A stretch of DNA of 48,084 bases from a virus: the IMG/VR virus record IMGVR_UViG_3300023184_000200, positions 1 to 48,084 of that record, one strand, 5' to 3'. How positions within the stretch are numbered: position 1 is the first letter of the stretch; each line of letters starts with the position of its first letter. The translations under genes and the position numbers were made by a program. The notes beneath the pieces were generated by a model, which saw nothing but the letters and a program-made list of their open reading frames with translations, was not told the DNA's origin and did not search any database. Shown here piece after piece: positions 1 through 48,084 of the stretch.

Positions 1-165
1 AATACGAACTACCCGCACCGGCAAGTTAGATTTAATGTATGAGCTTATGTGTTTTTGTAGCGCATTTACTGGCAATTTTTTGCCAACAATGTCACGTCCG
101 GCTGTATACAGCATGGTATAAAGATTATCGCGATCTAGTTGACTCCAGTTAAAACTCTCACGCAT
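1..165 (-). CDS. Hypothetical protein, N-terminal part (runs off left edge)
   Basis: An open frame of 55 codons starts at ATG (165-163) and stays open to base 1, so the C-terminus lies outside the window. A Shine-Dalgarno (GGAGAGC) sits 4 nt before the ATG. The peptide begins MRESFNWSQLDRDNLYTM and is mixed polar/hydrophobic without a signal peptide or membrane segment. I do not recognise the family. It lies downstream of the phasin-like gene and is separated from it by a terminator hairpin, so it probably has its own transcription start in the interval 166-210, although I see no convincing promoter there. Confidence 0.7.
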   Translation of the reverse strand, partial: MRESFNWSQLDRDNLYTMLYTAGRDIVGKKLPVNALQKHISSYIKSNLPVRVVRI

Positions 166-210
166 TTTGCTCTCCAATTGGACCAAGTATTTAGTGAAAA
201 AACAGGCAAT

Positions 211-232
211 AAAAAGCCCTGTTGCCAGGGCT
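211..232 (-). terminator. Rho-independent terminator after the phasin-like gene
   Basis: Minus-strand AGCCCT (232-227), a 6-nt loop and AGGGCT (220-215) form a GC-rich stem followed by a run of T (complement of 211-215). It lies 26 nt past the stop codon of the phasin-like gene. Confidence 0.8.
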
Positions 233-257
233 TGAAAATCCTTTGCGGATTGTTATA

Positions 258-479
258 TTATTTGGCTACTGCAAAAAACTTAGAATAATCAACGTTTTTA
301 GCGGCTTCTACTGTTTGCTTAGACAACTCTAAACCAGTGTTATACATGGTTTTGGTAAAGTCAGCATAGGTGTCAACTAAGGTTTCTAAGTTGGAACGAA
401 TATCTTTGTTGTCGATATAGGTCAATGGAGTCTTGCTTGCTTTTGCTGCTTGGTCTACGATACTGTTGAATTGAAACAT
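258..479 (-). CDS. Phasin-like small protein
   Basis: A 73-residue, largely helical protein without signal peptide or membrane segment. The amphipathic pattern around LVDTYADFTKTMYNTG and the ending VDYSKFF resemble the phasin family, which coats polyhydroxyalkanoate granules; bacterial phasins are usually about twice as long, so this is a minimal version or only an analogue. The ATG at 479 is preferred over upstream in-frame starts because AAGGAGATTT precedes it at good spacing and the upstream codons fall in a structured leader. The gene is monocistronic, with a TAAATA-type promoter, a leader hairpin and a terminator of its own, which suggests strong independent expression. Family assignment is by general resemblance only. 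Confidence 0.55.
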   Translation of the reverse strand: MFQFNSIVDQAAKASKTPLTYIDNKDIRSNLETLVDTYADFTKTMYNTGLELSKQTVEAAKNVDYSKFFAVAK

Positions 480-511
480 GGTAAATCTCCTTGTATTAAG
501 CGAGGGTTTGT

Positions 512-535
512 GTTGGCCCGACCGTCGGCACCAAC
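512..535 (-). promoter_or_regulatory. Structured leader hairpin, copy 1 of a two-copy RNA motif
   Basis: Read on the minus strand: outer stem GTTGG (535-531), core TGCCGACGGTCGGG (530-517), outer stem CCAAC (516-512). Inside the core CCGA pairs with TCGG around a 3-nt loop. The core recurs with one substitution upstream of the Hsp20 gene (12161-12174), where the outer stem has different bases but still pairs. It lies between the promoter motif and the ribosome binding site of the phasin-like gene. Confidence 0.7.
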
Positions 536-550
536 TTCTTTTCTCTACTG

Positions 551-565
551 TATTTAGCAATTATA
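551..565 (-). promoter_or_regulatory. Promoter region of the phasin-like gene
   Basis: GCTAAATA (558-551), the same octamer found before the genes at 15590, 34198 and 38291, resembles the T4 late promoter TATAAATA. A TATAAT box (565-560) abuts it but has no good -35 at 17 nt. Either could drive the gene. Confidence 0.5.
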
Positions 566-618
566 CACGACCCTGCCGCAATTTCCTAGTGGTTTTTACT
601 AGTGAGCGATCACTAATT

Positions 619-1323
619 TTATGTCCGTAATTTTGCCAAACCCAGGAATCTAAGAATAGTTATATACATCCAACCTATATCAAACTCAAACCAATTCTTG
701 CTGAGCCGGGCACTCGCTGGTTCCAAGTGGTGGTTGTTATGCAGCTCTTCGCCACCAATAACAATACCCCAAGGACTAATGTTGCGACTATGATCTTTAG
801 TATGTCCATTTCTATATCCTATCCAATGTCCTACGCCATTAATTACACCTGCAGCCCAGAATGGTATCCACAGCATTTGTATGCCCCACACTACAAGTCC
901 CCACCATCCAAATATTAAGGTGTTGAGCACAAGGAGAATGCCAATGCCAAGTCTGGAGTGAGCACTGTATAAGTGAAGCTCCAGCCAATCAGCAGGAGTG
1001 CCACGACCGTATGCGTCAACCATGACACGATCTTTGCTTGCTTCATGATATAACCCGGCTCCTTTAAAGAACACACGTCGAATACCGTATACATGCGGGC
1101 TGTGTGGATCGCCCTCTACGTCACTGAATCTGTGATGCTTGCGGTGTATGGCTACCCACTGTTTAGTTACCATACCAGTAGTTAACCATAGCCAAAAGCG
1201 CATAAAATGTGCTAAAACCGGATTGAATTCTACTGCTCGATGTGCTTGACTGCGATGCAAATAAAGGGTAACACAGGCTATGGTGATGTGTGTCATCACC
1301 AGGGTTGCAATAATTGTCGACAT
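619..1323 (-). CDS. Membrane fatty acid desaturase (acyl desaturase type)
   Basis: Diiron membrane desaturase of 234 residues. All three histidine boxes are present: HRSQAH (23-28), HRKHH (60-64) and HNNHH (195-199), with hydrophobic segments at about 1-22, 38-52 and 125-165. This pattern is that of the acyl-CoA/acyl-lipid delta-9 type family, which inserts a double bond into membrane acyl chains using O2. It is shorter than most bacterial homologues (around 300 residues or more) but has no missing catalytic box. It is the last gene of a small operon with three tiny upstream genes. As a phage-carried metabolic gene it may change host membrane fluidity during infection; the role is inference, the family is secure. 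Confidence 0.9.
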   Translation of the reverse strand: MSTIIATLVMTHITIACVTLYLHRSQAHRAVEFNPVLAHFMRFWLWLTTGMVTKQWVAIHRKHHRFSDVEGDPHSPHVYGIRRVFFKGAGLYHEASKDRVMVDAYGRGTPADWLELHLYSAHSRLGIGILLVLNTLIFGWWGLVVWGIQMLWIPFWAAGVINGVGHWIGYRNGHTKDHSRNISPWGIVIGGEELHNNHHLEPASARLSKNWFEFDIGWMYITILRFLGLAKLRT

Positions 1324-1341
1324 TAATTACTTATCAAAGAT

Positions 1342-1437
1342 CTACTGTGCAATAACCAAATATATAATCATTGCTACAATAGCACATGCCGCAATCTTTT
1401 CTCCGTATTTTTCTGCAAAATCGTCAGGCATGATCAT
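1342..1437 (-). CDS. Tiny single-pass membrane protein
   Basis: A 31-residue protein beginning MIMPDDFAEKYGEK, followed by a single hydrophobic segment (about residues 15-29) reaching the C-terminus. Its ATG overlaps the stop of the preceding gene as ATGA, the coupling used throughout this genome, which is the main reason to call it real. It lies directly upstream of the desaturase, so it may be a small membrane partner, but no function can be assigned. Confidence 0.55.
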   Translation of the reverse strand: MIMPDDFAEKYGEKIAACAIVAMIIYLVIAQ

Positions 1438-1541
1438 TTGTATAAGGCTTTGGCTTCTGTAATACGTCCTTGACGGGTCAAATATGCTGCGGCTCTGGCT
1501 TCACCCCAAGCTTCTACGATTTTCCAAATAACTTTCATCAT
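1434..1541 (-). CDS. Small conserved-looking phage protein
   Basis: A 35-residue protein starting MMKVIWKIVEAW; the middle, RAAAYLTRQGRITEAKALY, resembles short proteins recurrent in T4-like phages whose central part reads RAAxxLxRQGRxxEAKA. The start overlaps the stop of the upstream gene (CTATGATG; start at 1541 or 1538), and its own stop overlaps the next start as ATGA. Function unknown. The resemblance is recalled rather than searched. Confidence 0.6.
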   Translation of the reverse strand: MMKVIWKIVEAWGEARAAAYLTRQGRITEAKALYK

Positions 1542-1708
1542 AGTCCGCGCCCCCAGTGTTGCGCTTCAGTCTCATATTGACGTTGCCAATAGTCCACGTC
1601 TGCGGCATTGGCTGGGTTTTTACTGCTGATGTATTGCTCTAAACGACTCTGATAGTTCTGTTTTGGGAACATTTCTGCTAAACGTTCTAATATTCGTTCT
1701 AATAACAT
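1538..1708 (-). CDS. Small hypothetical protein, first gene of the desaturase operon
   Basis: A 56-residue soluble protein starting MLLERILERLAEMFPK and ending in an aromatic, acidic tail (DVDYWQRQYETEAQHWGRGL). A good Shine-Dalgarno (GGAGAAAAC) lies 5 nt before the ATG. Upstream lie a CATAAATA promoter motif and a strong leader hairpin. Its stop overlaps the next gene. I do not recognise the family. Confidence 0.65.
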   Translation of the reverse strand: MLLERILERLAEMFPKQNYQSRLEQYISSKNPANAADVDYWQRQYETEAQHWGRGL

Positions 1709-1727
1709 TGTGTGTTTTCTCCATAGT

Positions 1728-1764
1728 TTTGTAGAGGCTCTTGGCTTCTACAAATTTATTTATG
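1728..1764 (-). promoter_or_regulatory. Late-type promoter with 5' hairpin, desaturase operon
   Basis: CATAAATA (1764-1757) is followed 2 nt later by an 8-bp hairpin: TTTGTAGA (1754-1747), 11-nt loop, TCTACAAA (1735-1728). The expected transcription start falls inside the first stem arm, so the mRNA would begin at or near this hairpin. The TGTAGA/TCTACA stem is the same as that of the Hsp20 leader. Confidence 0.6.
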
Positions 1765-1808
1765 CTGTGGCGCAATAATAGTCAGTGTTTCTACTGAGAG
1801 ATTATCAT

Positions 1809-1816
1809 TATAAATA
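1809..1816 (+). promoter_or_regulatory. T4-type late promoter (TATAAATA) for the HNH gene
   Basis: A perfect TATAAATA octamer ends 6 nt before the A of the ATG at 1822. With T4 late promoter geometry the transcript would start at, or within a base of, the start codon, and no Shine-Dalgarno is present. Confidence 0.6.
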
Positions 1817-1821
1817 GTATT

Positions 1822-2238
1822 ATGGGATCATTTAATAATAGCAGAGCATACGCCAGGTTCAAAAGACTTTTTGTTGGCCCTTTATATCCACGATCTGTAA
1901 GGAGACAAAGAGAAAAAAATGTTGAAAAAAAGTATGGTAATAAGCCATTGGATTTAGAAACTAAAAAACCAAGACTTGATCGTGGCGATATTCGTTTAAT
2001 TTGTGATCGAAAAGCACTTCATAAAAAAATTACTCCTTATTGGGCAGATTTAGATCAAATTAGACAAATATATTTAGAAGCCAATCATTTAACAAAAGTT
2101 ACCGGAATTCCCTATGTGGTGGACCATATTATTCCTAGAAAACATCCACTGGTGTGTGGACTACATAATCAATTTAACCTACAGATTTTAACTCGCAAAG
2201 AAAATTCATTGAAATCTAATAGATTTGTAATTGAATAA
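1822..2238 (+). CDS. HNH endonuclease
   Basis: A 138-residue protein with a basic N-terminus and a C-terminal HNH/beta-beta-alpha-metal nuclease motif: DH at 101-102 (VVDHIIPRKHP), HNQFNLQIL at 115-123 and EN at 127-128. It matches the small free-standing HNH endonucleases of phages. It is strongly AT-rich compared with flanking minus-strand genes and lies on the opposite strand, consistent with late acquisition. It could be a homing-type nuclease or act in DNA degradation or packaging; no intron is visible nearby. The start codon sits directly downstream of a TATAAATA box without a ribosome binding site, implying a leaderless message. Confidence 0.85.
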   Translation: MGSFNNSRAYARFKRLFVGPLYPRSVRRQREKNVEKKYGNKPLDLETKKPRLDRGDIRLICDRKALHKKITPYWADLDQIRQIYLEANHLTKVTGIPYVVDHIIPRKHPLVCGLHNQFNLQILTRKENSLKSNRFVIE

Positions 2239-2245
2239 TATGCCC

Positions 2246-2252
2246 ATAAATA
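2246..2252 (+). promoter_or_regulatory. Late-type promoter (CATAAATA) for the small basic protein gene
   Basis: ATAAATA preceded by C lies 19 nt before the ATG at 2272, just after the HNH stop codon; a Shine-Dalgarno (AAGGAGAG) lies between. The downstream gene can therefore be transcribed independently of the HNH gene. Confidence 0.45.
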
Positions 2253-2271
2253 ATCAACAAGGAGAGTTATT

Positions 2272-2442
2272 ATGCTATCGTTTTTAAAGAAAATTTTTGG
2301 TCCAAAACCAACTGAAGCAAGTCCGGCACCTTATAAGGTCGAACCACCAGTGGTCGAAGTTGCGCCTACGGTTAAAAAAGTTGCTAAAACACCCGCAGTT
2401 AAAAAGACCACAACTCGTAAACCACGAGCTCCTAAAGTTTAA
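2272..2442 (+). CDS. Small basic Pro/Ala/Lys-rich protein
   Basis: A 56-residue protein: amphipathic start MLSFLKKIFG, then a P/A/V/K-rich tail (VKKVAKTPAVKKTTTRKP) resembling the tails of histone-H1-like proteins. AAGGAGAG precedes the ATG at good spacing. Its TAA (2440-2442) overlaps the stop of the convergent membrane-protein gene. The basic tail suggests binding to nucleic acid, and the amphipathic head suggests membrane contact, but both are inference. A longer open frame over 2297-2479 in another frame is rejected in favour of this one because it lacks a ribosome binding site. Confidence 0.7.
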   Translation: MLSFLKKIFGPKPTEASPAPYKVEPPVVEVAPTVKKVAKTPAVKKTTTRKPRAPKV

Positions 2443-2738
2443 TTCAACCAGTATCGTACAAGCCCGATACTGTCAATAACGACTAAGAACACAGAGTTGG
2501 CCATTAGGCCAAAGCTGCGTCTGGTCCAACAAGCCCAAGCACTGGCACAACATCCTGAAATAAAAATCGTGTAAAGTGGTACTACTGGAATATCGGGCAC
2601 AGTGGCCGCGAATATCACCGCTGATATTACACTACAAGCCCAAGCAAACACTTCTGCACAAAAACGCACTCGATTGCTGGACCAATCACGCCGGATATAT
2701 TCCCAAGCATTGGCTGCACCTACAAATATAAAATCCAT
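2439..2738 (-). CDS. Small integral membrane protein
   Basis: A 99-residue protein starting MDFIFVGAANAWEYIRRDW with three likely membrane segments (about residues 32-50, 53-72 and 80-96). A GTG at 2753 is in frame, but the ATG at 2738 is preferred: it forms a TAATG overlap with the stop of the preceding gene and has GGAG 9 nt upstream. Function not recognised; the aromatic, loop-poor layout recalls small phage inner-membrane proteins. It is the last gene of the UV-endonuclease operon and converges tail-to-tail with the plus-strand small basic gene. Confidence 0.7.
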   Translation of the reverse strand: MDFIFVGAANAWEYIRRDWSSNRVRFCAEVFAWACSVISAVIFAATVPDIPVVPLYTIFISGCCASAWACWTRRSFGLMANSVFLVVIDSIGLVRYWLN

Positions 2739-2914
2739 TACATCCATCTCCACAGAAACATTTCATAATCACGTTTGTTGTAAAAATATATTGTTTTATT
2801 TTTTACAAACCAACGTTTTGCACCGAGTGGGCCGTAAGTTTCAACCACCCAGGCTAATACCCGAGTAGGAACTCGGTGCAACTCAACACCGTGGTATTCT
2901 ACCGATGTGTCCAT
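2738..2914 (-). CDS. Small hypothetical phage protein
   Basis: A 58-residue protein starting MDTSVEYHGVELHRVP. Its C-terminal half (AKRWFVKNKTIYFYNKRD, then FLWRW) matches in layout the end of the neighbouring 77-residue protein (FAFQFEDPKDAVLFSLTW): aromatic strand, acidic/basic turn, then F-L-x-W. The two may be diverged tandem relatives. The frame begins 16 nt before the stop of the upstream gene and its TAA overlaps the next ATG. An 11-bp inverted repeat (2818-2828 with 2871-2881) lies inside it. Function unknown. Confidence 0.65.
   Translation of the reverse strand: MDTSVEYHGVELHRVPTRVLAWVVETYGPLGAKRWFVKNKTIYFYNKRDYEMFLWRWM
2818..2881. repeat. 11-bp perfect inverted repeat inside a coding region
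   Basis: TTGCACCGAGT (2818-2828) pairs perfectly with ACTCGGTGCAA (2871-2881) across 42 nt. A shorter hairpin (CCGAGT, TCCT, ACTCGG on the minus strand) uses the same arm and would compete. Both arms are translated in the 58-residue gene, so this may be chance or an mRNA structure. Confidence 0.5.
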
Positions 2915-3132
2915 GTTAAACTAAACAAAACAGCGTCCTTAGGATCTTCAAATTGAAATGCAAACCCTTCAGTTGACTTCCACCCATGCACATGATATCT
3001 GCTGGGACTACCGTGTTGATCGCACCAACTGTATATTTCATTTATATGTGGACTATTATCTTCCAGTAACCAATCCCATCTGACCACACACTCAGACCAA
3101 TTAGGCGGTGGCCAAAGTTTTAACTGTATCAT
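2899..3132 (-). CDS. Small hypothetical phage protein
   Basis: A 77-residue protein beginning MIQLKLWPPPNWSECVVRW, tryptophan- and histidine-rich, ending DAVLFSLTWTHR. A Shine-Dalgarno (GGGACT) lies upstream of ATG 3132. The gene overlaps the last 32 nt of the UV endonuclease gene in another frame and is overlapped by 16 nt by the next small gene. The C-terminal aromatic/F-L-x-W layout is common in small T4-like phage proteins. Function unknown. Confidence 0.65.
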   Translation of the reverse strand: MIQLKLWPPPNWSECVVRWDWLLEDNSPHINEIYSWCDQHGSPSRYHVHGWKSTEGFAFQFEDPKDAVLFSLTWTHR

Positions 3133-4162
3133 CCGCTAGTCCCAGTTCCACAGCCCTGTTATAAACCTGAGCACTGGCCAAGTTCTTGCCCTTGCTTTCA
3201 CACTGTATATCAAACTGATTCCAGAAAGTCAAGGCCCAATCAGTAACTGGTTGATTCCAATAAAAATCACTGTGTGCCCGCATCTTTTGTTTTTTATAGC
3301 CCGACTCTAATAGTTGAGCATGATCCGGTATCACATTTACTGGATGATCAACCAGCACATCTTCTCTACTTACTGAATAATGCAGGGCTGGCCTCACACC
3401 GCGCCACGAATCAATTATGCGAGCAAGTCTATGATCGGTGGCTTGAATGTATTCTCCTGTACGAATCCAGTGATGGTGTATGTCAAGCACAAGGGCACAA
3501 TCTTCTGCGAGTTCAAGACTTGAATCGATGCCCCAGGCGTTTTCGTCGTTTTCGATTGTGATCGAGTTTCTTGCTTCAGGCGAGAGTCGTTTAAGTGCGT
3601 CTTTGATACCGGCTGGACCTCTTTTACCTGAGATGTGAACATTGATTTTAAAGTCTTGAAACGACCGACCATATCCCATCCATCTGACCATATCTGCATG
3701 ATATTCAAACTCCTGTATGCTTCTATTTACTATTTCTTCGGATTCACTGGCCAACACACAGAACTGTCCAGGATGAAAGCTGAGCCTTACGTCAAGTCTG
3801 CGGGCAGTTTCACCGATGGGTGCAAATATCTTTGCACAGTGATCTTGTATTTCTCGGCGTTGCCACCACGCTTGCCAATCTTTTTCAGTGTAGCCTTGCA
3901 ACATTTCACTACCTAAACGAACCATACGTCGTTCGGCAGGTAGTGTGGCTACACGCTCAATCAGTCGAACTGCTGCGGCAGTGTTGTGATTCATTATGTC
4001 CCACTGTCGCTGTTCGGCTTCGGCTGGGTGCTCACGCAACCAACGCATGGTAGTTGAACGCCCGTTAAGGTCCCGATCCACTGCATTGACTTTCATGCCG
4101 CCGCATTCAGACGGGTCATTTAGCCATTTGCAACAGAAACCAATACGCTTTAGTGTAGTCAT
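3101..4162 (-). CDS. uvsE: UV damage endonuclease (UvdE/UvsE family)
   Basis: A 353-residue TIM-barrel nuclease that nicks DNA 5' of UV photoproducts. Family landmarks occur in order: IGFCCKW near the N-terminus, FHPGQFCVLAS (129-139), NVHISGKRG (174-182), the Glu-bearing TIENDENAWG (202-211), LDIHHHW (226-232), HYSVSRE (261-267) and HSDFYW (297-302). These supply the His/Glu/Asp metal ligands. Full length for the family. The start codon lies 7 nt after a perfect TATAAT box and no Shine-Dalgarno is present, so the message is probably leaderless. It heads an operon with three small unknown genes. A phage DNA-repair enzyme suits a sunlit habitat (inference). Confidence 0.93.
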   Translation of the reverse strand: MTTLKRIGFCCKWLNDPSECGGMKVNAVDRDLNGRSTTMRWLREHPAEAEQRQWDIMNHNTAAAVRLIERVATLPAERRMVRLGSEMLQGYTEKDWQAWWQRREIQDHCAKIFAPIGETARRLDVRLSFHPGQFCVLASESEEIVNRSIQEFEYHADMVRWMGYGRSFQDFKINVHISGKRGPAGIKDALKRLSPEARNSITIENDENAWGIDSSLELAEDCALVLDIHHHWIRTGEYIQATDHRLARIIDSWRGVRPALHYSVSREDVLVDHPVNVIPDHAQLLESGYKKQKMRAHSDFYWNQPVTDWALTFWNQFDIQCESKGKNLASAQVYNRAVELGLADDTVKTLATA

Positions 4163-4168
4163 ACTGCT

Positions 4169-4197
4169 ATTATATAACAGTATTATATATTTGTCAA
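4169..4197 (-). promoter_or_regulatory. Consensus sigma70 promoter of the UV endonuclease gene
   Basis: TTGACA (4197-4192), 17-nt spacer, TATAAT (4174-4169). The predicted start falls on the A of ATG 4162. A 7-bp dyad, TATATAA-N5-TTATATA, spans the spacer and the -10 box, a possible repressor site. The promoter overlaps the 3' end of the upstream gene. Confidence 0.85.
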
Positions 4198-4751
4198 TCA
4201 GGCGCTAGGGCCAAAACGGTCGCCATTGTGTCGAGGACTAAATTTTCCAAAACCTGCAATGACGGAGCCAATGGCTCCAGATGATCCACCGCTACCCATT
4301 GTGTTTGGCCATAATCCTTGATCGCCTGATGGAATAGATTACGATGGTGTTGTGCTTGATTTGATTCCAATCGATCAGACGTTGGTTTTAGTTTGGTTAG
4401 GTCCCATCCTAATAACAATACAATATCACTGGTGGTTGCAGCTAGATGTAGTGCCACAATTTCTTCTTGTCGAATCACGTCGTGAACAAAATCGCCAGCG
4501 TATAATCGAACTCCGGCGGGTCTTCCTAAGGATGCATTTACCGAATCAGGAATATAAAAATTGCAACGTTCATGAAACTTGCGTCGGACCAACTCTTCTG
4601 CTTTGCTTTGATTATGGCATACGACATTGTCTGTTTGATAGGCTCGCCAGGTTCGCCACGATCCCCAAATTGGTCCTAACTTTTTAAGTGCATCAATATT
4701 TTGAGTAGGATCCAACTCTGCACTGTCAGCTATTACCCAACTGATGTTCAT
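4194..4751 (-). CDS. Hypothetical protein of the amidinotransferase operon
   Basis: A 185-residue soluble protein. It begins MNISWVIADSAELDP; the fold looks alpha/beta with a central hydrophobic strand SDIVLLLGWDLTKL (about residues 108-121) followed by an RNLFHQAIKDYG helix. I do not recognise a family or catalytic motif. It overlaps the fibre-type gene by 4 nt (ATG inside the upstream stop region) and is last in a four-gene overlapping operon (7458 to 4194), so it may serve the virion or host-surface function of those genes, for example as a chaperone or modifying enzyme of the fibre. This is speculation from position. Confidence 0.75.
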   Translation of the reverse strand: MNISWVIADSAELDPTQNIDALKKLGPIWGSWRTWRAYQTDNVVCHNQSKAEELVRRKFHERCNFYIPDSVNASLGRPAGVRLYAGDFVHDVIRQEEIVALHLAATTSDIVLLLGWDLTKLKPTSDRLESNQAQHHRNLFHQAIKDYGQTQWVAVDHLEPLAPSLQVLENLVLDTMATVLALAPD

Positions 4752-6028
4752 TCGGCGCTTTTAAGAGTTTTCCAACGATGGCCGCCTATACAGACCCAAG
4801 CAAACACAGGAGTATCGTTGGGATCTGAATTGAACACTATATCGCCTTTGGTGCCCGACCATCCCGGAACCTGGGCAGCGTGACTAACACGATGCAGTCC
4901 AACTTGCAGTTGTCGTATACGTGTTAACCCGTCTGCGGTTATCTCAATTTGCGGTTGTCGATTGACACCAATAGCAACACCTTGAGCTCTGTTTGTTCCA
5001 ATGTAGGCTTCATTGGCTTTGTTTTTTCCAATTACTATACTGACCTCCTCGTCCCAAACACTCAGCGCCATTTCTGGACTTATGGTGTTTACGCCTATGC
5101 GTTTGTTTAATACTGCCAGAGTCTGATTATTAAATATAGACTCTCCGTCAACAGTCAAAGTCTTTAATATACCCACAGATCGTATATTGGTATCAGTAAT
5201 GCTTTTTGCCAAGGTATTACCACTGACCAATGTTTCTCCGTTGATTTTTACAGAATTAAAATCAACACCATTGGATTGTATTTGTTCTGCCACTTGAGCT
5301 GTTAATACTGTTTTCCATTCATCAGAAAGTCGATCGATTGTTTTTTCACTAATACCTGTGGCCAATAACTCCCAGCTTGGATTGTCAATGTTGACAGATC
5401 CTTTGACTACAAGATCTTGTATCACTGCCGCATTAGACACAGTTAAATCACGTGTGGTCAATTGATTTCCAACTACAACAGAATCATCATTTATGGTCAA
5501 CTGACAGGTACTGGCTTGATCACTGATTCCTGTGCTGGCAAAATTGTTTAAAATATCTTGCTGGAACTGAGTCATGTGTTCATCAACTCGTTCTTTGATA
5601 ATTGGGTTGAGATCGATTTGACCAAACTGTCGAATTACACGATCTACCACTGCTTGATTAATTTGCTGTTCAATTTTGGCTAGCCATACAGGATCCTTGC
5701 CCAGTACCTCAATAGAACTGTCAACCAATTGTTCTACAGCCGTATCAATAGTTCTACGGATAGTTACAGTATCTACATATTGGTCAATGCCAGGAACCGC
5801 ACCGCGTTTAAATAATTCACTGACACTTGATTTAACTGTATCGGTTATTTCGGGCAGGTATTCTGCATTGGCGAATTTCGCCATAACACGGGCTTGCACA
5901 TACTCAATTATTCGTTGTTCAAAAGAAGCCAACCATTCGTCTGATCCCAAGGTAACTGAAATTTGTTCATTTACTTGTTCTGTGATCTGTTGTTTTACTA
6001 GTTGCTCAATGGCCGCTGTATCAAGCAT
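4748..6028 (-). CDS. Tail-fibre or appendage-type structural protein
   Basis: A 426-residue protein. Residues 1-170 are helical and heptad-like (repeated EQLVKQQITEQVNEQI-type stretches), suited to a trimeric coiled stalk. From about 180 the sequence is beta-rich with repeated turns (LTTRDLTVSNAAVIQDL, VKINGETLVSGN, LTVDGESIFNN, RIGVNTISPEMALSV), a pattern typical of phage tail-fibre shafts, ending in a compact domain (AWVCIGGHRWKTL) such as occurs at fibre tips. No enzymatic motif seen. It overlaps the amidinotransferase gene upstream by 8 nt and the unknown gene downstream by 4 nt. The structural role is inferred from composition; it could equally be a baseplate-attached fibre or head fibre. 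Confidence 0.7.
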   Translation of the reverse strand: MLDTAAIEQLVKQQITEQVNEQISVTLGSDEWLASFEQRIIEYVQARVMAKFANAEYLPEITDTVKSSVSELFKRGAVPGIDQYVDTVTIRRTIDTAVEQLVDSSIEVLGKDPVWLAKIEQQINQAVVDRVIRQFGQIDLNPIIKERVDEHMTQFQQDILNNFASTGISDQASTCQLTINDDSVVVGNQLTTRDLTVSNAAVIQDLVVKGSVNIDNPSWELLATGISEKTIDRLSDEWKTVLTAQVAEQIQSNGVDFNSVKINGETLVSGNTLAKSITDTNIRSVGILKTLTVDGESIFNNQTLAVLNKRIGVNTISPEMALSVWDEEVSIVIGKNKANEAYIGTNRAQGVAIGVNRQPQIEITADGLTRIRQLQVGLHRVSHAAQVPGWSGTKGDIVFNSDPNDTPVFAWVCIGGHRWKTLKSAE

Positions 6029-6947
6029 GATGTCTCCGTGTATCTAAAGTAACGCAATGGAATCCACCACCCAATGTTCTGCTGTGACTTAAGGTTAAAG
6101 GAATACTGTCAATGCCGTGTTGCTTTAGTATAGTAATTAGCTGAGTCTGAGCTGCATCTATAATAACCGTTTCTGGATTCAGGGCCAGCATATTCATAGC
6201 AATCCATTTTGATGCGTATGGATACTGATAAAAATCCTGTGCTACAATTTGATCTTCAGTTACCCAAATCTTTTCCCAATCTTGCAGTGCGCGAGGACAG
6301 TTGTCTTCATTTACACGGCTAGCATTCAACATGACCAATCCTTCACGTAAAGGCGTGATTGTGCTGTCAATATGCACTCCGGCATAAAAGTTTACCAACT
6401 CGATAGTGATATTAGGAAACTGTTCGCACAACCATTCATATGCAGCTCGGTTGCCCGATGCTGACTCTAAGAATAACCAGGTGTTGCCTAATCTGCAAAT
6501 GTTGGCTGCATCTAGTGTCATGCCCGAGTCTCTTGGCATAGTCAATACTTGTCGGGCTTCGCTTAGTAGGCGTGGATAGTTGTTGATTTCTTGATTACGA
6601 CACGGATACATCATGTTACAATCAACCACTGTGTTGCCAGCTACCAGCAAGCGATCTCTTGGACAATAGTTATACATACCGTCAACTGCAACAAAATCCA
6701 TAGGCTTGGGCCTATACACTGTGGCACCGTTGCGAGACAGTGTCTCTGACAGCATATCAAGTTCTCTATTGGCTTGATCTATAATCAACTGTGGCACTGG
6801 ACCGCTGGGCGCAGGAGTTTCAGTCCATAAACTCGTGCGAGCTTCTTCAGCAAACACTGGATCAGTCATGGGCCAGTTGGCCCCTGTGGCAGTGCCTACT
6901 ACAATAGCCTCTAACGGATCCCATTCATTGCGACTATCAATCATCAA
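6021..6947 (-). CDS. Amidinotransferase (glycine amidinotransferase-like)
   Basis: A 308-residue member of the amidinotransferase/guanidino-modifying superfamily. Landmarks: N-terminal NEWDPLEAIVVG (8-18), CPRDRLLV (95-102), catalytic Asp146 in TLDAAN, catalytic His192 in GVHIDSTI, and nucleophile Cys298 in GGGFHCVTLD near the C-terminus. These fit glycine/inosamine amidinotransferases, which move an amidino group from arginine to an amine acceptor, better than arginine deiminases. Slightly shorter than cellular AGAT enzymes. It overlaps the upstream 2OG-oxygenase gene by 11 nt and the downstream fibre gene by 8 nt. The acceptor is unknown; co-transcription with a fibre suggests modification of a virion protein, glycan or small molecule (inference). 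Confidence 0.88.
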   Translation of the reverse strand: MMIDSRNEWDPLEAIVVGTATGANWPMTDPVFAEEARTSLWTETPAPSGPVPQLIIDQANRELDMLSETLSRNGATVYRPKPMDFVAVDGMYNYCPRDRLLVAGNTVVDCNMMYPCRNQEINNYPRLLSEARQVLTMPRDSGMTLDAANICRLGNTWLFLESASGNRAAYEWLCEQFPNITIELVNFYAGVHIDSTITPLREGLVMLNASRVNEDNCPRALQDWEKIWVTEDQIVAQDFYQYPYASKWIAMNMLALNPETVIIDAAQTQLITILKQHGIDSIPLTLSHSRTLGGGFHCVTLDTRRHHA

Positions 6948-7458
6948 TATGTCCTGTAATCTGTAATGTATACCTTGGGGTTAATCCTAAATTAGCTGCC
7001 ATATGCGGAGTATCGTATTTCCATTCAACCACACTTCCAGCCTTCCAGTTTACATAGGCTTGATCTTGATATTCAGCATAATGCCCGGGTTGCCAATCTT
7101 CTAAAAATACTATAGCACGTCGTATAGTATGCTCGCGACCTACAAGGTTGAACAGCTCAATGTATTTTAAATACAAGTCACTGTGTGTTGGTAATACAGT
7201 GCCGGTGTTCATTCTATAATAACTGGTTCCAACATCATGCCAGCCTTGTCCTTCAAACATCTCTACAAATCGTTGGTTCCAACTGGGTTGTGGGCTACGC
7301 ATATCACACATGTCTCCAGTGAACTTGGGCATATATCCTTGTTGACGCCATTTGGCAACAAGATCGTGATCATTGAATGCTTCTTGAATATAGGTTAATG
7401 CAGTGTATTCGTCATCCCAAAATGGATATAATTGATACTTGTGTAAAGCCTGTGTCAT
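6937..7458 (-). CDS. 2-oxoglutarate/Fe(II)-dependent oxygenase-like protein
   Basis: A 173-residue double-stranded beta-helix protein. The facial triad is visible: H92-x-D94 (PTHSDLY) and H152 (DTPHMAAN), with R162 (PRYTLQITGH) in the usual place for binding 2-oxoglutarate; GSVVEWKYDT precedes the distal His. This is the pattern of aspartyl/prolyl-hydroxylase-like phage enzymes. It begins the operon with the amidinotransferase, fibre protein and an unknown gene. Substrate unknown; the oxygenase and amidinotransferase could act in sequence on one acceptor. The intergenic region to the divergent plus-strand gene is only about 45 nt, and no clear promoter for this strand was found there. Confidence 0.8.
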   Translation of the reverse strand: MTQALHKYQLYPFWDDEYTALTYIQEAFNDHDLVAKWRQQGYMPKFTGDMCDMRSPQPSWNQRFVEMFEGQGWHDVGTSYYRMNTGTVLPTHSDLYLKYIELFNLVGREHTIRRAIVFLEDWQPGHYAEYQDQAYVNWKAGSVVEWKYDTPHMAANLGLTPRYTLQITGHIDD

Positions 7459-7485
7459 AATTTTAATTGTAGTGTGTTACTTCCT

Positions 7486-7494
7486 GAGTAAATA
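7486..7494 (+). promoter_or_regulatory. Late-type promoter (GAGTAAATA) for the glycosyltransferase-like gene
   Basis: TAAATA ends at 7494, 8 nt before ATG 7503 and overlapping the ATG at 7494. No Shine-Dalgarno lies between, so translation from 7503 would be on an almost leaderless mRNA. Confidence 0.5.
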
Positions 7495-7502
7495 TGTGTC
7501 CA

Positions 7503-8807
7503 ATGAGCATTCCGTTAGACAATCTATATCATTATATTCAAAGTGTTGCCGAAAAAATCTATAGTGACCGTGTAATAATTTATCGCTTTTATCCTCACGG
7601 CTCAAAAAATATCAATGATTTAACCAATCTAATAGATCTCAAATATGAAGATGATTCAAAAGAATGGTTTCACAAAGCAATCTCTCCTATGTTATGGTGC
7701 AATGATCAAGAACCACTGGATTACGAATTTTACAGCAGGCATCTTCGAGTTAGACCAGAAAACCCATTGACCTCAATTTTAAAATCCAATGATCTTTATG
7801 TGCCACATACAAATTTAAATTATCGACGACTTAGTGTATTTGAAAAGCATATACTATTGCACAGTGAAAAACAGTCAACAAATTTAAAAAAATATCAAGA
7901 CGATAATGAATTGATCACAGTGTATTATTGGAGCCATGCAGTAATAGCCCGAGATTGGTTTAGATATGCCGAACATGTTTCCCAGACAAAGAGGACTAGC
8001 AAAACATTTTTAATTTACAATCGTGCCTGGAGCAACACTAGAGAATATCGTTTACGATTTGCTGAACTATTAATACATCTAAATTTACAAGAGCACTGTC
8101 AAACTAGTATCAATCCCATTGAACCCGAACTGGGCATACATTACGACTCACATCAGTTTAAAAATTCTGCGTGGAGGCCCAGGACTGTATTGGAAAATCA
8201 CTTTCCAATCAGCTCGGCACACAGTAATTACAGTGCCAATTTTGATATCAAAGACTATAACGCTACTGACATTGAAGTGGTTTTAGAAACTCTATTTGAT
8301 GACAACCGATTGCACCTGACTGAAAAAAGTTTGCGGCCCATTGCAGTTGGGCAACCGTTTATATTAGCCGGCACAACAGGCAGCTTAGAATACTTACGCA
8401 GTTACGGTTTTAAAACCTTTAACAGTGTCTGGGATGAAAGTTATGATCTAGTAGAAGATCCTGCTGAACGTTTGATACAGATCGCTGAGCTTATGAAATA
8501 TATTTCAACTTGGTTGCCACATCAGCGTGAACGCAACATGGCCAAAGCACAAGCCGTTGCTGACTATAATCGACAACATTTCTTTAGTCAAAAGTTTTTC
8601 AATCAAATAACCGACGAATTAAAAACAAATTTAACATCGGCATTTGAACAACTCGATCATCCAGAGAATTATAAAATCAACTACTGGAAACAGTTAGCAT
8701 CTACTCCTGCAATGGTTGAATTTGTTTTGGCCAATCAAGAAACACACCTGCCAACCAAATCAGACTTGGATTTTATTTTAGATTTATTAAAAAATAAATC
8801 ATTATAA
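7503..8807 (+). CDS. Glycosyltransferase-like protein (GT-B type), paralogue of the gene at 28908
   Basis: A protein of 434 residues from ATG 7503; an in-frame ATG at 7494 overlaps the promoter motif and would add 3 residues. The diagnostic stretch is HLTEKSLRPIAVGQPFI followed by LEYLRSYGFKTF and WDESYD (about residues 275-320). The same order (FITEKTFKPIIGFRPFI, LLKSLGFETF) occurs in the protein at 28908-29849. A TEK-x(3)-P-I-x(4)-P motif near the nucleotide-sugar site is characteristic of fucosyltransferase/GT-B-like enzymes, so sugar transfer is the likeliest activity (inference). Soluble, AT-rich, on the opposite strand to its neighbours with its own promoter motif: moron-like. It may glycosylate a virion protein or the host surface. 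Confidence 0.7.
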   Translation: MSIPLDNLYHYIQSVAEKIYSDRVIIYRFYPHGSKNINDLTNLIDLKYEDDSKEWFHKAISPMLWCNDQEPLDYEFYSRHLRVRPENPLTSILKSNDLYVPHTNLNYRRLSVFEKHILLHSEKQSTNLKKYQDDNELITVYYWSHAVIARDWFRYAEHVSQTKRTSKTFLIYNRAWSNTREYRLRFAELLIHLNLQEHCQTSINPIEPELGIHYDSHQFKNSAWRPRTVLENHFPISSAHSNYSANFDIKDYNATDIEVVLETLFDDNRLHLTEKSLRPIAVGQPFILAGTTGSLEYLRSYGFKTFNSVWDESYDLVEDPAERLIQIAELMKYISTWLPHQRERNMAKAQAVADYNRQHFFSQKFFNQITDELKTNLTSAFEQLDHPENYKINYWKQLASTPAMVEFVLANQETHLPTKSDLDFILDLLKNKSL

Positions 8808-8811
8808 CTTG

Positions 8812-9588
8812 TTATCGTCCTACATAGATTTGTTTTTGTGCTTCTCGTTGTCGTTGTGACTCATTTTTCGGAATCCAACCTGTACCGTATTGTGGATACT
8901 TTTTAATTCTATCTTCTACAACATATGACAATGTCAACCCAACGCCACAGCAAACTATTAACGCACCGATACCAATTATTATATTGATTTGTAGCTGATG
9001 TAATTTTTGTTTTCTTTTTCTTTCTTCAATTTCATATCTTTTCATCTGTTGGATAATAAGATTTTTCTGCTGCTGGCCCATGACCGACATCATTTCTTCT
9101 ACTTCGGTGTGCAACGCACCCAGTTCTGGTGGGCTTTGGTAAACCATAATTTCACGCAACTCGACCTCCATTTGTTGCAATTGCTTACGCATCAACACTC
9201 GTTGCAAGGCACGTTTACCCAGGCTGGCATCACCTGTGTATATTTCAGTTTTACTGCGTCTTTCTTCTTCTTCAAAGATGGCCATACATTTGTGATAATT
9301 GTCATAGTAGGTGCCAAGGTGTTCACCGATCTCAGTGTAAATTCCAGTGGTCTCACCATCGCGTTTGTTTAATTCAATGACGCGATTTTTTTCTTGTATG
9401 TAGGCATTTTTCTGTGCTACAGTTGCGGGTTTTTCTGGAGGGTGTAGTTTAGCAAACTGTTCGTCAAGGTCTTTGAGAACGTCCTTGACCTCACCGGCTG
9501 CACCTTTGATGTCTTTGTAGAGTTTACAGCCAGCCTTGACCGCCGACACCGCACCATTGGCTAAAGCAAAGAGGGTTAAGGGATCCAT
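8812..9588 (-). CDS. Coiled-coil membrane-anchored phage protein
   Basis: A 258-residue protein. The N-terminus (PLTLFALANGAVSAVKAGC) is a hydrophobic amphipathic helix, residues about 30-195 are charged heptad-like helix (KQLQQMEVELREIMVYQ, QMKRYEIEERKRKQKLHQ), a membrane segment follows (about 200-222, IIIGIGALIVCCGVGLTL) and a basic C-terminal tail ends the protein. I do not recognise the family. It forms a two-gene unit with the small exported protein just upstream (TAATG overlap), suggesting an envelope or virion-membrane role such as a lysis or tail-length function, none of it shown. Confidence 0.75.
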   Translation of the reverse strand: MDPLTLFALANGAVSAVKAGCKLYKDIKGAAGEVKDVLKDLDEQFAKLHPPEKPATVAQKNAYIQEKNRVIELNKRDGETTGIYTEIGEHLGTYYDNYHKCMAIFEEEERRSKTEIYTGDASLGKRALQRVLMRKQLQQMEVELREIMVYQSPPELGALHTEVEEMMSVMGQQQKNLIIQQMKRYEIEERKRKQKLHQLQINIIIGIGALIVCCGVGLTLSYVVEDRIKKYPQYGTGWIPKNESQRQREAQKQIYVGR

Positions 9589-9842
9589 TACTTGACCTCT
9601 TTCTTCAAGCGGTACTCAACACAAATCAGTGTTCTGCGGTTGACGTCACCGATCCAGGCGGTCCTGACACATTCAGCGACACCGTGATTGAGTTGGACTT
9701 CTCGTTCTTTGGCAGGTAGTTCTCGAGCTACACTGGGCCGATCGCCACCGTACATGGGCGAACTTGACACAATCGCAGAACCACATAGTATCGACAATAA
9801 TACTAAGATTACGGTTCTGTAAATAGCCCTATATTTTTTCAT
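9588..9842 (-). CDS. Small exported or membrane-anchored protein
   Basis: An 84-residue protein with a basic start (MKKYRAIYR) and hydrophobic core (TVILVLLSILCGSAIVS), then a polar domain with two cysteines (HGVAECVR, RTLICVEYRL). This is a signal peptide or N-terminal anchor; Cys20 lies near a lipobox-like position but the preceding SIL is not a good lipobox. GGAG lies 4 nt before the ATG. Its stop overlaps the start of the 258-residue partner. Organisation (small exported protein plus membrane coiled-coil protein) recalls spanin or envelope-complex gene pairs, but no diagnostic motif supports that. Confidence 0.7.
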   Translation of the reverse strand: MKKYRAIYRTVILVLLSILCGSAIVSSSPMYGGDRPSVARELPAKEREVQLNHGVAECVRTAWIGDVNRRTLICVEYRLKKEVK

Positions 9843-9852
9843 TATACTCCAT

Positions 9853-9884
9853 GCTCTTGTTGGTCAGAGCTTGAAGTATTTACA
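9853..9884 (-). promoter_or_regulatory. Late-type promoter with downstream hairpin
   Basis: TGTAAATA (9884-9877) is followed by a 5-bp hairpin, GCTCT (9870-9866), 8-nt loop, AGAGC (9857-9853), then GGAG and the ATG at 9842. Confidence 0.45.
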
Positions 9885-9911
9885 GGATTCTTAGGTTACA
9901 TTAAGCTGGGT

Positions 9912-10466
9912 TTAAAGTATAGTAGGCATCCAGAGCCAAATTGCTTGACTCATTAAGATCATTGCGCCTCCACCTACATACAGGCTGGCAGTATACAATC
10001 TCGTATTAACTGCTAATATACTGGCTGATAATAGCACAATGGCAATTTGAAATAGTGATCCAGCAAATGTATACCAAGGGCTACGTTGTTTGGCCACTGC
10101 ACGATCTGCTTCTAGAGACCGGGCTTTGGCCATTAATTCTTTCTTGCCTTCACCTGAGGCAGGGTCCGATTCATATCTGGCAATTTTTTTACTGAGCACA
10201 GCTACCTTGGCTAGATCTTTACGTGCCACAGCATCGTCTAAAGCCATTTCCGCCAAGGTAACTTTGATTGATTTTGCTTGATAAAAGGCCCAGGTGTTGT
10301 TGGCATCAATGGTATTGTTTAATACTTTTCCGCTATTGCCATTACCTAGGTATGTGTTAATAGCTAACAATGCAGCCAAAACAACAATAACCCAACCAGC
10401 TTTGTCTTTGATTTGTGCTTCACGTTCAGACCGTGACAGTGGTTTTGGATCTTGAATAGTTGACAT
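9912..10466 (-). CDS. DUF4337-like membrane protein
   Basis: A 184-residue protein with one N-terminal membrane segment (about 24-42, AGWVIVVLAALLAINTYL), a helical soluble domain and two C-terminal segments (about 130-150 and 158-180). The sequence NNTIDANNTWAFYQAKSIK after the first segment is typical of the DUF4337 family, a bacterial/phage family of unknown function. AAGGAG precedes the ATG at proper spacing. It has its own TAAATA motif (GATAAATA), placed back-to-back with the plus-strand metallophosphoesterase promoter. Confidence 0.8.
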   Translation of the reverse strand: MSTIQDPKPLSRSEREAQIKDKAGWVIVVLAALLAINTYLGNGNSGKVLNNTIDANNTWAFYQAKSIKVTLAEMALDDAVARKDLAKVAVLSKKIARYESDPASGEGKKELMAKARSLEADRAVAKQRSPWYTFAGSLFQIAIVLLSASILAVNTRLYTASLYVGGGAMILMSQAIWLWMPTIL

Positions 10467-10491
10467 ACCCTACTCCTTATTATTATATAGG

Positions 10492-10509
10492 TATTTATCG
10501 AATTAAATA
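10492..10509. promoter_or_regulatory. Back-to-back divergent late-type promoters
   Basis: Minus-strand GATAAATA (10499-10492) serves the DUF4337 gene; plus-strand AATTAAATA (10501-10509) serves the metallophosphoesterase, whose ATG (10514) begins only 4 nt after the motif. The two motifs are adjacent, so polymerases on the two strands could not bind at once. Confidence 0.5.
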
Positions 10510-10513
10510 CGTT

Positions 10514-11305
10514 ATGAAATTTGCATTTGATTTGATCTCAGATTTACACGTTGAAACATGGTCCGACTTTGACTGGACTGGTCAAGCCACAGCCCCATAT
10601 TGTATAGTAGCCGGAGATGTCGCTCAAGACAGAAACGTATTAATTGATACGCTAACGCATCTCGGAAAATGCTATCCTGGTGGAGTATTTTATATCGACG
10701 GCAACGAAGAACACAAAAATTACTACGAAGATCTAAGTGAAAGCTATCGTGATTTATACCAACGAGTTAGTCAAATTAAAAATGTAGTGTATCTTCAAGA
10801 CAATGTGGTCATTGTCAATGGTATAGCAATCTTAGGAACCAATGGGTGGTGGACCTATGACTTCGATCCTGTAATGGATGTGGATCAAAGCATAATGCAT
10901 GTGCAAGAACATTTTCGTATTAGCAATTCAGCTGCTACTAGTATAATTGGTATAGCATACCATGACGCAGCCTACTTGATCAAAAGTGTAGAAAAACTAC
11001 AAAAACACAGTGAAGTAAAAGCAATAGTTTTAGCCAGCCACACTGTTCCAGCACCATGGATAGTTGAGCATGATATAGATCTAGTAGATACTTGGAGATT
11101 TAATGGCATGGGCAATACCCACATTGCCAGAGCCATCAACAGTGACACTGAAAATAAAATTAAAACATGGTGTTTTGGACACTATCATCAACCTGTAGAT
11201 CAACAGCTAGGTGGAATACAATATCTGAGCAATCCTAGAGGACGAGGGAACACCCAATGGAGTCGATCTGTTTTTTATCCCCGACGCATAGAGATTGACG
11301 TTTAA
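10514..11305 (+). CDS. Calcineurin-like metallophosphoesterase
   Basis: A 263-residue enzyme with the metallophosphoesterase signature in order: SDLH (9-12, D-x-H), AGDV (33-36), GNEEH (63-67, the GNH[DE] box in which His is displaced and Glu follows Asn), ASHT and C-terminal GHYH. The family hydrolyses phosphomono- or diesters with two metal ions; cyclic-nucleotide, nucleic-acid or protein phosphates are all possible substrates. The ATG at 10514 is chosen rather than an in-frame upstream start because the upstream codons lie across both promoters. The start is 4 nt from the TAAATAC motif with no Shine-Dalgarno, suggesting a leaderless message. Single plus-strand gene between minus-strand operons; convergent with clpS (4-nt overlap). 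Confidence 0.85.
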   Translation: MKFAFDLISDLHVETWSDFDWTGQATAPYCIVAGDVAQDRNVLIDTLTHLGKCYPGGVFYIDGNEEHKNYYEDLSESYRDLYQRVSQIKNVVYLQDNVVIVNGIAILGTNGWWTYDFDPVMDVDQSIMHVQEHFRISNSAATSIIGIAYHDAAYLIKSVEKLQKHSEVKAIVLASHTVPAPWIVEHDIDLVDTWRFNGMGNTHIARAINSDTENKIKTWCFGHYHQPVDQQLGGIQYLSNPRGRGNTQWSRSVFYPRRIEIDV

Positions 11306-11610
11306 ACTGTCTCGGGCTCTAGTTTAATCTGCAACGGATAATTGTTGTTGCGAGCTTGGACTGTTACTTCTATGCCTTTTTGTTCGGCTATTTCATATGG
11401 CAATACTGCAACCACAGCCGAGCCGGCTTCGTGGATATCTATAGTGATCTTCTCAGCAGTTTCTGTATTGTAATTAAATGAGTCAATTAGGGTTTCAATT
11501 ACAAATTCCATTGGCGTAGCATTGTCATTAAGATAGATAAGTTTAAACATAGGTGGTTCTGTGAGTCCTACATTAACTTGTGTTTTTGTTATTGTTCCAA
11601 TATGTGACAT
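11302..11610 (-). CDS. clpS: ClpS-like adaptor protein
   Basis: A 102-residue protein matching the N-degron adaptor ClpS over residues 18-102: EPPMFKLIYLNDNATPMEFV contains the conserved N-D-x-x-T-P-M-E-F-V of the substrate pocket, followed by an Ile-His segment (TIDIHEAG) and the ending NNYPLQIKLE (family: E-x-x-P-L-x-x-x-x-E). Length is that of host ClpS. ClpS delivers proteins with N-terminal Leu/Phe/Trp/Tyr to the ClpAP protease in bacteria. The gene follows hsp20, and the phage also carries ClpX, not ClpA, so it probably works with host ClpA or redirects another unfoldase. AAGGATCTGAG precedes the ATG. Confidence 0.9.
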   Translation of the reverse strand: MSHIGTITKTQVNVGLTEPPMFKLIYLNDNATPMEFVIETLIDSFNYNTETAEKITIDIHEAGSAVVAVLPYEIAEQKGIEVTVQARNNNYPLQIKLEPETV

Positions 11611-11634
11611 CTCAGATCCTTTAAATGTAGCAAT

Positions 11635-11667
11635 GTGGAGGACACTGTGTCCTCCACTGTATTTACT
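11635..11667 (-). promoter_or_regulatory. Late-type promoter with strong 5' hairpin, clpS
   Basis: AGTAAATA (11667-11660) is followed 2 nt later by a perfect 11-bp hairpin: GTGGAGGACAC (11657-11647) and GTGTCCTCCAC (11645-11635). There is no T-run after it, so it is a leader structure of clpS rather than an hsp20 terminator. Confidence 0.6.
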
Positions 11668-11675
11668 ATATTATA

Positions 11676-12122
11676 TTACTTTTTGTAAGTAATAGCAATA
11701 GTTTTAGGCTTCATTGCTTCAGGAATTTGACGTTCCAAGCTGACAGTAAGAATACCATCCTTGCTAGAAGCGTCAATTACTTCAACATAATCAGCCAATG
11801 TAAATGTGCGAATGAAACGACGGGCACTAATGCCTTGGTATTCATACACATGACCTTCGGGTAGATCAGTGGTTTCTTTTTCACCAGTGATAACCAATTG
11901 ACCATCGTTTACATTAACTGTAACTTCACCTTGTGTAAAGCCAGCAACAGCTACTTGAATTTCGTAGGTGTTCTCGCCTGTCTTTACAATATTGTAAGGT
12001 GGGTAGTTTGTTGTTGAGGAAGCCGCAGTATCAATTTGATGCATCATACGATCAAATAATCGATCGATACCAATTGAGTTGCGATAGAATGGATTGAGAT
12101 CCAGAGTTGTGAGTTTTGTCAT
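11676..12122 (-). CDS. Hsp20 / IbpA-like small heat shock protein
   Basis: A 148-residue alpha-crystallin-domain chaperone. N-terminal arm LTTLDLNPFYRNSIGIDRLF is IbpA-like; the domain runs from about residue 42 (YNIVKTGENTYEIQVAVAGF) to 128, including LVITGEKE and the conserved DGILTVSLER (118-127); the C-terminal tail has PKTIAI in place of the I-x-I motif. Such proteins hold unfolding proteins in solution and occur in several T4-like phages of aquatic bacteria. GGAGAAAAC precedes the ATG. The gene has a sigma70-type promoter that also contains TATAAATA, and the structured leader shared with the phasin-like gene. Confidence 0.93.
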   Translation of the reverse strand: MTKLTTLDLNPFYRNSIGIDRLFDRMMHQIDTAASSTTNYPPYNIVKTGENTYEIQVAVAGFTQGEVTVNVNDGQLVITGEKETTDLPEGHVYEYQGISARRFIRTFTLADYVEVIDASSKDGILTVSLERQIPEAMKPKTIAITYKK

Positions 12123-12154
12123 TGTTTTCTCCTTTGTTAAGCAAGTGACATATA

Positions 12155-12182
12155 TGTAGACCCGACCATCGGCATCTACATA
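12155..12182 (-). promoter_or_regulatory. Structured leader hairpin, copy 2 of a two-copy RNA motif
   Basis: Minus strand: outer stem TATGTAGA (12182-12175), core TGCCGATGGTCGGG (12174-12161), outer stem TCTACATA (12160-12153). The core equals that of the phasin-like leader (517-530) except one C/T change in the loop, while the outer stem is different in sequence yet fully paired. The expected transcription start is at the first bases of the hairpin. Confidence 0.7.
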
Positions 12183-12185
12183 GTA

Positions 12186-12216
12186 TATTTATAACACATT
12201 TACCACTTCCTGTCAA
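12186..12216 (-). promoter_or_regulatory. Dual-type promoter of hsp20
   Basis: TTGACA (12216-12211), 17-nt spacer, TATAAATA (12193-12186). The first six bases serve as a sigma70 -10 box while the whole octamer equals the T4 late consensus, so the gene may be read both by host polymerase early and by late polymerase. Confidence 0.7.
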
Positions 12217-12424
12217 TAAGTCGATACTCAAATTCACTATTCCAAGTGGTAGCAAATACCGTATAAAATCGGTCATCGTCAAAGGCCAATCTATGCGTAT
12301 ATTTTATTGTTTTTTGTGTGTAAGGAATACCATAACGATTTGCCCATTCTGCAATGTCAAGTTTGATAAGATTTAAATCGTAATGATAATTGTGAGTTTG
12401 ACGCAAATCAAATTCAATAAACAC
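12200..12424 (-). CDS. Small hypothetical phage protein
   Basis: A 74-residue protein starting at a GTG (12424) that is 1 nt past the bS21 stop codon; no in-frame ATG is available near there and no Shine-Dalgarno is visible, so translation is probably coupled to bS21. The sequence starts with an FIEFDLRQ strand, has a helix LIKLDIAEWANRYGI and aromatic strands ending FATTWNSEFEYRLI. The D-x-x-x-x-F-x-x-T-W element resembles the ends of the 58- and 77-residue proteins near 2.7-3.1 kb. Longer upstream extension of the frame only shadows bS21. Function unknown. Confidence 0.6.
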   Translation of the reverse strand: MFIEFDLRQTHNYHYDLNLIKLDIAEWANRYGIPYTQKTIKYTHRLAFDDDRFYTVFATTWNSEFEYRLIDRKW

Positions 12425-12425
12425 A

Positions 12426-12647
12426 TCAGTAGAGTTTTTTTGGTAGTGCTTGTTCGCGCAATTTTTTACGCAAACGGGATTGAGCCGCACCTTTTTTGCG
12501 TTTGCGTTCGGTTGTGGGTTTTTCGTAGAATTCTCTAGCACGAAGATCGTCCAGTAATCCTGATTCTTGTATGCGCTTTTTGAATTTTCGTAAGGCTTTT
12601 TCTACATTGCCATCGACTACACGAACTGAATTTTTGTATTCTTTCAC
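12426..12647 (-). CDS. rpsU: Ribosomal protein bS21
   Basis: A 73-residue, strongly basic protein matching bS21: [20 protein letters not shown] at the N-terminus, [20 protein letters not shown] in the middle and a basic tail. The start is GTG (12647) with AGGAAAATTC upstream; it overlaps the clpX stop. bS21 sits near the anti-Shine-Dalgarno end of 16S rRNA in the small subunit and helps initiation. Phage copies are known in aquatic phages and are thought to replace the host protein and favour phage messages. Here that is of special interest because many genes of this window lack Shine-Dalgarno sequences. Confidence 0.93.
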
Positions 12648-13837
12648 GAATTTTCCTGTATTAATGTCATTGGAGTATTTACCTGGGTTTTGTTGATAGA
12701 GACCTGTAGGATAGACTGATTACGATATCTAGGCAAATCAAACATATGAGGCAACAATACTCGCTCTAATTCACTGTGTAGTCCTCTAGCGCCTGTTTTA
12801 GTTTTTAGTGTGCGCTCAGCAATAATATCTAAACTTTCTGGATCAAATTCTAATTCTACGTTGTCTTGATTAAACAACCATTTATATTGTTCTACAAAAT
12901 TGCCTTTTACTTCAGTTAGTATGTTGACCAACTGTTGTTTGGTCAAGTCGTGCAAGTTGACATAACTGTTGAATCGGCCTACAAACTCCGGAATCATCCC
13001 ATACTTGACCAAGTCATCTGGTGCAGCAGGTTCAGTAGTTGAAAGATTTTTAGAATTAATAGTAGCACCAAATCCCATAGCAGTTCCTTGCACACGGGTT
13101 TGTATAACACGATCTAATCCTACAAATGCGCCACTGGCAACAAATAAAATATTCGTGGTGTCAATTTCTACCATTTCTGAGTTGCTGGTTTTTTTAGTGC
13201 CATGTGCGGATATTCTACATTTTGTGCCTTCGACCAATTTGAGCAAGGCCTGTTGGACGCCTTCTCCAGACACATCACGGCTCACAGTTGAACTTTCACT
13301 TTTGCGAGCGATTTTGTCAATTTCATCCAAGAACACAATACCCTGTTGGCATCGTTCAACATTGCCATCTGCAGCAGTGTATAATCGAGCAATCATACTT
13401 TCTACATCATCTCCTACATAACCAGCTTCAGTCAAGCAGGTAGCGTCGGCAATGACAAATGGCACATTAAGATACTGAGCAACAGTACGAGCCATAAGTG
13501 TCTTACCTGTGCCAGTCGGGCCAATCATGAGTATGTTAGATTTGGCAATAGTAGAATCGTTACGACTGATACGTTTGTAGTGATTAGCAATAGCTACACT
13601 AAGAATAATTTTGGCTTGGTCTTGCCCAACCACATGTTGATCAAGATAATCTCTTACATCCCTAGGGTCAATAACAGTATGTGAATCAGATTGTGCGGTG
13701 GGTTTAGTGTCTTTAAGTAGACTGTCACAAAGATCTACGCATTCATTGCATATGGCCACAGTGTGACTGACAATTAATTTACCAACACGATCCTTGTGCT
13801 TGTCACAAAAACTACAATGCTCTATGGCCAGGCTCAT
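12644..13837 (-). CDS. clpX: ClpX-type AAA+ unfoldase
   Basis: A 397-residue, essentially full-length ClpX (E. coli 424). Zinc-binding domain with C8-x2-C11 and C30-x2-C33; Walker A GPTGTGKT (106-113); pore-1 loop GYVG (139-142); Walker B IVFLDE (167-172) followed by IDKIA; the segment TAMGFGATI (252-260) occupies the place of the ClpP-contacting IGF loop, with Met for Ile. The RKH pore loop is replaced by TKK (214-216), which may change substrate choice. In cells ClpX feeds tagged proteins to ClpP; no clpP is in the window, so it may use host ClpP or act as an unfoldase alone. Overlaps rpsU downstream; close behind the 583-residue membrane gene. Confidence 0.95.
12676..12683 (-). promoter_or_regulatory. 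Possible late-type promoter for rpsU
   Basis: GGTAAATA (12683-12676) lies inside the 3' end of clpX, about 30 nt before the GTG start of rpsU. Weak support because it is within coding sequence. Confidence 0.3.
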
Positions 13838-13838
13838 G

Positions 13839-15590
13839 TTATACTTTCTTTATTAATCTTTTTTCGATACTTTCTCGTTCGGCATCACTCAATAACTCTG
13901 GATCATACTCGCCGGTACCAATTTTTTCAATAAGATGATCAATATATGCTTCATCATAAATGTATTGGTCACTTAATTTTTTATCTACTTCAATCCAACC
14001 AGTGCCGTTGAATTTATACAAGGCGCTGGGCAATTGGTCCACTCTAAGGAACATGTCACCCTTGCCGCAGTTGTCAGGAAAGCTGGTTCCAAACCCACGC
14101 ATTTCACCAGCGGCAGACTTGGGTGCATTGTCGGCAGATAATCCCAAATCAAATCGATCCATTGGACCGGCATTAGTCCAGGTACCGTCGGGCTGAGGTA
14201 TCCATAGATTGCCATCACTTTCTGGTTGTTTTGTTTCTTGCGCAGCTGGAGGATTATTTACAAACCGGTTAATTAATTGGTTACGTTCACCATCACTAAT
14301 TGGTAAAGTATTGATATGCTCTATATCATGCCACGGTAGGCGATCTATTTCTCCGTCTTGATGTTGGGCATGAAACATTCTTTCATCAATTTCCGGATGT
14401 TGTGCCAGATACGATTGTTTTGCTAAAAGATGATGTTGATCTTCAGGATGTATTTCTGGAACTTTAATGTGGGACAACGAGTCATGTAGAGATTCTGCAA
14501 TTACTTCTTCCTTGGCTGTTTGTTTGGCCTGAAAAAACTCTTCTACTTCTTCATCGGTATCAGGGTAAGTGGTTTGCGGCACAGCAATAACAGTCCACAT
14601 CCAACCTGGCGGATGTGGATCTTTTGCCTGAGGAAATAATTCATATTCGATAATCACTTCCCCAGTTGGTAAATCTTTGTCTGCTGACTCTTGTATTTGT
14701 TTTAGTTGTTCTTTGGTCAATGGACCATCATCGGCTTCATACTTGGGCTCTTCTTTGATACCAAGATCCTGCATGGTTTCTGCTAACTCTTGCTCAATTC
14801 TGGCGTGTGCTTCTGAGTCTGATTCTTCTTTGTCATTTCGGGCCCATCGAATACTTTGTTGTGCGGCAAGAATTAGCACAAGTGCCAATGGATCAAACAC
14901 AGCAACAATAATTACAATCATCCATACCACTGCTTTTTCTAATATGTTGGCATCAGGATTGTCATCGTAAATTAATTTGGCAACGTATTTGATTGGTCCT
15001 ACTTCAGCTTCCACTTTGCGGACTTCTGCCGCAATAGGAGCACGTTCTTCGTTAAGGGCGGTAATAGTTTTCTGTTCGGCTTGGATCTCGGATTGAAGTC
15101 TTGTGCGTTCTTTTTGTTGACTGCGTCTAATGCCAACAGCTTTGTCGGCACCTTTTTCATCACTGCTTCGACCCATAACTTGGTCCACAGCCTCATCCAT
15201 TTGTTTAAGCGCCTTCCGGTTCGCATCTATATTGTCCCTTGCTATTCGAATCTTTTCGTCATAAATGGCAATCTTGCCTTGCACATCTCCTGATACTATA
15301 TTTTGATCGTTGTGGGCTTTACTTAAAAATCCAAAGATGCCCATGCTGGTGATCAACATCAACATCACCACTGCTGGCAATAGATATAGTTTAAATGTAA
15401 GGCTGGCTCTTTCCCAATTGTTCTTTAACCATACCGCGGCAACCACTTTGCCCAATTCCAGGCTACCGCCCATGATCAAGATTGGAATTATAGCACCAGA
15501 GAAGATTGCGGCCAGACCGGTTACGCTATAGTAAGCACCAACAATCTCAATCAGCAAGGCTACAAATAAGGTAAAGTATCCAAACAGCAT
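13839..15590 (-). CDS. Large membrane and coiled-coil phage protein
   Basis: A 583-residue protein. Membrane segments at about 1-22, 25-48, 66-90 and 218-243 flank a long charged coiled coil (95-205; ARDNIDANRKALKQMDEA, SEIQAEQKTITALNEER). After residue 260 the chain is acidic and probably extended, ending with a small domain (SALYKFNGTGWIEVDK) and an acidic helix (SDAERESIEKRLIKK). The topology resembles phage/bacterial four-segment coiled-coil membrane proteins (DUF4407-like), but I cannot assign a function. The ATG at 15590 is 8 nt from a GCTAAATA motif with no Shine-Dalgarno. Its position between clpX and a CDGSH-like gene suggests an envelope-stress or virion-membrane role (inference). 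Confidence 0.75.
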   Translation of the reverse strand: MLFGYFTLFVALLIEIVGAYYSVTGLAAIFSGAIIPILIMGGSLELGKVVAAVWLKNNWERASLTFKLYLLPAVVMLMLITSMGIFGFLSKAHNDQNIVSGDVQGKIAIYDEKIRIARDNIDANRKALKQMDEAVDQVMGRSSDEKGADKAVGIRRSQQKERTRLQSEIQAEQKTITALNEERAPIAAEVRKVEAEVGPIKYVAKLIYDDNPDANILEKAVVWMIVIIVAVFDPLALVLILAAQQSIRWARNDKEESDSEAHARIEQELAETMQDLGIKEEPKYEADDGPLTKEQLKQIQESADKDLPTGEVIIEYELFPQAKDPHPPGWMWTVIAVPQTTYPDTDEEVEEFFQAKQTAKEEVIAESLHDSLSHIKVPEIHPEDQHHLLAKQSYLAQHPEIDERMFHAQHQDGEIDRLPWHDIEHINTLPISDGERNQLINRFVNNPPAAQETKQPESDGNLWIPQPDGTWTNAGPMDRFDLGLSADNAPKSAAGEMRGFGTSFPDNCGKGDMFLRVDQLPSALYKFNGTGWIEVDKKLSDQYIYDEAYIDHLIEKIGTGEYDPELLSDAERESIEKRLIKKV

Positions 15591-15597
15591 AGTTTAA

Positions 15598-15605
15598 TAT
15601 TTAGC
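15598..15605 (-). promoter_or_regulatory. Late-type promoter (GCTAAATA) for the 583-residue gene
   Basis: GCTAAATA (15605-15598) overlaps the stop codon of the CDGSH-like gene; the next ATG is 7 nt downstream with no ribosome binding site. Confidence 0.5.
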
Positions 15606-15771
15606 TATTATCCTGTGCTGATTTCTTTGATTCGTTTAATCGGTATTTGTTTAGTGCGGCTTGGTAGGCTTCCTCAGTTAGGCCGTGCCAACCACAACAC
15701 TTGCCTGTTGGACTACGGCCACAACCACACCGGCCAAATTCTTCAGGATTTTCTTTAACCCTTACTTGCAT
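15601..15771 (-). CDS. Small CDGSH-like cysteine/histidine protein
   Basis: A 56-residue protein whose centre reads CGCGRSPTGKCCGWHGL (residues 15-31). It keeps the order C-x-C-x2-S ... C-x-G-x-H of CDGSH iron-sulfur proteins, which bind a [2Fe-2S] cluster with three Cys and one His, but is one residue shorter between S and the last Cys and has CCGWH rather than CDGSH; a zinc site is the alternative. The ATG forms a TAATG overlap with the BI-1/YccA gene stop, so the two are translationally coupled. The C-terminal half is a helix (EEAYQAALNKY). Function unknown. Confidence 0.75.
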   Translation of the reverse strand: MQVRVKENPEEFGRCGCGRSPTGKCCGWHGLTEEAYQAALNKYRLNESKKSAQDNS

Positions 15772-16460
15772 TATTTTCTATCACCGAACAATTGCAACAA
15801 GTTTATGAACAAGTTGATAAAGTCCATATACAATGTCAACGCACCACGAACTTCGGCCGCATCAGTGGTTTCTACACTGAGTTCTTCACGGATCTGTTGT
15901 GTGTCATAGGCAGTCAGTCCAAGAAAGATTATGATTGCTAAAGCGGAGATCACCATCTGCATCACGGTGCTGCCAATAAAGATGTTCACAATACTGGCAA
16001 TACAGATGGCGATCAAACCTACAAACATGAACTTGCCAACACTATCTAAACTGCGCTTGGTAAAATAGCCATAGCCACTCATGACCGCAAACAAGATGGC
16101 CGCGCCCATGAATGCACTAACAATCGATCCCATGGCAAACACAGCAAAGATCATTGAGAAACTCAGGCCCATCAAGGCAGCAAAGCCATGTAAACAAAGT
16201 TGAGCGATTGGTTTACTTGGATCATTGCCCAGTACCATAGCGATACCAAAGATTGCCGCAAGCGGAGCAAAAATCACAATCCATTTCATCACGCCGGTAA
16301 AAAAGAATTGTAACAACTCAGGTGTGGTTCCTACCAAGTAACTCACCAGCATTGACACAATCACTGCTAGACTCATGTGCCCATACACACGACCCATAGC
16401 CGAGTTGATTTGTTCGGCTGAACGGTATTGTTCATCATTAAATATAACTGTATCATTCAT
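15771..16460 (-). CDS. Bax inhibitor-1 / YccA-family membrane protein
   Basis: A 229-residue protein with seven hydrophobic segments from about residue 24 on. Family landmarks: N-terminal cytosolic QINSAMGRVYGHMSLAV, SGYGYFTKRSLDSVGK in the middle and LTAYDTQQIRE (about 184-194) with the conserved Asp, then GALTLYMDFINLFINLLQLF at the C-terminus. In E. coli YccA binds and restrains the membrane protease FtsH; other members conduct calcium or protons. A phage copy could protect phage membrane proteins from FtsH or alter envelope homeostasis (inference). GGAGAAAAC lies before the ATG. Coupled to the CDGSH-like gene. Confidence 0.92.
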   Translation of the reverse strand: MNDTVIFNDEQYRSAEQINSAMGRVYGHMSLAVIVSMLVSYLVGTTPELLQFFFTGVMKWIVIFAPLAAIFGIAMVLGNDPSKPIAQLCLHGFAALMGLSFSMIFAVFAMGSIVSAFMGAAILFAVMSGYGYFTKRSLDSVGKFMFVGLIAICIASIVNIFIGSTVMQMVISALAIIIFLGLTAYDTQQIREELSVETTDAAEVRGALTLYMDFINLFINLLQLFGDRK

Positions 16461-16481
16461 AGTTTTCTCCTTGATTAAAAA

Positions 16482-17657
16482 TTATTCTGGAACCGGGATT
16501 CGCTCCAGTGCCACAGCAGGATCCCATTCCTTGCAATACTTAGCACGATTGGCGCGACCTTCTTTACTGTCCGGGTCATAGTCAATCCAAGTAAACTCTG
16601 TGCCATCGCAGTTGGGACAATGGTCATTGTAGTCATCATCGGTACGACGTTCTTCACCTCGTCCAACCCAGCCACACGTTTTATTATCACAACTAACGTC
16701 TACTGGTTCTGGCGGCTGATTAACCCACGAGCTTGTGTCCCAATTATATCCTGACCAAGAAACAATCTCGCCAGTAATCGGATTAAACTTGCCATATTCC
16801 CACTCACCAAATTGTGTGCCATCCCAGTATGCTGAGCCGTATGTTGTACCAAAGTGTCGCCACGTGCAACTGTAATAGCCAGGCAGTGTGGGTTTAACTT
16901 TCTTGAACTTAAAAGTCTCAGATCGTTCCCAGGTACTTGGGCTTGTACCATATGGAGGATGACCCCAATCTTTTTCTTCGGGTGCATAGGTTTCCCATGA
17001 GTTGCTGTCTTTTACAAGATACATTCCAAAGTCACTACTCTTACCATCGGTACTGCCGCCATAGTTGTCAATGTCTTCGCCATCATATACAACACCGTTG
17101 ACTAGTTCTTCACCGTCGATGTCATCGTAGTGCAGTTCTAATTTTTCAATATCAAATGGTTGTGTAAGTTCAATCTCACCTTCAAAGAATGTGCCTTTTT
17201 CATTGCTGGTACCAATAAACACCACAGTACCTGCAGGTTTACTACCAACCCATGCTTCATCATTGCATGACCAGTCTGGTTCACCATCACAGCCACCTCC
17301 GCCAATATCCTCTAATCTCTTTTCAAATACTACCGTACCGTTCTCATCTTCGATTTGTAGTGTACCGGCATTACGACTAACACCGTTAGTATGTGCCATA
17401 TCATCGCACTCGTACCACGAACCCGGGGGAAATGGTAGCTGGTCAACATCTAGTCCCATTTCATCTTGCACGGTTTCTTCATCACTCCACGCAATCTCAG
17501 AAAGGTCAACTTGGTTCTCCATACAGTAGTCCCAGACCGCACGGTCTACTGTGCCCATGACCTTTTCGCCACCATATCCCCACATACTGATTTTGTAGGT
17601 GCGTGGAGTGAATTTCAATGTGTTGATTAACTGTTCTTTTTCTGCTTTGGTTGCCAT
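16482..17657 (-). CDS. Hypothetical protein with C-terminal zinc ribbon
   Basis: A 391-residue acidic, Trp/Gly/Asp-rich soluble protein. N-terminal part resembles a conserved layout (TYKISMWGYGGEKVMGTVDR, IAWSDEETVQDEMG); the middle is beta-rich with many Y/W/G turns; residues about 330-360 hold a four-cysteine ribbon: C-x4-C (VSCDNKTCGW) and C-x2-C (HCPNCDG). Composition suggests a virion-associated or nucleic-acid-contacting protein. No catalytic motif found. It is followed after 21 nt by the BI-1/YccA gene and preceded by a tiny membrane protein gene. The family is not named by me. Confidence 0.75.
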   Translation of the reverse strand: MATKAEKEQLINTLKFTPRTYKISMWGYGGEKVMGTVDRAVWDYCMENQVDLSEIAWSDEETVQDEMGLDVDQLPFPPGSWYECDDMAHTNGVSRNAGTLQIEDENGTVVFEKRLEDIGGGGCDGEPDWSCNDEAWVGSKPAGTVVFIGTSNEKGTFFEGEIELTQPFDIEKLELHYDDIDGEELVNGVVYDGEDIDNYGGSTDGKSSDFGMYLVKDSNSWETYAPEEKDWGHPPYGTSPSTWERSETFKFKKVKPTLPGYYSCTWRHFGTTYGSAYWDGTQFGEWEYGKFNPITGEIVSWSGYNWDTSSWVNQPPEPVDVSCDNKTCGWVGRGEERRTDDDYNDHCPNCDGTEFTWIDYDPDSKEGRANRAKYCKEWDPAVALERIPVPE

Positions 17658-17658
17658 G

Positions 17659-17769
17659 TTATTCCCTGTCTAAAAATTCAAATACCTTGCTAAGAAGCCA
17701 TACCAACAGTATAGCCAGCAATATAGTTCCTACGGCTTCAACAAACCAAGATTGTATTAGCCAATCCAT
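17659..17769 (-). CDS. Tiny single-pass membrane protein
   Basis: A 36-residue protein: MDWLIQSWFVEAVG, then one membrane helix (TILLAILLVWLLSKVF) and an acidic end. Start overlaps the stop of the SH3-like gene (TAATG) and its stop sits 1 nt before the next ATG, the strict packing typical of real genes here. Function unknown. Confidence 0.6.
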   Translation of the reverse strand: MDWLIQSWFVEAVGTILLAILLVWLLSKVFEFLDRE

Positions 17770-18053
17770 TATATTTGCACAATCCGTGTTACATTGGCAA
17801 CACGAAATGATCGCCATTCTGCCTTGTCTACACACCAAACACTCAATGTCTCGGGCTTGTAAAGTCGAGTTTCATGAAACTCTTTGAGCGGTTGTGGTGG
17901 CAGTAAAGTGCTGTCTAGAGTGCAAGGCATAGTTCGTAGTTCACCATTTAGTTTAGTAAATGTAACTTCGCAAACGCCATGTGCCAACAGGTCACGGATT
18001 TCACGGTTACGTGAATCTACGTCTTCTGTAGCAGTATCATATACAATTTCCAT
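17769..18053 (-). CDS. WYL_2 / Sm-like SH3-fold protein
   Basis: A 94-residue protein. VCEVTFTKLNGELRTMPCTL followed later by SVWCVDKAEWRSFRV is the pattern of the WYL_2 (formerly DUF2693) Sm-like SH3 beta-barrel domain found in many phage genomes: V-x-F-x-K-x-x-G-x-x-R-x-M-x-C-T-L and W-R-S-F-R. Likely a small nucleic-acid or ligand-binding barrel. The ATG at 18053 is used because the in-frame TTG farther upstream lies in the MazG-like gene; AAAAGG is upstream. Operon with the MazG-like gene and ligase. Confidence 0.8.
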   Translation of the reverse strand: MEIVYDTATEDVDSRNREIRDLLAHGVCEVTFTKLNGELRTMPCTLDSTLLPPQPLKEFHETRLYKPETLSVWCVDKAEWRSFRVANVTRIVQI

Positions 18054-18054
18054 G

Positions 18055-18336
18055 TCAAGCGGCCTTTTCAAAAATGGTACTCCAAATTTTCAGCTTCTCA
18101 CGTTTGGCCTCTGCGGCTTTTTCAATACCAGACCAACTTACAATATCCAACTCCTGCAAGATATCAATCATAGCATATAAATCGCCAATTTCATCTTCTA
18201 GGTGTTCTCGATTGGTTTTATCTTTGCCGGGTTTGGCATTGTCTATACCGAAGCGACGGATTTTACTAACAGCCTGAATTACTTCAGCACATTCTTCTTG
18301 CAGAATGTCCATTACTTCACTAGTTGTTTTATTCAC
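18055..18336 (-). CDS. MazG-like nucleotide pyrophosphohydrolase
   Basis: A 93-residue all-alpha NTP pyrophosphatase-like protein. Metal-binding motif EExxE at 14-18 (LQEECAEVIQAVSKI) and E-x2-D at 49-52 (HLEDEIGDLYAMIDIL). MazG-type enzymes convert (d)NTPs or alarmones to monophosphates; phage copies are thought to prune unusual nucleotides or alter ppGpp signalling. ATG overlaps the ligase stop (4 nt), tying it to DNA metabolism. Confidence 0.85.
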   Translation of the reverse strand: MNKTTSEVMDILQEECAEVIQAVSKIRRFGIDNAKPGKDKTNREHLEDEIGDLYAMIDILQELDIVSWSGIEKAAEAKREKLKIWSTIFEKAA

Positions 18337-19706
18337 AATTTTTCTCCTGCTTCAAACCCACGGAAACGAACAAACCGAGGGAACCTTAAACTGTATGATC
18401 CGTCTTGGTTTTGCGTAACTGCATCAGCTTCAACTTCAATAACATTACCAAGTAACTGATCTCTTGCCAACCAATACTCATCACGATTAGCATCAGACAG
18501 ACCGCTACCAACATTAACATGAATATTTCGTTCATTATCAACTCCTTCACAAATTATAGCACCCAAGCGGCCTGCATTGCGACCTGTGCCTTCTTCAAAA
18601 CCCACAATATTGAGATCTACTGTTATAGTAGGTTTCCATTTCATCCAAAAGTCTGAACGTTTGCACTCGTAAGGTGCATCTAAACTTTTGATCATAATGC
18701 CTTCAAATCCTTCAGCCACACAATCTTCGGCATAGCGATTCATGATGTCATGCCCTTCGGCCGTGTCTAGATCAACATCAAGACCGTTCATGATCCGCAA
18801 ACAATTGGTTTCCATCAATTGACTACGAGCACTTTCTAACCACTCAATGCGTTTGTATTGTTGCATATTGCAGTGACCTTCTTTCAAAGCATCTAACGGA
18901 ATAATGTCAAAGATATGATACACCATACCAGAAGTTTCAACATCAGTTTTGCGTTGAGCTTGTTTCATGAGCTTTTGAAAACTTTCACCTACAATCTCAC
19001 CATCCAACACAAAGTGGCCACCTGTGCCACGTCCATACTGGAATGCTCTGCGTTGATCCAATATTGCTTCTGCAATCTGCGGAAAGTTAACAAACTCTTT
19101 GCCATTGCGGCTGTATAAAGTGCAGGCATTACCAGATACTACCGCTAACACACGCACACCATCCAGTTTGCACTCAAGGCGTTTGATACCTTTGAGCTTC
19201 TTAGGTTGGTCAGTAGAATCTTGTGCCAGTTGGCAACTGAACACTGGAATTTTCCACTCTGAGTTGCCTAGAACTTTGTTTAGAGTTTTTTCACTGATAC
19301 CACAACGTAGGTCTTTAATAATGACTCTACGGCACAGACCATTCCACTCCGCTGAGTCAAACTGTTCACTCATCCACTCAATGGATTCTTTAGCGTTGTG
19401 TCCAGTAAGGCTACGGGTGCGTAGAGCTTCCAACATGGCCCAAAACTTTGGCCAAGGATTTGGACGGTCTGTGAGATCTTTGGTCTCAGGAACTTTCTTT
19501 ACGCCAAATACAAAATAGGGGTTGTAGGCTTGGTAGCAGTTGAACAAGAAGCATTGAGCATTGGCTGATCCTAACTTGGATGCCATTAGTGCTTTTTCAA
19601 TTACTGATTCTTTGTGTAAACGGCTGTCGCTTGATTCTAGGTCTCTGATCCAGTCTGCGGCCACTTTGATCTCATTAAATTGTTCACTGGTAAAATCTAT
19701 GTCCAT
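18333..19706 (-). CDS. ATP-dependent DNA ligase (T4 gp30-like)
   Basis: A 457-residue ligase with all nucleotidyltransferase motifs: I, CKLDGVR with catalytic Lys180; III/IIIa, FVLDGEIVGESF (232-243) and YHIFDII (263-269); IV, EGFEGIMIK (332-340); V, FWMKWKP (353-359), then an OB-fold domain including HVNVGSG. Length and motif spacing match T4 DNA ligase (487 residues). It seals nicks during replication, recombination and repair. The N-terminal domain (1-160) is helical as in T4 ligase. GTAAATA lies immediately before the ATG but too close to act as a promoter for this start. Overlaps the MazG-like gene downstream. Confidence 0.95.
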   Translation of the reverse strand: MDIDFTSEQFNEIKVAADWIRDLESSDSRLHKESVIEKALMASKLGSANAQCFLFNCYQAYNPYFVFGVKKVPETKDLTDRPNPWPKFWAMLEALRTRSLTGHNAKESIEWMSEQFDSAEWNGLCRRVIIKDLRCGISEKTLNKVLGNSEWKIPVFSCQLAQDSTDQPKKLKGIKRLECKLDGVRVLAVVSGNACTLYSRNGKEFVNFPQIAEAILDQRRAFQYGRGTGGHFVLDGEIVGESFQKLMKQAQRKTDVETSGMVYHIFDIIPLDALKEGHCNMQQYKRIEWLESARSQLMETNCLRIMNGLDVDLDTAEGHDIMNRYAEDCVAEGFEGIMIKSLDAPYECKRSDFWMKWKPTITVDLNIVGFEEGTGRNAGRLGAIICEGVDNERNIHVNVGSGLSDANRDEYWLARDQLLGNVIEVEADAVTQNQDGSYSLRFPRFVRFRGFEAGEKL

Positions 19707-19710
19707 ATAT

Positions 19711-20169
19711 TTACTCTACCTTGCTAGATGTTAGTTTACATACTAAAAGGAACTGTTCGTATGCTTGACGCACACTTGCGTTTTGCATCAATTTGTCAGC
19801 TTCTACTTGCATAGCCGTTACACCTGCTTCAGCAATATCACGACTACTTGCCCTGTGTAGACATCTAGCATCGTCACCAAACACTGTGACTAAATGTTCC
19901 CAAGCCGCTAGTTGTTTTGGTGTAAGAGGTTTAACTGCTGGCTGGATTTCGCTGGCTTTACGAAGTGCATCACAGATAGCATCTTCTGCGTACCGCCCGG
20001 CTGCAATCATTGGAGCCAGAGCAGGGTCAATGCGAAAACGACGACTACTACCTCCGGGATAGCACATAACCAAATGATTGCCCTTTGGAAAGCTATCCAA
20101 ATACTCGCTATCGTATTCTGAGACTGGAACATATCTACGACCCTTTTTTTCATAATAAATCTTTTTCAT
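19711..20169 (-). CDS. Conserved T4-like phage protein of unknown function
   Basis: A 152-residue protein starting MKKIYYEKKGRRYVPVSEYD; characteristic elements are FPKGNHLVMCYPGG, RIDPALAPMIAAGRYAEDAI and RQAYEQFLLVCKL at the end. I recall closely similar proteins, with the same order of motifs, in T4-like phages of aquatic bacteria, always uncharacterised. Basic N-terminus and helical C-terminal half. It lies just upstream of DNA ligase, so a DNA-metabolism role is plausible but not shown. Confidence 0.8.
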   Translation of the reverse strand: MKKIYYEKKGRRYVPVSEYDSEYLDSFPKGNHLVMCYPGGSSRRFRIDPALAPMIAAGRYAEDAICDALRKASEIQPAVKPLTPKQLAAWEHLVTVFGDDARCLHRASSRDIAEAGVTAMQVEADKLMQNASVRQAYEQFLLVCKLTSSKVE

Positions 20170-20465
20170 ACAAAGCCCTTAATCGAACACGAATTTGCAA
20201 AAACATACGGCCCGCATTTGCGATGAAACGTTTCGTAGTTTGTCAATTTTCCGGGATTGAGTGGCATGTCATAATGCGAGATCCATGTTTTCATTATACC
20301 AGTGATATCTTCAACTGTAAACCAATTGAGAGCAAGTCCTAAATATTGGTCGGCTTTACGATGCATGTTTCTTTTGGATTTCATAATATCCTGGGCCCAA
20401 ACATGACACATTGTAGCCGGGTCGGCTCTCAACACATCCCACATCAGTTGTTGCTGTTCGGTCAC
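20166..20465 (-). CDS. Hypothetical protein
   Basis: A 99-residue soluble protein with a GTG start (20465) 1 nt after the lipoprotein stop; an internal ATG at 20444 is an alternative. No Shine-Dalgarno is seen for either. The sequence has the elements LMWDVLRADPATMCHVWAQD, RKADQYLGLALNWFTVEDI and three cysteines. Its stop overlaps the next gene's ATG (ATGA-type). Unknown function. Confidence 0.65.
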   Translation of the reverse strand: MTEQQQLMWDVLRADPATMCHVWAQDIMKSKRNMHRKADQYLGLALNWFTVEDITGIMKTWISHYDMPLNPGKLTNYETFHRKCGPYVFANSCSIKGFV

Positions 20466-20468
20466 TGA

Positions 20469-21137
20469 TCAGTTGGCAATGGTAACTTGTCCAATCACAG
20501 CACCGGGTTTTTGCAGTGCCGCATCTCGACGAGCCTTGTATTCTTCATTGTCCACTGGCAACAAATTCAACGATGTGGGTCGAACAGGTGTGACTTCAAC
20601 ACCTTTTTGTTCACGTGACATATCGTCAAGTTCTTTGAATGCTTCTCGAGCACTGCGTTTGGTATTCTTGTTTGCATTACCTGCAAGAGACAGAGCCACC
20701 AACACATAAGTGCGAATACGATTGCCTTCGGCTACGTGTTTCATTTCCACAGTTTCTACACCAGAAATGTCTACGTCGGCACACATGCTACGGATGGCCA
20801 ATTCACTTTGCTCAGTTCCGGTATCACCATTGTCGGCTTTGTAAATTTTAGTTTGGCTACGAACTGTTCCGCCTGCACTGTTACAAATCTTGCTATAAGC
20901 CATGGTCTTGGCTTTGATGTCTGCAAATCCAAAATCGCTACTAGTAGCAGTTCCGTTTTCAAACACATAGCCAGGAGCCTTAGGCAGTTTGCTCATCCAC
21001 TCCGGTGCTTCTTTCACAGCCGCTGCCATGTGCGAAACTGGCGGTGCGCCACTGTTTTGCAGTTGTGCGGTGTTGTTGGTTGTGCCACACGCGGTTAGCA
21101 CACTTGCCACTGCTGTTATAATTAATAATTTTTTCAT
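20469..21137 (-). CDS. Outer-membrane-type lipoprotein (LPP20-like)
   Basis: A 222-residue lipoprotein: signal peptide MKKLLIITAVASVLTAC with lipobox L-T-A-C (Cys17), then a Ser/Thr-rich linker and a domain with APEWMSKLPKAPGYVFENGT and ALAEA-like helices, resembling the LPP20 lipoprotein family. The phage-encoded lipoprotein would be exported and lipidated by the host; such proteins can block superinfection or receptors (inference). A full sigma70 promoter lies upstream, marking it as early expressed. Confidence 0.82.
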   Translation of the reverse strand: MKKLLIITAVASVLTACGTTNNTAQLQNSGAPPVSHMAAAVKEAPEWMSKLPKAPGYVFENGTATSSDFGFADIKAKTMAYSKICNSAGGTVRSQTKIYKADNGDTGTEQSELAIRSMCADVDISGVETVEMKHVAEGNRIRTYVLVALSLAGNANKNTKRSAREAFKELDDMSREQKGVEVTPVRPTSLNLLPVDNEEYKARRDAALQKPGAVIGQVTIAN

Positions 21138-21171
21138 TTATTCACCTTTCGGGTTTGGTTACGATAACAAT

Positions 21172-21200
21172 ACTATACTACAAATGTCACCATTTGTCAA
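21172..21200 (-). promoter_or_regulatory. Sigma70 promoter of the lipoprotein gene
   Basis: TTGACA (21200-21195), 17-nt spacer, TATAGT (21177-21172). The -35 end and spacer contain the dyad ACAAATG-N4-CATTTGT, a possible operator whose AAATG half-site recurs in the promoters at 23374 and 24188. Confidence 0.85.
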
Positions 21201-21750
21201 CCACCAGCCATTCGTTGTCATGTGAACGACAAATGATACCTTGACGATGTCGTAAGTCTCCAGATCGGACTTCCTGTTCGGCAAACCAACGACATGTGGC
21301 ATTATGGTAAACAAATTGTTTTGGAAAATGTGGGTGCGGTAACACTTCGCTTTCTAACACCCGATCTCCTACTTCAACTCGGCGCACCTTGGGCAGTGTC
21401 TGATCGGTACATACCATATTTTGTTCTACGGCCAACGTCTTTCCACTGGCGCGGCTCATTATTTGAGTGCGTCCTTTATCCATTGCACCTCGACACAGTA
21501 GAGCCTCGCTTAGAGCTTTTGGACCGACGTTTTCGCCTTCGGCTGTGATCCATTCACCATTTACCTGTGCTCTAAAATTTACAATGCATTTGTTCTGTGT
21601 AGGAGAGATAGGCACCACCCATGGTTTCACATCGGCAATGCTGGTAATTTGCATGGCAGTTTGACTGGTCATGGCTGACCTAACAAAGCACTCGGCCTGT
21701 GCAGTGGCCGTTACAGCCATGGCCATTGTGATTATCGATTTGCGCCACAT
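21187..21750 (-). CDS. Exported hypothetical protein
   Basis: From ATG 21750 the protein has 187 residues: signal peptide MWRKSIITMAMAVTATAQA, cleaved before ECFV. The mature part is beta-rich with several cysteines (NKCIVNFRAQ, LLCRGAMDKG, NMVCTDQ, ATCRWF, IICRSHDNEW), which in the periplasm could form disulfides. An in-frame ATG at 21768 is less likely as it would hide the signal peptide. It overlaps the upstream lipoprotein gene by 19 nt. Family unknown. Confidence 0.72.
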   Translation of the reverse strand: MWRKSIITMAMAVTATAQAECFVRSAMTSQTAMQITSIADVKPWVVPISPTQNKCIVNFRAQVNGEWITAEGENVGPKALSEALLCRGAMDKGRTQIMSRASGKTLAVEQNMVCTDQTLPKVRRVEVGDRVLESEVLPHPHFPKQFVYHNATCRWFAEQEVRSGDLRHRQGIICRSHDNEWLVVDKW

Positions 21751-22013
21751 GCTGATCTTAGCCCCCATAGTGCATTTTTCAATTTGGTGTAGTAAGTTCG
21801 ATCTTGTTCTGTGTAAGGACGAGTCAGATGATACTGATTATACTCAGCAATTCTATCTTCTAAGAATCGGCGTTGAGTTTCGCTGTATGCACAATCAGCT
21901 TTGAATGTGTCCATAGTGTAGTAGGGCAACATCACAGATACTGGTACCACAGGTGCCTGACTGGCACATCCACCTAACACAACGGCACTGACAAGAACAA
22001 GATATTTAATCAT
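21732..22013 (-). CDS. Small lipoprotein
   Basis: A 93-residue protein from ATG 22013: signal MIKYLVLVSAVVLGGC with lipobox L-G-G-C (Cys16), then about 77 residues with helical charged region (ETQRRFLEDRIAEYNQYHLT, KLKNALWGLRSACG). The upstream in-frame codons belong to the 53-residue gene. ATGA overlap with that gene's stop. Three consecutive envelope-targeted genes lie here (this one, the 187-residue exported protein and the LPP20-like lipoprotein). Confidence 0.75.
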   Translation of the reverse strand: MIKYLVLVSAVVLGGCASQAPVVPVSVMLPYYTMDTFKADCAYSETQRRFLEDRIAEYNQYHLTRPYTEQDRTYYTKLKNALWGLRSACGANR

Positions 22014-22171
22014 TTTTTCTGTTGAAAACGGTATTCGCGTTTGAGCCAATATTTGTATCGGGCAAAATATTCGTCCATGGTCATTCGCGGCTGTCCATAT
22101 CCATCATGTTCGTCACAATTTTCCAACCATAAATTTTGCAACCATATACGGAAGGGACTTTGTCGTTTCAT
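22010..22171 (-). CDS. Small hypothetical phage protein
   Basis: A 53-residue protein: MKRQSPFRIWLQNLWLEN, then CDEHDGYGQPRMTMDEYFAR and a basic aromatic C-terminus. Starts inside the stop of the previous gene and ends inside the start of the lipoprotein gene (both ATGA). The W-x-x-N-C-x-E-H-x-x-Y layout occurs in small T4-like phage proteins as I recall. Function unknown. Confidence 0.65.
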   Translation of the reverse strand: MKRQSPFRIWLQNLWLENCDEHDGYGQPRMTMDEYFARYKYWLKREYRFQQKK

Positions 22172-22353
22172 TTCTTTTCCATAATGTGTTTTATTAAAAC
22201 TGTCGCTTCAGGAAAACCTTGGCGTTCCTTACTGGTAACCACAGTTTCAATCATGTCCATTTGCATCTGATGCAAGCCACCCAAGAAAGCATCAAGGTCC
22301 TGCTTCTTCATTGTATACCGCATAGTATACAAGTGACGTTTACCAGATTCCAT
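22168..22353 (-). CDS. Small hypothetical protein
   Basis: A 61-residue protein beginning MESGKRHLYTMRYTMKK, helical, ending HIMEKK. TAATG overlap with the previous gene and ATGA overlap with the next; GAGGAAA lies 10 nt upstream of the ATG. No recognised family. Confidence 0.65.
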   Translation of the reverse strand: MESGKRHLYTMRYTMKKQDLDAFLGGLHQMQMDMIETVVTSKERQGFPEATVLIKHIMEKK

Positions 22354-22496
22354 TACAGTATTTCCTCGCGAGCAAAAATACGCACCACATCTTCATAAGT
22401 TACGTAGTCTTTGAAGTAGATGTAGGTTTCGTTGATGCTGCGACCCATTGACTGCCATTCCATAATGTCAATTTCAATGTCTTTAAAAGATCCCAT
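22353..22496 (-). CDS. Small hypothetical phage protein, operon leader gene
   Basis: A 47-residue acidic protein beginning MGSFKDIEIDIMEWQSMGRS, with a helix-turn-helix-like end (TYEDVVRIFAREEIL). AGGAATAGC precedes the ATG. First gene after a sigma70 promoter; the operon continues through four overlapping genes to the exported proteins. Function unknown; the short acidic form recalls early host-takeover proteins. Confidence 0.65.
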   Translation of the reverse strand: MGSFKDIEIDIMEWQSMGRSINETYIYFKDYVTYEDVVRIFAREEIL

Positions 22497-22524
22497 TTGC
22501 TATTCCTATTGTGTAGTTTATGTT

Positions 22525-22553
22525 ATTGTATTAGAGTTTTCGAATCTTGTCAA
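22525..22553 (-). promoter_or_regulatory. Sigma70 promoter
   Basis: TTGACA (22553-22548), 17-nt spacer, TACAAT (22530-22525). It overlaps the end of the upstream gene and gives a short leader to ATG 22496. Confidence 0.85.
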
Positions 22554-22776
22554 TCAACTGAGTCGCTTCTGCGGTATCTTCAATCTTCATACCTGCACGA
22601 TAGCTCTCTACCAATTCCAAACGCATCATTTCTACAATGCCTTCACACTCGATGCGTTCACGGTTAGGCAAGGTGGCAACGAATCGTTCTACGTCGTCCC
22701 ACTCTTCAAGACTCCACATGATGTCTGCAAGAACTCGCTGGCGCTTGTTCAACCCGTCAAGTCGGATTTCAGCCAT
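22531..22776 (-). CDS. Small conserved-looking hypothetical protein
   Basis: An 81-residue helical protein from ATG 22776, which has GGAG 6 nt upstream. It begins MAEIRLDGLNKRQRVLADIM and continues SLEEWDDVERFVATLPNRER and MMRLELVE. The core DIMWSLEEWDDVERFV...LP is familiar from uncharacterised T4-like phage proteins. Possibly a helical adaptor. No enzymatic motif. Confidence 0.72.
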   Translation of the reverse strand: MAEIRLDGLNKRQRVLADIMWSLEEWDDVERFVATLPNRERIECEGIVEMMRLELVESYRAGMKIEDTAEATQLIDKIRKL

Positions 22777-22777
22777 G

Positions 22778-23005
22778 TTATACTCCAACTAAATCTTTTG
22801 CAATGGCCCGGGCCACTTGCTGTTTGCGGGACAGGCGTTGGTTGTAGGCCATTAACTGTTCTTGGAATTCAGTTTTAATCATCATGTCCAAGTAGTCGGC
22901 ACGTTCATTGTATTGTGTTACTAATTCTCGAGCCAGTTGATAAAGTGATTCATTGCTCAACAATGCAATCTCTACTGCCAAGCCTTCGATGCGTTTACTT
23001 GTCAT
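22778..23005 (-). CDS. Small hypothetical protein
   Basis: A 75-residue helical protein from ATG 23005 (TAATG overlap with the upstream stop; AAGGAAA upstream). MTSKRIEGLAVEIALLSNES, then QLARELVTQYNERADYLDMM and KDLVGV at the end. Function unknown. In-frame codons further upstream only shadow the preceding gene. Confidence 0.68.
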   Translation of the reverse strand: MTSKRIEGLAVEIALLSNESLYQLARELVTQYNERADYLDMMIKTEFQEQLMAYNQRLSRKQQVARAIAKDLVGV

Positions 23006-23337
23006 TATGCAATTTCCTTCAAGGTAAGTTCTTTGGTAGGAAAAACAATACAACCATCATACTCCAACTGACTTTGCTCAAAGTCGGTAAGGTAATCGTC
23101 AGCTTCAACAGACCAACCAACCACATACTCGCGGTAGTAAGGACCATCTTCGTTGATTTGTTCCGACAGTGCAGTGACCAGTTCTGCAAGAGCTTCGGTA
23201 TTGCGAGCATGGCTACCCAATGCATACGAGTAATCATTACCGCCCTTGAACTTCCAATACTGTGGGCAAGCACCTTCGCCGTCCCAATCGTGGGCGCCGT
23301 AGTTTTCTTGGATCTGGGTAGTAATCATTAGTTTCAT
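23005..23337 (-). CDS. Conserved phage hypothetical protein
   Basis: A 110-residue protein. The start MKLMITTQIQENYGAHDW and the motif PQYWKFKGGNDY are strongly reminiscent of a widespread uncharacterised family in T4-like phages and some bacteria (K-L-x-I-T-T-Q-x-x-E-N-Y-x-A-H ... Y-W-K-F-K-G-G). First gene of an early transcription unit with a consensus sigma70 promoter and a Shine-Dalgarno (AAAAAGGA). Confidence 0.78.
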   Translation of the reverse strand: MKLMITTQIQENYGAHDWDGEGACPQYWKFKGGNDYSYALGSHARNTEALAELVTALSEQINEDGPYYREYVVGWSVEADDYLTDFEQSQLEYDGCIVFPTKELTLKEIA

Positions 23338-23367
23338 ACCGGGTTCCTTTTTAGTTTCTATACAAGT

Positions 23368-23396
23368 ATTATAGCAAATGGACCATTTTGGGTCAA
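23368..23396 (-). promoter_or_regulatory. Sigma70 promoter with shared leader, copy A
   Basis: TTGACC (23396-23391), 17-nt spacer, TATAAT (23373-23368). From the -10 box through the Shine-Dalgarno the next ~30 nt (TATAATACTTGTATAGAAAC continuing to AAAAAGGA) are the same as at the promoter at 23862. The spacer contains AAATGG-T-CCATTT. Confidence 0.9.
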
Positions 23397-23401
23397 CCGT
23401 T

Positions 23402-23830
23402 TTATACAGTAACCTGTTCCCAACTACCCACAGGTTCTACACCATGCTCTCTGGCCAAATACTCGCGACATGCCGCTTCAGTCCTTTTGGTAACTACAAC
23501 CTTACCACCAAAGAACCCTATATACAGTTCACGGTGTTCGACAAACTTGACTGCACCATCTGGTCCAGTATGCTTCTGACGGGTAGCGGTCTTTTTAGGT
23601 GCCACCGTGGTTGCCTTTTTGACAGCCTTTGCAGGAGTCGTGGCTTCCGTTTTGGTGGCTGATTTTGTTACAACCTTTGCAGGAACTTTGACCGGTGAAG
23701 CGGCATAACCGTGCTTCTTGTCATACCGGGCAATGAATGCTGGGTCCTTGCCCCAGGTGTCCAGCAGTCGTTTAACTTCAGTGCCGGGCAATTGATTCCA
23801 GTGTATGATTGGGTCAGTCCAGTTAACCAT
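23402..23830 (-). CDS. Hypothetical protein with basic Ala/Lys/Thr-rich linker
   Basis: A 142-residue protein. N-terminal segment (NWTDPIIHWNQLPGTEVKRL, residues 3-22) continues to a helix ending YDKKHGYAASP; then a basic low-complexity linker of about 50 residues (KVPAKVVTKSATKTEA...); then a C-terminal beta segment (LYIGFFGGKVVVTKRTE, EACREYLAREHGV). Linker composition suggests nucleic-acid contact or a flexible tether. Single early gene with its own sigma70 promoter. Unknown function. Confidence 0.72.
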   Translation of the reverse strand: MVNWTDPIIHWNQLPGTEVKRLLDTWGKDPAFIARYDKKHGYAASPVKVPAKVVTKSATKTEATTPAKAVKKATTVAPKKTATRQKHTGPDGAVKFVEHRELYIGFFGGKVVVTKRTEAACREYLAREHGVEPVGSWEQVTV

Positions 23831-23861
23831 TTTTGGGCTCCTTTTTAGTTTCTATACAAGT

Positions 23862-23890
23862 ATTATAACCGAAATGGGTTTTTTGGTCAA
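23862..23890 (-). promoter_or_regulatory. Sigma70 promoter with shared leader, copy B
   Basis: TTGACC (23890-23885), 17-nt spacer, TATAAT (23867-23862). The -10 box and leader through AAAAAGGA repeat those of copy A about 490 bp away. Confidence 0.9.
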
Positions 23891-23891
23891 C

Positions 23892-24152
23892 CTAGCTGTT
23901 TACAGTAGCAAACGGGCTGAATTCATCCTGTTGTTTTTCTGCAACAAAATCAAAAGCATATTCGCCTGTGTTGCCAATGGGTGTTACATAAACTGATCCT
24001 AAGCCCAAAGTTTTACTCAGTCTATGGAATACTCGGCGGGCTTGATTTTCGTCGATTTTGCGAACAAATAAAGTGCCGTTGTAAAACTCAGTTTTTACTG
24101 GTTCGTTAGTAAGTATAACCTTAACCAACTGATCTACCATAGTTTCAAACAT
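23892..24152 (-). CDS. Small hypothetical protein
   Basis: An 86-residue protein from ATG 24152 (TTTAGGAGTG upstream). MFETMVDQLVKVILTNEPVK, then a beta segment TEFYNGTLFVRKIDEN, a helix ARRVFHRLSKTLGLG and FDFVAEKQQDEFSPF. Looks like a compact alpha/beta domain. Early gene with its own sigma70 promoter. I do not recognise it. Confidence 0.7.
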   Translation of the reverse strand: MFETMVDQLVKVILTNEPVKTEFYNGTLFVRKIDENQARRVFHRLSKTLGLGSVYVTPIGNTGEYAFDFVAEKQQDEFSPFATVNS

Positions 24153-24181
24153 ATACACTCCTAAATTTTTACTATACTCAT

Positions 24182-24210
24182 ATTGTAGCAAAATGGGCAT
24201 TTTGAGTCAA
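24182..24210 (-). promoter_or_regulatory. Sigma70 promoter with spacer dyad
   Basis: TTGACT (24210-24205), 17-nt spacer, TACAAT (24187-24182). The spacer is nearly filled by the dyad CAAAATG-CC-CATTTTG. The leader TATAGTAAAA...TTTAGGAG resembles that of copies A and B only partly. Confidence 0.85.
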
Positions 24211-24235
24211 CCGGTTAGGTGTGGCGTTTTTACAA

Positions 24236-24265
24236 CAAAAAACCCGGGATTTTATGCCCGGGTTT
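24236..24265 (-). terminator. Strong Rho-independent terminator
   Basis: AACCCGGG (24264-24257), 8-nt loop, CCCGGGTT (24248-24241) followed by TTTTTTGTTG on the minus strand. The stem starts inside the last codons of the 24252 gene and separates the late-type region to the right from the early promoters to the left. Confidence 0.9.
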
Positions 24266-24485
24266 CATTGAACTTTTTAAGTGCTAATTGTCTTGCTAGC
24301 CATAATCTAAATTTTACATAGTCCGATAGTTCAACATCTTCATGTATTAATTTACCAAACTGATCAACTTTTTTATTACGGCCAAATGTAACTTCGTCAT
24401 CGACAACAATATTATCATTGTCGTCTATGTCACGATTACTTAGCGGCTGCTTTAGTTGGAGCTGTGTCTTTCGTACTAGACTCAC
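24252..24485 (-). CDS. Hypothetical protein overlapping the preceding gene
   Basis: The frame codes for up to 77 residues from a GTG at 24485, 50 nt inside the upstream exported-protein gene; downstream of that gene's stop there is no in-frame ATG, GTG or TTG. The C-terminal 55 residues look genuine (VTFGRNKKVDQFGKLIHEDV, SDYVKFRLWLARQLALKK). Either translation starts at GTG 24485 (or another weak start) inside the upstream gene, or the frame is entered by frameshifting. The stop lies inside a terminator stem. Confidence 0.5.
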   Translation of the reverse strand: MSLVRKTQLQLKQPLSNRDIDDNDNIVVDDEVTFGRNKKVDQFGKLIHEDVELSDYVKFRLWLARQLALKKFNETRA

Positions 24486-24624
24486 TTTTGGAAGGCTTTT
24501 TCTCGTCCTTCTTGGCTTCTACTTTGGCAGGTGCTGATGCGGCAGGTGCTGGTGTCTTGGCTGGTTCTGCGGCAAAAGCGGATACTGCAAACAATGTGGC
24601 GATTACGAGTGCAAATGATTTCAT
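24436..24624 (-). CDS. Small exported Ala/Lys/Pro-rich protein
   Basis: A 62-residue protein: signal peptide MKSFALVIATLFAVSAFA (cleavage before AEPA) and a mature low-complexity tail rich in A, K, P, S and T. AAAGGAAATATC precedes the ATG. It resembles small periplasmic basic proteins of proteobacteria. Its 3' end overlaps the next frame by 50 nt. Function unknown. Confidence 0.68.
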   Translation of the reverse strand: MKSFALVIATLFAVSAFAAEPAKTPAPAASAPAKVEAKKDEKKPSKSESSTKDTAPTKAAAK

Positions 24625-24634
24625 GATATTTCCT

Positions 24635-24934
24635 TTAAGGTTGGTTTTGAATCAGGACCAGTCTATAGCAGTTACAGTTGGCATCAAGAATACTTTCATA
24701 ATGATAACCGTACGGTGCTGGTAGCTGGTATATACTAGGTTGTGGCTGTTGCTGTATTACTACGGGTTGCGGTCTGGTGATTGCATACCCCACTACGCCT
24801 CCTATCACAAGCGGGGCAACCCATCCGTAAGGATTGTAGTAACCACGATGGTGATGATGATAGTAAGGATTCGCCTGACTTGCCCCACTTACCATTATCA
24901 GACTCGCAAGAGTTATAGTTTGTAGCAGTTTCAT
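24635..24934 (-). CDS. Exported glycine-zipper-like protein
   Basis: A 99-residue protein: signal peptide MKLLQTITLASLIMVSGASQA, a His/Tyr-rich stretch (YYHHHHRGYYNPYG), a glycine-patterned hydrophobic helix (VAPLVIGGVVGYAIT), then a Q/P-rich linker and a C-terminal pair NCNCYRL. The His-rich and glycine-patterned segments resemble bacterial envelope proteins and homologues seen in aquatic phages. The Shine-Dalgarno AGGAG is locked in a hairpin. Confidence 0.72.
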   Translation of the reverse strand: MKLLQTITLASLIMVSGASQANPYYHHHHRGYYNPYGWVAPLVIGGVVGYAITRPQPVVIQQQPQPSIYQLPAPYGYHYESILDANCNCYRLVLIQNQP

Positions 24935-24943
24935 ACATAGTAT

Positions 24944-24973
24944 CTCCTAGTATACATATACAACGCCTAGGAG
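24944..24973 (-). promoter_or_regulatory. Hairpin covering the Shine-Dalgarno of the exported protein gene
   Basis: CTCCTAG (24973-24967), 16-nt loop, CTAGGAG (24950-24944) on the minus strand. The second arm contains AGGAG, 9 nt upstream of ATG 24934, so the closed hairpin would block initiation. No riboswitch family is recognisable. Confidence 0.6.
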
Positions 24974-25002
24974 CTGTAGTCAGTTGACAAGTTTTGGTAA
25001 AA

Positions 25003-26004
25003 TTAAATAATTTTTTGGCTGGTGGCCTGTGCCACAGTGTATTGAGTGGTTCCAAAATCAGCTCGAGGTTCTGGGTATTGATCGCTTATGGTAATATCCG
25101 TTTGCATACCGGCTGCACTTAACCGAGCTTGGTTCCGAGATTCACGCATGGTGCTTACTATAGCTTGACCGCCTTGTGTATTGGTATTGGCTATGCTTTG
25201 TAATACATAAGCAGGCCCGCCTTCCACTGTTTCCAATCCAGTTGATGCTAAATTATAAACCAAACTCCAAGGTTGCAGTCCTGGAACCAAGTTGGCAAAT
25301 GATACGCCGGCTAGGGTCAAATTGGTATCTTGTGTTTGTAATTGACTACATATGATATTAAAATTGGCAGTGGTATTGGCCACATCAGTTGGGTATGCGG
25401 CAACAATGTTTCCCACTGCAGAAATCATGGCCGGATTTAAACCACTGTTAAATGCATTGCCAATGGCTGCCGATTCAGTAGAGAATGGACCATACGTACC
25501 AGCGCCCGGTAGTCCTCCTGGAATGGTCACAGTATATTCATAAACTGGTGGCGGCCCTGGGTCAATTTCTGTTGATGAAGTATAATCGCCAGCAATACAG
25601 TTTTCCATCACAGTATAAACACCAGTGGTACCATTGGTTAACGAGTTAAAGTCCCCAGACGATGTCATATTGCCCAAGATTGCAGTAGTGTTGGATATTT
25701 CGCCTGTAATGTTGTATCCGGCAATGCTGCCAATTACATCAGTCAACAATAGCAGGCCTTGTGGTCCAGTTCCGGTGGCCAAGGTATTGGCATAATATGC
25801 AATAACATTGGCCGGCAATGGTTCAGTGAGATTACTGATGTCATCAAGCCCAACATTACTCTCCAAACCCTCTGTGGCCACAGACAATTGTGGAAGCTCA
25901 GTATCAAAAATATTTTTAACCTGTTGAAGTCCAGCCTGTAATGCTTTACTGGCCAAGGCCTGATCAGGCGGAATTATTTGGCGTAATTGACTGTAGGTGC
26001 TCAT
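25003..26004 (-). CDS. Tail or baseplate-type structural protein
   Basis: A 333-residue protein poor in charged residues and rich in A, G, N, S, T, the composition of virion proteins. N-terminal helix (SQLRQIIPPDQALASKALQA), a central region with GLLLLTDVIGSIAGYNITGE, a beta part around YEYTVTIPGGLPGAGTYG, and a C-terminal YPEPRADFGTTQYTVAQ. It is third in the order PAAR protein, 322-residue protein, this protein, with stop/start overlaps at both junctions, so it likely belongs to the tail tip or baseplate. No named family. Confidence 0.7.
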   Translation of the reverse strand: MSTYSQLRQIIPPDQALASKALQAGLQQVKNIFDTELPQLSVATEGLESNVGLDDISNLTEPLPANVIAYYANTLATGTGPQGLLLLTDVIGSIAGYNITGEISNTTAILGNMTSSGDFNSLTNGTTGVYTVMENCIAGDYTSSTEIDPGPPPVYEYTVTIPGGLPGAGTYGPFSTESAAIGNAFNSGLNPAMISAVGNIVAAYPTDVANTTANFNIICSQLQTQDTNLTLAGVSFANLVPGLQPWSLVYNLASTGLETVEGGPAYVLQSIANTNTQGGQAIVSTMRESRNQARLSAAGMQTDITISDQYPEPRADFGTTQYTVAQATSQKII

Positions 26005-26969
26005 AGTTGAGTTGACATATTTTGCAACGGATTACCGGTCAATGGTGCTAATACACTGGCAGGCAATTCAGTTTCTAATCGACTGTTGACTGTGCCAGAA
26101 CTGTTGATATAGATACCACGTAGTCCATTGGCAGTAGGTGCAGTTAAGGTATTGTAGCTTCTTGGAAATATTTTTACAGGATTTAATAAATCAGCCATGG
26201 TCGCAAGACCTGCGGTAGTTACACGCAACAGACTTAATATTTGTTGTAATTCCGTACCAGTGATCTGTGTCATTGCCACGTAGATAAGACGTTGTTGCTG
26301 TGCTGTAAAGTCCACAGCTGACGGATTATCGATTGCTGATTCGGGTATGCCCACATTCAACAATGCTGTATTCAACGCCGGTGTTGTGCTGGCTACAGTG
26401 GCCAGCTGTTGTAACACTGCTGCAGGGCTTCCTAAATTGTTTAAATTGTTTAAGTTAATTAAAAATCCCAATTGAGCCAAGTCTGCACCAAATGCTGCAA
26501 AGGCCTGAGTAATCGAACTGATACCCCCAGTAGCTAAATTATCTTGAGAGGTATAGCCTGTAGTGTTAGTGGATGCGTTGGCATTCAATGTGGTTTTGAT
26601 CAATTGATTAGTTTGAACAACAAACGCCTGTGCTGCTGAAAACACCTGTTCAAATTTTCCTATGTCACTGCCGCCTAGTATTTGATTGTTGGCCGCAACT
26701 ACAGTTGCAGTCAAGGTGGTGTTTCCTAGGTTACTTTGATACGCTGTAGGAACAGCATCAGTCAATGCTGGAAATGTATTGGCCACAATATTTTGATCAA
26801 CATATCCAGACGATGCAATGGCTAAAAATCTTGCCACTACGTTGGTTGATATATAGCTTGAAATTGCCGTGGTGAGATCAGCATTGGCATCAATGGGATA
26901 TCCACCAACGTTTCCTAGGATGCCAGCACCAGCAATAAGATTTACACTGCTTAATGTGCCAGTGGTCAT
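26001..26969 (-). CDS. Tail or baseplate-type structural protein
   Basis: A 322-residue, A/N/T-rich helical protein without signal peptide. Begins MTTGTLSSVNLIAGAGILGN; repeated helices with NNLNNLGSPAAVLQQL and TQITGTELQQILSLLRVTTA; a short DLLNPVKIFPRSYNTLT element near residue 265. The last resembles sequence in proteins encoded next to PAAR/gp5-type spike genes in other T4-like phages. Directly follows the PAAR gene (TAATG), overlaps the next gene by 4 nt. Role inferred from context. Confidence 0.7.
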   Translation of the reverse strand: MTTGTLSSVNLIAGAGILGNVGGYPIDANADLTTAISSYISTNVVARFLAIASSGYVDQNIVANTFPALTDAVPTAYQSNLGNTTLTATVVAANNQILGGSDIGKFEQVFSAAQAFVVQTNQLIKTTLNANASTNTTGYTSQDNLATGGISSITQAFAAFGADLAQLGFLINLNNLNNLGSPAAVLQQLATVASTTPALNTALLNVGIPESAIDNPSAVDFTAQQQRLIYVAMTQITGTELQQILSLLRVTTAGLATMADLLNPVKIFPRSYNTLTAPTANGLRGIYINSSGTVNSRLETELPASVLAPLTGNPLQNMSTQL

Positions 26970-27262
26970 TATCGTGCCTTGACGTTGGGACTACCACCAG
27001 CGCGAGCGTGTTTAAGGCAACTGTCTTTGCCGCCATCCAATACCAACGGTTGACCATTGGCAAATACCGACGTCGATGTACCTGTTATAGCGACCACTCC
27101 AACGCAACACAGCGGAGCTTTAGGACTGCAAAAAGGATGTGGTGTAAACGGAGTAAGAGGTATTAGTGCCGGACGGCCGTTGATCAACACGTTGTCATGA
27201 CCCGGGCCAAGGGCAATTCCGCCGCCCGAATTAAAATCTCCTACACGTTGAACACCTGGCAT
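26969..27262 (-). CDS. PAAR-domain tail spike tip protein
   Basis: A 97-residue protein with repeated G-x-x-x-V-x-I-N-G-x-P-A layout (DNVLINGRPALIP, STSVFANGQPLVLDGG), histidines and cysteines placed as metal ligands (PHPFCSPKAPLCC, DSCLKHAR). This is the PAAR fold that caps the membrane-piercing spike (T4 gp5.4) of contractile tails and sharpens it with a bound zinc or iron ion. Supports a contractile tail for this phage. The cysteine-rich insert is unusual but the repeats are clear. Confidence 0.85.
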   Translation of the reverse strand: MPGVQRVGDFNSGGGIALGPGHDNVLINGRPALIPLTPFTPHPFCSPKAPLCCVGVVAITGTSTSVFANGQPLVLDGGKDSCLKHARAGGSPNVKAR

Positions 27263-27266
27263 TGTA

Positions 27267-27569
27267 TTATCCCATTATGATTGATGGCTTACGCACGGCT
27301 TTGATACCGGTGGTGGCCTCCAAGTAATGATCACAAACTTCTTCTCTAGTTTGACAGATCATTGCTACTGCTGTTTTATTTATAGTCGCATTTTCCTTGG
27401 GATTGCCAGTAAACACTGTAAAAATCAATTGTATGCCTTTTTCTGTAGGCACAGCACTGAGTGGTTGTGCGACAATGTAAGCATTGTCGTTAATATCAAC
27501 AATTTTTCCAACCAATTCGTCAGCATTGGTCAATTTAAATGTGTAAACTCGGTCTTTTTCTACTATCAT
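27267..27569 (-). CDS. SH3-/Sm-like small phage protein
   Basis: A 100-residue protein: RVYTFKLTNADELVGKIVDI then AYIVAQPLSAVPTEKGIQLI, typical of Sm-like/SH3 beta-barrels (F-K-L-T-x-x-x-E-x-V-G-K-I-V), and a C-terminal helix TREEVCDHYLEATTGI. Similar uncharacterised proteins occur in T4-like phages. RBS AAAAGGA before ATG. It lies between PAAR and glutaredoxin genes. Confidence 0.72.
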   Translation of the reverse strand: MIVEKDRVYTFKLTNADELVGKIVDINDNAYIVAQPLSAVPTEKGIQLIFTVFTGNPKENATINKTAVAMICQTREEVCDHYLEATTGIKAVRKPSIIMG

Positions 27570-27570
27570 G

Positions 27571-27795
27571 TTATCCTTTTAAATGTGCTCGTAATTCTGT
27601 AAATCCGCCTATTAATTTATCGTCTAAGAATATTTGTGGAACAGTTCTAGCACCAGGAACTGCTTCTAACAATTCTTCTCGAGTGTATCCGTCACCAATT
27701 TTCTTTTCTTCAAATTGAATACCTTTTTGTTGTAATAATGCCTTTGCTTGATCGCAGTAAGGGCAGTGGTATTTAGACCATATAGTTGCTTTCAT
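27571..27795 (-). CDS. Glutaredoxin
   Basis: A 74-residue thioredoxin-fold protein with active site CPYC (residues 11-14), the cis-Pro loop RTVPQIF and the GG of DDKLIGGFTELRAH for glutathione binding. It can supply electrons to the phage ribonucleotide reductase encoded just upstream (T4 nrdC does this). RBS AGGAGTATAAA. 15 nt after nrdB. Confidence 0.93.
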   Translation of the reverse strand: MKATIWSKYHCPYCDQAKALLQQKGIQFEEKKIGDGYTREELLEAVPGARTVPQIFLDDKLIGGFTELRAHLKG

Positions 27796-27810
27796 TTTAT
27801 ACTCCTGTTA

Positions 27811-28911
27811 TTATAGATCTGGTAATGCATCGTAGTCAAGCACATCGCTCATGACACCAATGACATAATTGGTTGATTCTGATTCCTGTAATGCTGTTTG
27901 TTTGTTGCTGGTGTTGACATGTTTGTTGAACCACGGAATAGGTGTAGTTTTAGGAGCAGGAGTTTGATACTTGATGCCCACTTCTTTGAGTGCGCCCACT
28001 GCTGTGTAGTCAACAAAGTCTTTAAGAATGTTGGCGTTGAGACCAATCACTGGACCTTTGTTAAACAAATAGTCAGCCCATTGTTTTTCTTCACGAATTA
28101 CATCCTGATACAATGCATACACTTCAGCTTCGCATTCTACCCGAGCCTCAGCAAAACGTGGATCTTCTTTGACCACTTGATTGATCATCCAAGCAGTCCA
28201 GTCTTTGTGTAGAATCTCGTCTTGTAGGATCAGACTGATAATGTTGCCGTTGCCAATGAAAATACGATTCTCAACCATGGCCAGGCTGGTGGCAAACGAT
28301 ACCATAAAACGGAAGGCTTCTAAAGCATAGCTGGCATGTAGTGCCAACCAGATAGCCCGTATGTGTTCCTTTTCAGTTACCTTTTCGCCTAGTTCTTTAC
28401 GGCAGTTGATCACATGCAATGCATCATAGTAGTTGCCTACAGAGCTAGCCATGTCTACAATTTCTTTAGTGTCATGAATTGTGTTGAACGCATCTTTAGG
28501 CACGTTGTAGATGTTACGAATAATGTGACTATAACTGCGACTATGAATATTGGTTTCAAAGAAACCCCAGTTAAACATGAGTGACTCTAGTTCAGGAATT
28601 GAGCACACAGGTGTGAATACTTGTGTTGGGCCGCGACCTTGTAAACTGTCAAGTGCTGTTTGACGCAACAGGTTACTGGTGAAGATATGACGCACGGTGT
28701 CGCTGGCTTCTTTAAAGTCGTTAGCGTCCTTAGTAAGACTGATTTCTTCTGGTACCCAAAAGAATCCTCTGGCTTCGGCTTCAAACTTGGTTAGCTTGTT
28801 ATACTTAACTTCTTCAAAGCGTTGAATAGTAACAGGACCTGCTGGGTCTAGAAACATCTTGCGATGTAGGTAATCGGTTTTGGTTTTTAAGTTGTATTGT
28901 GCTTGACTCAT
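27811..28911 (-). CDS. nrdB: Ribonucleotide reductase class Ia, small subunit
   Basis: A 366-residue diiron-tyrosyl subunit. Ligand motifs: LLRQTALDSLQGRG (first Asp), WGFFETNIHSRSYSHI with Glu, His and the radical Tyr, FATSLAMVENRIF (third Glu) and LQDEILHKD (E-x2-H). The C-terminus DVLDYDALPDL suits docking to NrdA. One oddity: the E. coli run E-T-I-H-S-R-S-Y is here E-T-N-I-H-S-R-S-Y, one residue longer between the Glu and His ligands; I believe I have seen this form in other phage NrdB but cannot confirm. Overlaps the GT-like gene by 4 nt. Confidence 0.95.
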   Translation of the reverse strand: MSQAQYNLKTKTDYLHRKMFLDPAGPVTIQRFEEVKYNKLTKFEAEARGFFWVPEEISLTKDANDFKEASDTVRHIFTSNLLRQTALDSLQGRGPTQVFTPVCSIPELESLMFNWGFFETNIHSRSYSHIIRNIYNVPKDAFNTIHDTKEIVDMASSVGNYYDALHVINCRKELGEKVTEKEHIRAIWLALHASYALEAFRFMVSFATSLAMVENRIFIGNGNIISLILQDEILHKDWTAWMINQVVKEDPRFAEARVECEAEVYALYQDVIREEKQWADYLFNKGPVIGLNANILKDFVDYTAVGALKEVGIKYQTPAPKTTPIPWFNKHVNTSNKQTALQESESTNYVIGVMSDVLDYDALPDL

Positions 28912-29849
28912 TTGGTTGAACCTTTTTTTAAATATATTTCATATAATTTATTTACTTTTATCCACTCGGCCCGAGCGGCAATTGCTAATTGATTTTTGTT
29001 GTGTATTAATTTTGGCTTGAGTTTTTCAAACATACCAGCGTCTAAATTGTCAACAATGTCGGACAATTGATCTGCATTGTCTTTCCAGTTGCTGGTTGGA
29101 TGATATCCAAAGTCCTCGTCAAAGGTTTCGAACCCTAGAGATTTTAATAATCTTGTTGAGCCGGGATGACCAAAACATATAAACGGCCTAAATCCAATTA
29201 TAGGTTTAAATGTTTTTTCAGTTATAAAAGCATCGTCTGATTCGAATGACTGTAAGGTTTCACTTACAATATTTAAAAAACTCTGATTCCAAATTTCGAT
29301 ATTCCCAAGAGACAATGAGTCGCCAGCGACTGCAAGATTGTCACTTGGGTCGTCGCGAAGTGCTCGATAAAATGGAATATTAGAATTTACATCATCAAAC
29401 TGTTTATTTCCTATTGTTACTATTCCTTGTTTACTTTTTAATAAGTTATACAGATATGTTCTTGGGTCGCTAACTTTTCTTTGATAACATAAAAAATTAT
29501 ATTTAAACTCTGTGGGTGTAACTGTTTCTATTGGATAATTTAAAAAATATCGATCAGCGTTTAACAAATGAAAACAAAAATCTTTAGAATTTATATAATT
29601 TATCCTAGCATTTTCTTCATTGGTGAACCCTTGATAAATCTGATAATTATCAGCTGGATCATACAGACACACAAAAATAACTGTGTATTGTGGATCTAGA
29701 CTGAGCCAAGTTTTTACAACATGGACAATGCTAGGTTCCATCCAGGTTTCGTTGATTACCAATACATTGCGATTACTAGCAAATTTAAAAGATATTTCCA
29801 ATGATAATTTATGAGCGACCCACCCTGTTGTTTCGTTTGTTAATAACAT
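28908..29849 (-). CDS. Glycosyltransferase-like protein between nrdA and nrdB
   Basis: A 313-residue protein, AT-rich relative to the nrd genes. Residues about 222-258 read FITEKTFKPIIGFRPFI, then STRLLKSLGFETFDEDFG, the same motif series as the plus-strand protein at 7503. The T-E-K-x(3)-P-I block resembles the donor-sugar region of GT-B enzymes such as fucosyltransferases. It is squeezed between nrdA (1-nt TAATG overlap) and nrdB (4-nt ATGA overlap), a place where some T4-like phages carry homing nucleases. No link with nucleotide reduction is obvious; it probably inserted and kept coupling. Confidence 0.7.
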   Translation of the reverse strand: MLLTNETTGWVAHKLSLEISFKFASNRNVLVINETWMEPSIVHVVKTWLSLDPQYTVIFVCLYDPADNYQIYQGFTNEENARINYINSKDFCFHLLNADRYFLNYPIETVTPTEFKYNFLCYQRKVSDPRTYLYNLLKSKQGIVTIGNKQFDDVNSNIPFYRALRDDPSDNLAVAGDSLSLGNIEIWNQSFLNIVSETLQSFESDDAFITEKTFKPIIGFRPFICFGHPGSTRLLKSLGFETFDEDFGYHPTSNWKDNADQLSDIVDNLDAGMFEKLKPKLIHNKNQLAIAARAEWIKVNKLYEIYLKKGSTK

Positions 29850-32167
29850 TATAATTTACACGCTTCACAATCTTCTTGGTCGTCAAAGTTGATAACTTCT
29901 AATTTGTTTTCTTCTGGGTCATCTTGGCCTTTACTGCCTTGCTTGTTGATCAGGCTATAGTAGAATGTTTTCAATCCCCATGCATGTGCCTGCATCAAGT
30001 TGCGGGCGATCAAGGTAGTTGGTACCTTACGGTCGCCAAAGTGTGCAGGATTGTAGAATGTGTTGGTGCTGATACTTTGATCCACATAGGCTGCAATAAC
30101 TGCTGCAGTCTTTAAATAACCATCACAATCTCGTTGTTCCCACATGAGTTGATATCGATTTTTTAACTTGTTGTATTCAGGAGCCACTTGAATTAACGAT
30201 CCGGCTTTGGATTCTTTAACAGTGATCAAACTCATGGGCATTTCGATTCCATTGGTCGAATTGATTACAACACTACTGGATTCAACCGGTGCCACTGCCA
30301 TCAGTGTGGCATTACGCACACCATAGCTACGCATCTCAGCCCGGAGTCCTTCCCAATTCAATTCAGGTGCAAAGTTTGTGAGTTCGTTGACTCCTTTGGC
30401 CCGGCGTTCCCAAGGAAACACGCCCTTGCCATACCAGGTATGGTCTGAATCTTTGCAACGACCACGTTCTTTGGCCAGTTCTACAGTGGCTTCTGTCAAG
30501 TAGTAGGCTTGGTGTTCCATCCAAGTCTTGACCTCATGTAAAGCATCCTTTTCTCCGTATTGCATGCCTCGCTTGGCGTGCCAATAGGCAAGATTGGTGA
30601 TTCCAATGCCCAAGGGCTGAATCTCGTCGTTTGAGAGTTGACTCTGTATGGAGAGAAAGTCCTGGTAATCAAGTATGTTACATAAACTGCGCTGAAGGAT
30701 CCTGCAAGCACGGCGCATATCCTCAGGATTACGGAATGCTCCCCAATTAATACTGCCAAGAGTGCAAAGAGCAATGCGGCCTGCATCATCATCCAGGCGC
30801 TTAAACGATTTAGTTGGTAATAGGATTTCACAGCAAAGGTTACTCTGGTAAATGGTGTGATACTCGGTGTCAAACGGCCCTTGGTTCATGACATTGTCAA
30901 TAAACACTAGATATATGCGGCCAGTGTCTGTTCGTTCTTTAAGAATACCTGACTTGAACACTTCTTCTGCTGACATTGTTTTTATGCGTAGGTCTTTACG
31001 CCGTTCATATTTGACATACAACTCTTCAAACAAGGCCGTGTTCTTGTAGAACGCTTCGTACAGGTCAGGTACTTGGTTAGGGTCGAAGAATGTTATGTTT
31101 TCTTTGTTTTTAAATCGTCTCCAGAATAAAGCACTAAGCACAACCCCATAATCCATATGACGGACTCGGGTTTCTTCTGTTCCTTGGTTGTTCTTAAGCA
31201 CAATAAGATCATCAAACTGATAATGCCAAATAGGATAAAAAACTGTAGCACTTGCATTGCGAATACCTCCTTGACTGCAACTACGTAGATCACCAAACCA
31301 TTTCTTTAAGAATGGTACCATACCAGTGTGCATTACTTCTCCGTCACGGATAGGTGCGCCCAACGGGCGTAAGCGACCAATTTCAAGACCGATACCGGCT
31401 CGCTTGGCCGCATACTTGGCCATCATCTCACCACTAGCAAAGATACTATCCAAATCGTCATCGCTACGGATAAGCACACAGCTACTGAACTGCTTAGTAG
31501 GAGTGCCAAGACCAGCAAGCACCGGCGTAGCAAGAGTAAACAATCCATCTGAGGCCGCATTGTAGTATTCCTTTATATAACGCATTCTTGCGCTGTTTGG
31601 TTCTTCTCGGTGAAACACTGTGGCGGCCGCAATTATGTAGCGAATCTGCGGAGTCTCGTAAATTTCTTTAGTGGCTCGGTTACGTACCAAATACTTTTCT
31701 ATCAACTGTTCAATTGCAGCATAACTGTATTGTTCGTCTTTAGAATGATCCAGCATGTCGTTCATGCGATTCCATTCTTCTTGTGAGTACCACTCAAGAA
31801 GTTCTCGGGTGTATAGTCCAGTTGCTACATTCTTTTTTACAATGGTGTATAGATCCGGAACCCCATATGTTCCATACACATCTTTACGCAACATACTCAA
31901 TCGTTGCTTGCCAGCAACAAATTGATAATTTGTATGACCGACGTCAGGATTACTTTCAACGTCAATTAAATCTACAATGGCTCTGAGCGTAATGCCATCA
32001 ATTTCTTGTGTGGTAATACCATCATAAAAATGCAATTGTGCTTTGATTTCTATCATTGACTGACTGACGTCAGCAATTCCTTTACAGACTTTTGCAACCT
32101 GGGCTTGCCATTTGTCAATCTGCAGTGGCTCTTTTAGCCCGCTTCTTTTAACTACGCTTATCTGCAT
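29849..32167 (-). CDS. nrdA: Ribonucleotide reductase class Ia, large subunit
   Basis: A 772-residue catalytic subunit that reduces ribonucleoside diphosphates. ATP-cone domain at 1-90 (VVKRSGLKEPLQIDKWQ); active-site disulfide cysteine in FSSCVLIRSDDD and its partner in RIALCTLGSINWG; radical/catalytic N-x-C-x-E in QSNLCCEILLPT; radical-transfer Tyr pair in LKTFYYSLINK; C-terminal shuttle cysteines CEACKL. Length like E. coli NrdA (761). The ATP cone implies dATP feedback. Start ATG 32167 with a weak Shine-Dalgarno. First of the nrdA - GT-like - nrdB - grx unit. Confidence 0.97.
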   Translation of the reverse strand: MQISVVKRSGLKEPLQIDKWQAQVAKVCKGIADVSQSMIEIKAQLHFYDGITTQEIDGITLRAIVDLIDVESNPDVGHTNYQFVAGKQRLSMLRKDVYGTYGVPDLYTIVKKNVATGLYTRELLEWYSQEEWNRMNDMLDHSKDEQYSYAAIEQLIEKYLVRNRATKEIYETPQIRYIIAAATVFHREEPNSARMRYIKEYYNAASDGLFTLATPVLAGLGTPTKQFSSCVLIRSDDDLDSIFASGEMMAKYAAKRAGIGLEIGRLRPLGAPIRDGEVMHTGMVPFLKKWFGDLRSCSQGGIRNASATVFYPIWHYQFDDLIVLKNNQGTEETRVRHMDYGVVLSALFWRRFKNKENITFFDPNQVPDLYEAFYKNTALFEELYVKYERRKDLRIKTMSAEEVFKSGILKERTDTGRIYLVFIDNVMNQGPFDTEYHTIYQSNLCCEILLPTKSFKRLDDDAGRIALCTLGSINWGAFRNPEDMRRACRILQRSLCNILDYQDFLSIQSQLSNDEIQPLGIGITNLAYWHAKRGMQYGEKDALHEVKTWMEHQAYYLTEATVELAKERGRCKDSDHTWYGKGVFPWERRAKGVNELTNFAPELNWEGLRAEMRSYGVRNATLMAVAPVESSSVVINSTNGIEMPMSLITVKESKAGSLIQVAPEYNKLKNRYQLMWEQRDCDGYLKTAAVIAAYVDQSISTNTFYNPAHFGDRKVPTTLIARNLMQAHAWGLKTFYYSLINKQGSKGQDDPEENKLEVINFDDQEDCEACKL

Positions 32168-32199
32168 CTTTTACTTTCTTGTTCTAATTTTAAATTTTA

Positions 32200-32613
32200 C
32201 TACTTAACTTGGGTTTTTTGAAACCTGCGAGTGGTATTAACTTTGGGTTTGTTATTTACAATCGAATCTCGGTTCCAATTAAGTATATATTTTTCTTTTG
32301 CCACGAGGACTAAATTAGTACCATCTTCGGCCAAAACCAGCTCTGTATCGGCCATATCTGCACGATCCAGTAGACTTATAGTATACATGATTCCAAGCCC
32401 GCGAGCAAGCTCACAATAGATGTTATCATTCAAAAGTTGCCAAGGATCGGGCCAATCTGTTTGGTCGTCCCAATGTAGATAATATGGTTGCCATGGGGTA
32501 TCAAACCACCATTGATTAACGGCAGTTAATGCGGATTCTAAATCAAGAGTTTGGCAACGACTGCGAAGTTCTACCCAGGCTTGTAGCCTATTATCAAAAG
32601 TTACTGGCCACAT
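32200..32613 (-). CDS. Conserved-looking phage protein
   Basis: A 137-residue protein. The element QPYYLHWDDQTDWPDPWQLL (42-61) followed by CELARGLGIMYTISLLDRAD (67-86) is characteristic, and I recall similar proteins in T4-like phages near tail-fibre or head genes. Soluble, no known catalytic motif. It follows the tail spike gene by 4 nt. Possibly a chaperone or virion protein (inference). Confidence 0.72.
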   Translation of the reverse strand: MWPVTFDNRLQAWVELRSRCQTLDLESALTAVNQWWFDTPWQPYYLHWDDQTDWPDPWQLLNDNIYCELARGLGIMYTISLLDRADMADTELVLAEDGTNLVLVAKEKYILNWNRDSIVNNKPKVNTTRRFQKTQVK

Positions 32614-32617
32614 TAAA

Positions 32618-34198
32618 TCAGGCTAGGTAGTTGATAGAATAGTTGATTGTTCCGTTACCCAAGGTATTTTCAGCGGTGTATGTTATTGTTATTGTAGTGT
32701 CAACTTGAGTAACTGACAATATAACTCCGGTGTCTGCGTTTTGCACAAAGTCATCAGACCAAATTGGATCACCAGTTCCGTTAACTGATGATATTAACAT
32801 GGTTCCTGTGCGGTGTGTAGTGCCTCTTGCAATGGTATAGTTGACTGCAAACGCACTAGTTTGATTTGTGGATACCGTAGTAACTGTATTGGTATCATCG
32901 TTGGATATTTCAGTTTGAGATCCACTTTGTCTTGTATAAGTTCCAGTGGCCAATACAATTTGTGAACCGTTTGTGTCAGCTACATAATTGATAGCTAAAT
33001 CAATATATATTCTAGGAAAGTCAGCGGCCATTGCGTCCGTGCGTTCAAATAAATCGCTGATACTGACATTGTTGCTGTTGTTAAAAGCAACAACAGGTGT
33101 ATAGGCAGTAGATCCTGTGAAGTGATTGCCGACATCATAAAAAATATTTTGTGCTGAGGCATTTAAATTTGAATATGATCCAAACACAATGCCTTCGACA
33201 TAAATGTTGTTAAACACATTGTTAGTAATACGAATGCCAGTTGGTGCAACAATTGATGGTGCAGCAGTCCCTAATAATACTCCTTGATACAGAGTGTCAA
33301 ATACAGAATTCGAAACAATGACGCCACTGACTTCATCGTTGGTATTGATTCCGTAGACTGTTCCATTGAATGTGCATCCGTCAAAAACTATTTGCTCACA
33401 TGAATAAGAAGCAGTGGTATAGAAATCCACAGCTCTAGTATCAGGGGTATCAATGTCTAAATCGGCCACTGTCAGTGGCCCATTGAATCCTACGTTTTGA
33501 AAACGACATTTAGTGGCTTGTCCAACTAAAAATACGCTGGCTTCAGGATCAACCGTTTGAAATCCAAGATTGGTAATGGTAATATTTTGTGGTGGTGTTG
33601 CTCCACCAGATCCAATGTTGATTCCTGTCTGTTGCAGACTGTCAGCCGTTTGTGCCACATATGCTGCACCCGAGTCTAATGAAATTACAGAATTGTCTAG
33701 GCCTTCACCATACAGGGTAGCATAGGGAGGAATATTGATTGTGCCGGTTACTTTGTATACTCCGGCTGGGAAAAATAAACTACGACGTATCTGTGGGTTA
33801 ACTTCTCTACAATACAATTGATACAACGCACGATTGATTGCTGCTGTGCAGTCAGTTGAACCATCGCCGACTGCACCAAAATCTAATACCGATGCAAATT
33901 GATCAAGCCAACTTTGTAAACTTAAATCAATTGGCGTACCCGAAGTAGGACCAGTTTGCACTGTGTAACCAGCGGCCAGTCCTTTGTAAGTGTAGGTTGT
34001 AGAAAAATTCAAAATATCACTGAATTCCGTTAAGATTTCAGTGTTGCCAATGACTGGTGCACCATCTTCCAAGGTGCCATTGCCAATCCAGAGTTGACGT
34101 GTGTCGGTACTCCAGCCAAACTCTGCGCCGGCTAGTTGTGGTAGATTTTCTGCTAAACCTTTACGGTTTGTAATTTGGGATATTTGAACAATGGCCAA
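32618..34198 (-). CDS. Tail spike with pectate-lyase-type beta-helix
   Basis: A 526-residue protein. N-terminal 90 residues resemble tail-attachment domains (KGLAENLPQLAGAEFGWSTD, RQLWIGNGTLEDG). From about 100, SVLDFGAVGDGSTDCTAAIN is the signature of the pectate-lyase-3 superfamily, followed by a right-handed beta-helix (repeated N-I-T-I-T-N-L-G-F, V-S-G-V-I-V-S-N-S-V-F, I-R-I-T-N-N-V-F strands) and a C-terminal beta domain. Such spikes bind and often cut host surface polysaccharide. The start is TTG (34198) with AAGGAAG 6 nt upstream, downstream of a GCTAAATA promoter motif; no in-frame ATG lies near. Confidence 0.85.
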   Translation of the reverse strand: MAIVQISQITNRKGLAENLPQLAGAEFGWSTDTRQLWIGNGTLEDGAPVIGNTEILTEFSDILNFSTTYTYKGLAAGYTVQTGPTSGTPIDLSLQSWLDQFASVLDFGAVGDGSTDCTAAINRALYQLYCREVNPQIRRSLFFPAGVYKVTGTINIPPYATLYGEGLDNSVISLDSGAAYVAQTADSLQQTGINIGSGGATPPQNITITNLGFQTVDPEASVFLVGQATKCRFQNVGFNGPLTVADLDIDTPDTRAVDFYTTASYSCEQIVFDGCTFNGTVYGINTNDEVSGVIVSNSVFDTLYQGVLLGTAAPSIVAPTGIRITNNVFNNIYVEGIVFGSYSNLNASAQNIFYDVGNHFTGSTAYTPVVAFNNSNNVSISDLFERTDAMAADFPRIYIDLAINYVADTNGSQIVLATGTYTRQSGSQTEISNDDTNTVTTVSTNQTSAFAVNYTIARGTTHRTGTMLISSVNGTGDPIWSDDFVQNADTGVILSVTQVDTTITITYTAENTLGNGTINYSINYLA

Positions 34199-34224
34199 TT
34201 TAGTCTTCCTTGAATTCTATTCAG

Positions 34225-34232
34225 TATTTAGC
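34225..34232 (-). promoter_or_regulatory. Late-type promoter (GCTAAATA) of the tail spike gene
   Basis: GCTAAATA (34232-34225) is followed by a small TGAAT/ATTCA hairpin and AAGGAAG before the TTG start. It lies right after the stop of the nuclease gene. Confidence 0.6.
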
Positions 34233-34235
34233 TGG

Positions 34236-34964
34236 TTAGGCCAGTAGGTAATACTGCTCTAAGCGGCGCCACCATTGATCTGACCAGTAGTCAAAACGTT
34301 CGGGTTTTAATACGAATTCTTGGTAAACAGGGCGAGCAAGCGGGTTGCCCATGTCATCCACAGGCGGTTTAACACACATCAACACAACACCTTTGCGTAT
34401 ATTAGTTCCGTAAACTTCATTGTGTGCCAGGGCATACGCTGTTAACTGTAGATAGTAATCCTCAATCCATTCTTCGCGTTTGGGTTTGTTTGTTTGCTTG
34501 TAATCCAAGATACTTTCTTCGTTTAAGTGTAACCCACATCCATCTGTGGTGCCAGCATATAAACTAGGAAAATACAAGGGAATTTCTACACCCCAAATTT
34601 CGTTGACATTTTGAAGGCCGTCTTCGATTACAGTCTGTGCCATTGCGTGACTTGCCCACCCAAATGGGTTTGATCCACGTTCTTTTAATTCACCTTGTTT
34701 GATATAGTCTTCAAGGTAGGTGTGCATACGTGTGCCACGGTTAGCCGCTTCAGTGGTAATCTTTTGTGCGTTTTCTACTCCAACACGTTTGCGCCATTCG
34801 TTGAGCGCCTGTTTTTTTTCTTCAGGTTTGGTCCGGTCAAGAACTGTTGTTACACTAGGCAATCGTTTTCCATCTGGTGTAGCATAAAGACGTCGACCAT
34901 CTTCAGTAACACGACTCAGAGGTTTGTAATCAAATTTTGGGTTATACATTTTCATCGTCAACAT
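34236..34964 (-). CDS. PD-(D/E)XK nuclease (RecB/Cas4-like)
   Basis: A 242-residue protein (from ATG 34964; ATGs at 34955 and 34949 are equally possible, all in the end of the deaminase gene). Motifs of RecB-type nucleases: GTRMH (78-82, His), GTTDG (138-142, Asp), ILDYKQT (152-158, D-x-K) and YYLQLTAYALA (helix with Q-x3-Y). This is the single-strand or dsDNA exonuclease type found in T4-like phages of aquatic bacteria, probably for recombination or host DNA breakdown. It overlaps the dCMP deaminase gene. Confidence 0.88.
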   Translation of the reverse strand: MLTMKMYNPKFDYKPLSRVTEDGRRLYATPDGKRLPSVTTVLDRTKPEEKKQALNEWRKRVGVENAQKITTEAANRGTRMHTYLEDYIKQGELKERGSNPFGWASHAMAQTVIEDGLQNVNEIWGVEIPLYFPSLYAGTTDGCGLHLNEESILDYKQTNKPKREEWIEDYYLQLTAYALAHNEVYGTNIRKGVVLMCVKPPVDDMGNPLARPVYQEFVLKPERFDYWSDQWWRRLEQYYLLA

Positions 34965-35388
34965 GGTTTACTTCTATTCCTGATTTTTTAAGAAACTCGG
35001 TGCCGGTATCATCCCTGTATTTTTCTCTGTAAAAAACACGCTTGATACCACTTTGAAAAATTAGTTTGGCACAATCCAAGCAAGGACTATGAGTAATAAA
35101 CATATCACTGCCAAGGCCAGATTCATTCGACCTTGCCAACTTAGCGATTGCATTAGTTTCAGCATGAAGTACCTCCGGTTTGGTTGTTAAAAATTTTATG
35201 TCACCGTTGGGCCATTTAATTTCATCTTCACAATTGTTGTCCCAATCTGCTGGCATGCCATTATAGCCGATACTGATAATTCTATCATCTTTTACTACAA
35301 TAGCGCCAACATGTAATCGACGAGCATGGCTAAGTTCAGCAGTGCGCTGAGCAATGTCCATAAAATATTTGATAAATTTACTTTTCAA
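34942..35388 (-). CDS. dCMP/cytidine deaminase family enzyme
   Basis: A 148-residue zinc deaminase. VLHAETNAI carries the H75-A-E77 motif and SPCLDC carries C103-x2-C106. These ligands and the length agree with phage dCMP deaminase (T4 cd, 193 residues, is longer), which makes dUMP for thymidylate synthesis. It is coupled to iscA (4-nt overlap) and to the nuclease gene. The Ala-Arg-Arg-Leu segment near 22 (HARRLHVGAIVVKD) is typical for this family. Confidence 0.92.
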   Translation of the reverse strand: MKSKFIKYFMDIAQRTAELSHARRLHVGAIVVKDDRIISIGYNGMPADWDNNCEDEIKWPNGDIKFLTTKPEVLHAETNAIAKLARSNESGLGSDMFITHSPCLDCAKLIFQSGIKRVFYREKYRDDTGTEFLKKSGIEVNHVDDENV

Positions 35389-35705
35389 ATCCTAAAACTT
35401 TCTCCACATCCACAGCGGTCTCGTTCAAGAGGATTGTTAAATTCAAAGCCTTCGTTAAGACCCTGGCGCACATAGTCTACTTCGACTCCATTTAAGTATG
35501 CTGAACTCTTAGGATCAATCACTACAACAAAGCCATCTTGTTCAACTGCAATGTCTTCTGCATTAATGGTATCAACATATTCTAATACATAAGCAAGCCC
35601 TGAGCAACCAGTGGTCCGAACACCAAGTCGAATACCTACTCCTTGGCCACGTCGAGTCAAGTTAGATACAATTTTTTTAGAGGCAACATCAGTAACTGAG
35701 ATCAT
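35385..35705 (-). CDS. iscA: IscA/ErpA-type iron-sulfur carrier
   Basis: A 106-residue A-type carrier with all three cysteines: C34 in TTGCSGLAY and C98, C100 in the C-terminal CGCGESF. It accepts a cluster from the IscU scaffold and passes it to apo-proteins. TAA/ATG overlap with iscU upstream and 4-nt overlap with the deaminase. Length is that of cellular IscA (107). Presence in a phage operon with iscU and radical SAM genes suggests supply of clusters for phage enzymes. Confidence 0.93.
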   Translation of the reverse strand: MISVTDVASKKIVSNLTRRGQGVGIRLGVRTTGCSGLAYVLEYVDTINAEDIAVEQDGFVVVIDPKSSAYLNGVEVDYVRQGLNEGFEFNNPLERDRCGCGESFRI

Positions 35706-36082
35706 CAGTGTTTTTTACGGTAGTCTTCGATTGCGGCTTTTATAGCATCTTCTGCAAGTATGCTACAATGTATTTTAACCGGTGGTAAGGCAAGTTCTCC
35801 AGCAATATCCGAATTTTTAATCGTTCCTGCTTCGTCAAGCGTTTTTCCCTTAACCCATTCGGTGACAAGGCTTGAGCTGGCAATTGCCGATCCGCATCCG
35901 TACGTTTTAAATTTGGCATCAGTTATTACTCCTTCGGTATTTACTTTGATTTGAAGTTTCATGACGTCGCCACATGCAGGAGCGCCGACCATACCGGTTC
36001 CAATCGAGTCGTCTCCTTTGTCAAACGAACCCACGTTACGTGGATTTTCATAGTGATCTATTACTTTTTCCGAATATGCCAT
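35705..36082 (-). CDS. iscU: IscU iron-sulfur scaffold protein
   Basis: A 125-residue scaffold with C37 (GAPACGD, with D39), C63 (YGCGSAIASSS), C106 (KIHCSILAEDAI) and the HscA recognition peptide LPPVK (99-103). All catalytic positions are intact and the length equals E. coli IscU (128). No iscS, hscA or fdx lies in the window, so host cysteine desulfurase and chaperones must be used; intact LPPVK supports that. It heads the operon IscU - IscA - deaminase - nuclease and has its own extended -10 promoter. Confidence 0.95.
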   Translation of the reverse strand: MAYSEKVIDHYENPRNVGSFDKGDDSIGTGMVGAPACGDVMKLQIKVNTEGVITDAKFKTYGCGSAIASSSLVTEWVKGKTLDEAGTIKNSDIAGELALPPVKIHCSILAEDAIKAAIEDYRKKH

Positions 36083-36100
36083 TTACTTCTCCTGTTTAGT

Positions 36101-36129
36101 ATTATAACATGTAATTGTTATATTTACAA
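36101..36129 (-). promoter_or_regulatory. Extended -10 promoter of the iscU operon
   Basis: TTGTAA (36129-36124), 17-nt spacer, TATAAT (36106-36101) preceded by TGT (extended -10). The dyad TGTAA-N9-TTACA lies in the -35/spacer. The transcript gives a short leader with AGGAGAAGTAA before ATG. Confidence 0.75.
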
Positions 36130-36143
36130 TCTTTTTGAACGTA

Positions 36144-37046
36144 TTATACGACTGGTTCTAGGGTGTATTGTTTTCGAGCTTGATTTTTAGTAACTGCAAA
36201 CAACCTATTTTTATACTCTAAACTTTCTGGGCAAAATTTGCACATGGTTAATTGTTTGTCAATCGTGGCCAAAAATTCAGCACCACGTTCTGGATACTCC
36301 CACGGCGATAACGGTTGATAGGAATTTAATATTGCTCGATCAGCGTCCGAAATATCAAATCCGTGTTGTTGATCAAACTCCGGGAACAATGCAGCTGGGC
36401 CACATTTATACAACCGGCCCTTGATCATATGGTAATTTTTATGGCGCCTAAATCCACAACTGTTGTGTGCCACATGCGGTCTACTGTTGTGTAGTGTAAA
36501 CTTGCCCGTAACATCTCGTTGTATAGCACTGTCGTAAAAATCATATTGGATCCACAGCGGAATGGCAACTCGGTTTTCATCTATCCATGTAACATCAGAC
36601 CCAAATACGTTGAGAGGATCATCTTTTTCTAACTTTGTAATGGTACCTTGAAGAAACTTGTAAACTTCAGTTTCAAACTCATCAATGGTGTTGGGATTGT
36701 GCCAACTGATGCCCATCCAGTTGCCATTGGCCTGTAGTGCTTCGTAAAGTCCTTTTACGTTGTTTAACCTTGTGCCGTTTGACAAGATCTGCACATTTCT
36801 TTTGAAGATACGATTGATTCCATATACCCAATCAAGTATGTCAGGATTAAGCAAGGGTTCCCCACCCAGTATCACTATCCGATCAACATCTACATACTCG
36901 GCCCATTTGGCATAGTCGGCTTCGTAGTCACTCCATCGTTGCCAGCCAGCAAATGAGTAGTTGTTAAATCGATTACAACCTTCGCAGGTCAAATTGCACA
37001 CGTTGGTTATATAGAACTCAAGTTTGGAGAATAAGTGTTTTTTCAT
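36144..37046 (-). CDS. Radical SAM protein (SPASM/Twitch-like auxiliary cysteines)
   Basis: From ATG 37046 the enzyme has 300 residues; ATG codons at 37061 and 37058 also exist but lie in the leader palindrome. C17-x3-C21-x2-C24 (VCNLTCEGC) binds the catalytic 4Fe-4S cluster, LGGEPLLNPDI carries the GGE motif for SAM, and extra cysteines occur at the end (NSCGFRR, LYKCGPA, MCKFCPE), consistent with an auxiliary cluster. Substrate unknown; SPASM/Twitch members modify peptides, nucleotides or sugars. Just upstream of iscU on the genome; no separate Shine-Dalgarno. Confidence 0.88.
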   Translation of the reverse strand: MKKHLFSKLEFYITNVCNLTCEGCNRFNNYSFAGWQRWSDYEADYAKWAEYVDVDRIVILGGEPLLNPDILDWVYGINRIFKRNVQILSNGTRLNNVKGLYEALQANGNWMGISWHNPNTIDEFETEVYKFLQGTITKLEKDDPLNVFGSDVTWIDENRVAIPLWIQYDFYDSAIQRDVTGKFTLHNSRPHVAHNSCGFRRHKNYHMIKGRLYKCGPAALFPEFDQQHGFDISDADRAILNSYQPLSPWEYPERGAEFLATIDKQLTMCKFCPESLEYKNRLFAVTKNQARKQYTLEPVV

Positions 37047-37055
37047 AGTATAGTG

Positions 37056-37091
37056 CATCATCTGATGATCAGATGATGTTAGATATTTACG
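37056..37091 (-). promoter_or_regulatory. Late-type promoter with perfect palindrome, radical SAM gene
   Basis: CGTAAATA (37091-37084) is followed 5 nt later by the palindrome CATCATCTGAT-C-ATCAGATGATG (37078-37056), an 11-bp hairpin with a 1-nt centre. It contains two in-frame ATG codons; the third ATG (37046) lies just past it. Confidence 0.6.
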
Positions 37092-37101
37092 ACTAATGTG
37101 T

Positions 37102-37437
37102 TTACTGGCGACGTTTTAATGCCGCTTTGGCATTGCTGTCTACTACGGCCCGAGCTTGGTCTACACTCATACCGGTTTCGGCTTCGGTATTGCCTTTGAA
37201 TCGAACCACACCCGAATTAGGTTCGAGTGGTTCTAGTATATTGCTTAATGGTTCTTGGCTGATTAAATCACCTAGGTTGGCTGAAGTAACGTTGACACCT
37301 AGGCTTTTGGCAGCGTCAATAAAAGCCTGTTGGCTAATTTGTTTTGCGGCGGCTTCGTCTTCGCTACGCCCAAGCAAAAACTGGCTTAATGCAGCCAGTC
37401 GTTGTGTGTTGGGATCTGCAACTTCTCGGATTAACAT
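37102..37437 (-). CDS. Hypothetical virion-region protein
   Basis: A 111-residue, mostly helical protein beginning MLIREVADPNTQRLAALSQF, ending with a basic tail (SNAKAALKRRQ). It forms a TAATG overlap with the 284-residue gene. The short start M-L-I-R-E-V resembles the starts of neighbours (M-K-L-Q-E-L and M-Q-I-H-E-I), which might mark a group of head proteins processed or targeted alike (inference). No known domain. Confidence 0.68.
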   Translation of the reverse strand: MLIREVADPNTQRLAALSQFLLGRSEDEAAAKQISQQAFIDAAKSLGVNVTSANLGDLISQEPLSNILEPLEPNSGVVRFKGNTEAETGMSVDQARAVVDSNAKAALKRRQ

Positions 37438-38291
37438 TATCTGCGTTCACGGCCTAAACCGGCTGCTTGTGCGGCGGCATCTAAATCAGCACCGGCTGCA
37501 TCTAAATCATCAATTTCTTCTTCGCCTGGAGTTGGCAAATCGGCAGGCATTTCGCCTCCCATGTCCGGAGCGGCGCCCATGTCAGCACCAGGAACTTGTG
37601 GCGCTTGTCCAGTGATCACCCCAAGTGCAGCTTCTAACTGTTGCTTGGCACCTTGTAAGTTGCCCAGTAAGCCACTCAATGCAGCACTGGCATCAGCGTT
37701 GTATTGTGTGGCCTGGTCGACCCCAACTTCATTTCTAATTTGATCCAACAGGGCTGGCAAGTCTTTGAACTGCATAGCACTTACCTGTTCACTCATCTTC
37801 TGCACTTGATCAACCATGTCTTGGCTTGCCAACACAACTTGAGCTTGTTGAATTTCACTTGCTTCACGCAGGCGACGAGCACGACGGCCTTCGGCCATAG
37901 CCATCATGGTTGGGTCATTCATTTGTTTTTGCAATTGAGCAATCTCACCTTGCTTGGCTTTGATAGCATCTTGAATTTGTTTTTTCTTTTGCTGGATCTG
38001 TGCGGCTTGCATTCCAGCTTGTGCTTGAGGATTTGCGGCACCCGGAGTAGTTGCTGCTGCGGCCAGCGCCTGTTCCATCATGACCAATTTCAAGTATGAT
38101 GGGTTACGCTCACTGTAGTGGAATTCTGGAGTGCGGCGATGTTCAGCAATTAAACCACGCACACGCTTGAGCATGTCTCGTGCTTGGCCTTTTGAAACAG
38201 TGTTGAAATCAACACGGTTGCCAAAATAGCTTTCAAAAACCTTAGCGGCTTGTTGTATTGGGTTGGCTACGGCCAGTTCTTGCAGTTTCAT
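37437..38291 (-). CDS. Helical scaffold-like or virion protein
   Basis: A 284-residue protein. Residues 1-80 are folded helical (SYFGNRVDFNTVSKGQARDM, NPSYLKLVMMEQALAAA); residues 85-215 are long coiled-coil-like helix (QIQQKKKQIQDAIKAKQGEI), then a Gly/Pro/Asp/Met-rich acidic tail (PGADMGAAPDMGGEMP). Coiled coil plus acidic tail is the composition of phage prohead core/scaffold proteins, but no direct homology is recognised. Preceded by a GCTAAATA motif at 38315-38322 (inside the upstream gene). Confidence 0.65.
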   Translation of the reverse strand: MKLQELAVANPIQQAAKVFESYFGNRVDFNTVSKGQARDMLKRVRGLIAEHRRTPEFHYSERNPSYLKLVMMEQALAAAATTPGAANPQAQAGMQAAQIQQKKKQIQDAIKAKQGEIAQLQKQMNDPTMMAMAEGRRARRLREASEIQQAQVVLASQDMVDQVQKMSEQVSAMQFKDLPALLDQIRNEVGVDQATQYNADASAALSGLLGNLQGAKQQLEAALGVITGQAPQVPGADMGAAPDMGGEMPADLPTPGEEEIDDLDAAGADLDAAAQAAGLGRERR

Positions 38292-38736
38292 TATTGAATC
38301 CTCGTTGTTGAATATATTTAGCCCAGTTTACATATTTGTTTAACTGATTTTCCAGCATTTTCTTCTGTATAATTTTGCTTTCCAGCTTGGTTAGAATAAT
38401 TTCTCTTAAATTAGGATCTCTGCTACGATCACCAATTGCTGCTCTGGTATTAATGTCGTTTTTAAGTGCTGTTAATTTATTATCGGTTCTTAGTATTTCG
38501 CGGGCTGTATTATACCCGTGATTTTTATCGGCTATGCACCAGCTAAGTGCTGTGCGTGTGCTGCTGAACACGCCTACTTCTGTAATGCCACAAACGACTC
38601 GATAACCGGGTAATCTGGGCTGTATTCGATAGTGCCCAAATACTTCGTATCCATCATCGCTTGGCCAAATTAAATTGGGTGCGATACTTTTAAATTCCTG
38701 GCGGAACATGCGTTCAAACTCTTGGTCTTGTTTCAT
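38242..38736 (-). CDS. Hypothetical phage protein
   Basis: A 164-residue protein: MKQDQEFERMFRQEFKSIAP, a beta segment (YEVFGHYRIQP, GYRVVCGITEVGVFSSTRTA), then a charged helical tail (LTKLESKIIQKKMLENQLNK). Likely a virion or assembly protein from its place between a holin-like and a scaffold-like gene. It overlaps the latter by 50 nt. Uncharacterised. Confidence 0.7.
   Translation of the reverse strand: MKQDQEFERMFRQEFKSIAPNLIWPSDDGYEVFGHYRIQPRLPGYRVVCGITEVGVFSSTRTALSWCIADKNHGYNTAREILRTDNKLTALKNDINTRAAIGDRSRDPNLREIILTKLESKIIQKKMLENQLNKYVNWAKYIQQRGFNNETARTGRSQPNTTSR
38315..38322 (-). promoter_or_regulatory. Possible late-type promoter for the 284-residue gene
   Basis: GCTAAATA (38322-38315), the same octamer as before three other genes, followed by CGAGGATTC and ATG 38291. 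It lies within the preceding coding region. Confidence 0.4.
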
Positions 38737-38996
38737 TTAATAATGTAGTGTGAGATCATATAACCCAATGCTGCTATCAATGCTCCGATAGACCCCACTG
38801 CCCAATTGATCAGTTGAGTATTTCGTTGATTGTTCATTTGGCTTACACTGTCTTTGACTTCTGCGACCATATCGCAAAGATGTGCAATGCTCACGCTCAT
38901 GGCAGTCATTTTATCTTCTAATGCATTGTAGCGTTCAGCACATAATTCTACGTGTGCTTCAAGACTTTTCTTTTCAATATCAGTTGGCTCAACCAT
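38733..38996 (-). CDS. XhlA-/holin-like small membrane protein
   Basis: An 87-residue protein: N-terminal soluble coiled coil (KSLEAHVELCAERYNALEDK, VSIAHLCDMVAEVKDSVS) followed by a single C-terminal membrane helix (VGSIGALIAALGYMISHYII). This layout is like haemolysin XhlA and coiled-coil holin/antiholin proteins. Located in the virion gene block rather than near an identified lysin, so lysis control is only one possibility. GGAG precedes the ATG; CATAAATA promoter motif 17 nt upstream. Confidence 0.7.
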   Translation of the reverse strand: MVEPTDIEKKSLEAHVELCAERYNALEDKMTAMSVSIAHLCDMVAEVKDSVSQMNNQRNTQLINWAVGSIGALIAALGYMISHYIIK

Positions 38997-39008
38997 GATT
39001 AATCTCCA

Positions 39009-39437
39009 TCAAGTATTTATGGATATAGGTGCGAACCAAATATTCTGTCTAGCACCTTCGGTAATCAATACCGTAGCAATATCAGGGTTGTTATCGAGTT
39101 CACGTAGCATGGGCACACCGTCGGCATCGGCACGTAGCACCGATACTGGGTCTGTAGTCGGACCGTATACACCGTCAAACTCAGTTTCAAATTCAAACAT
39201 CCAACGTGTGCCTGTTTGATCTGGTATAGGATCAGTCAACGCAAACAATTGGGTGCGTAAACTTAAAATTTGTGTAATTGTTTCCCAATTGCGTTGTTGG
39301 TTGCGACTGCGATTCCAAGACTCGGTATCGTGTATCAATTGCCCAGCATGGTCATGAAACGGCATTCGGCTTTGTTTACAGTGACCAGTTACTCCGGTGG
39401 CTGTGATATCAAACAAGGTTTGGCAGGCAAATTTCAT
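39009..39437 (-). CDS. Hypothetical phage protein
   Basis: A 142-residue protein. MKFACQTLFDITATGVTGHC, QSRMPFHDHAGQLIHDTESW and NQQRNWETITQILSLRTQLF are conspicuous, followed by WMFEFETEFDGVYG. The W-E-T-I-x-Q-x-L-S-L-R-x-Q element is familiar from uncharacterised T4-like phage proteins of aquatic hosts. It overlaps the next gene upstream by 4 nt. No catalytic motif; virion-associated by location. Confidence 0.7.
   Translation of the reverse strand: MKFACQTLFDITATGVTGHCKQSRMPFHDHAGQLIHDTESWNRSRNQQRNWETITQILSLRTQLFALTDPIPDQTGTRWMFEFETEFDGVYGPTTDPVSVLRADADGVPMLRELDNNPDIATVLITEGARQNIWFAPISINT
39014..39021 (-). promoter_or_regulatory. Late-type promoter (CATAAATA) of the holin-like gene
   Basis: CATAAATA (39021-39014) followed by GGAG and ATG 38996; overlaps the end of the upstream gene. 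Confidence 0.5.
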
Positions 39438-39688
39438 TCGGGCCGCTTGCTTAATTCGTAAAGTATTTCCACTTGCTCACACAAGTAGTCGAGTTCAGTG
39501 TTGTCTCGGCGAGCTTGAAAAATTTCAACCCAGCGTTTTGATCGTTCTAAGTCTTTGAGTTCTTGTTGTAGTTTAGGGTCTTGCCAGTGCAGTTCTCGTT
39601 TGGTAGAACCAGGGTTTCGAGCATAGACTGTGCGGCCGCCATCTGGGCTTTCAAACACTGTGAGCTCTGTAATTTTGCTGACCATCAT
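39434..39688 (-). CDS. Small hypothetical phage protein
   Basis: An 84-residue protein: MMVSKITELTVFESPDGGRT (beta), YARNPGSTKRELHW, then helices (KDLERSKRWVEIFQARRDNT, LCEQVEILYELSK). The pattern V-F-E-S-P-D-G-G-x-T-V-Y is familiar in small T4-like phage proteins. ATG 39688 lies 8 nt from TTAAATA and has no Shine-Dalgarno; a second Met follows directly. Unknown function. Confidence 0.7.
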   Translation of the reverse strand: MMVSKITELTVFESPDGGRTVYARNPGSTKRELHWQDPKLQQELKDLERSKRWVEIFQARRDNTELDYLCEQVEILYELSKRPE

Positions 39689-39695
39689 AATGTAG

Positions 39696-39703
39696 TATTT
39701 AAG
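39696..39703 (-). promoter_or_regulatory. Late-type promoter (CTTAAATA)
   Basis: CTTAAATA (39703-39696) ends 7 nt before ATG 39688, the same spacing as at 15590; predicted start falls within 1-2 nt of the ATG. Confidence 0.5.
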
Positions 39704-39734
39704 TCATTGTCTCAAGAGCCGTAATAAAGTCAAC

Positions 39735-39759
39735 AAAAAACCTGCCGACGGCAGGTTTT
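39735..39759 (-). terminator. Rho-independent terminator of the small structural gene
   Basis: Minus strand AAAACCTGCC (39759-39750), loop GTC, GGCAGGTTTT (39746-39737) continuing as TTTTTTGTTG. Stem of 10 bp including A-T pairs, 23 nt after the stop codon. Confidence 0.92.
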
Positions 39760-39781
39760 GTGTTTTATACAAATCAACTAA

Positions 39782-40186
39782 TTAGATGCTAGAAAGATTT
39801 GTGAATGTTGCTGTGCCTGTAACGTTAGCAGTTGGAACACCAATTGCAGCGTTGGCTGATTGAACAGCAGCAACAAACGTAGAGGTTGTGTATGCATTAG
39901 CAGGGTAAATTGCAAAGTTCATAACTGTATTAACTGGACCAACTTGGAACAGAGCCACTGTAGCTGTTTGTTGAACAGCTTGTAACACGTTAGCAACATA
40001 ACCATTAACACCACCTTGTGAAGCAACTGACGCATTAGCTGTTACGCTAAAGAAGTCGTACTTGGGACCAGCTGGGTTGAAAGGACCTTGAGCAGCGATG
40101 TTAGCTGTTTGTGCGATGTTACCGTTTAATACGTCTGTCGCAAATACTGGTTGTGAACCACCAGAAACTTTAGTAATATAAGCCAT
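39782..40186 (-). CDS. Small abundant structural protein (candidate decoration or tail component)
   Basis: A 134-residue protein almost devoid of charges, rich in A, N, T, V, Q and G, with GGSQPVFATDVLNGNIAQTA at the start and TATVALFQVGPVNTVMNFAI in the middle, ending TATFTNLSS. Composition is that of a beta-rich capsid-decorating or tail protein. It is the only clearly monocistronic late gene here: perfect TATAAATA promoter, leader hairpin, AAGGAG ribosome site and strong terminator. That suggests it is made in high amounts. Codon use appears biased to a few codons (GCA/GCT, ACT, GTT). Function is inferred. Confidence 0.75.
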   Translation of the reverse strand: MAYITKVSGGSQPVFATDVLNGNIAQTANIAAQGPFNPAGPKYDFFSVTANASVASQGGVNGYVANVLQAVQQTATVALFQVGPVNTVMNFAIYPANAYTTSTFVAAVQSANAAIGVPTANVTGTATFTNLSSI

Positions 40187-40200
40187 TTTTGAATCTCCTT

Positions 40201-40235
40201 AGTATATGGCCACTGTGGGCCTACTTTTATTTATA
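40201..40235 (-). promoter_or_regulatory. T4-type late promoter with leader hairpin
   Basis: Perfect TATAAATA (40235-40228). After 2 nt comes a hairpin: AGTAGGCC (40225-40218), loop CACAGT, GGCC (40211-40208), a 3-nt bulge, TACT (40204-40201). Then AAGGAG and ATG 40186. Confidence 0.72.
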
Positions 40236-40249
40236 CCTTTTGATAAAAA

Positions 40250-42175
40250 TTAGGAGTTAGCCACTGTTTCTGGGTTGTTTCTTTGGCGATTTGCTGAAGT
40301 AAATCCACCGGCAAGACGATTTACAGCTTTGGCTATACCTGCCGGGGTGGCCATGACCCAGCCCTCTTGTCCCGGATGCTGTAGGTCTAACTGCTGAAGA
40401 ACATCCATCTTGATATCGTGTAGTAATCCCCAAGCAGTAAATGCCGCAGCCATACCGGCCAAATTACTACGTGGACTTTGTAAGTATTCTACGATGTTCC
40501 GAAACTTCTTGGGTGTAACACGCTGTTGCAACCACGGACCAAAATCAGCCAACATGTTGTCAAATCCAGTGCCCACACGACTATTGATGTAGTCTATGCA
40601 TAACTTGGGCAAGTCGGTGATTTGTAACGCACGAAGTTCTGCTGGGTCAAACAGTTGATCAATGGCGGCACCTTGTGCGCTATAAACTGTTCTCAGCTGT
40701 TGTAACAGTTCTTTGTTGGGCTTGACATTTTCTTTGGCATACACTGGCTCTAATAACAGCAATCCGGGAACTGTTTTAAATTTAACATTGCCAATAGGTT
40801 CTTTGGCAGCACCTGGTTCAGCATACCGGGTGTGCATGGCAATGCCAACTTCACTGGCACCAATACGCTTGCCCACATCACTGTTGGCTGGAATTTTGTA
40901 TTCAATGGTGTTGGGTGTAAACACATAGTTGCCGGCTTCTAATGGAGGCGTCGCCATATACAACAGGTCACCTTGCACAAAACCTTGATAGTTTTTAGGC
41001 ACTGCGGCATCTAACATGCCCCATAACTTATCATAAATTGGTGCAAGATCTTGAACACGGGTTGCTGGTTTACCTAGCGCGGCCGCATCTGCATCTCTGG
41101 CAGCCAAGTGTTGACGAACTTGTCGAGGACTTGTGAACAGGCCGTTGTAACCTTTGGCAGTAAATCCTGATACATCAGTTAGTATGAATGTTCCTGTGGC
41201 ATCACGGCCAAATATCAGTGCAGGCTTGCCGTCCCATTTGACCGTAGTGGTTCGACCTGTATCAGCTGACGTGTGCTTGACAATGTCTATGGCTTTTTTA
41301 ATGCCTGCACTGCCGTTGCGAAACACATAGTCTTCAAGATGTTCAATGCCCTTGGCTCGGCCACCTTGCACTTCAGCTTCAACAATGACCTGCATGCCTT
41401 GATTCACAATGCGGTCACGTAAACGTGCTAGGAAGTGAACATCTGATACTGGTCGATACAGTTCGGCACTTTCTAAAAATGGCAAGCCTTCACGTTCCAT
41501 GTGTTGCTTAAAGTCGGCCAATTTGGCTTCACGTTGAGGGTCTGTGCTGAGAGCTTGTAATATTGCTTCAACGCTGGCTAGATCTTGTCGTGTGGCTGTT
41601 CGGTTCAACAGCATCTTGGCCACCCGATCTGGGTCGTCGGTAATGATTTCGTTGGTATTGCGATTAGCGATACCGGCTATTTGATTCAACTTGTATCCCA
41701 TGCTTTTGGCTATGCTGTTCATCAGCACATTGCGCTCACGTCCTTTGTATTTGCTGTCAGCTGGCATAGCACCCAACACAAACTTTGACCAGGGCACATT
41801 CTTCAACAACATAAAATCTGTTTGAACATAGCCGTTGGCAGGATTTCCAATGATAGGTGTAAGGAAATGTACCGCTGTGCCGGATTTTCGAACATAGTCC
41901 TCGGGCTTGAACCCGTGACTGGCCGCCCACTGTTTGAGTCTGGCTTCTAACTGTTCTTTAGTAACTGTGTTGGCATCTACAGCAATGTCCAAGTCACCCG
42001 AAGTGTCTTTGATGCCAGTGCTGCCTAGTGTATTGTTTTGTAAATCTAGTCCAGGCAATAATTCTTCCAACCAAGCAAGAGTAGGTTTAACGTCTGTTTG
42101 GTTGATGCGCTGGGTCACAGCCTGACCTTTGGCGTTCTTAAATACGTTGCCGCCTTCTTGTAAAGATTGTATCAT
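40250..42175 (-). CDS. Pol-beta-type nucleotidyltransferase fused to KxDG ligase-like domain
   Basis: A 641-residue protein. Domain 1 (about 30-210) has a Pol-beta nucleotidyltransferase core: GSTG (51-54), D61-L-D63 (SGDLDIAVD) and third acid D120 (YVQTDFMLL). Domain 2 (about 270-480) has covalent-nucleotidyltransferase features: K313 in KWDGKPALIFG (motif I), QGDLLY (401-406, like motif III), NTIEYKIP (422-429) and VKFK (464-467, like motif V). The C-terminal 170 residues are helical. The second part matches a phage family (which I recall as DUF6267) whose members carry KWDG and QGDLL. A combined NTase and ligase suggests end-repair of RNA or DNA. Follows the P/T-rich gene with a 4-nt overlap. 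Confidence 0.75.
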   Translation of the reverse strand: MIQSLQEGGNVFKNAKGQAVTQRINQTDVKPTLAWLEELLPGLDLQNNTLGSTGIKDTSGDLDIAVDANTVTKEQLEARLKQWAASHGFKPEDYVRKSGTAVHFLTPIIGNPANGYVQTDFMLLKNVPWSKFVLGAMPADSKYKGRERNVLMNSIAKSMGYKLNQIAGIANRNTNEIITDDPDRVAKMLLNRTATRQDLASVEAILQALSTDPQREAKLADFKQHMEREGLPFLESAELYRPVSDVHFLARLRDRIVNQGMQVIVEAEVQGGRAKGIEHLEDYVFRNGSAGIKKAIDIVKHTSADTGRTTTVKWDGKPALIFGRDATGTFILTDVSGFTAKGYNGLFTSPRQVRQHLAARDADAAALGKPATRVQDLAPIYDKLWGMLDAAVPKNYQGFVQGDLLYMATPPLEAGNYVFTPNTIEYKIPANSDVGKRIGASEVGIAMHTRYAEPGAAKEPIGNVKFKTVPGLLLLEPVYAKENVKPNKELLQQLRTVYSAQGAAIDQLFDPAELRALQITDLPKLCIDYINSRVGTGFDNMLADFGPWLQQRVTPKKFRNIVEYLQSPRSNLAGMAAAFTAWGLLHDIKMDVLQQLDLQHPGQEGWVMATPAGIAKAVNRLAGGFTSANRQRNNPETVANS

Positions 42176-43566
42176 GCTAGTCCCAATGCTGTTTTAATTT
42201 GGTATGCTGTAGCAGGATCTTTTGCCATCTTTTTAATATTTTCAATTTGATTAGAGTTCAGTACCTTTGACAACGGAGTAAGTGAAGAGACTTGGCTACT
42301 GGGATTTTTTTCTCGTTGTAGTTTTCGCTGAGAAGCTGACAATTTTTGCATGGCTTGTCCTACCATTACTAGGTATTGTTCTACTGCTGTTTGATTTGCT
42401 TTAGGGTCTTGTTGAGTAGCAACAACTTGTACCAAGGCTTGATTTAATCCGCGGCTCATATCTGGCATTTTTTCTACATCAGCTAACCCAAGTCCAGAAG
42501 ATTTATCTTCTACTTTTGATGCCGCCCAGTTTTTAAAGTTCTGAGCATATCTACTCTGCAACAGAGGAGGTGCCTTGATGCCTGCAGGTTTGGCTGTGAC
42601 CGCAGGAGCTACTGCTCCACCTGCGGCAGGTTTGGCACCAGGTAAGTCAGCGAATGCTTCATTGGTTAGACCTCTTTGTTTGGCATCAGCGGCCGCAATT
42701 TTTTGTTGTAATATTTCATACTCGTCCGCAGATGGCAAGCCTGGAGACGACTTGGTAATTTTAGTAGTAGGTGTTAACCATTTTGGCGCTGTTTTTGCCG
42801 CAACAGTGTCTGGCATTGCTGCAGGTGCAGTTTGTGGCTTGGCCGCATGGAATCGCCCTGTTGGCATCTGTGTAGTTGTGCCGCCGGTACTGGAAGCAGA
42901 TTTGTTGGCGCCACTCAACTGTTGAGCCAGTTGTCCAAATGAGTTTCCTGTTGGAGCAGTTGCTCGAGCACGACTGTTGCGTTGACGTATGGCGTTAGGG
43001 GTTTGACTGACAACTCCAGGTTGTTTTCCACCAGTGCGCTGTTTTGCCACTGCTGGTGCAGTAACAGGAGTTGGCGTGGTTGCCACTGTTGGAGTGGCCG
43101 CTGTAGTTGGCTGCGGCAATCCTGTTGTGGCCATTGGGTTAGGAATACCAGCTAGTGCATTAGTTGTTACGTTTTTATATGCAGGACCATAGCTAGGAGT
43201 TTTTGTAGACGTTGCTGGCACAACAGGTGCTGGTGCCACTGTTGGCTTGGGTGCAGGTGCGGTTGCAGCCGGTTGTGTCTGTGCCGTAGGCGTTTGTATT
43301 GACGGTCTAGGTTGCTTTAACCATTCTCCGGACAATTTCTTTGCCCATGCTGTCAAGTCGGCCTGTTGTTGTTGGCCCACTAGTCCTTGATAATACTTGT
43401 TTTGGGCATCGCCGTAGCCTCTTGCGCTGGTAAATGAGTTGGGCGTGTTCATAGCGACTTTGGCCTTGTCAAACGGAGCCTTGACAGCATTTTTAATATC
43501 TGACCCTATTGTTCTGGCTATATCGCCCAGGCCTTCTTGAACCAGTGTTATTTCATGAATTTGCAT
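42172..43566 (-). CDS. Low-complexity Pro/Thr/Ala-rich virion-region protein
   Basis: A 464-residue protein. N-terminus MQIHEITLVQEGLGDIARTI (with later YGDAQNKYYQGLVGQQQQA); residues about 90-280 are low complexity (P, T, A, Q, V); C-terminus (VEKMPDMSRGLNQALVQVV, AVEQYLVMVGQAMQKLSASQ) is helical. Possibly an internal head or assembly protein. It overlaps genes on both sides (14 nt and 4 nt). Confidence 0.68.
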   Translation of the reverse strand: MQIHEITLVQEGLGDIARTIGSDIKNAVKAPFDKAKVAMNTPNSFTSARGYGDAQNKYYQGLVGQQQQADLTAWAKKLSGEWLKQPRPSIQTPTAQTQPAATAPAPKPTVAPAPVVPATSTKTPSYGPAYKNVTTNALAGIPNPMATTGLPQPTTAATPTVATTPTPVTAPAVAKQRTGGKQPGVVSQTPNAIRQRNSRARATAPTGNSFGQLAQQLSGANKSASSTGGTTTQMPTGRFHAAKPQTAPAAMPDTVAAKTAPKWLTPTTKITKSSPGLPSADEYEILQQKIAAADAKQRGLTNEAFADLPGAKPAAGGAVAPAVTAKPAGIKAPPLLQSRYAQNFKNWAASKVEDKSSGLGLADVEKMPDMSRGLNQALVQVVATQQDPKANQTAVEQYLVMVGQAMQKLSASQRKLQREKNPSSQVSSLTPLSKVLNSNQIENIKKMAKDPATAYQIKTALGLA

Positions 43567-43801
43567 CGGTGCGTCTCACAGTGCGGGTAAATTTACCTGG
43601 ATCACGCTGGCTAATGGCATTGATCAATTTACGCTGTAGATTTTGAGCATCGTCGCTATTGTAAGTAGAGTCAATCTGCTCCAACAAGCGTATAGCACTG
43701 GCTATCACGTTAGATGCGCGGTTTTCAATGACATGGCGCTGATCGCGCTCAATATACATTGAGTCTAATTCTTCTAATAAACTGCGAGTTTTCTTTTGCA
43801 T
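43553..43801 (-). CDS. Small helical phage protein
   Basis: An 82-residue protein: KTRSLLEELDSMYIERDQRH, VIENRASNVIASAIRLLEQI, LQRKLINAISQRDPGKFTRT. This L-L-E-E-L-D-S-x-Y-x-E-R-D pattern is common to small uncharacterised proteins of T4-like phages. AATAAATA promoter motif upstream with AAAGGTCC. Overlaps the low-complexity gene. Function unknown; possibly assembly. Confidence 0.72.
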   Translation of the reverse strand: MQKKTRSLLEELDSMYIERDQRHVIENRASNVIASAIRLLEQIDSTYNSDDAQNLQRKLINAISQRDPGKFTRTVRRTDANS

Positions 43802-43822
43802 TTTGAGCCAGGACCTTTTTAT

Positions 43823-43830
43823 TATTTATT
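43823..43830 (-). promoter_or_regulatory. Late-type promoter (AATAAATA)
   Basis: AATAAATA (43830-43823), 21 nt before ATG 43801, just after the end of the radical SAM gene. Confidence 0.45.
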
Positions 43831-43850
43831 GGTTTTAGCAAGTAATTGAA

Positions 43851-44930
43851 TCAAATAAATTGAACCAAATCTGGAAATGCTGCTTGCCAACTGTTATTTC
43901 TACGGGCGTCCCAAGTTTTAACAAATTGTTGCCAATTACTTGGCGAATCAGGCTCTGACAGGTTTGCTACTATTTTATGTATGATATGCTCTGCTGGGTA
44001 TTTTGCTTGCACTAACTCGCGAATTGCCAGGGGCATTTTTGTCAAGGCCCATGTGCCCCAACACTGATGAATGTTAATTTCTGTTGAGTCTCCAAATAAA
44101 TTGGTGTTTAAGTTATCTTTAATCCAATTTTCTAATCGATCAAAGTAATATGTATTGAGAAAATTAGCTGTAAATTCTACTCTAAACATCAAATTCCATA
44201 TATCTTTGTTTTCTCTCAAACGAATTAAATTTTTACTAACTTTACTCCAGGGCAACGGCCATCGCACATAATCAAATTGTTCGTCAATGCCGTCTAAACT
44301 TGCGGCAAAAATTATTGTTTTAAATTTTTTCCATTCGTTGAGAACTGCATCATTGGGGTATATAGAACCATTGGTTGTATAGTGCAGTGTTACTTGTTCT
44401 GGATGTGGTATATGTTTTATAAATTTTAAATGGGTGTCTGTAAATAATGGCTCGCCACCAAAAAATCTAACATATTTTAATTTTGTCAACGATACTGTAT
44501 TAACAATTTGATCAATTAATCTGTCAACGAGATTTTCAGATTTGACATTTATTATTTTATTGTTTAATTTTGACTCTTCTTTTGCCCATAACGAACTGCT
44601 GTCCTTATCACAAATTACGCAGGCCGCATTGCAATTTTTGTCTAAATTAATATCAATCGTTATTGGATCTTGAGACGTTTCAGAATCATCAATCCAGTCT
44701 GGTCCAGTTTGCCTTAAACTTTGTTGTCCTGCATTTTCTAATATTTTACAGACAGAACACCCAGGAGTCCAACTGTTGATTGTGTCGAACTCTGATTTAC
44801 GATTTTGTAATATTTGAGAATCAAACGGAATTTTATTATAAAAACAACAAGGCCCTACTGTAACAGAATTATTTTTGGTTACATTAAATGAATAGCCATT
44901 AGACAAATATCTACAAAATTGATTTGGCAT
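43851..44930 (-). CDS. Twitch-type radical SAM protein
   Basis: A 359-residue radical SAM enzyme. The N-terminal part has CCFYNK (28-33) and GCSVCK (57-62), suggesting an extra cluster of the Twitch/SPASM kind; the core motif is C100-x3-C104-x2-C107 (NCNAACVIC); FFGGEPLFTDTHL carries GGE. Similar proteins occur in T4-like phages of aquatic bacteria and are uncharacterised. Substrate could be a peptide or nucleotide. The gene is AT-rich compared with the helicase upstream. Starts with a TAATG overlap to the helicase stop. Confidence 0.87.
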   Translation of the reverse strand: MPNQFCRYLSNGYSFNVTKNNSVTVGPCCFYNKIPFDSQILQNRKSEFDTINSWTPGCSVCKILENAGQQSLRQTGPDWIDDSETSQDPITIDINLDKNCNAACVICDKDSSSLWAKEESKLNNKIINVKSENLVDRLIDQIVNTVSLTKLKYVRFFGGEPLFTDTHLKFIKHIPHPEQVTLHYTTNGSIYPNDAVLNEWKKFKTIIFAASLDGIDEQFDYVRWPLPWSKVSKNLIRLRENKDIWNLMFRVEFTANFLNTYYFDRLENWIKDNLNTNLFGDSTEINIHQCWGTWALTKMPLAIRELVQAKYPAEHIIHKIVANLSEPDSPSNWQQFVKTWDARRNNSWQAAFPDLVQFI

Positions 44931-46333
44931 TATGATTGTTTAATTTGTCCTAACAACTGTTTAAGTTTAGCACTTTGCACGTCGGCAGTGACTTTACTGA
45001 TTTCTCCAGTGTCAGAATCTATAGACTCTTTACTGACCATTGTGCTTTTTGCTTTGATTGAATCGAGCAAATTGCCCTTGGCAAATGAATTAACTGGGCC
45101 AGCATCTTCACCTGGATCAGTGATACGCATGGTTTCGATGTTGTAATCCAAGTCAATCTTTTGTCCTACACCGGTTGAACTACGCGATTTCATACATTGA
45201 ATTTGATACTTGCCACGCTCACGCATGGCACGACTTGTAAAGATACCAAACACGTTATCCGCAGTATTAATCTTAGAAATACCGCCCGAAATATGACTGT
45301 GGTCAAATTCAATTTCTTCCACTGCCGATCTATTCAACTGCGAAGCTGTTACAAACAATACATTAAGTTCTTTGGCCAAGTTACGCAACTCTTCTGAAAC
45401 ATATTTGTCTTTAACAAACAAATCATTTGGACTGACCTTGGCACTAACTGGCATCAACAAGTCCAAATAGTCGCACATGACAAAGTCTATTTTAATGCCT
45501 GTTTGCACTTGCACTTCTTTGATGTAACTGCGAATGTCATTGATGTTGCTCTGTGCTGGCAGGGCCTTGATACGATATTGTCCAGTTTTCTTTGATACCA
45601 ATTTGACTTTGAGTGTTGCTTGATCAATGTCTTTGCGAATTTCTTTTGTGCTCATTCCGGCCAACATGGCATCAGTCCTTAATGCACACAGTTCTTCACT
45701 GAGTTCTAAACTGATATACACTCCTGACAGTCCTGCTTGCAACCAACTCAATGCTATGTTCATCATGACCAAACTCTTACCCGATCCTGATCCTCCAGCA
45801 AAAATATTCAGTTCACCACGGCTGAATCCACCATACAAGATTTTATCCATCTGCGGCCAACCAGTGCTTACTTGTCCACCCGAGTTGAAGTATTTGTTAA
45901 TGCGAGCACTAGGATCACTAAAGTAATCCGTGCCCATGTCTTTAGTGAGTGATATCTGCACCGCATCTTTGATTAATTTTTCTACAGGATCATACTCGCC
46001 CTTTTCTAGCAAGTCTGCTGATTTTAAAATTGCTCGCTCTAATTCTTGTCTACGAGTAAAGCCTTCAAACTCATCCATGAACCACTCAAAGTGCCCTTCG
46101 TTCAGATCTGGAATAACATTGAGTTTGACGCCTGTGCTGGCACTGATTTGTTCTACAGTAGGTAGTGTCTTGTGTTGATCGCTGTGTCGAGCAATAAACT
46201 CAGCCGCAGGACGTAAACTGCGATCAAAGTTTTCTGGATTGTAAATGTTTTGAACGCGAACATAACTTTCTGCGTCCTGCAACATCATTTCTAAGAACAA
46301 GCGTTGGACATCAAGTCCGTAATCTTTTAACAA
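44930..46333 (-). CDS. Replicative DNA helicase (DnaB family, T4 gp41-like)
   Basis: A 467-residue hexameric helicase. N-terminal helical domain (1-135); RecA core with Walker A AGGSGSGKSL (179-188), Walker B VMCDYLDLLMP, an H3-like region LFVTASQLNR and QCMKSRSSTGVGQKID toward the end. Length similar to T4 gp41 (475). Unwinds the fork and recruits the primase; the coupled primase gene upstream overlaps by 23 nt. Secure family. Confidence 0.95.
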   Translation of the reverse strand: MLKDYGLDVQRLFLEMMLQDAESYVRVQNIYNPENFDRSLRPAAEFIARHSDQHKTLPTVEQISASTGVKLNVIPDLNEGHFEWFMDEFEGFTRRQELERAILKSADLLEKGEYDPVEKLIKDAVQISLTKDMGTDYFSDPSARINKYFNSGGQVSTGWPQMDKILYGGFSRGELNIFAGGSGSGKSLVMMNIALSWLQAGLSGVYISLELSEELCALRTDAMLAGMSTKEIRKDIDQATLKVKLVSKKTGQYRIKALPAQSNINDIRSYIKEVQVQTGIKIDFVMCDYLDLLMPVSAKVSPNDLFVKDKYVSEELRNLAKELNVLFVTASQLNRSAVEEIEFDHSHISGGISKINTADNVFGIFTSRAMRERGKYQIQCMKSRSSTGVGQKIDLDYNIETMRITDPGEDAGPVNSFAKGNLLDSIKAKSTMVSKESIDSDTGEISKVTADVQSAKLKQLLGQIKQS

Positions 46334-47300
46334 GTTGTTTCTTCCTTAGTTCTATTTTAATTTTGCTAGTTTCTCTTGCTGACATTATAGTTAGCAAGGC
46401 TCCTAGACGTCCCAATTTTATCACAGCGTCATTGACGTCTTTGCAATCTTCTGGCCACTCGGGTATACTTACACTGTATCCCAATTCCACGGCACGATTG
46501 ATCAAGTCTAATCCTGCTGTATCTTGATCTGGCACCACAACGACTTCTTTGCCTAAGCTGCGAATTAGTCTTGCCTGACTGTCACTTATGGTGTTATGCA
46601 TCACTGCCAATCCACTGATGCTGAGTGCATCAAATATGCCTTCAGTAACAATCACATACTGCCAGTTGGTGTGTTGCAAATCTATGCCAAACACATAACC
46701 GGGTTGGCTATGATTGATATACTTGGGTATTTTGTTATCTAAAAATCTAGCAGTCCAACCTACAACTTTATCGTTGTAAGTAAATGGAATCAACACATAG
46801 GGCCTGGTCCAATGAACACCATCAGTCTTGATTGATGTCATTACCGGAAAGTCTTCTGGTACTTTTCTTTTACGAATATAATCCCAGTATAACGGAAACT
46901 CTGGTGTGACTACTTCAGCAAATGGTGGAAAATCATCCATCTCCTCGAACTCGATAGCACTGAGAGTGTTGAAAATCTTTTGTCGATCTTCTATTATGCC
47001 GTGTATGTTACGATGGCGTAGACTTTCGAGATTGAGCATTTCGATCTCAGTGTCTGGCACACCCATCCACGATAATAATCTTTTGGCTTTGAAACTTAAG
47101 GTACGGCCTAGCACAAAACTGGCTGTGTATGAGCAGTTGAAGCAATGGTAGCTCCAGCCCTGTTCAGTCGCTTTGATACCACCACGTCCGCGACGGTCTT
47201 GCGAATTACCGTTATGAGTGCAACATATCGCATTGAAACTAAGCCAGCCTTGTGGACTGGGTTTTCGTTTCGCAGGCAAATATTGAAGTATATCAAGCAT
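46311..47300 (-). CDS. DNA primase (zinc finger plus TOPRIM, T4 gp61-like)
   Basis: A 329-residue primase. N-terminal zinc finger ligands CCTH (26-29) and C53-x2-C56 (YHCFNC); TOPRIM domain from about 210 with VIVTEGIFDALS (Glu) and VVVVPDQDTAG (D-x-D). Length near T4 gp61 (342). Makes RNA primers in the primosome with the helicase. ATG 47300 sits 7 nt after TACAAT and no Shine-Dalgarno is visible: likely leaderless. Confidence 0.94.
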   Translation of the reverse strand: MLDILQYLPAKRKPSPQGWLSFNAICCTHNGNSQDRRGRGGIKATEQGWSYHCFNCSYTASFVLGRTLSFKAKRLLSWMGVPDTEIEMLNLESLRHRNIHGIIEDRQKIFNTLSAIEFEEMDDFPPFAEVVTPEFPLYWDYIRKRKVPEDFPVMTSIKTDGVHWTRPYVLIPFTYNDKVVGWTARFLDNKIPKYINHSQPGYVFGIDLQHTNWQYVIVTEGIFDALSISGLAVMHNTISDSQARLIRSLGKEVVVVPDQDTAGLDLINRAVELGYSVSIPEWPEDCKDVNDAVIKLGRLGALLTIMSARETSKIKIELRKKQLVKRLRT

Positions 47301-47306
47301 TGCTAC

Positions 47307-47335
47307 ATTGTAGCAGATTTATCCGCAAACCGCAA
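47307..47335 (-). promoter_or_regulatory. Sigma70-type promoter of the primase-helicase operon
   Basis: TTGCGG (47335-47330), 17-nt spacer, TACAAT (47312-47307). The predicted start falls on the A of ATG 47300. A TGCTACA-T-TGTAGCA palindrome (47301-47315) covers the -10 box and start point. Confidence 0.75.
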
Positions 47336-47347
47336 GACTGTTTGGTA

Positions 47348-48084
47348 TTATCTATAAAGAAGATCGACCACATAACCCGTGCTGATTATAACTGCAGCAC
47401 CTGTTTGGTTAGGGTTATTTGGATACACACCGGCGCCCATGCCAGCATTGGGCAGGTACCAATAGCCCGAACCACCATTGGTCACTTCGATTCCAGTTAC
47501 CACACCATCAGACACCGTGGCCACTGCGGTAGCACCTGCACCATCACCAATAAAGTTGACCTGTGGTGGTGCTAGATATCCAGTGCCGCCATTGGTAACT
47601 GTAACACTGGTCACTACACCATCTTCTGTGGTTGCATAGGCTATAGCCGGAGTTCCGGGCTGTGTTGGCACAGCAAAGATGCTGTTGTTGAAACACAAGC
47701 GCAAGATCGGATGCCATCCTACGATGTTCATATAGATAGTGCGGGTTTCGTTGTAATAGGTGGTCGATTCGGTTACGTTGTACCAAAGACTTTCGTAATT
47801 GGCTGCACCTTGCGCTTTGATTGTGCCAGTGTAGCCTACTAATGTCATTTGTATAGTGGTAATGGCATTAGTGGGTTCGATAAAACTGCTGTAGAATTCT
47901 GTGTTGGCAAAACTGTTCCAGTAGTTGCCGCCGTTGGGATTACCTGACCAATAAGTGCCAGGACTATAACTGCCCCAGGCAGTGCCATCTAAACTGGCCT
48001 GAGCACTCAATTTAGTTGTAGGAATTGTTAACGGAGCACTAGGAACATGTTGTGGCAGTATCGAATCTACAATAACAGCAGGTG
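47348..48084 (-). CDS. Repeat-containing structural protein, C-terminal part (start beyond right edge)
   Basis: The frame stays open from 47350 to the right end of the window, so the N-terminus lies outside; about 244 residues are visible. Two related repeats, DGVVTSVTVTNGGTGY and DGVVTGIEVTNGGSGY, with YLAPPQVNFIGDGAG between them, are the G-G-x-G-Y repeats of phage tail/neck or fibre proteins. The preceding sequence (ANTEFYSSFIEPTNAITTIQ) is beta-rich. The product is probably a virion protein. It ends just before the primase promoter. Confidence 0.75.
   Translation of the reverse strand, partial: PAVIVDSILPQHVPSAPLTIPTTKLSAQASLDGTAWGSYSPGTYWSGNPNGGNYWNSFANTEFYSSFIEPTNAITTIQMTLVGYTGTIKAQGAANYESLWYNVTESTTYYNETRTIYMNIVGWHPILRLCFNNSIFAVPTQPGTPAIAYATTEDGVVTSVTVTNGGTGYLAPPQVNFIGDGAGATAVATVSDGVVTGIEVTNGGSGYWYLPNAGMGAGVYPNNPNQTGAAVIISTGYVVDLLYR

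Follow-up and report, generated by a model that had tools for sequence, protein, structure and literature searches.

The locus analysed here raises the question of why a phage gene lying near putative virion genes should join a Pol-beta nucleotidyltransferase to a ligase-like domain, and where such enzymes would act. The window, that is, the whole stretch of DNA analysed, was a 48-kb fragment (48,084 nucleotides) from the IMG/VR record IMGVR_UViG_3300023184_000200. On its minus strand, a frame of 641 amino acids was found running from 42175 to 40250, with an ATG start and zero internal stops. We consider it rather probable that this gene of a large freshwater phage encodes a head-targeted polyprotein that would be cut into two injected end-processing enzymes. 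At least 598 relatives were found in viral contigs, the best 80 of which all had both halves, and a 344-kb relative contig carried the same gene in the same gene order. The positions given for the catalytic motifs in an initial annotation of this DNA (GST at 51-53, D61-x-D63, D120, KWDG at 313-316 and QGDLL at 401-405) were all correct. The gene and the features of its first half were the following:

40250..42175, minus strand: complete gene (641 aa), with a lead peptide, a Pol-beta/Pol X-like domain, a putatively cleavable linker and a DUF6267 ligase-like domain
41471..42154, minus strand: Pol-beta nucleotidyltransferase domain, residues 8-235, with a Pol X-like palm and a probable thumb (AlphaFold, Foldseek)
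42014..42025, minus strand: GSTG, residues 51-54, the Pol-beta signature, conserved in relatives
41987..41998, minus strand: GDLD, residues 60-63, with the catalytic D61 and D63 (DxD in 130/130 distinct homologues)
41816..41818, minus strand: D120, the third catalytic carboxylate (VQTDFM), invariant in alignment A3, its pattern present in 127/130

The intact Pol-beta triad and the fold that had been proposed for the first half were both borne out. Residues 1-246 were modelled by AlphaFold with a pLDDT of 92, and both the G[ST]...DxD...D triad and the palm fold of the Pol-beta nucleotidyltransferase superfamily were present. Across 72 full-length relatives (63-93% identity), the triad and the KWDG and QGDLL of the second half were invariant or nearly so. 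Loss of D61, D63 or K313 in homologues, which the initial annotation had said would speak against its reading, was not seen, DxD being kept in 130/130 and KWDG or KYDG in 245/245. In Foldseek searches, this half matched Pol lambda, Pol beta, Pol mu and PolX with an E-value of about 6e-5 and a probability of 1.0; a total of 81 matches fell below 1e-3, and 50 out of the 50 matches listed belonged to these polymerases, with modest TM-scores (0.39-0.48 on the query). The palm fold and the GS...DxD...D triad, and probably a thumb hairpin, are shared with the Pol X family (Pol beta, lambda, mu, bacterial PolX and ASFV Pol X). Unlike the members of that family, the phage protein lacks the N-terminal 8-kDa and fingers region as well as a BRCT domain, as too few residues precede the palm (about 50 before GST51, with one helix there in the model), and it is joined to a ligase-like domain. 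Its match to the Pol-beta thumb (PF14791) was weak and below the Pfam cut-off, as were those found in 19 of 57 family members. The thumb hairpin aligned with a Pol X sequence (hhalign E 0.00033), although one-to-one E-values near 0.003 arise by chance in these comparisons. In profile comparisons, no alignment was obtained between this half and CCA-adding enzymes.

Membership in RlaP (PF10127) was also considered, and it was rejected after zero matches among the 57 family members at E-values up to 1. RlaP, a Pol-beta associated with RNA ligases in the RNA repair of phages, has been proposed to restore missing nucleotides before sealing (PMC7824862). Both are Pol-beta nucleotidyltransferases found in the genomic company of a ligase-like enzyme, but here the two are fused rather than merely co-encoded, with head-protease sites. 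A bacterial origin was likewise considered and rejected, as 84,980 species genomes were searched and yielded no Pol-beta relative. The Pol-beta of phage Phosso, used as a query against viral contigs, found nothing.

The features of the second half were the following:

40253..41347, minus strand: DUF6267 ligase-like nucleotidyltransferase domain, residues 277-641, its motifs III and IV separated by a large helical insertion (Pfam PF19782, AlphaFold, Foldseek)
41228..41239, minus strand: KWDG, residues 313-316, motif I, with the predicted AMP-accepting lysine K313 (KWDG in 244/245, KYDG in 1/245)
40958..40972, minus strand: GDLLY, residues 402-406, at the position of motif III, conserved
40355..40366, minus strand: EGWV, residues 604-607, motif IV, missed by the initial annotation (EG[YWF]V in 243/245)
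40316..40330, minus strand: KAVNR, residues 616-620, motif V, replacing VKFK (KxVxR in 243/245)

This half had been described as an uncharacterised phage family, and it indeed matched Pfam DUF6267 (PF19782; E 2.6e-29, 103.2 bits, cut-off 27) and PHROG 455, both of which are functionless annotations; no paper naming DUF6267 was found in the literature searched. Conserved across DUF6267 were KWDG (KYDG once), GD(L/M/F) or GEV, EG(Y/W/F)V and KxVxR, whose positions and order agree with those of the ligase/capping superfamily motifs I, III, IV and V. The motifs are atypical in two respects, the usual KxK being absent from motif V and Asp standing in place of Glu in motif III. The stretch VKFK (464-467), previously taken as motif V, was conserved in close relatives only, and this role passes to KAVNR.

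AlphaFold modelled the ligase half with a pLDDT of 88. Against solved structures, the adenylyltransferase domain of the fungal tRNA ligase Trl1 came first (E 0.008), with ASFV ligase and human DNA ligase I (LIG1) also near the top and capping enzymes lower; no solved structure matched below E 0.001 in Foldseek, and no sequence relatives were found in the PDB. Against predicted viral structures, DUF6267 proteins came first, followed by a 446-aa PA5oct protein (E 1.5e-6), whose length matches that of EST35_0228, encoded three genes from the Pol-beta gene of that phage. An 'RNA ligase' of Agrobacterium phage Atu_ph07 was matched with an E-value of 0.003. The Atu_ph07 protein itself showed a weak match to PF09414 RNA_ligase (E 0.002), and no match to PF09414 was found in the 641-aa protein at E-values up to 5. 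When DUF6267 was compared by profile with the ligases of Atu_ph07, Phosso and PA5oct, KWDG aligned to KLDG with an E-value of 0.0012, which counts little since an unrelated control reached 0.0031. Among bacterial genomes, DUF6267 relatives appeared in MAG/SAG-type contigs only (≤35% identity), and the contigs carrying the ligase domain are probably phage contigs. The ligase-like character claimed for this half was supported by the motif order, the fold matches and the Atu_ph07 gene lying beside Pol-beta; the choice of VKFK as motif V was not, and the match to solved structures was faint. The DUF6267 half very probably belongs to the ligase/capping covalent nucleotidyltransferase superfamily, with end-sealing itself being a prediction.

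The association of the two domains was examined in 80 phage loci selected with the Pol-beta motifs alone, in which DUF6267 was then sought by profile search. It was present in 78 of them, fused to Pol-beta in one frame in 33 and as a separate gene of the same locus in 45, while the other two lacked it. As the loci were chosen on Pol-beta, a pairing in 78/80 is no accident, and such constancy would be expected of two steps in one pathway. The Pol-beta genes of Phosso and Atu_ph07 each overlap, in place of DUF6267, a ligase-like gene with KLDG, and ligase-like genes with KLDG or KIDG are the Pol-beta partners in Atu_ph07, Phosso and PA5oct. Bigger fusions include a cytidylyltransferase-like domain, or HAD and HD domains, the latter two fitting, as we infer, a clean-up of 3' ends ahead of sealing. 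Furthermore, a separate conventional RNA ligase is present in some of the phages carrying these domains.

If the protein is packaged as proposed, its substrate may instead be DNA, a Pol X-like gap filler and a ligase together mending nicks and gaps in the injected genome, a task that has been ascribed to Pol X and ligase in African swine fever virus. This is a serious possibility, less probable than not: the nearest folds of the first half are those of the DNA polymerases beta, lambda, mu and bacterial PolX, the thumb matches and the unaligned CCA-adding enzymes point the same way, the second half has ASFV ligase and DNA ligase I among its top fold matches, and some of these phages already have an RNA ligase. 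Against it, ATP-dependent DNA ligases require an OB-fold domain with motif VI, which is absent here, the protein ending about 20 residues past motif V. Moreover, EG(Y/W/F)V is the RNA-ligase-like form of motif IV, the best fold match of the ligase half is a tRNA ligase, and HAD and HD partners suit the healing of RNA ends. An RNA substrate is therefore slightly favoured over DNA.

Another alternative, which we regard as unlikely, is that the DUF6267 half, though a ligase-superfamily adenylyltransferase, does not seal ends and passes AMP to a protein or small molecule, for example in NAD metabolism or in the modification of host factors. Hundreds of sequenced phages carry DUF6267, most of them cyanophages, and it is a single-domain gene in many T4-like cyanophages. 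In cyanophages, its neighbour or fusion partner is a cytidylyltransferase/NMNAT-like gene, with no Pol-beta gene seen alongside, which favours such a role, as do the weak ligase E-values and the atypical motifs III and V. However, the partner of Pol-beta is nearly always DUF6267 or a KLDG/KIDG ligase-like gene, which argues for end repair.

The candidate prohead-protease sites, with a slash marking the proposed cut, lay in the following features:

42155..42175, minus strand: residues 1-7 (MIQSLQE), a lead ending L-Q-E/GGN with a conserved pattern, proposed to target the capsid and to be cleaved after E7 by a T4 gp21-type protease
41348..41470, minus strand: disordered linker between the domains, residues 236-276 (pLDDT below 50 over 240-275)
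41375..41386, minus strand: I-V-E/A, residues 264-267, proposed prohead-protease site between Pol-beta and ligase, from linker motif statistics

In the AlphaFold model, residues 1-3 had a pLDDT below 50 and the first ten residues averaged 64. Nearly every Pol-beta copy begins with M-x(n)-[ILV]-x-E/GGN, and the fusion relatives listed all had [ILV]-x-E before GGN, in a lead otherwise variable in length and sequence. Since leadless homologues start straight at the core GG or SG residues, the lead motif is not part of the fold. Within the linker, [ILV]-x-E-[AGSDQ] was found just ahead of the ligase domain in 20 out of 20 non-redundant linkers, compared with a mean of 2.7/20 (maximum of 10 in 2000 trials) in shuffled linkers and with 11.5% of other stretches of the fusion proteins. 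At both sites, the Glu and the hydrophobic residue two before it were kept, while the remaining lead or linker varied. In larger fusions, sites of the same type also appeared before the HAD and Pol-beta domains. Stand-alone ligases showed leads such as MKFNEFNNILRE/GARIDHAED, MRAFEFLTE/AKKVGRE and MLNFSGFLAE/DKGGKN; these T4-style leads were present in 76/78 members of one group and 43/45 of another, and in 0/79 of the main cyanophage group. Across the whole genome of the 344-kb relative, lead-like N-termini were non-significant with a loose pattern and above chance only with stricter, post hoc patterns, and for that reason this enrichment was given no weight. The initial annotation had envisaged coupled nucleotide addition and sealing; with a conserved protease site in the disordered linker, the two activities probably end up in separate enzymes.

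Apart from the sites themselves, very low synonymous variation was observed at codons 259-260 among 65 distinct relatives (Gln259 CAA in 64/65, Gly260 GGC in 61/65). These codons directly precede an internal ATG (M261) opening M-Q-V-I-V-E/A, ahead of which the DNA showed no ribosome-binding site at a suitable distance; M261 could be an internal start for the ligase half, either a relic or functional.

Neighbouring genes with sites of this type, or with matches to virion proteins, were the following:

42172..43566, minus strand: upstream neighbour, a low-complexity protein of 464 aa, N-terminus MQIHEITLVQE/G, site kept in most diverged homologues
43553..43801, minus strand: 82-aa protein, PHROG 11854 'virion structural protein', 40% identity to its PA5oct counterpart
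39434..39688, minus strand: 84-aa neighbour, N-terminus MMVSKITELTVFE/S, site conserved
37437..38291, minus strand: 284-aa protein, PHROG 14154 'virion structural protein', N-terminus ending KVFE/S, PA5oct homologue detected by MS

Conserved sites of the same type were present on three neighbours (42172-43566, 39434-39688 and 37437-38291). The 42172-43566 protein is rich in Pro, Ala and Thr, and its length varies highly among relatives (236 aa in the 344-kb contig), with the N-terminal site mostly kept. The description of the surroundings as a virion gene block held in part: two genes flanking 40250-42175 match PHROG 'virion structural protein' families and the corresponding PA5oct block is largely MS-positive, but directly upstream, in the window and in relatives, lie DNA primase and DnaB-type helicase genes. 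The PA5oct block is the counterpart of this block of the window, sharing the helicase (52%), the 82-aa protein (40%), the 284-aa protein and an exonuclease. Most of its proteins, EST35_0231 (the Pol-beta) among them, bear the annotation 'structural protein, ESI-MS/MS', and its ligase-like gene does not carry that annotation. As this Pol-beta is virion-annotated and yet has no lead peptide, the lead is not the sole route into the virion. No tRNA genes were found in the window.

Peptidase S77 (T4 gp21-type) was encoded by 9/9 isolates with either domain and by 6/7 contigs of at least 145 kb, including the 344-kb relative; neither a prohead protease nor a capsid gene was found in the 48-kb window, which is a fragment. 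The capsid protein and protease propeptides of related phages were rich in [IL]-x-E. In T4, gp21 cleaves after Glu, and the injected Alt is cut at ITE-6 and LTE-619 (PMC5694885), so that a six-residue lead is sufficient there; T4 lead peptides direct proteins into the head (PMC9958956). In virions of cyanophage S-SZBM1, the cytidylyltransferase beside DUF6267 was detected and the DUF6267 ligase was not (PMC9146016); the former has the lead MRFRQFIIE/A, and the adjoining DUF6267 has none. Similar enzymes were detected in S-CREM2 and S-SCSM1 virions, where the authors considered carry-over after purification possible (PMC10665884, PMC9602691). The suggestion that the protein is packaged and injected has thereby gained independent support from the PA5oct MS annotation, the lead and linker sites and the S77 genes, and we infer, on good support, that the 641-aa protein is processed and packaged. 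An ordinary, unpackaged repair enzyme that works inside the cell and is produced alongside the replication proteins, with L-x-E motifs that are coincidental or serve folding, would agree with the position immediately downstream of primase and DnaB helicase and with the retention of leadless cyanophage ligases undetected in S-SZBM1 virions, but it is improbable given the Glu and hydrophobic residue kept at both sites amid variable sequence, the homologues that dispense with the lead residues, the disorder around the linker site, the same signal on neighbouring virion genes and the virion-detected Pol-beta of PA5oct.

According to the packaged-polyprotein reading, the short N-terminal peptide would carry the polyprotein into the assembling prohead, where the prohead protease (gp21 type, peptidase S77) would trim the lead after E7 and cut the disordered linker after E266. 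In the mature head, the Pol X-like nucleotidyltransferase would then be detached from the ligase-like adenylyltransferase, and both would enter the cell together with the phage DNA. There, the Pol X-like enzyme may refill nucleotides lost at broken ends, and the ligase-like enzyme, charged with AMP on K313, may join the refilled ends. Injection would allow the pair to act before or without phage translation, the candidate substrates being tRNAs or other RNAs cut by a host defence, or an incoming genome with nicks and gaps. When a host defence cuts tRNAs, translation halts, so a quick phage answer would be available only if the repair enzymes arrive premade; an injected enzyme pair, if true, would explain such a rapid answer. 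More broadly, there is about an even chance that large T4-related phages package polyproteins of Pol X-like, ligase-like, HAD, HD and NMNAT-like enzymes, freed on head maturation and co-injected as a repair kit; in such proteins, prohead-protease sites probably precede other domains besides Pol-beta and ligase.

Effectors that are packaged in the head and trimmed by a protease are already known, as are end-repair enzymes of phages. The resemblance to T4 Alt and IPI-III lies in the short N-terminal lead ending in (I/L)-x-E, of similar length to the Alt propeptide (6 residues, ITE), and in the T4-type protease of these phages. In contrast, the injected T4 proteins are an ADP-ribosyltransferase and defence inhibitors rather than repair enzymes, and a Pol X-like/ligase-like polyprotein with an internal prohead-protease site parting two enzyme domains was undescribed in the literature searched, most subscription papers lying outside that search. 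The polyvalent proteins of phages and plasmids are likewise multi-domain and proposed to be packaged and injected (PMC5512222). However, many of them bear their own peptidase, while here the proposed cutter is the prohead protease, with sites at the domain borders. Relative to other members of DUF6267/PHROG 455, the domain studied here differs in being fused to Pol-beta with a protease site before it, whereas it stands alone and leadless in one large group of cyanophages. DUF6267 gains a testable identity, that of an adenylyltransferase of the ligase superfamily, and in many phages the Pol X-like nucleotidyltransferase emerges as its constant partner. Precise predictions follow, namely that the protein is cleaved after E7 and E266 and packaged in the head, and, if they are true, the prohead protease would be a polyprotein protease, beyond removing scaffold and leads.

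Finally, some further observations were made on these loci. In the window, two adjoining genes (35385-36082) resemble by sequence IscA-like and IscU-like Fe-S cluster assembly proteins, which is unusual for a phage, and they lie near two radical SAM genes (36144-37061 and 43851-44930). In cyanophage S-PM2 (AJ630128, L086 6019-7798), DUF6267 is split and its C-terminal part reads into the cytidylyltransferase; a 591-aa S-PM2 cytidyltransferase-like protein in the viral structure library matches the ligase model, so the split in AJ630128 may be a frameshift. Flavobacterium phage immuto (L089 6908-9631) has, by eye, a second Pol-beta seemingly fused to a NadR/NMNAT-like domain, beside the first Pol-beta. 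In five phages, genes near DUF6267/Pol-beta that had no Pfam match and no known function showed by eye a pattern resembling the PD-(D/E)xK nuclease core:

L083 5154-5933: PD-(D/E)xK-like gene
L084 4896-5981: PD-(D/E)xK-like gene
L085 5028-5945: PD-(D/E)xK-like gene
L087 4647-5666: PD-(D/E)xK-like gene
L090 4835-5980: PD-(D/E)xK-like gene
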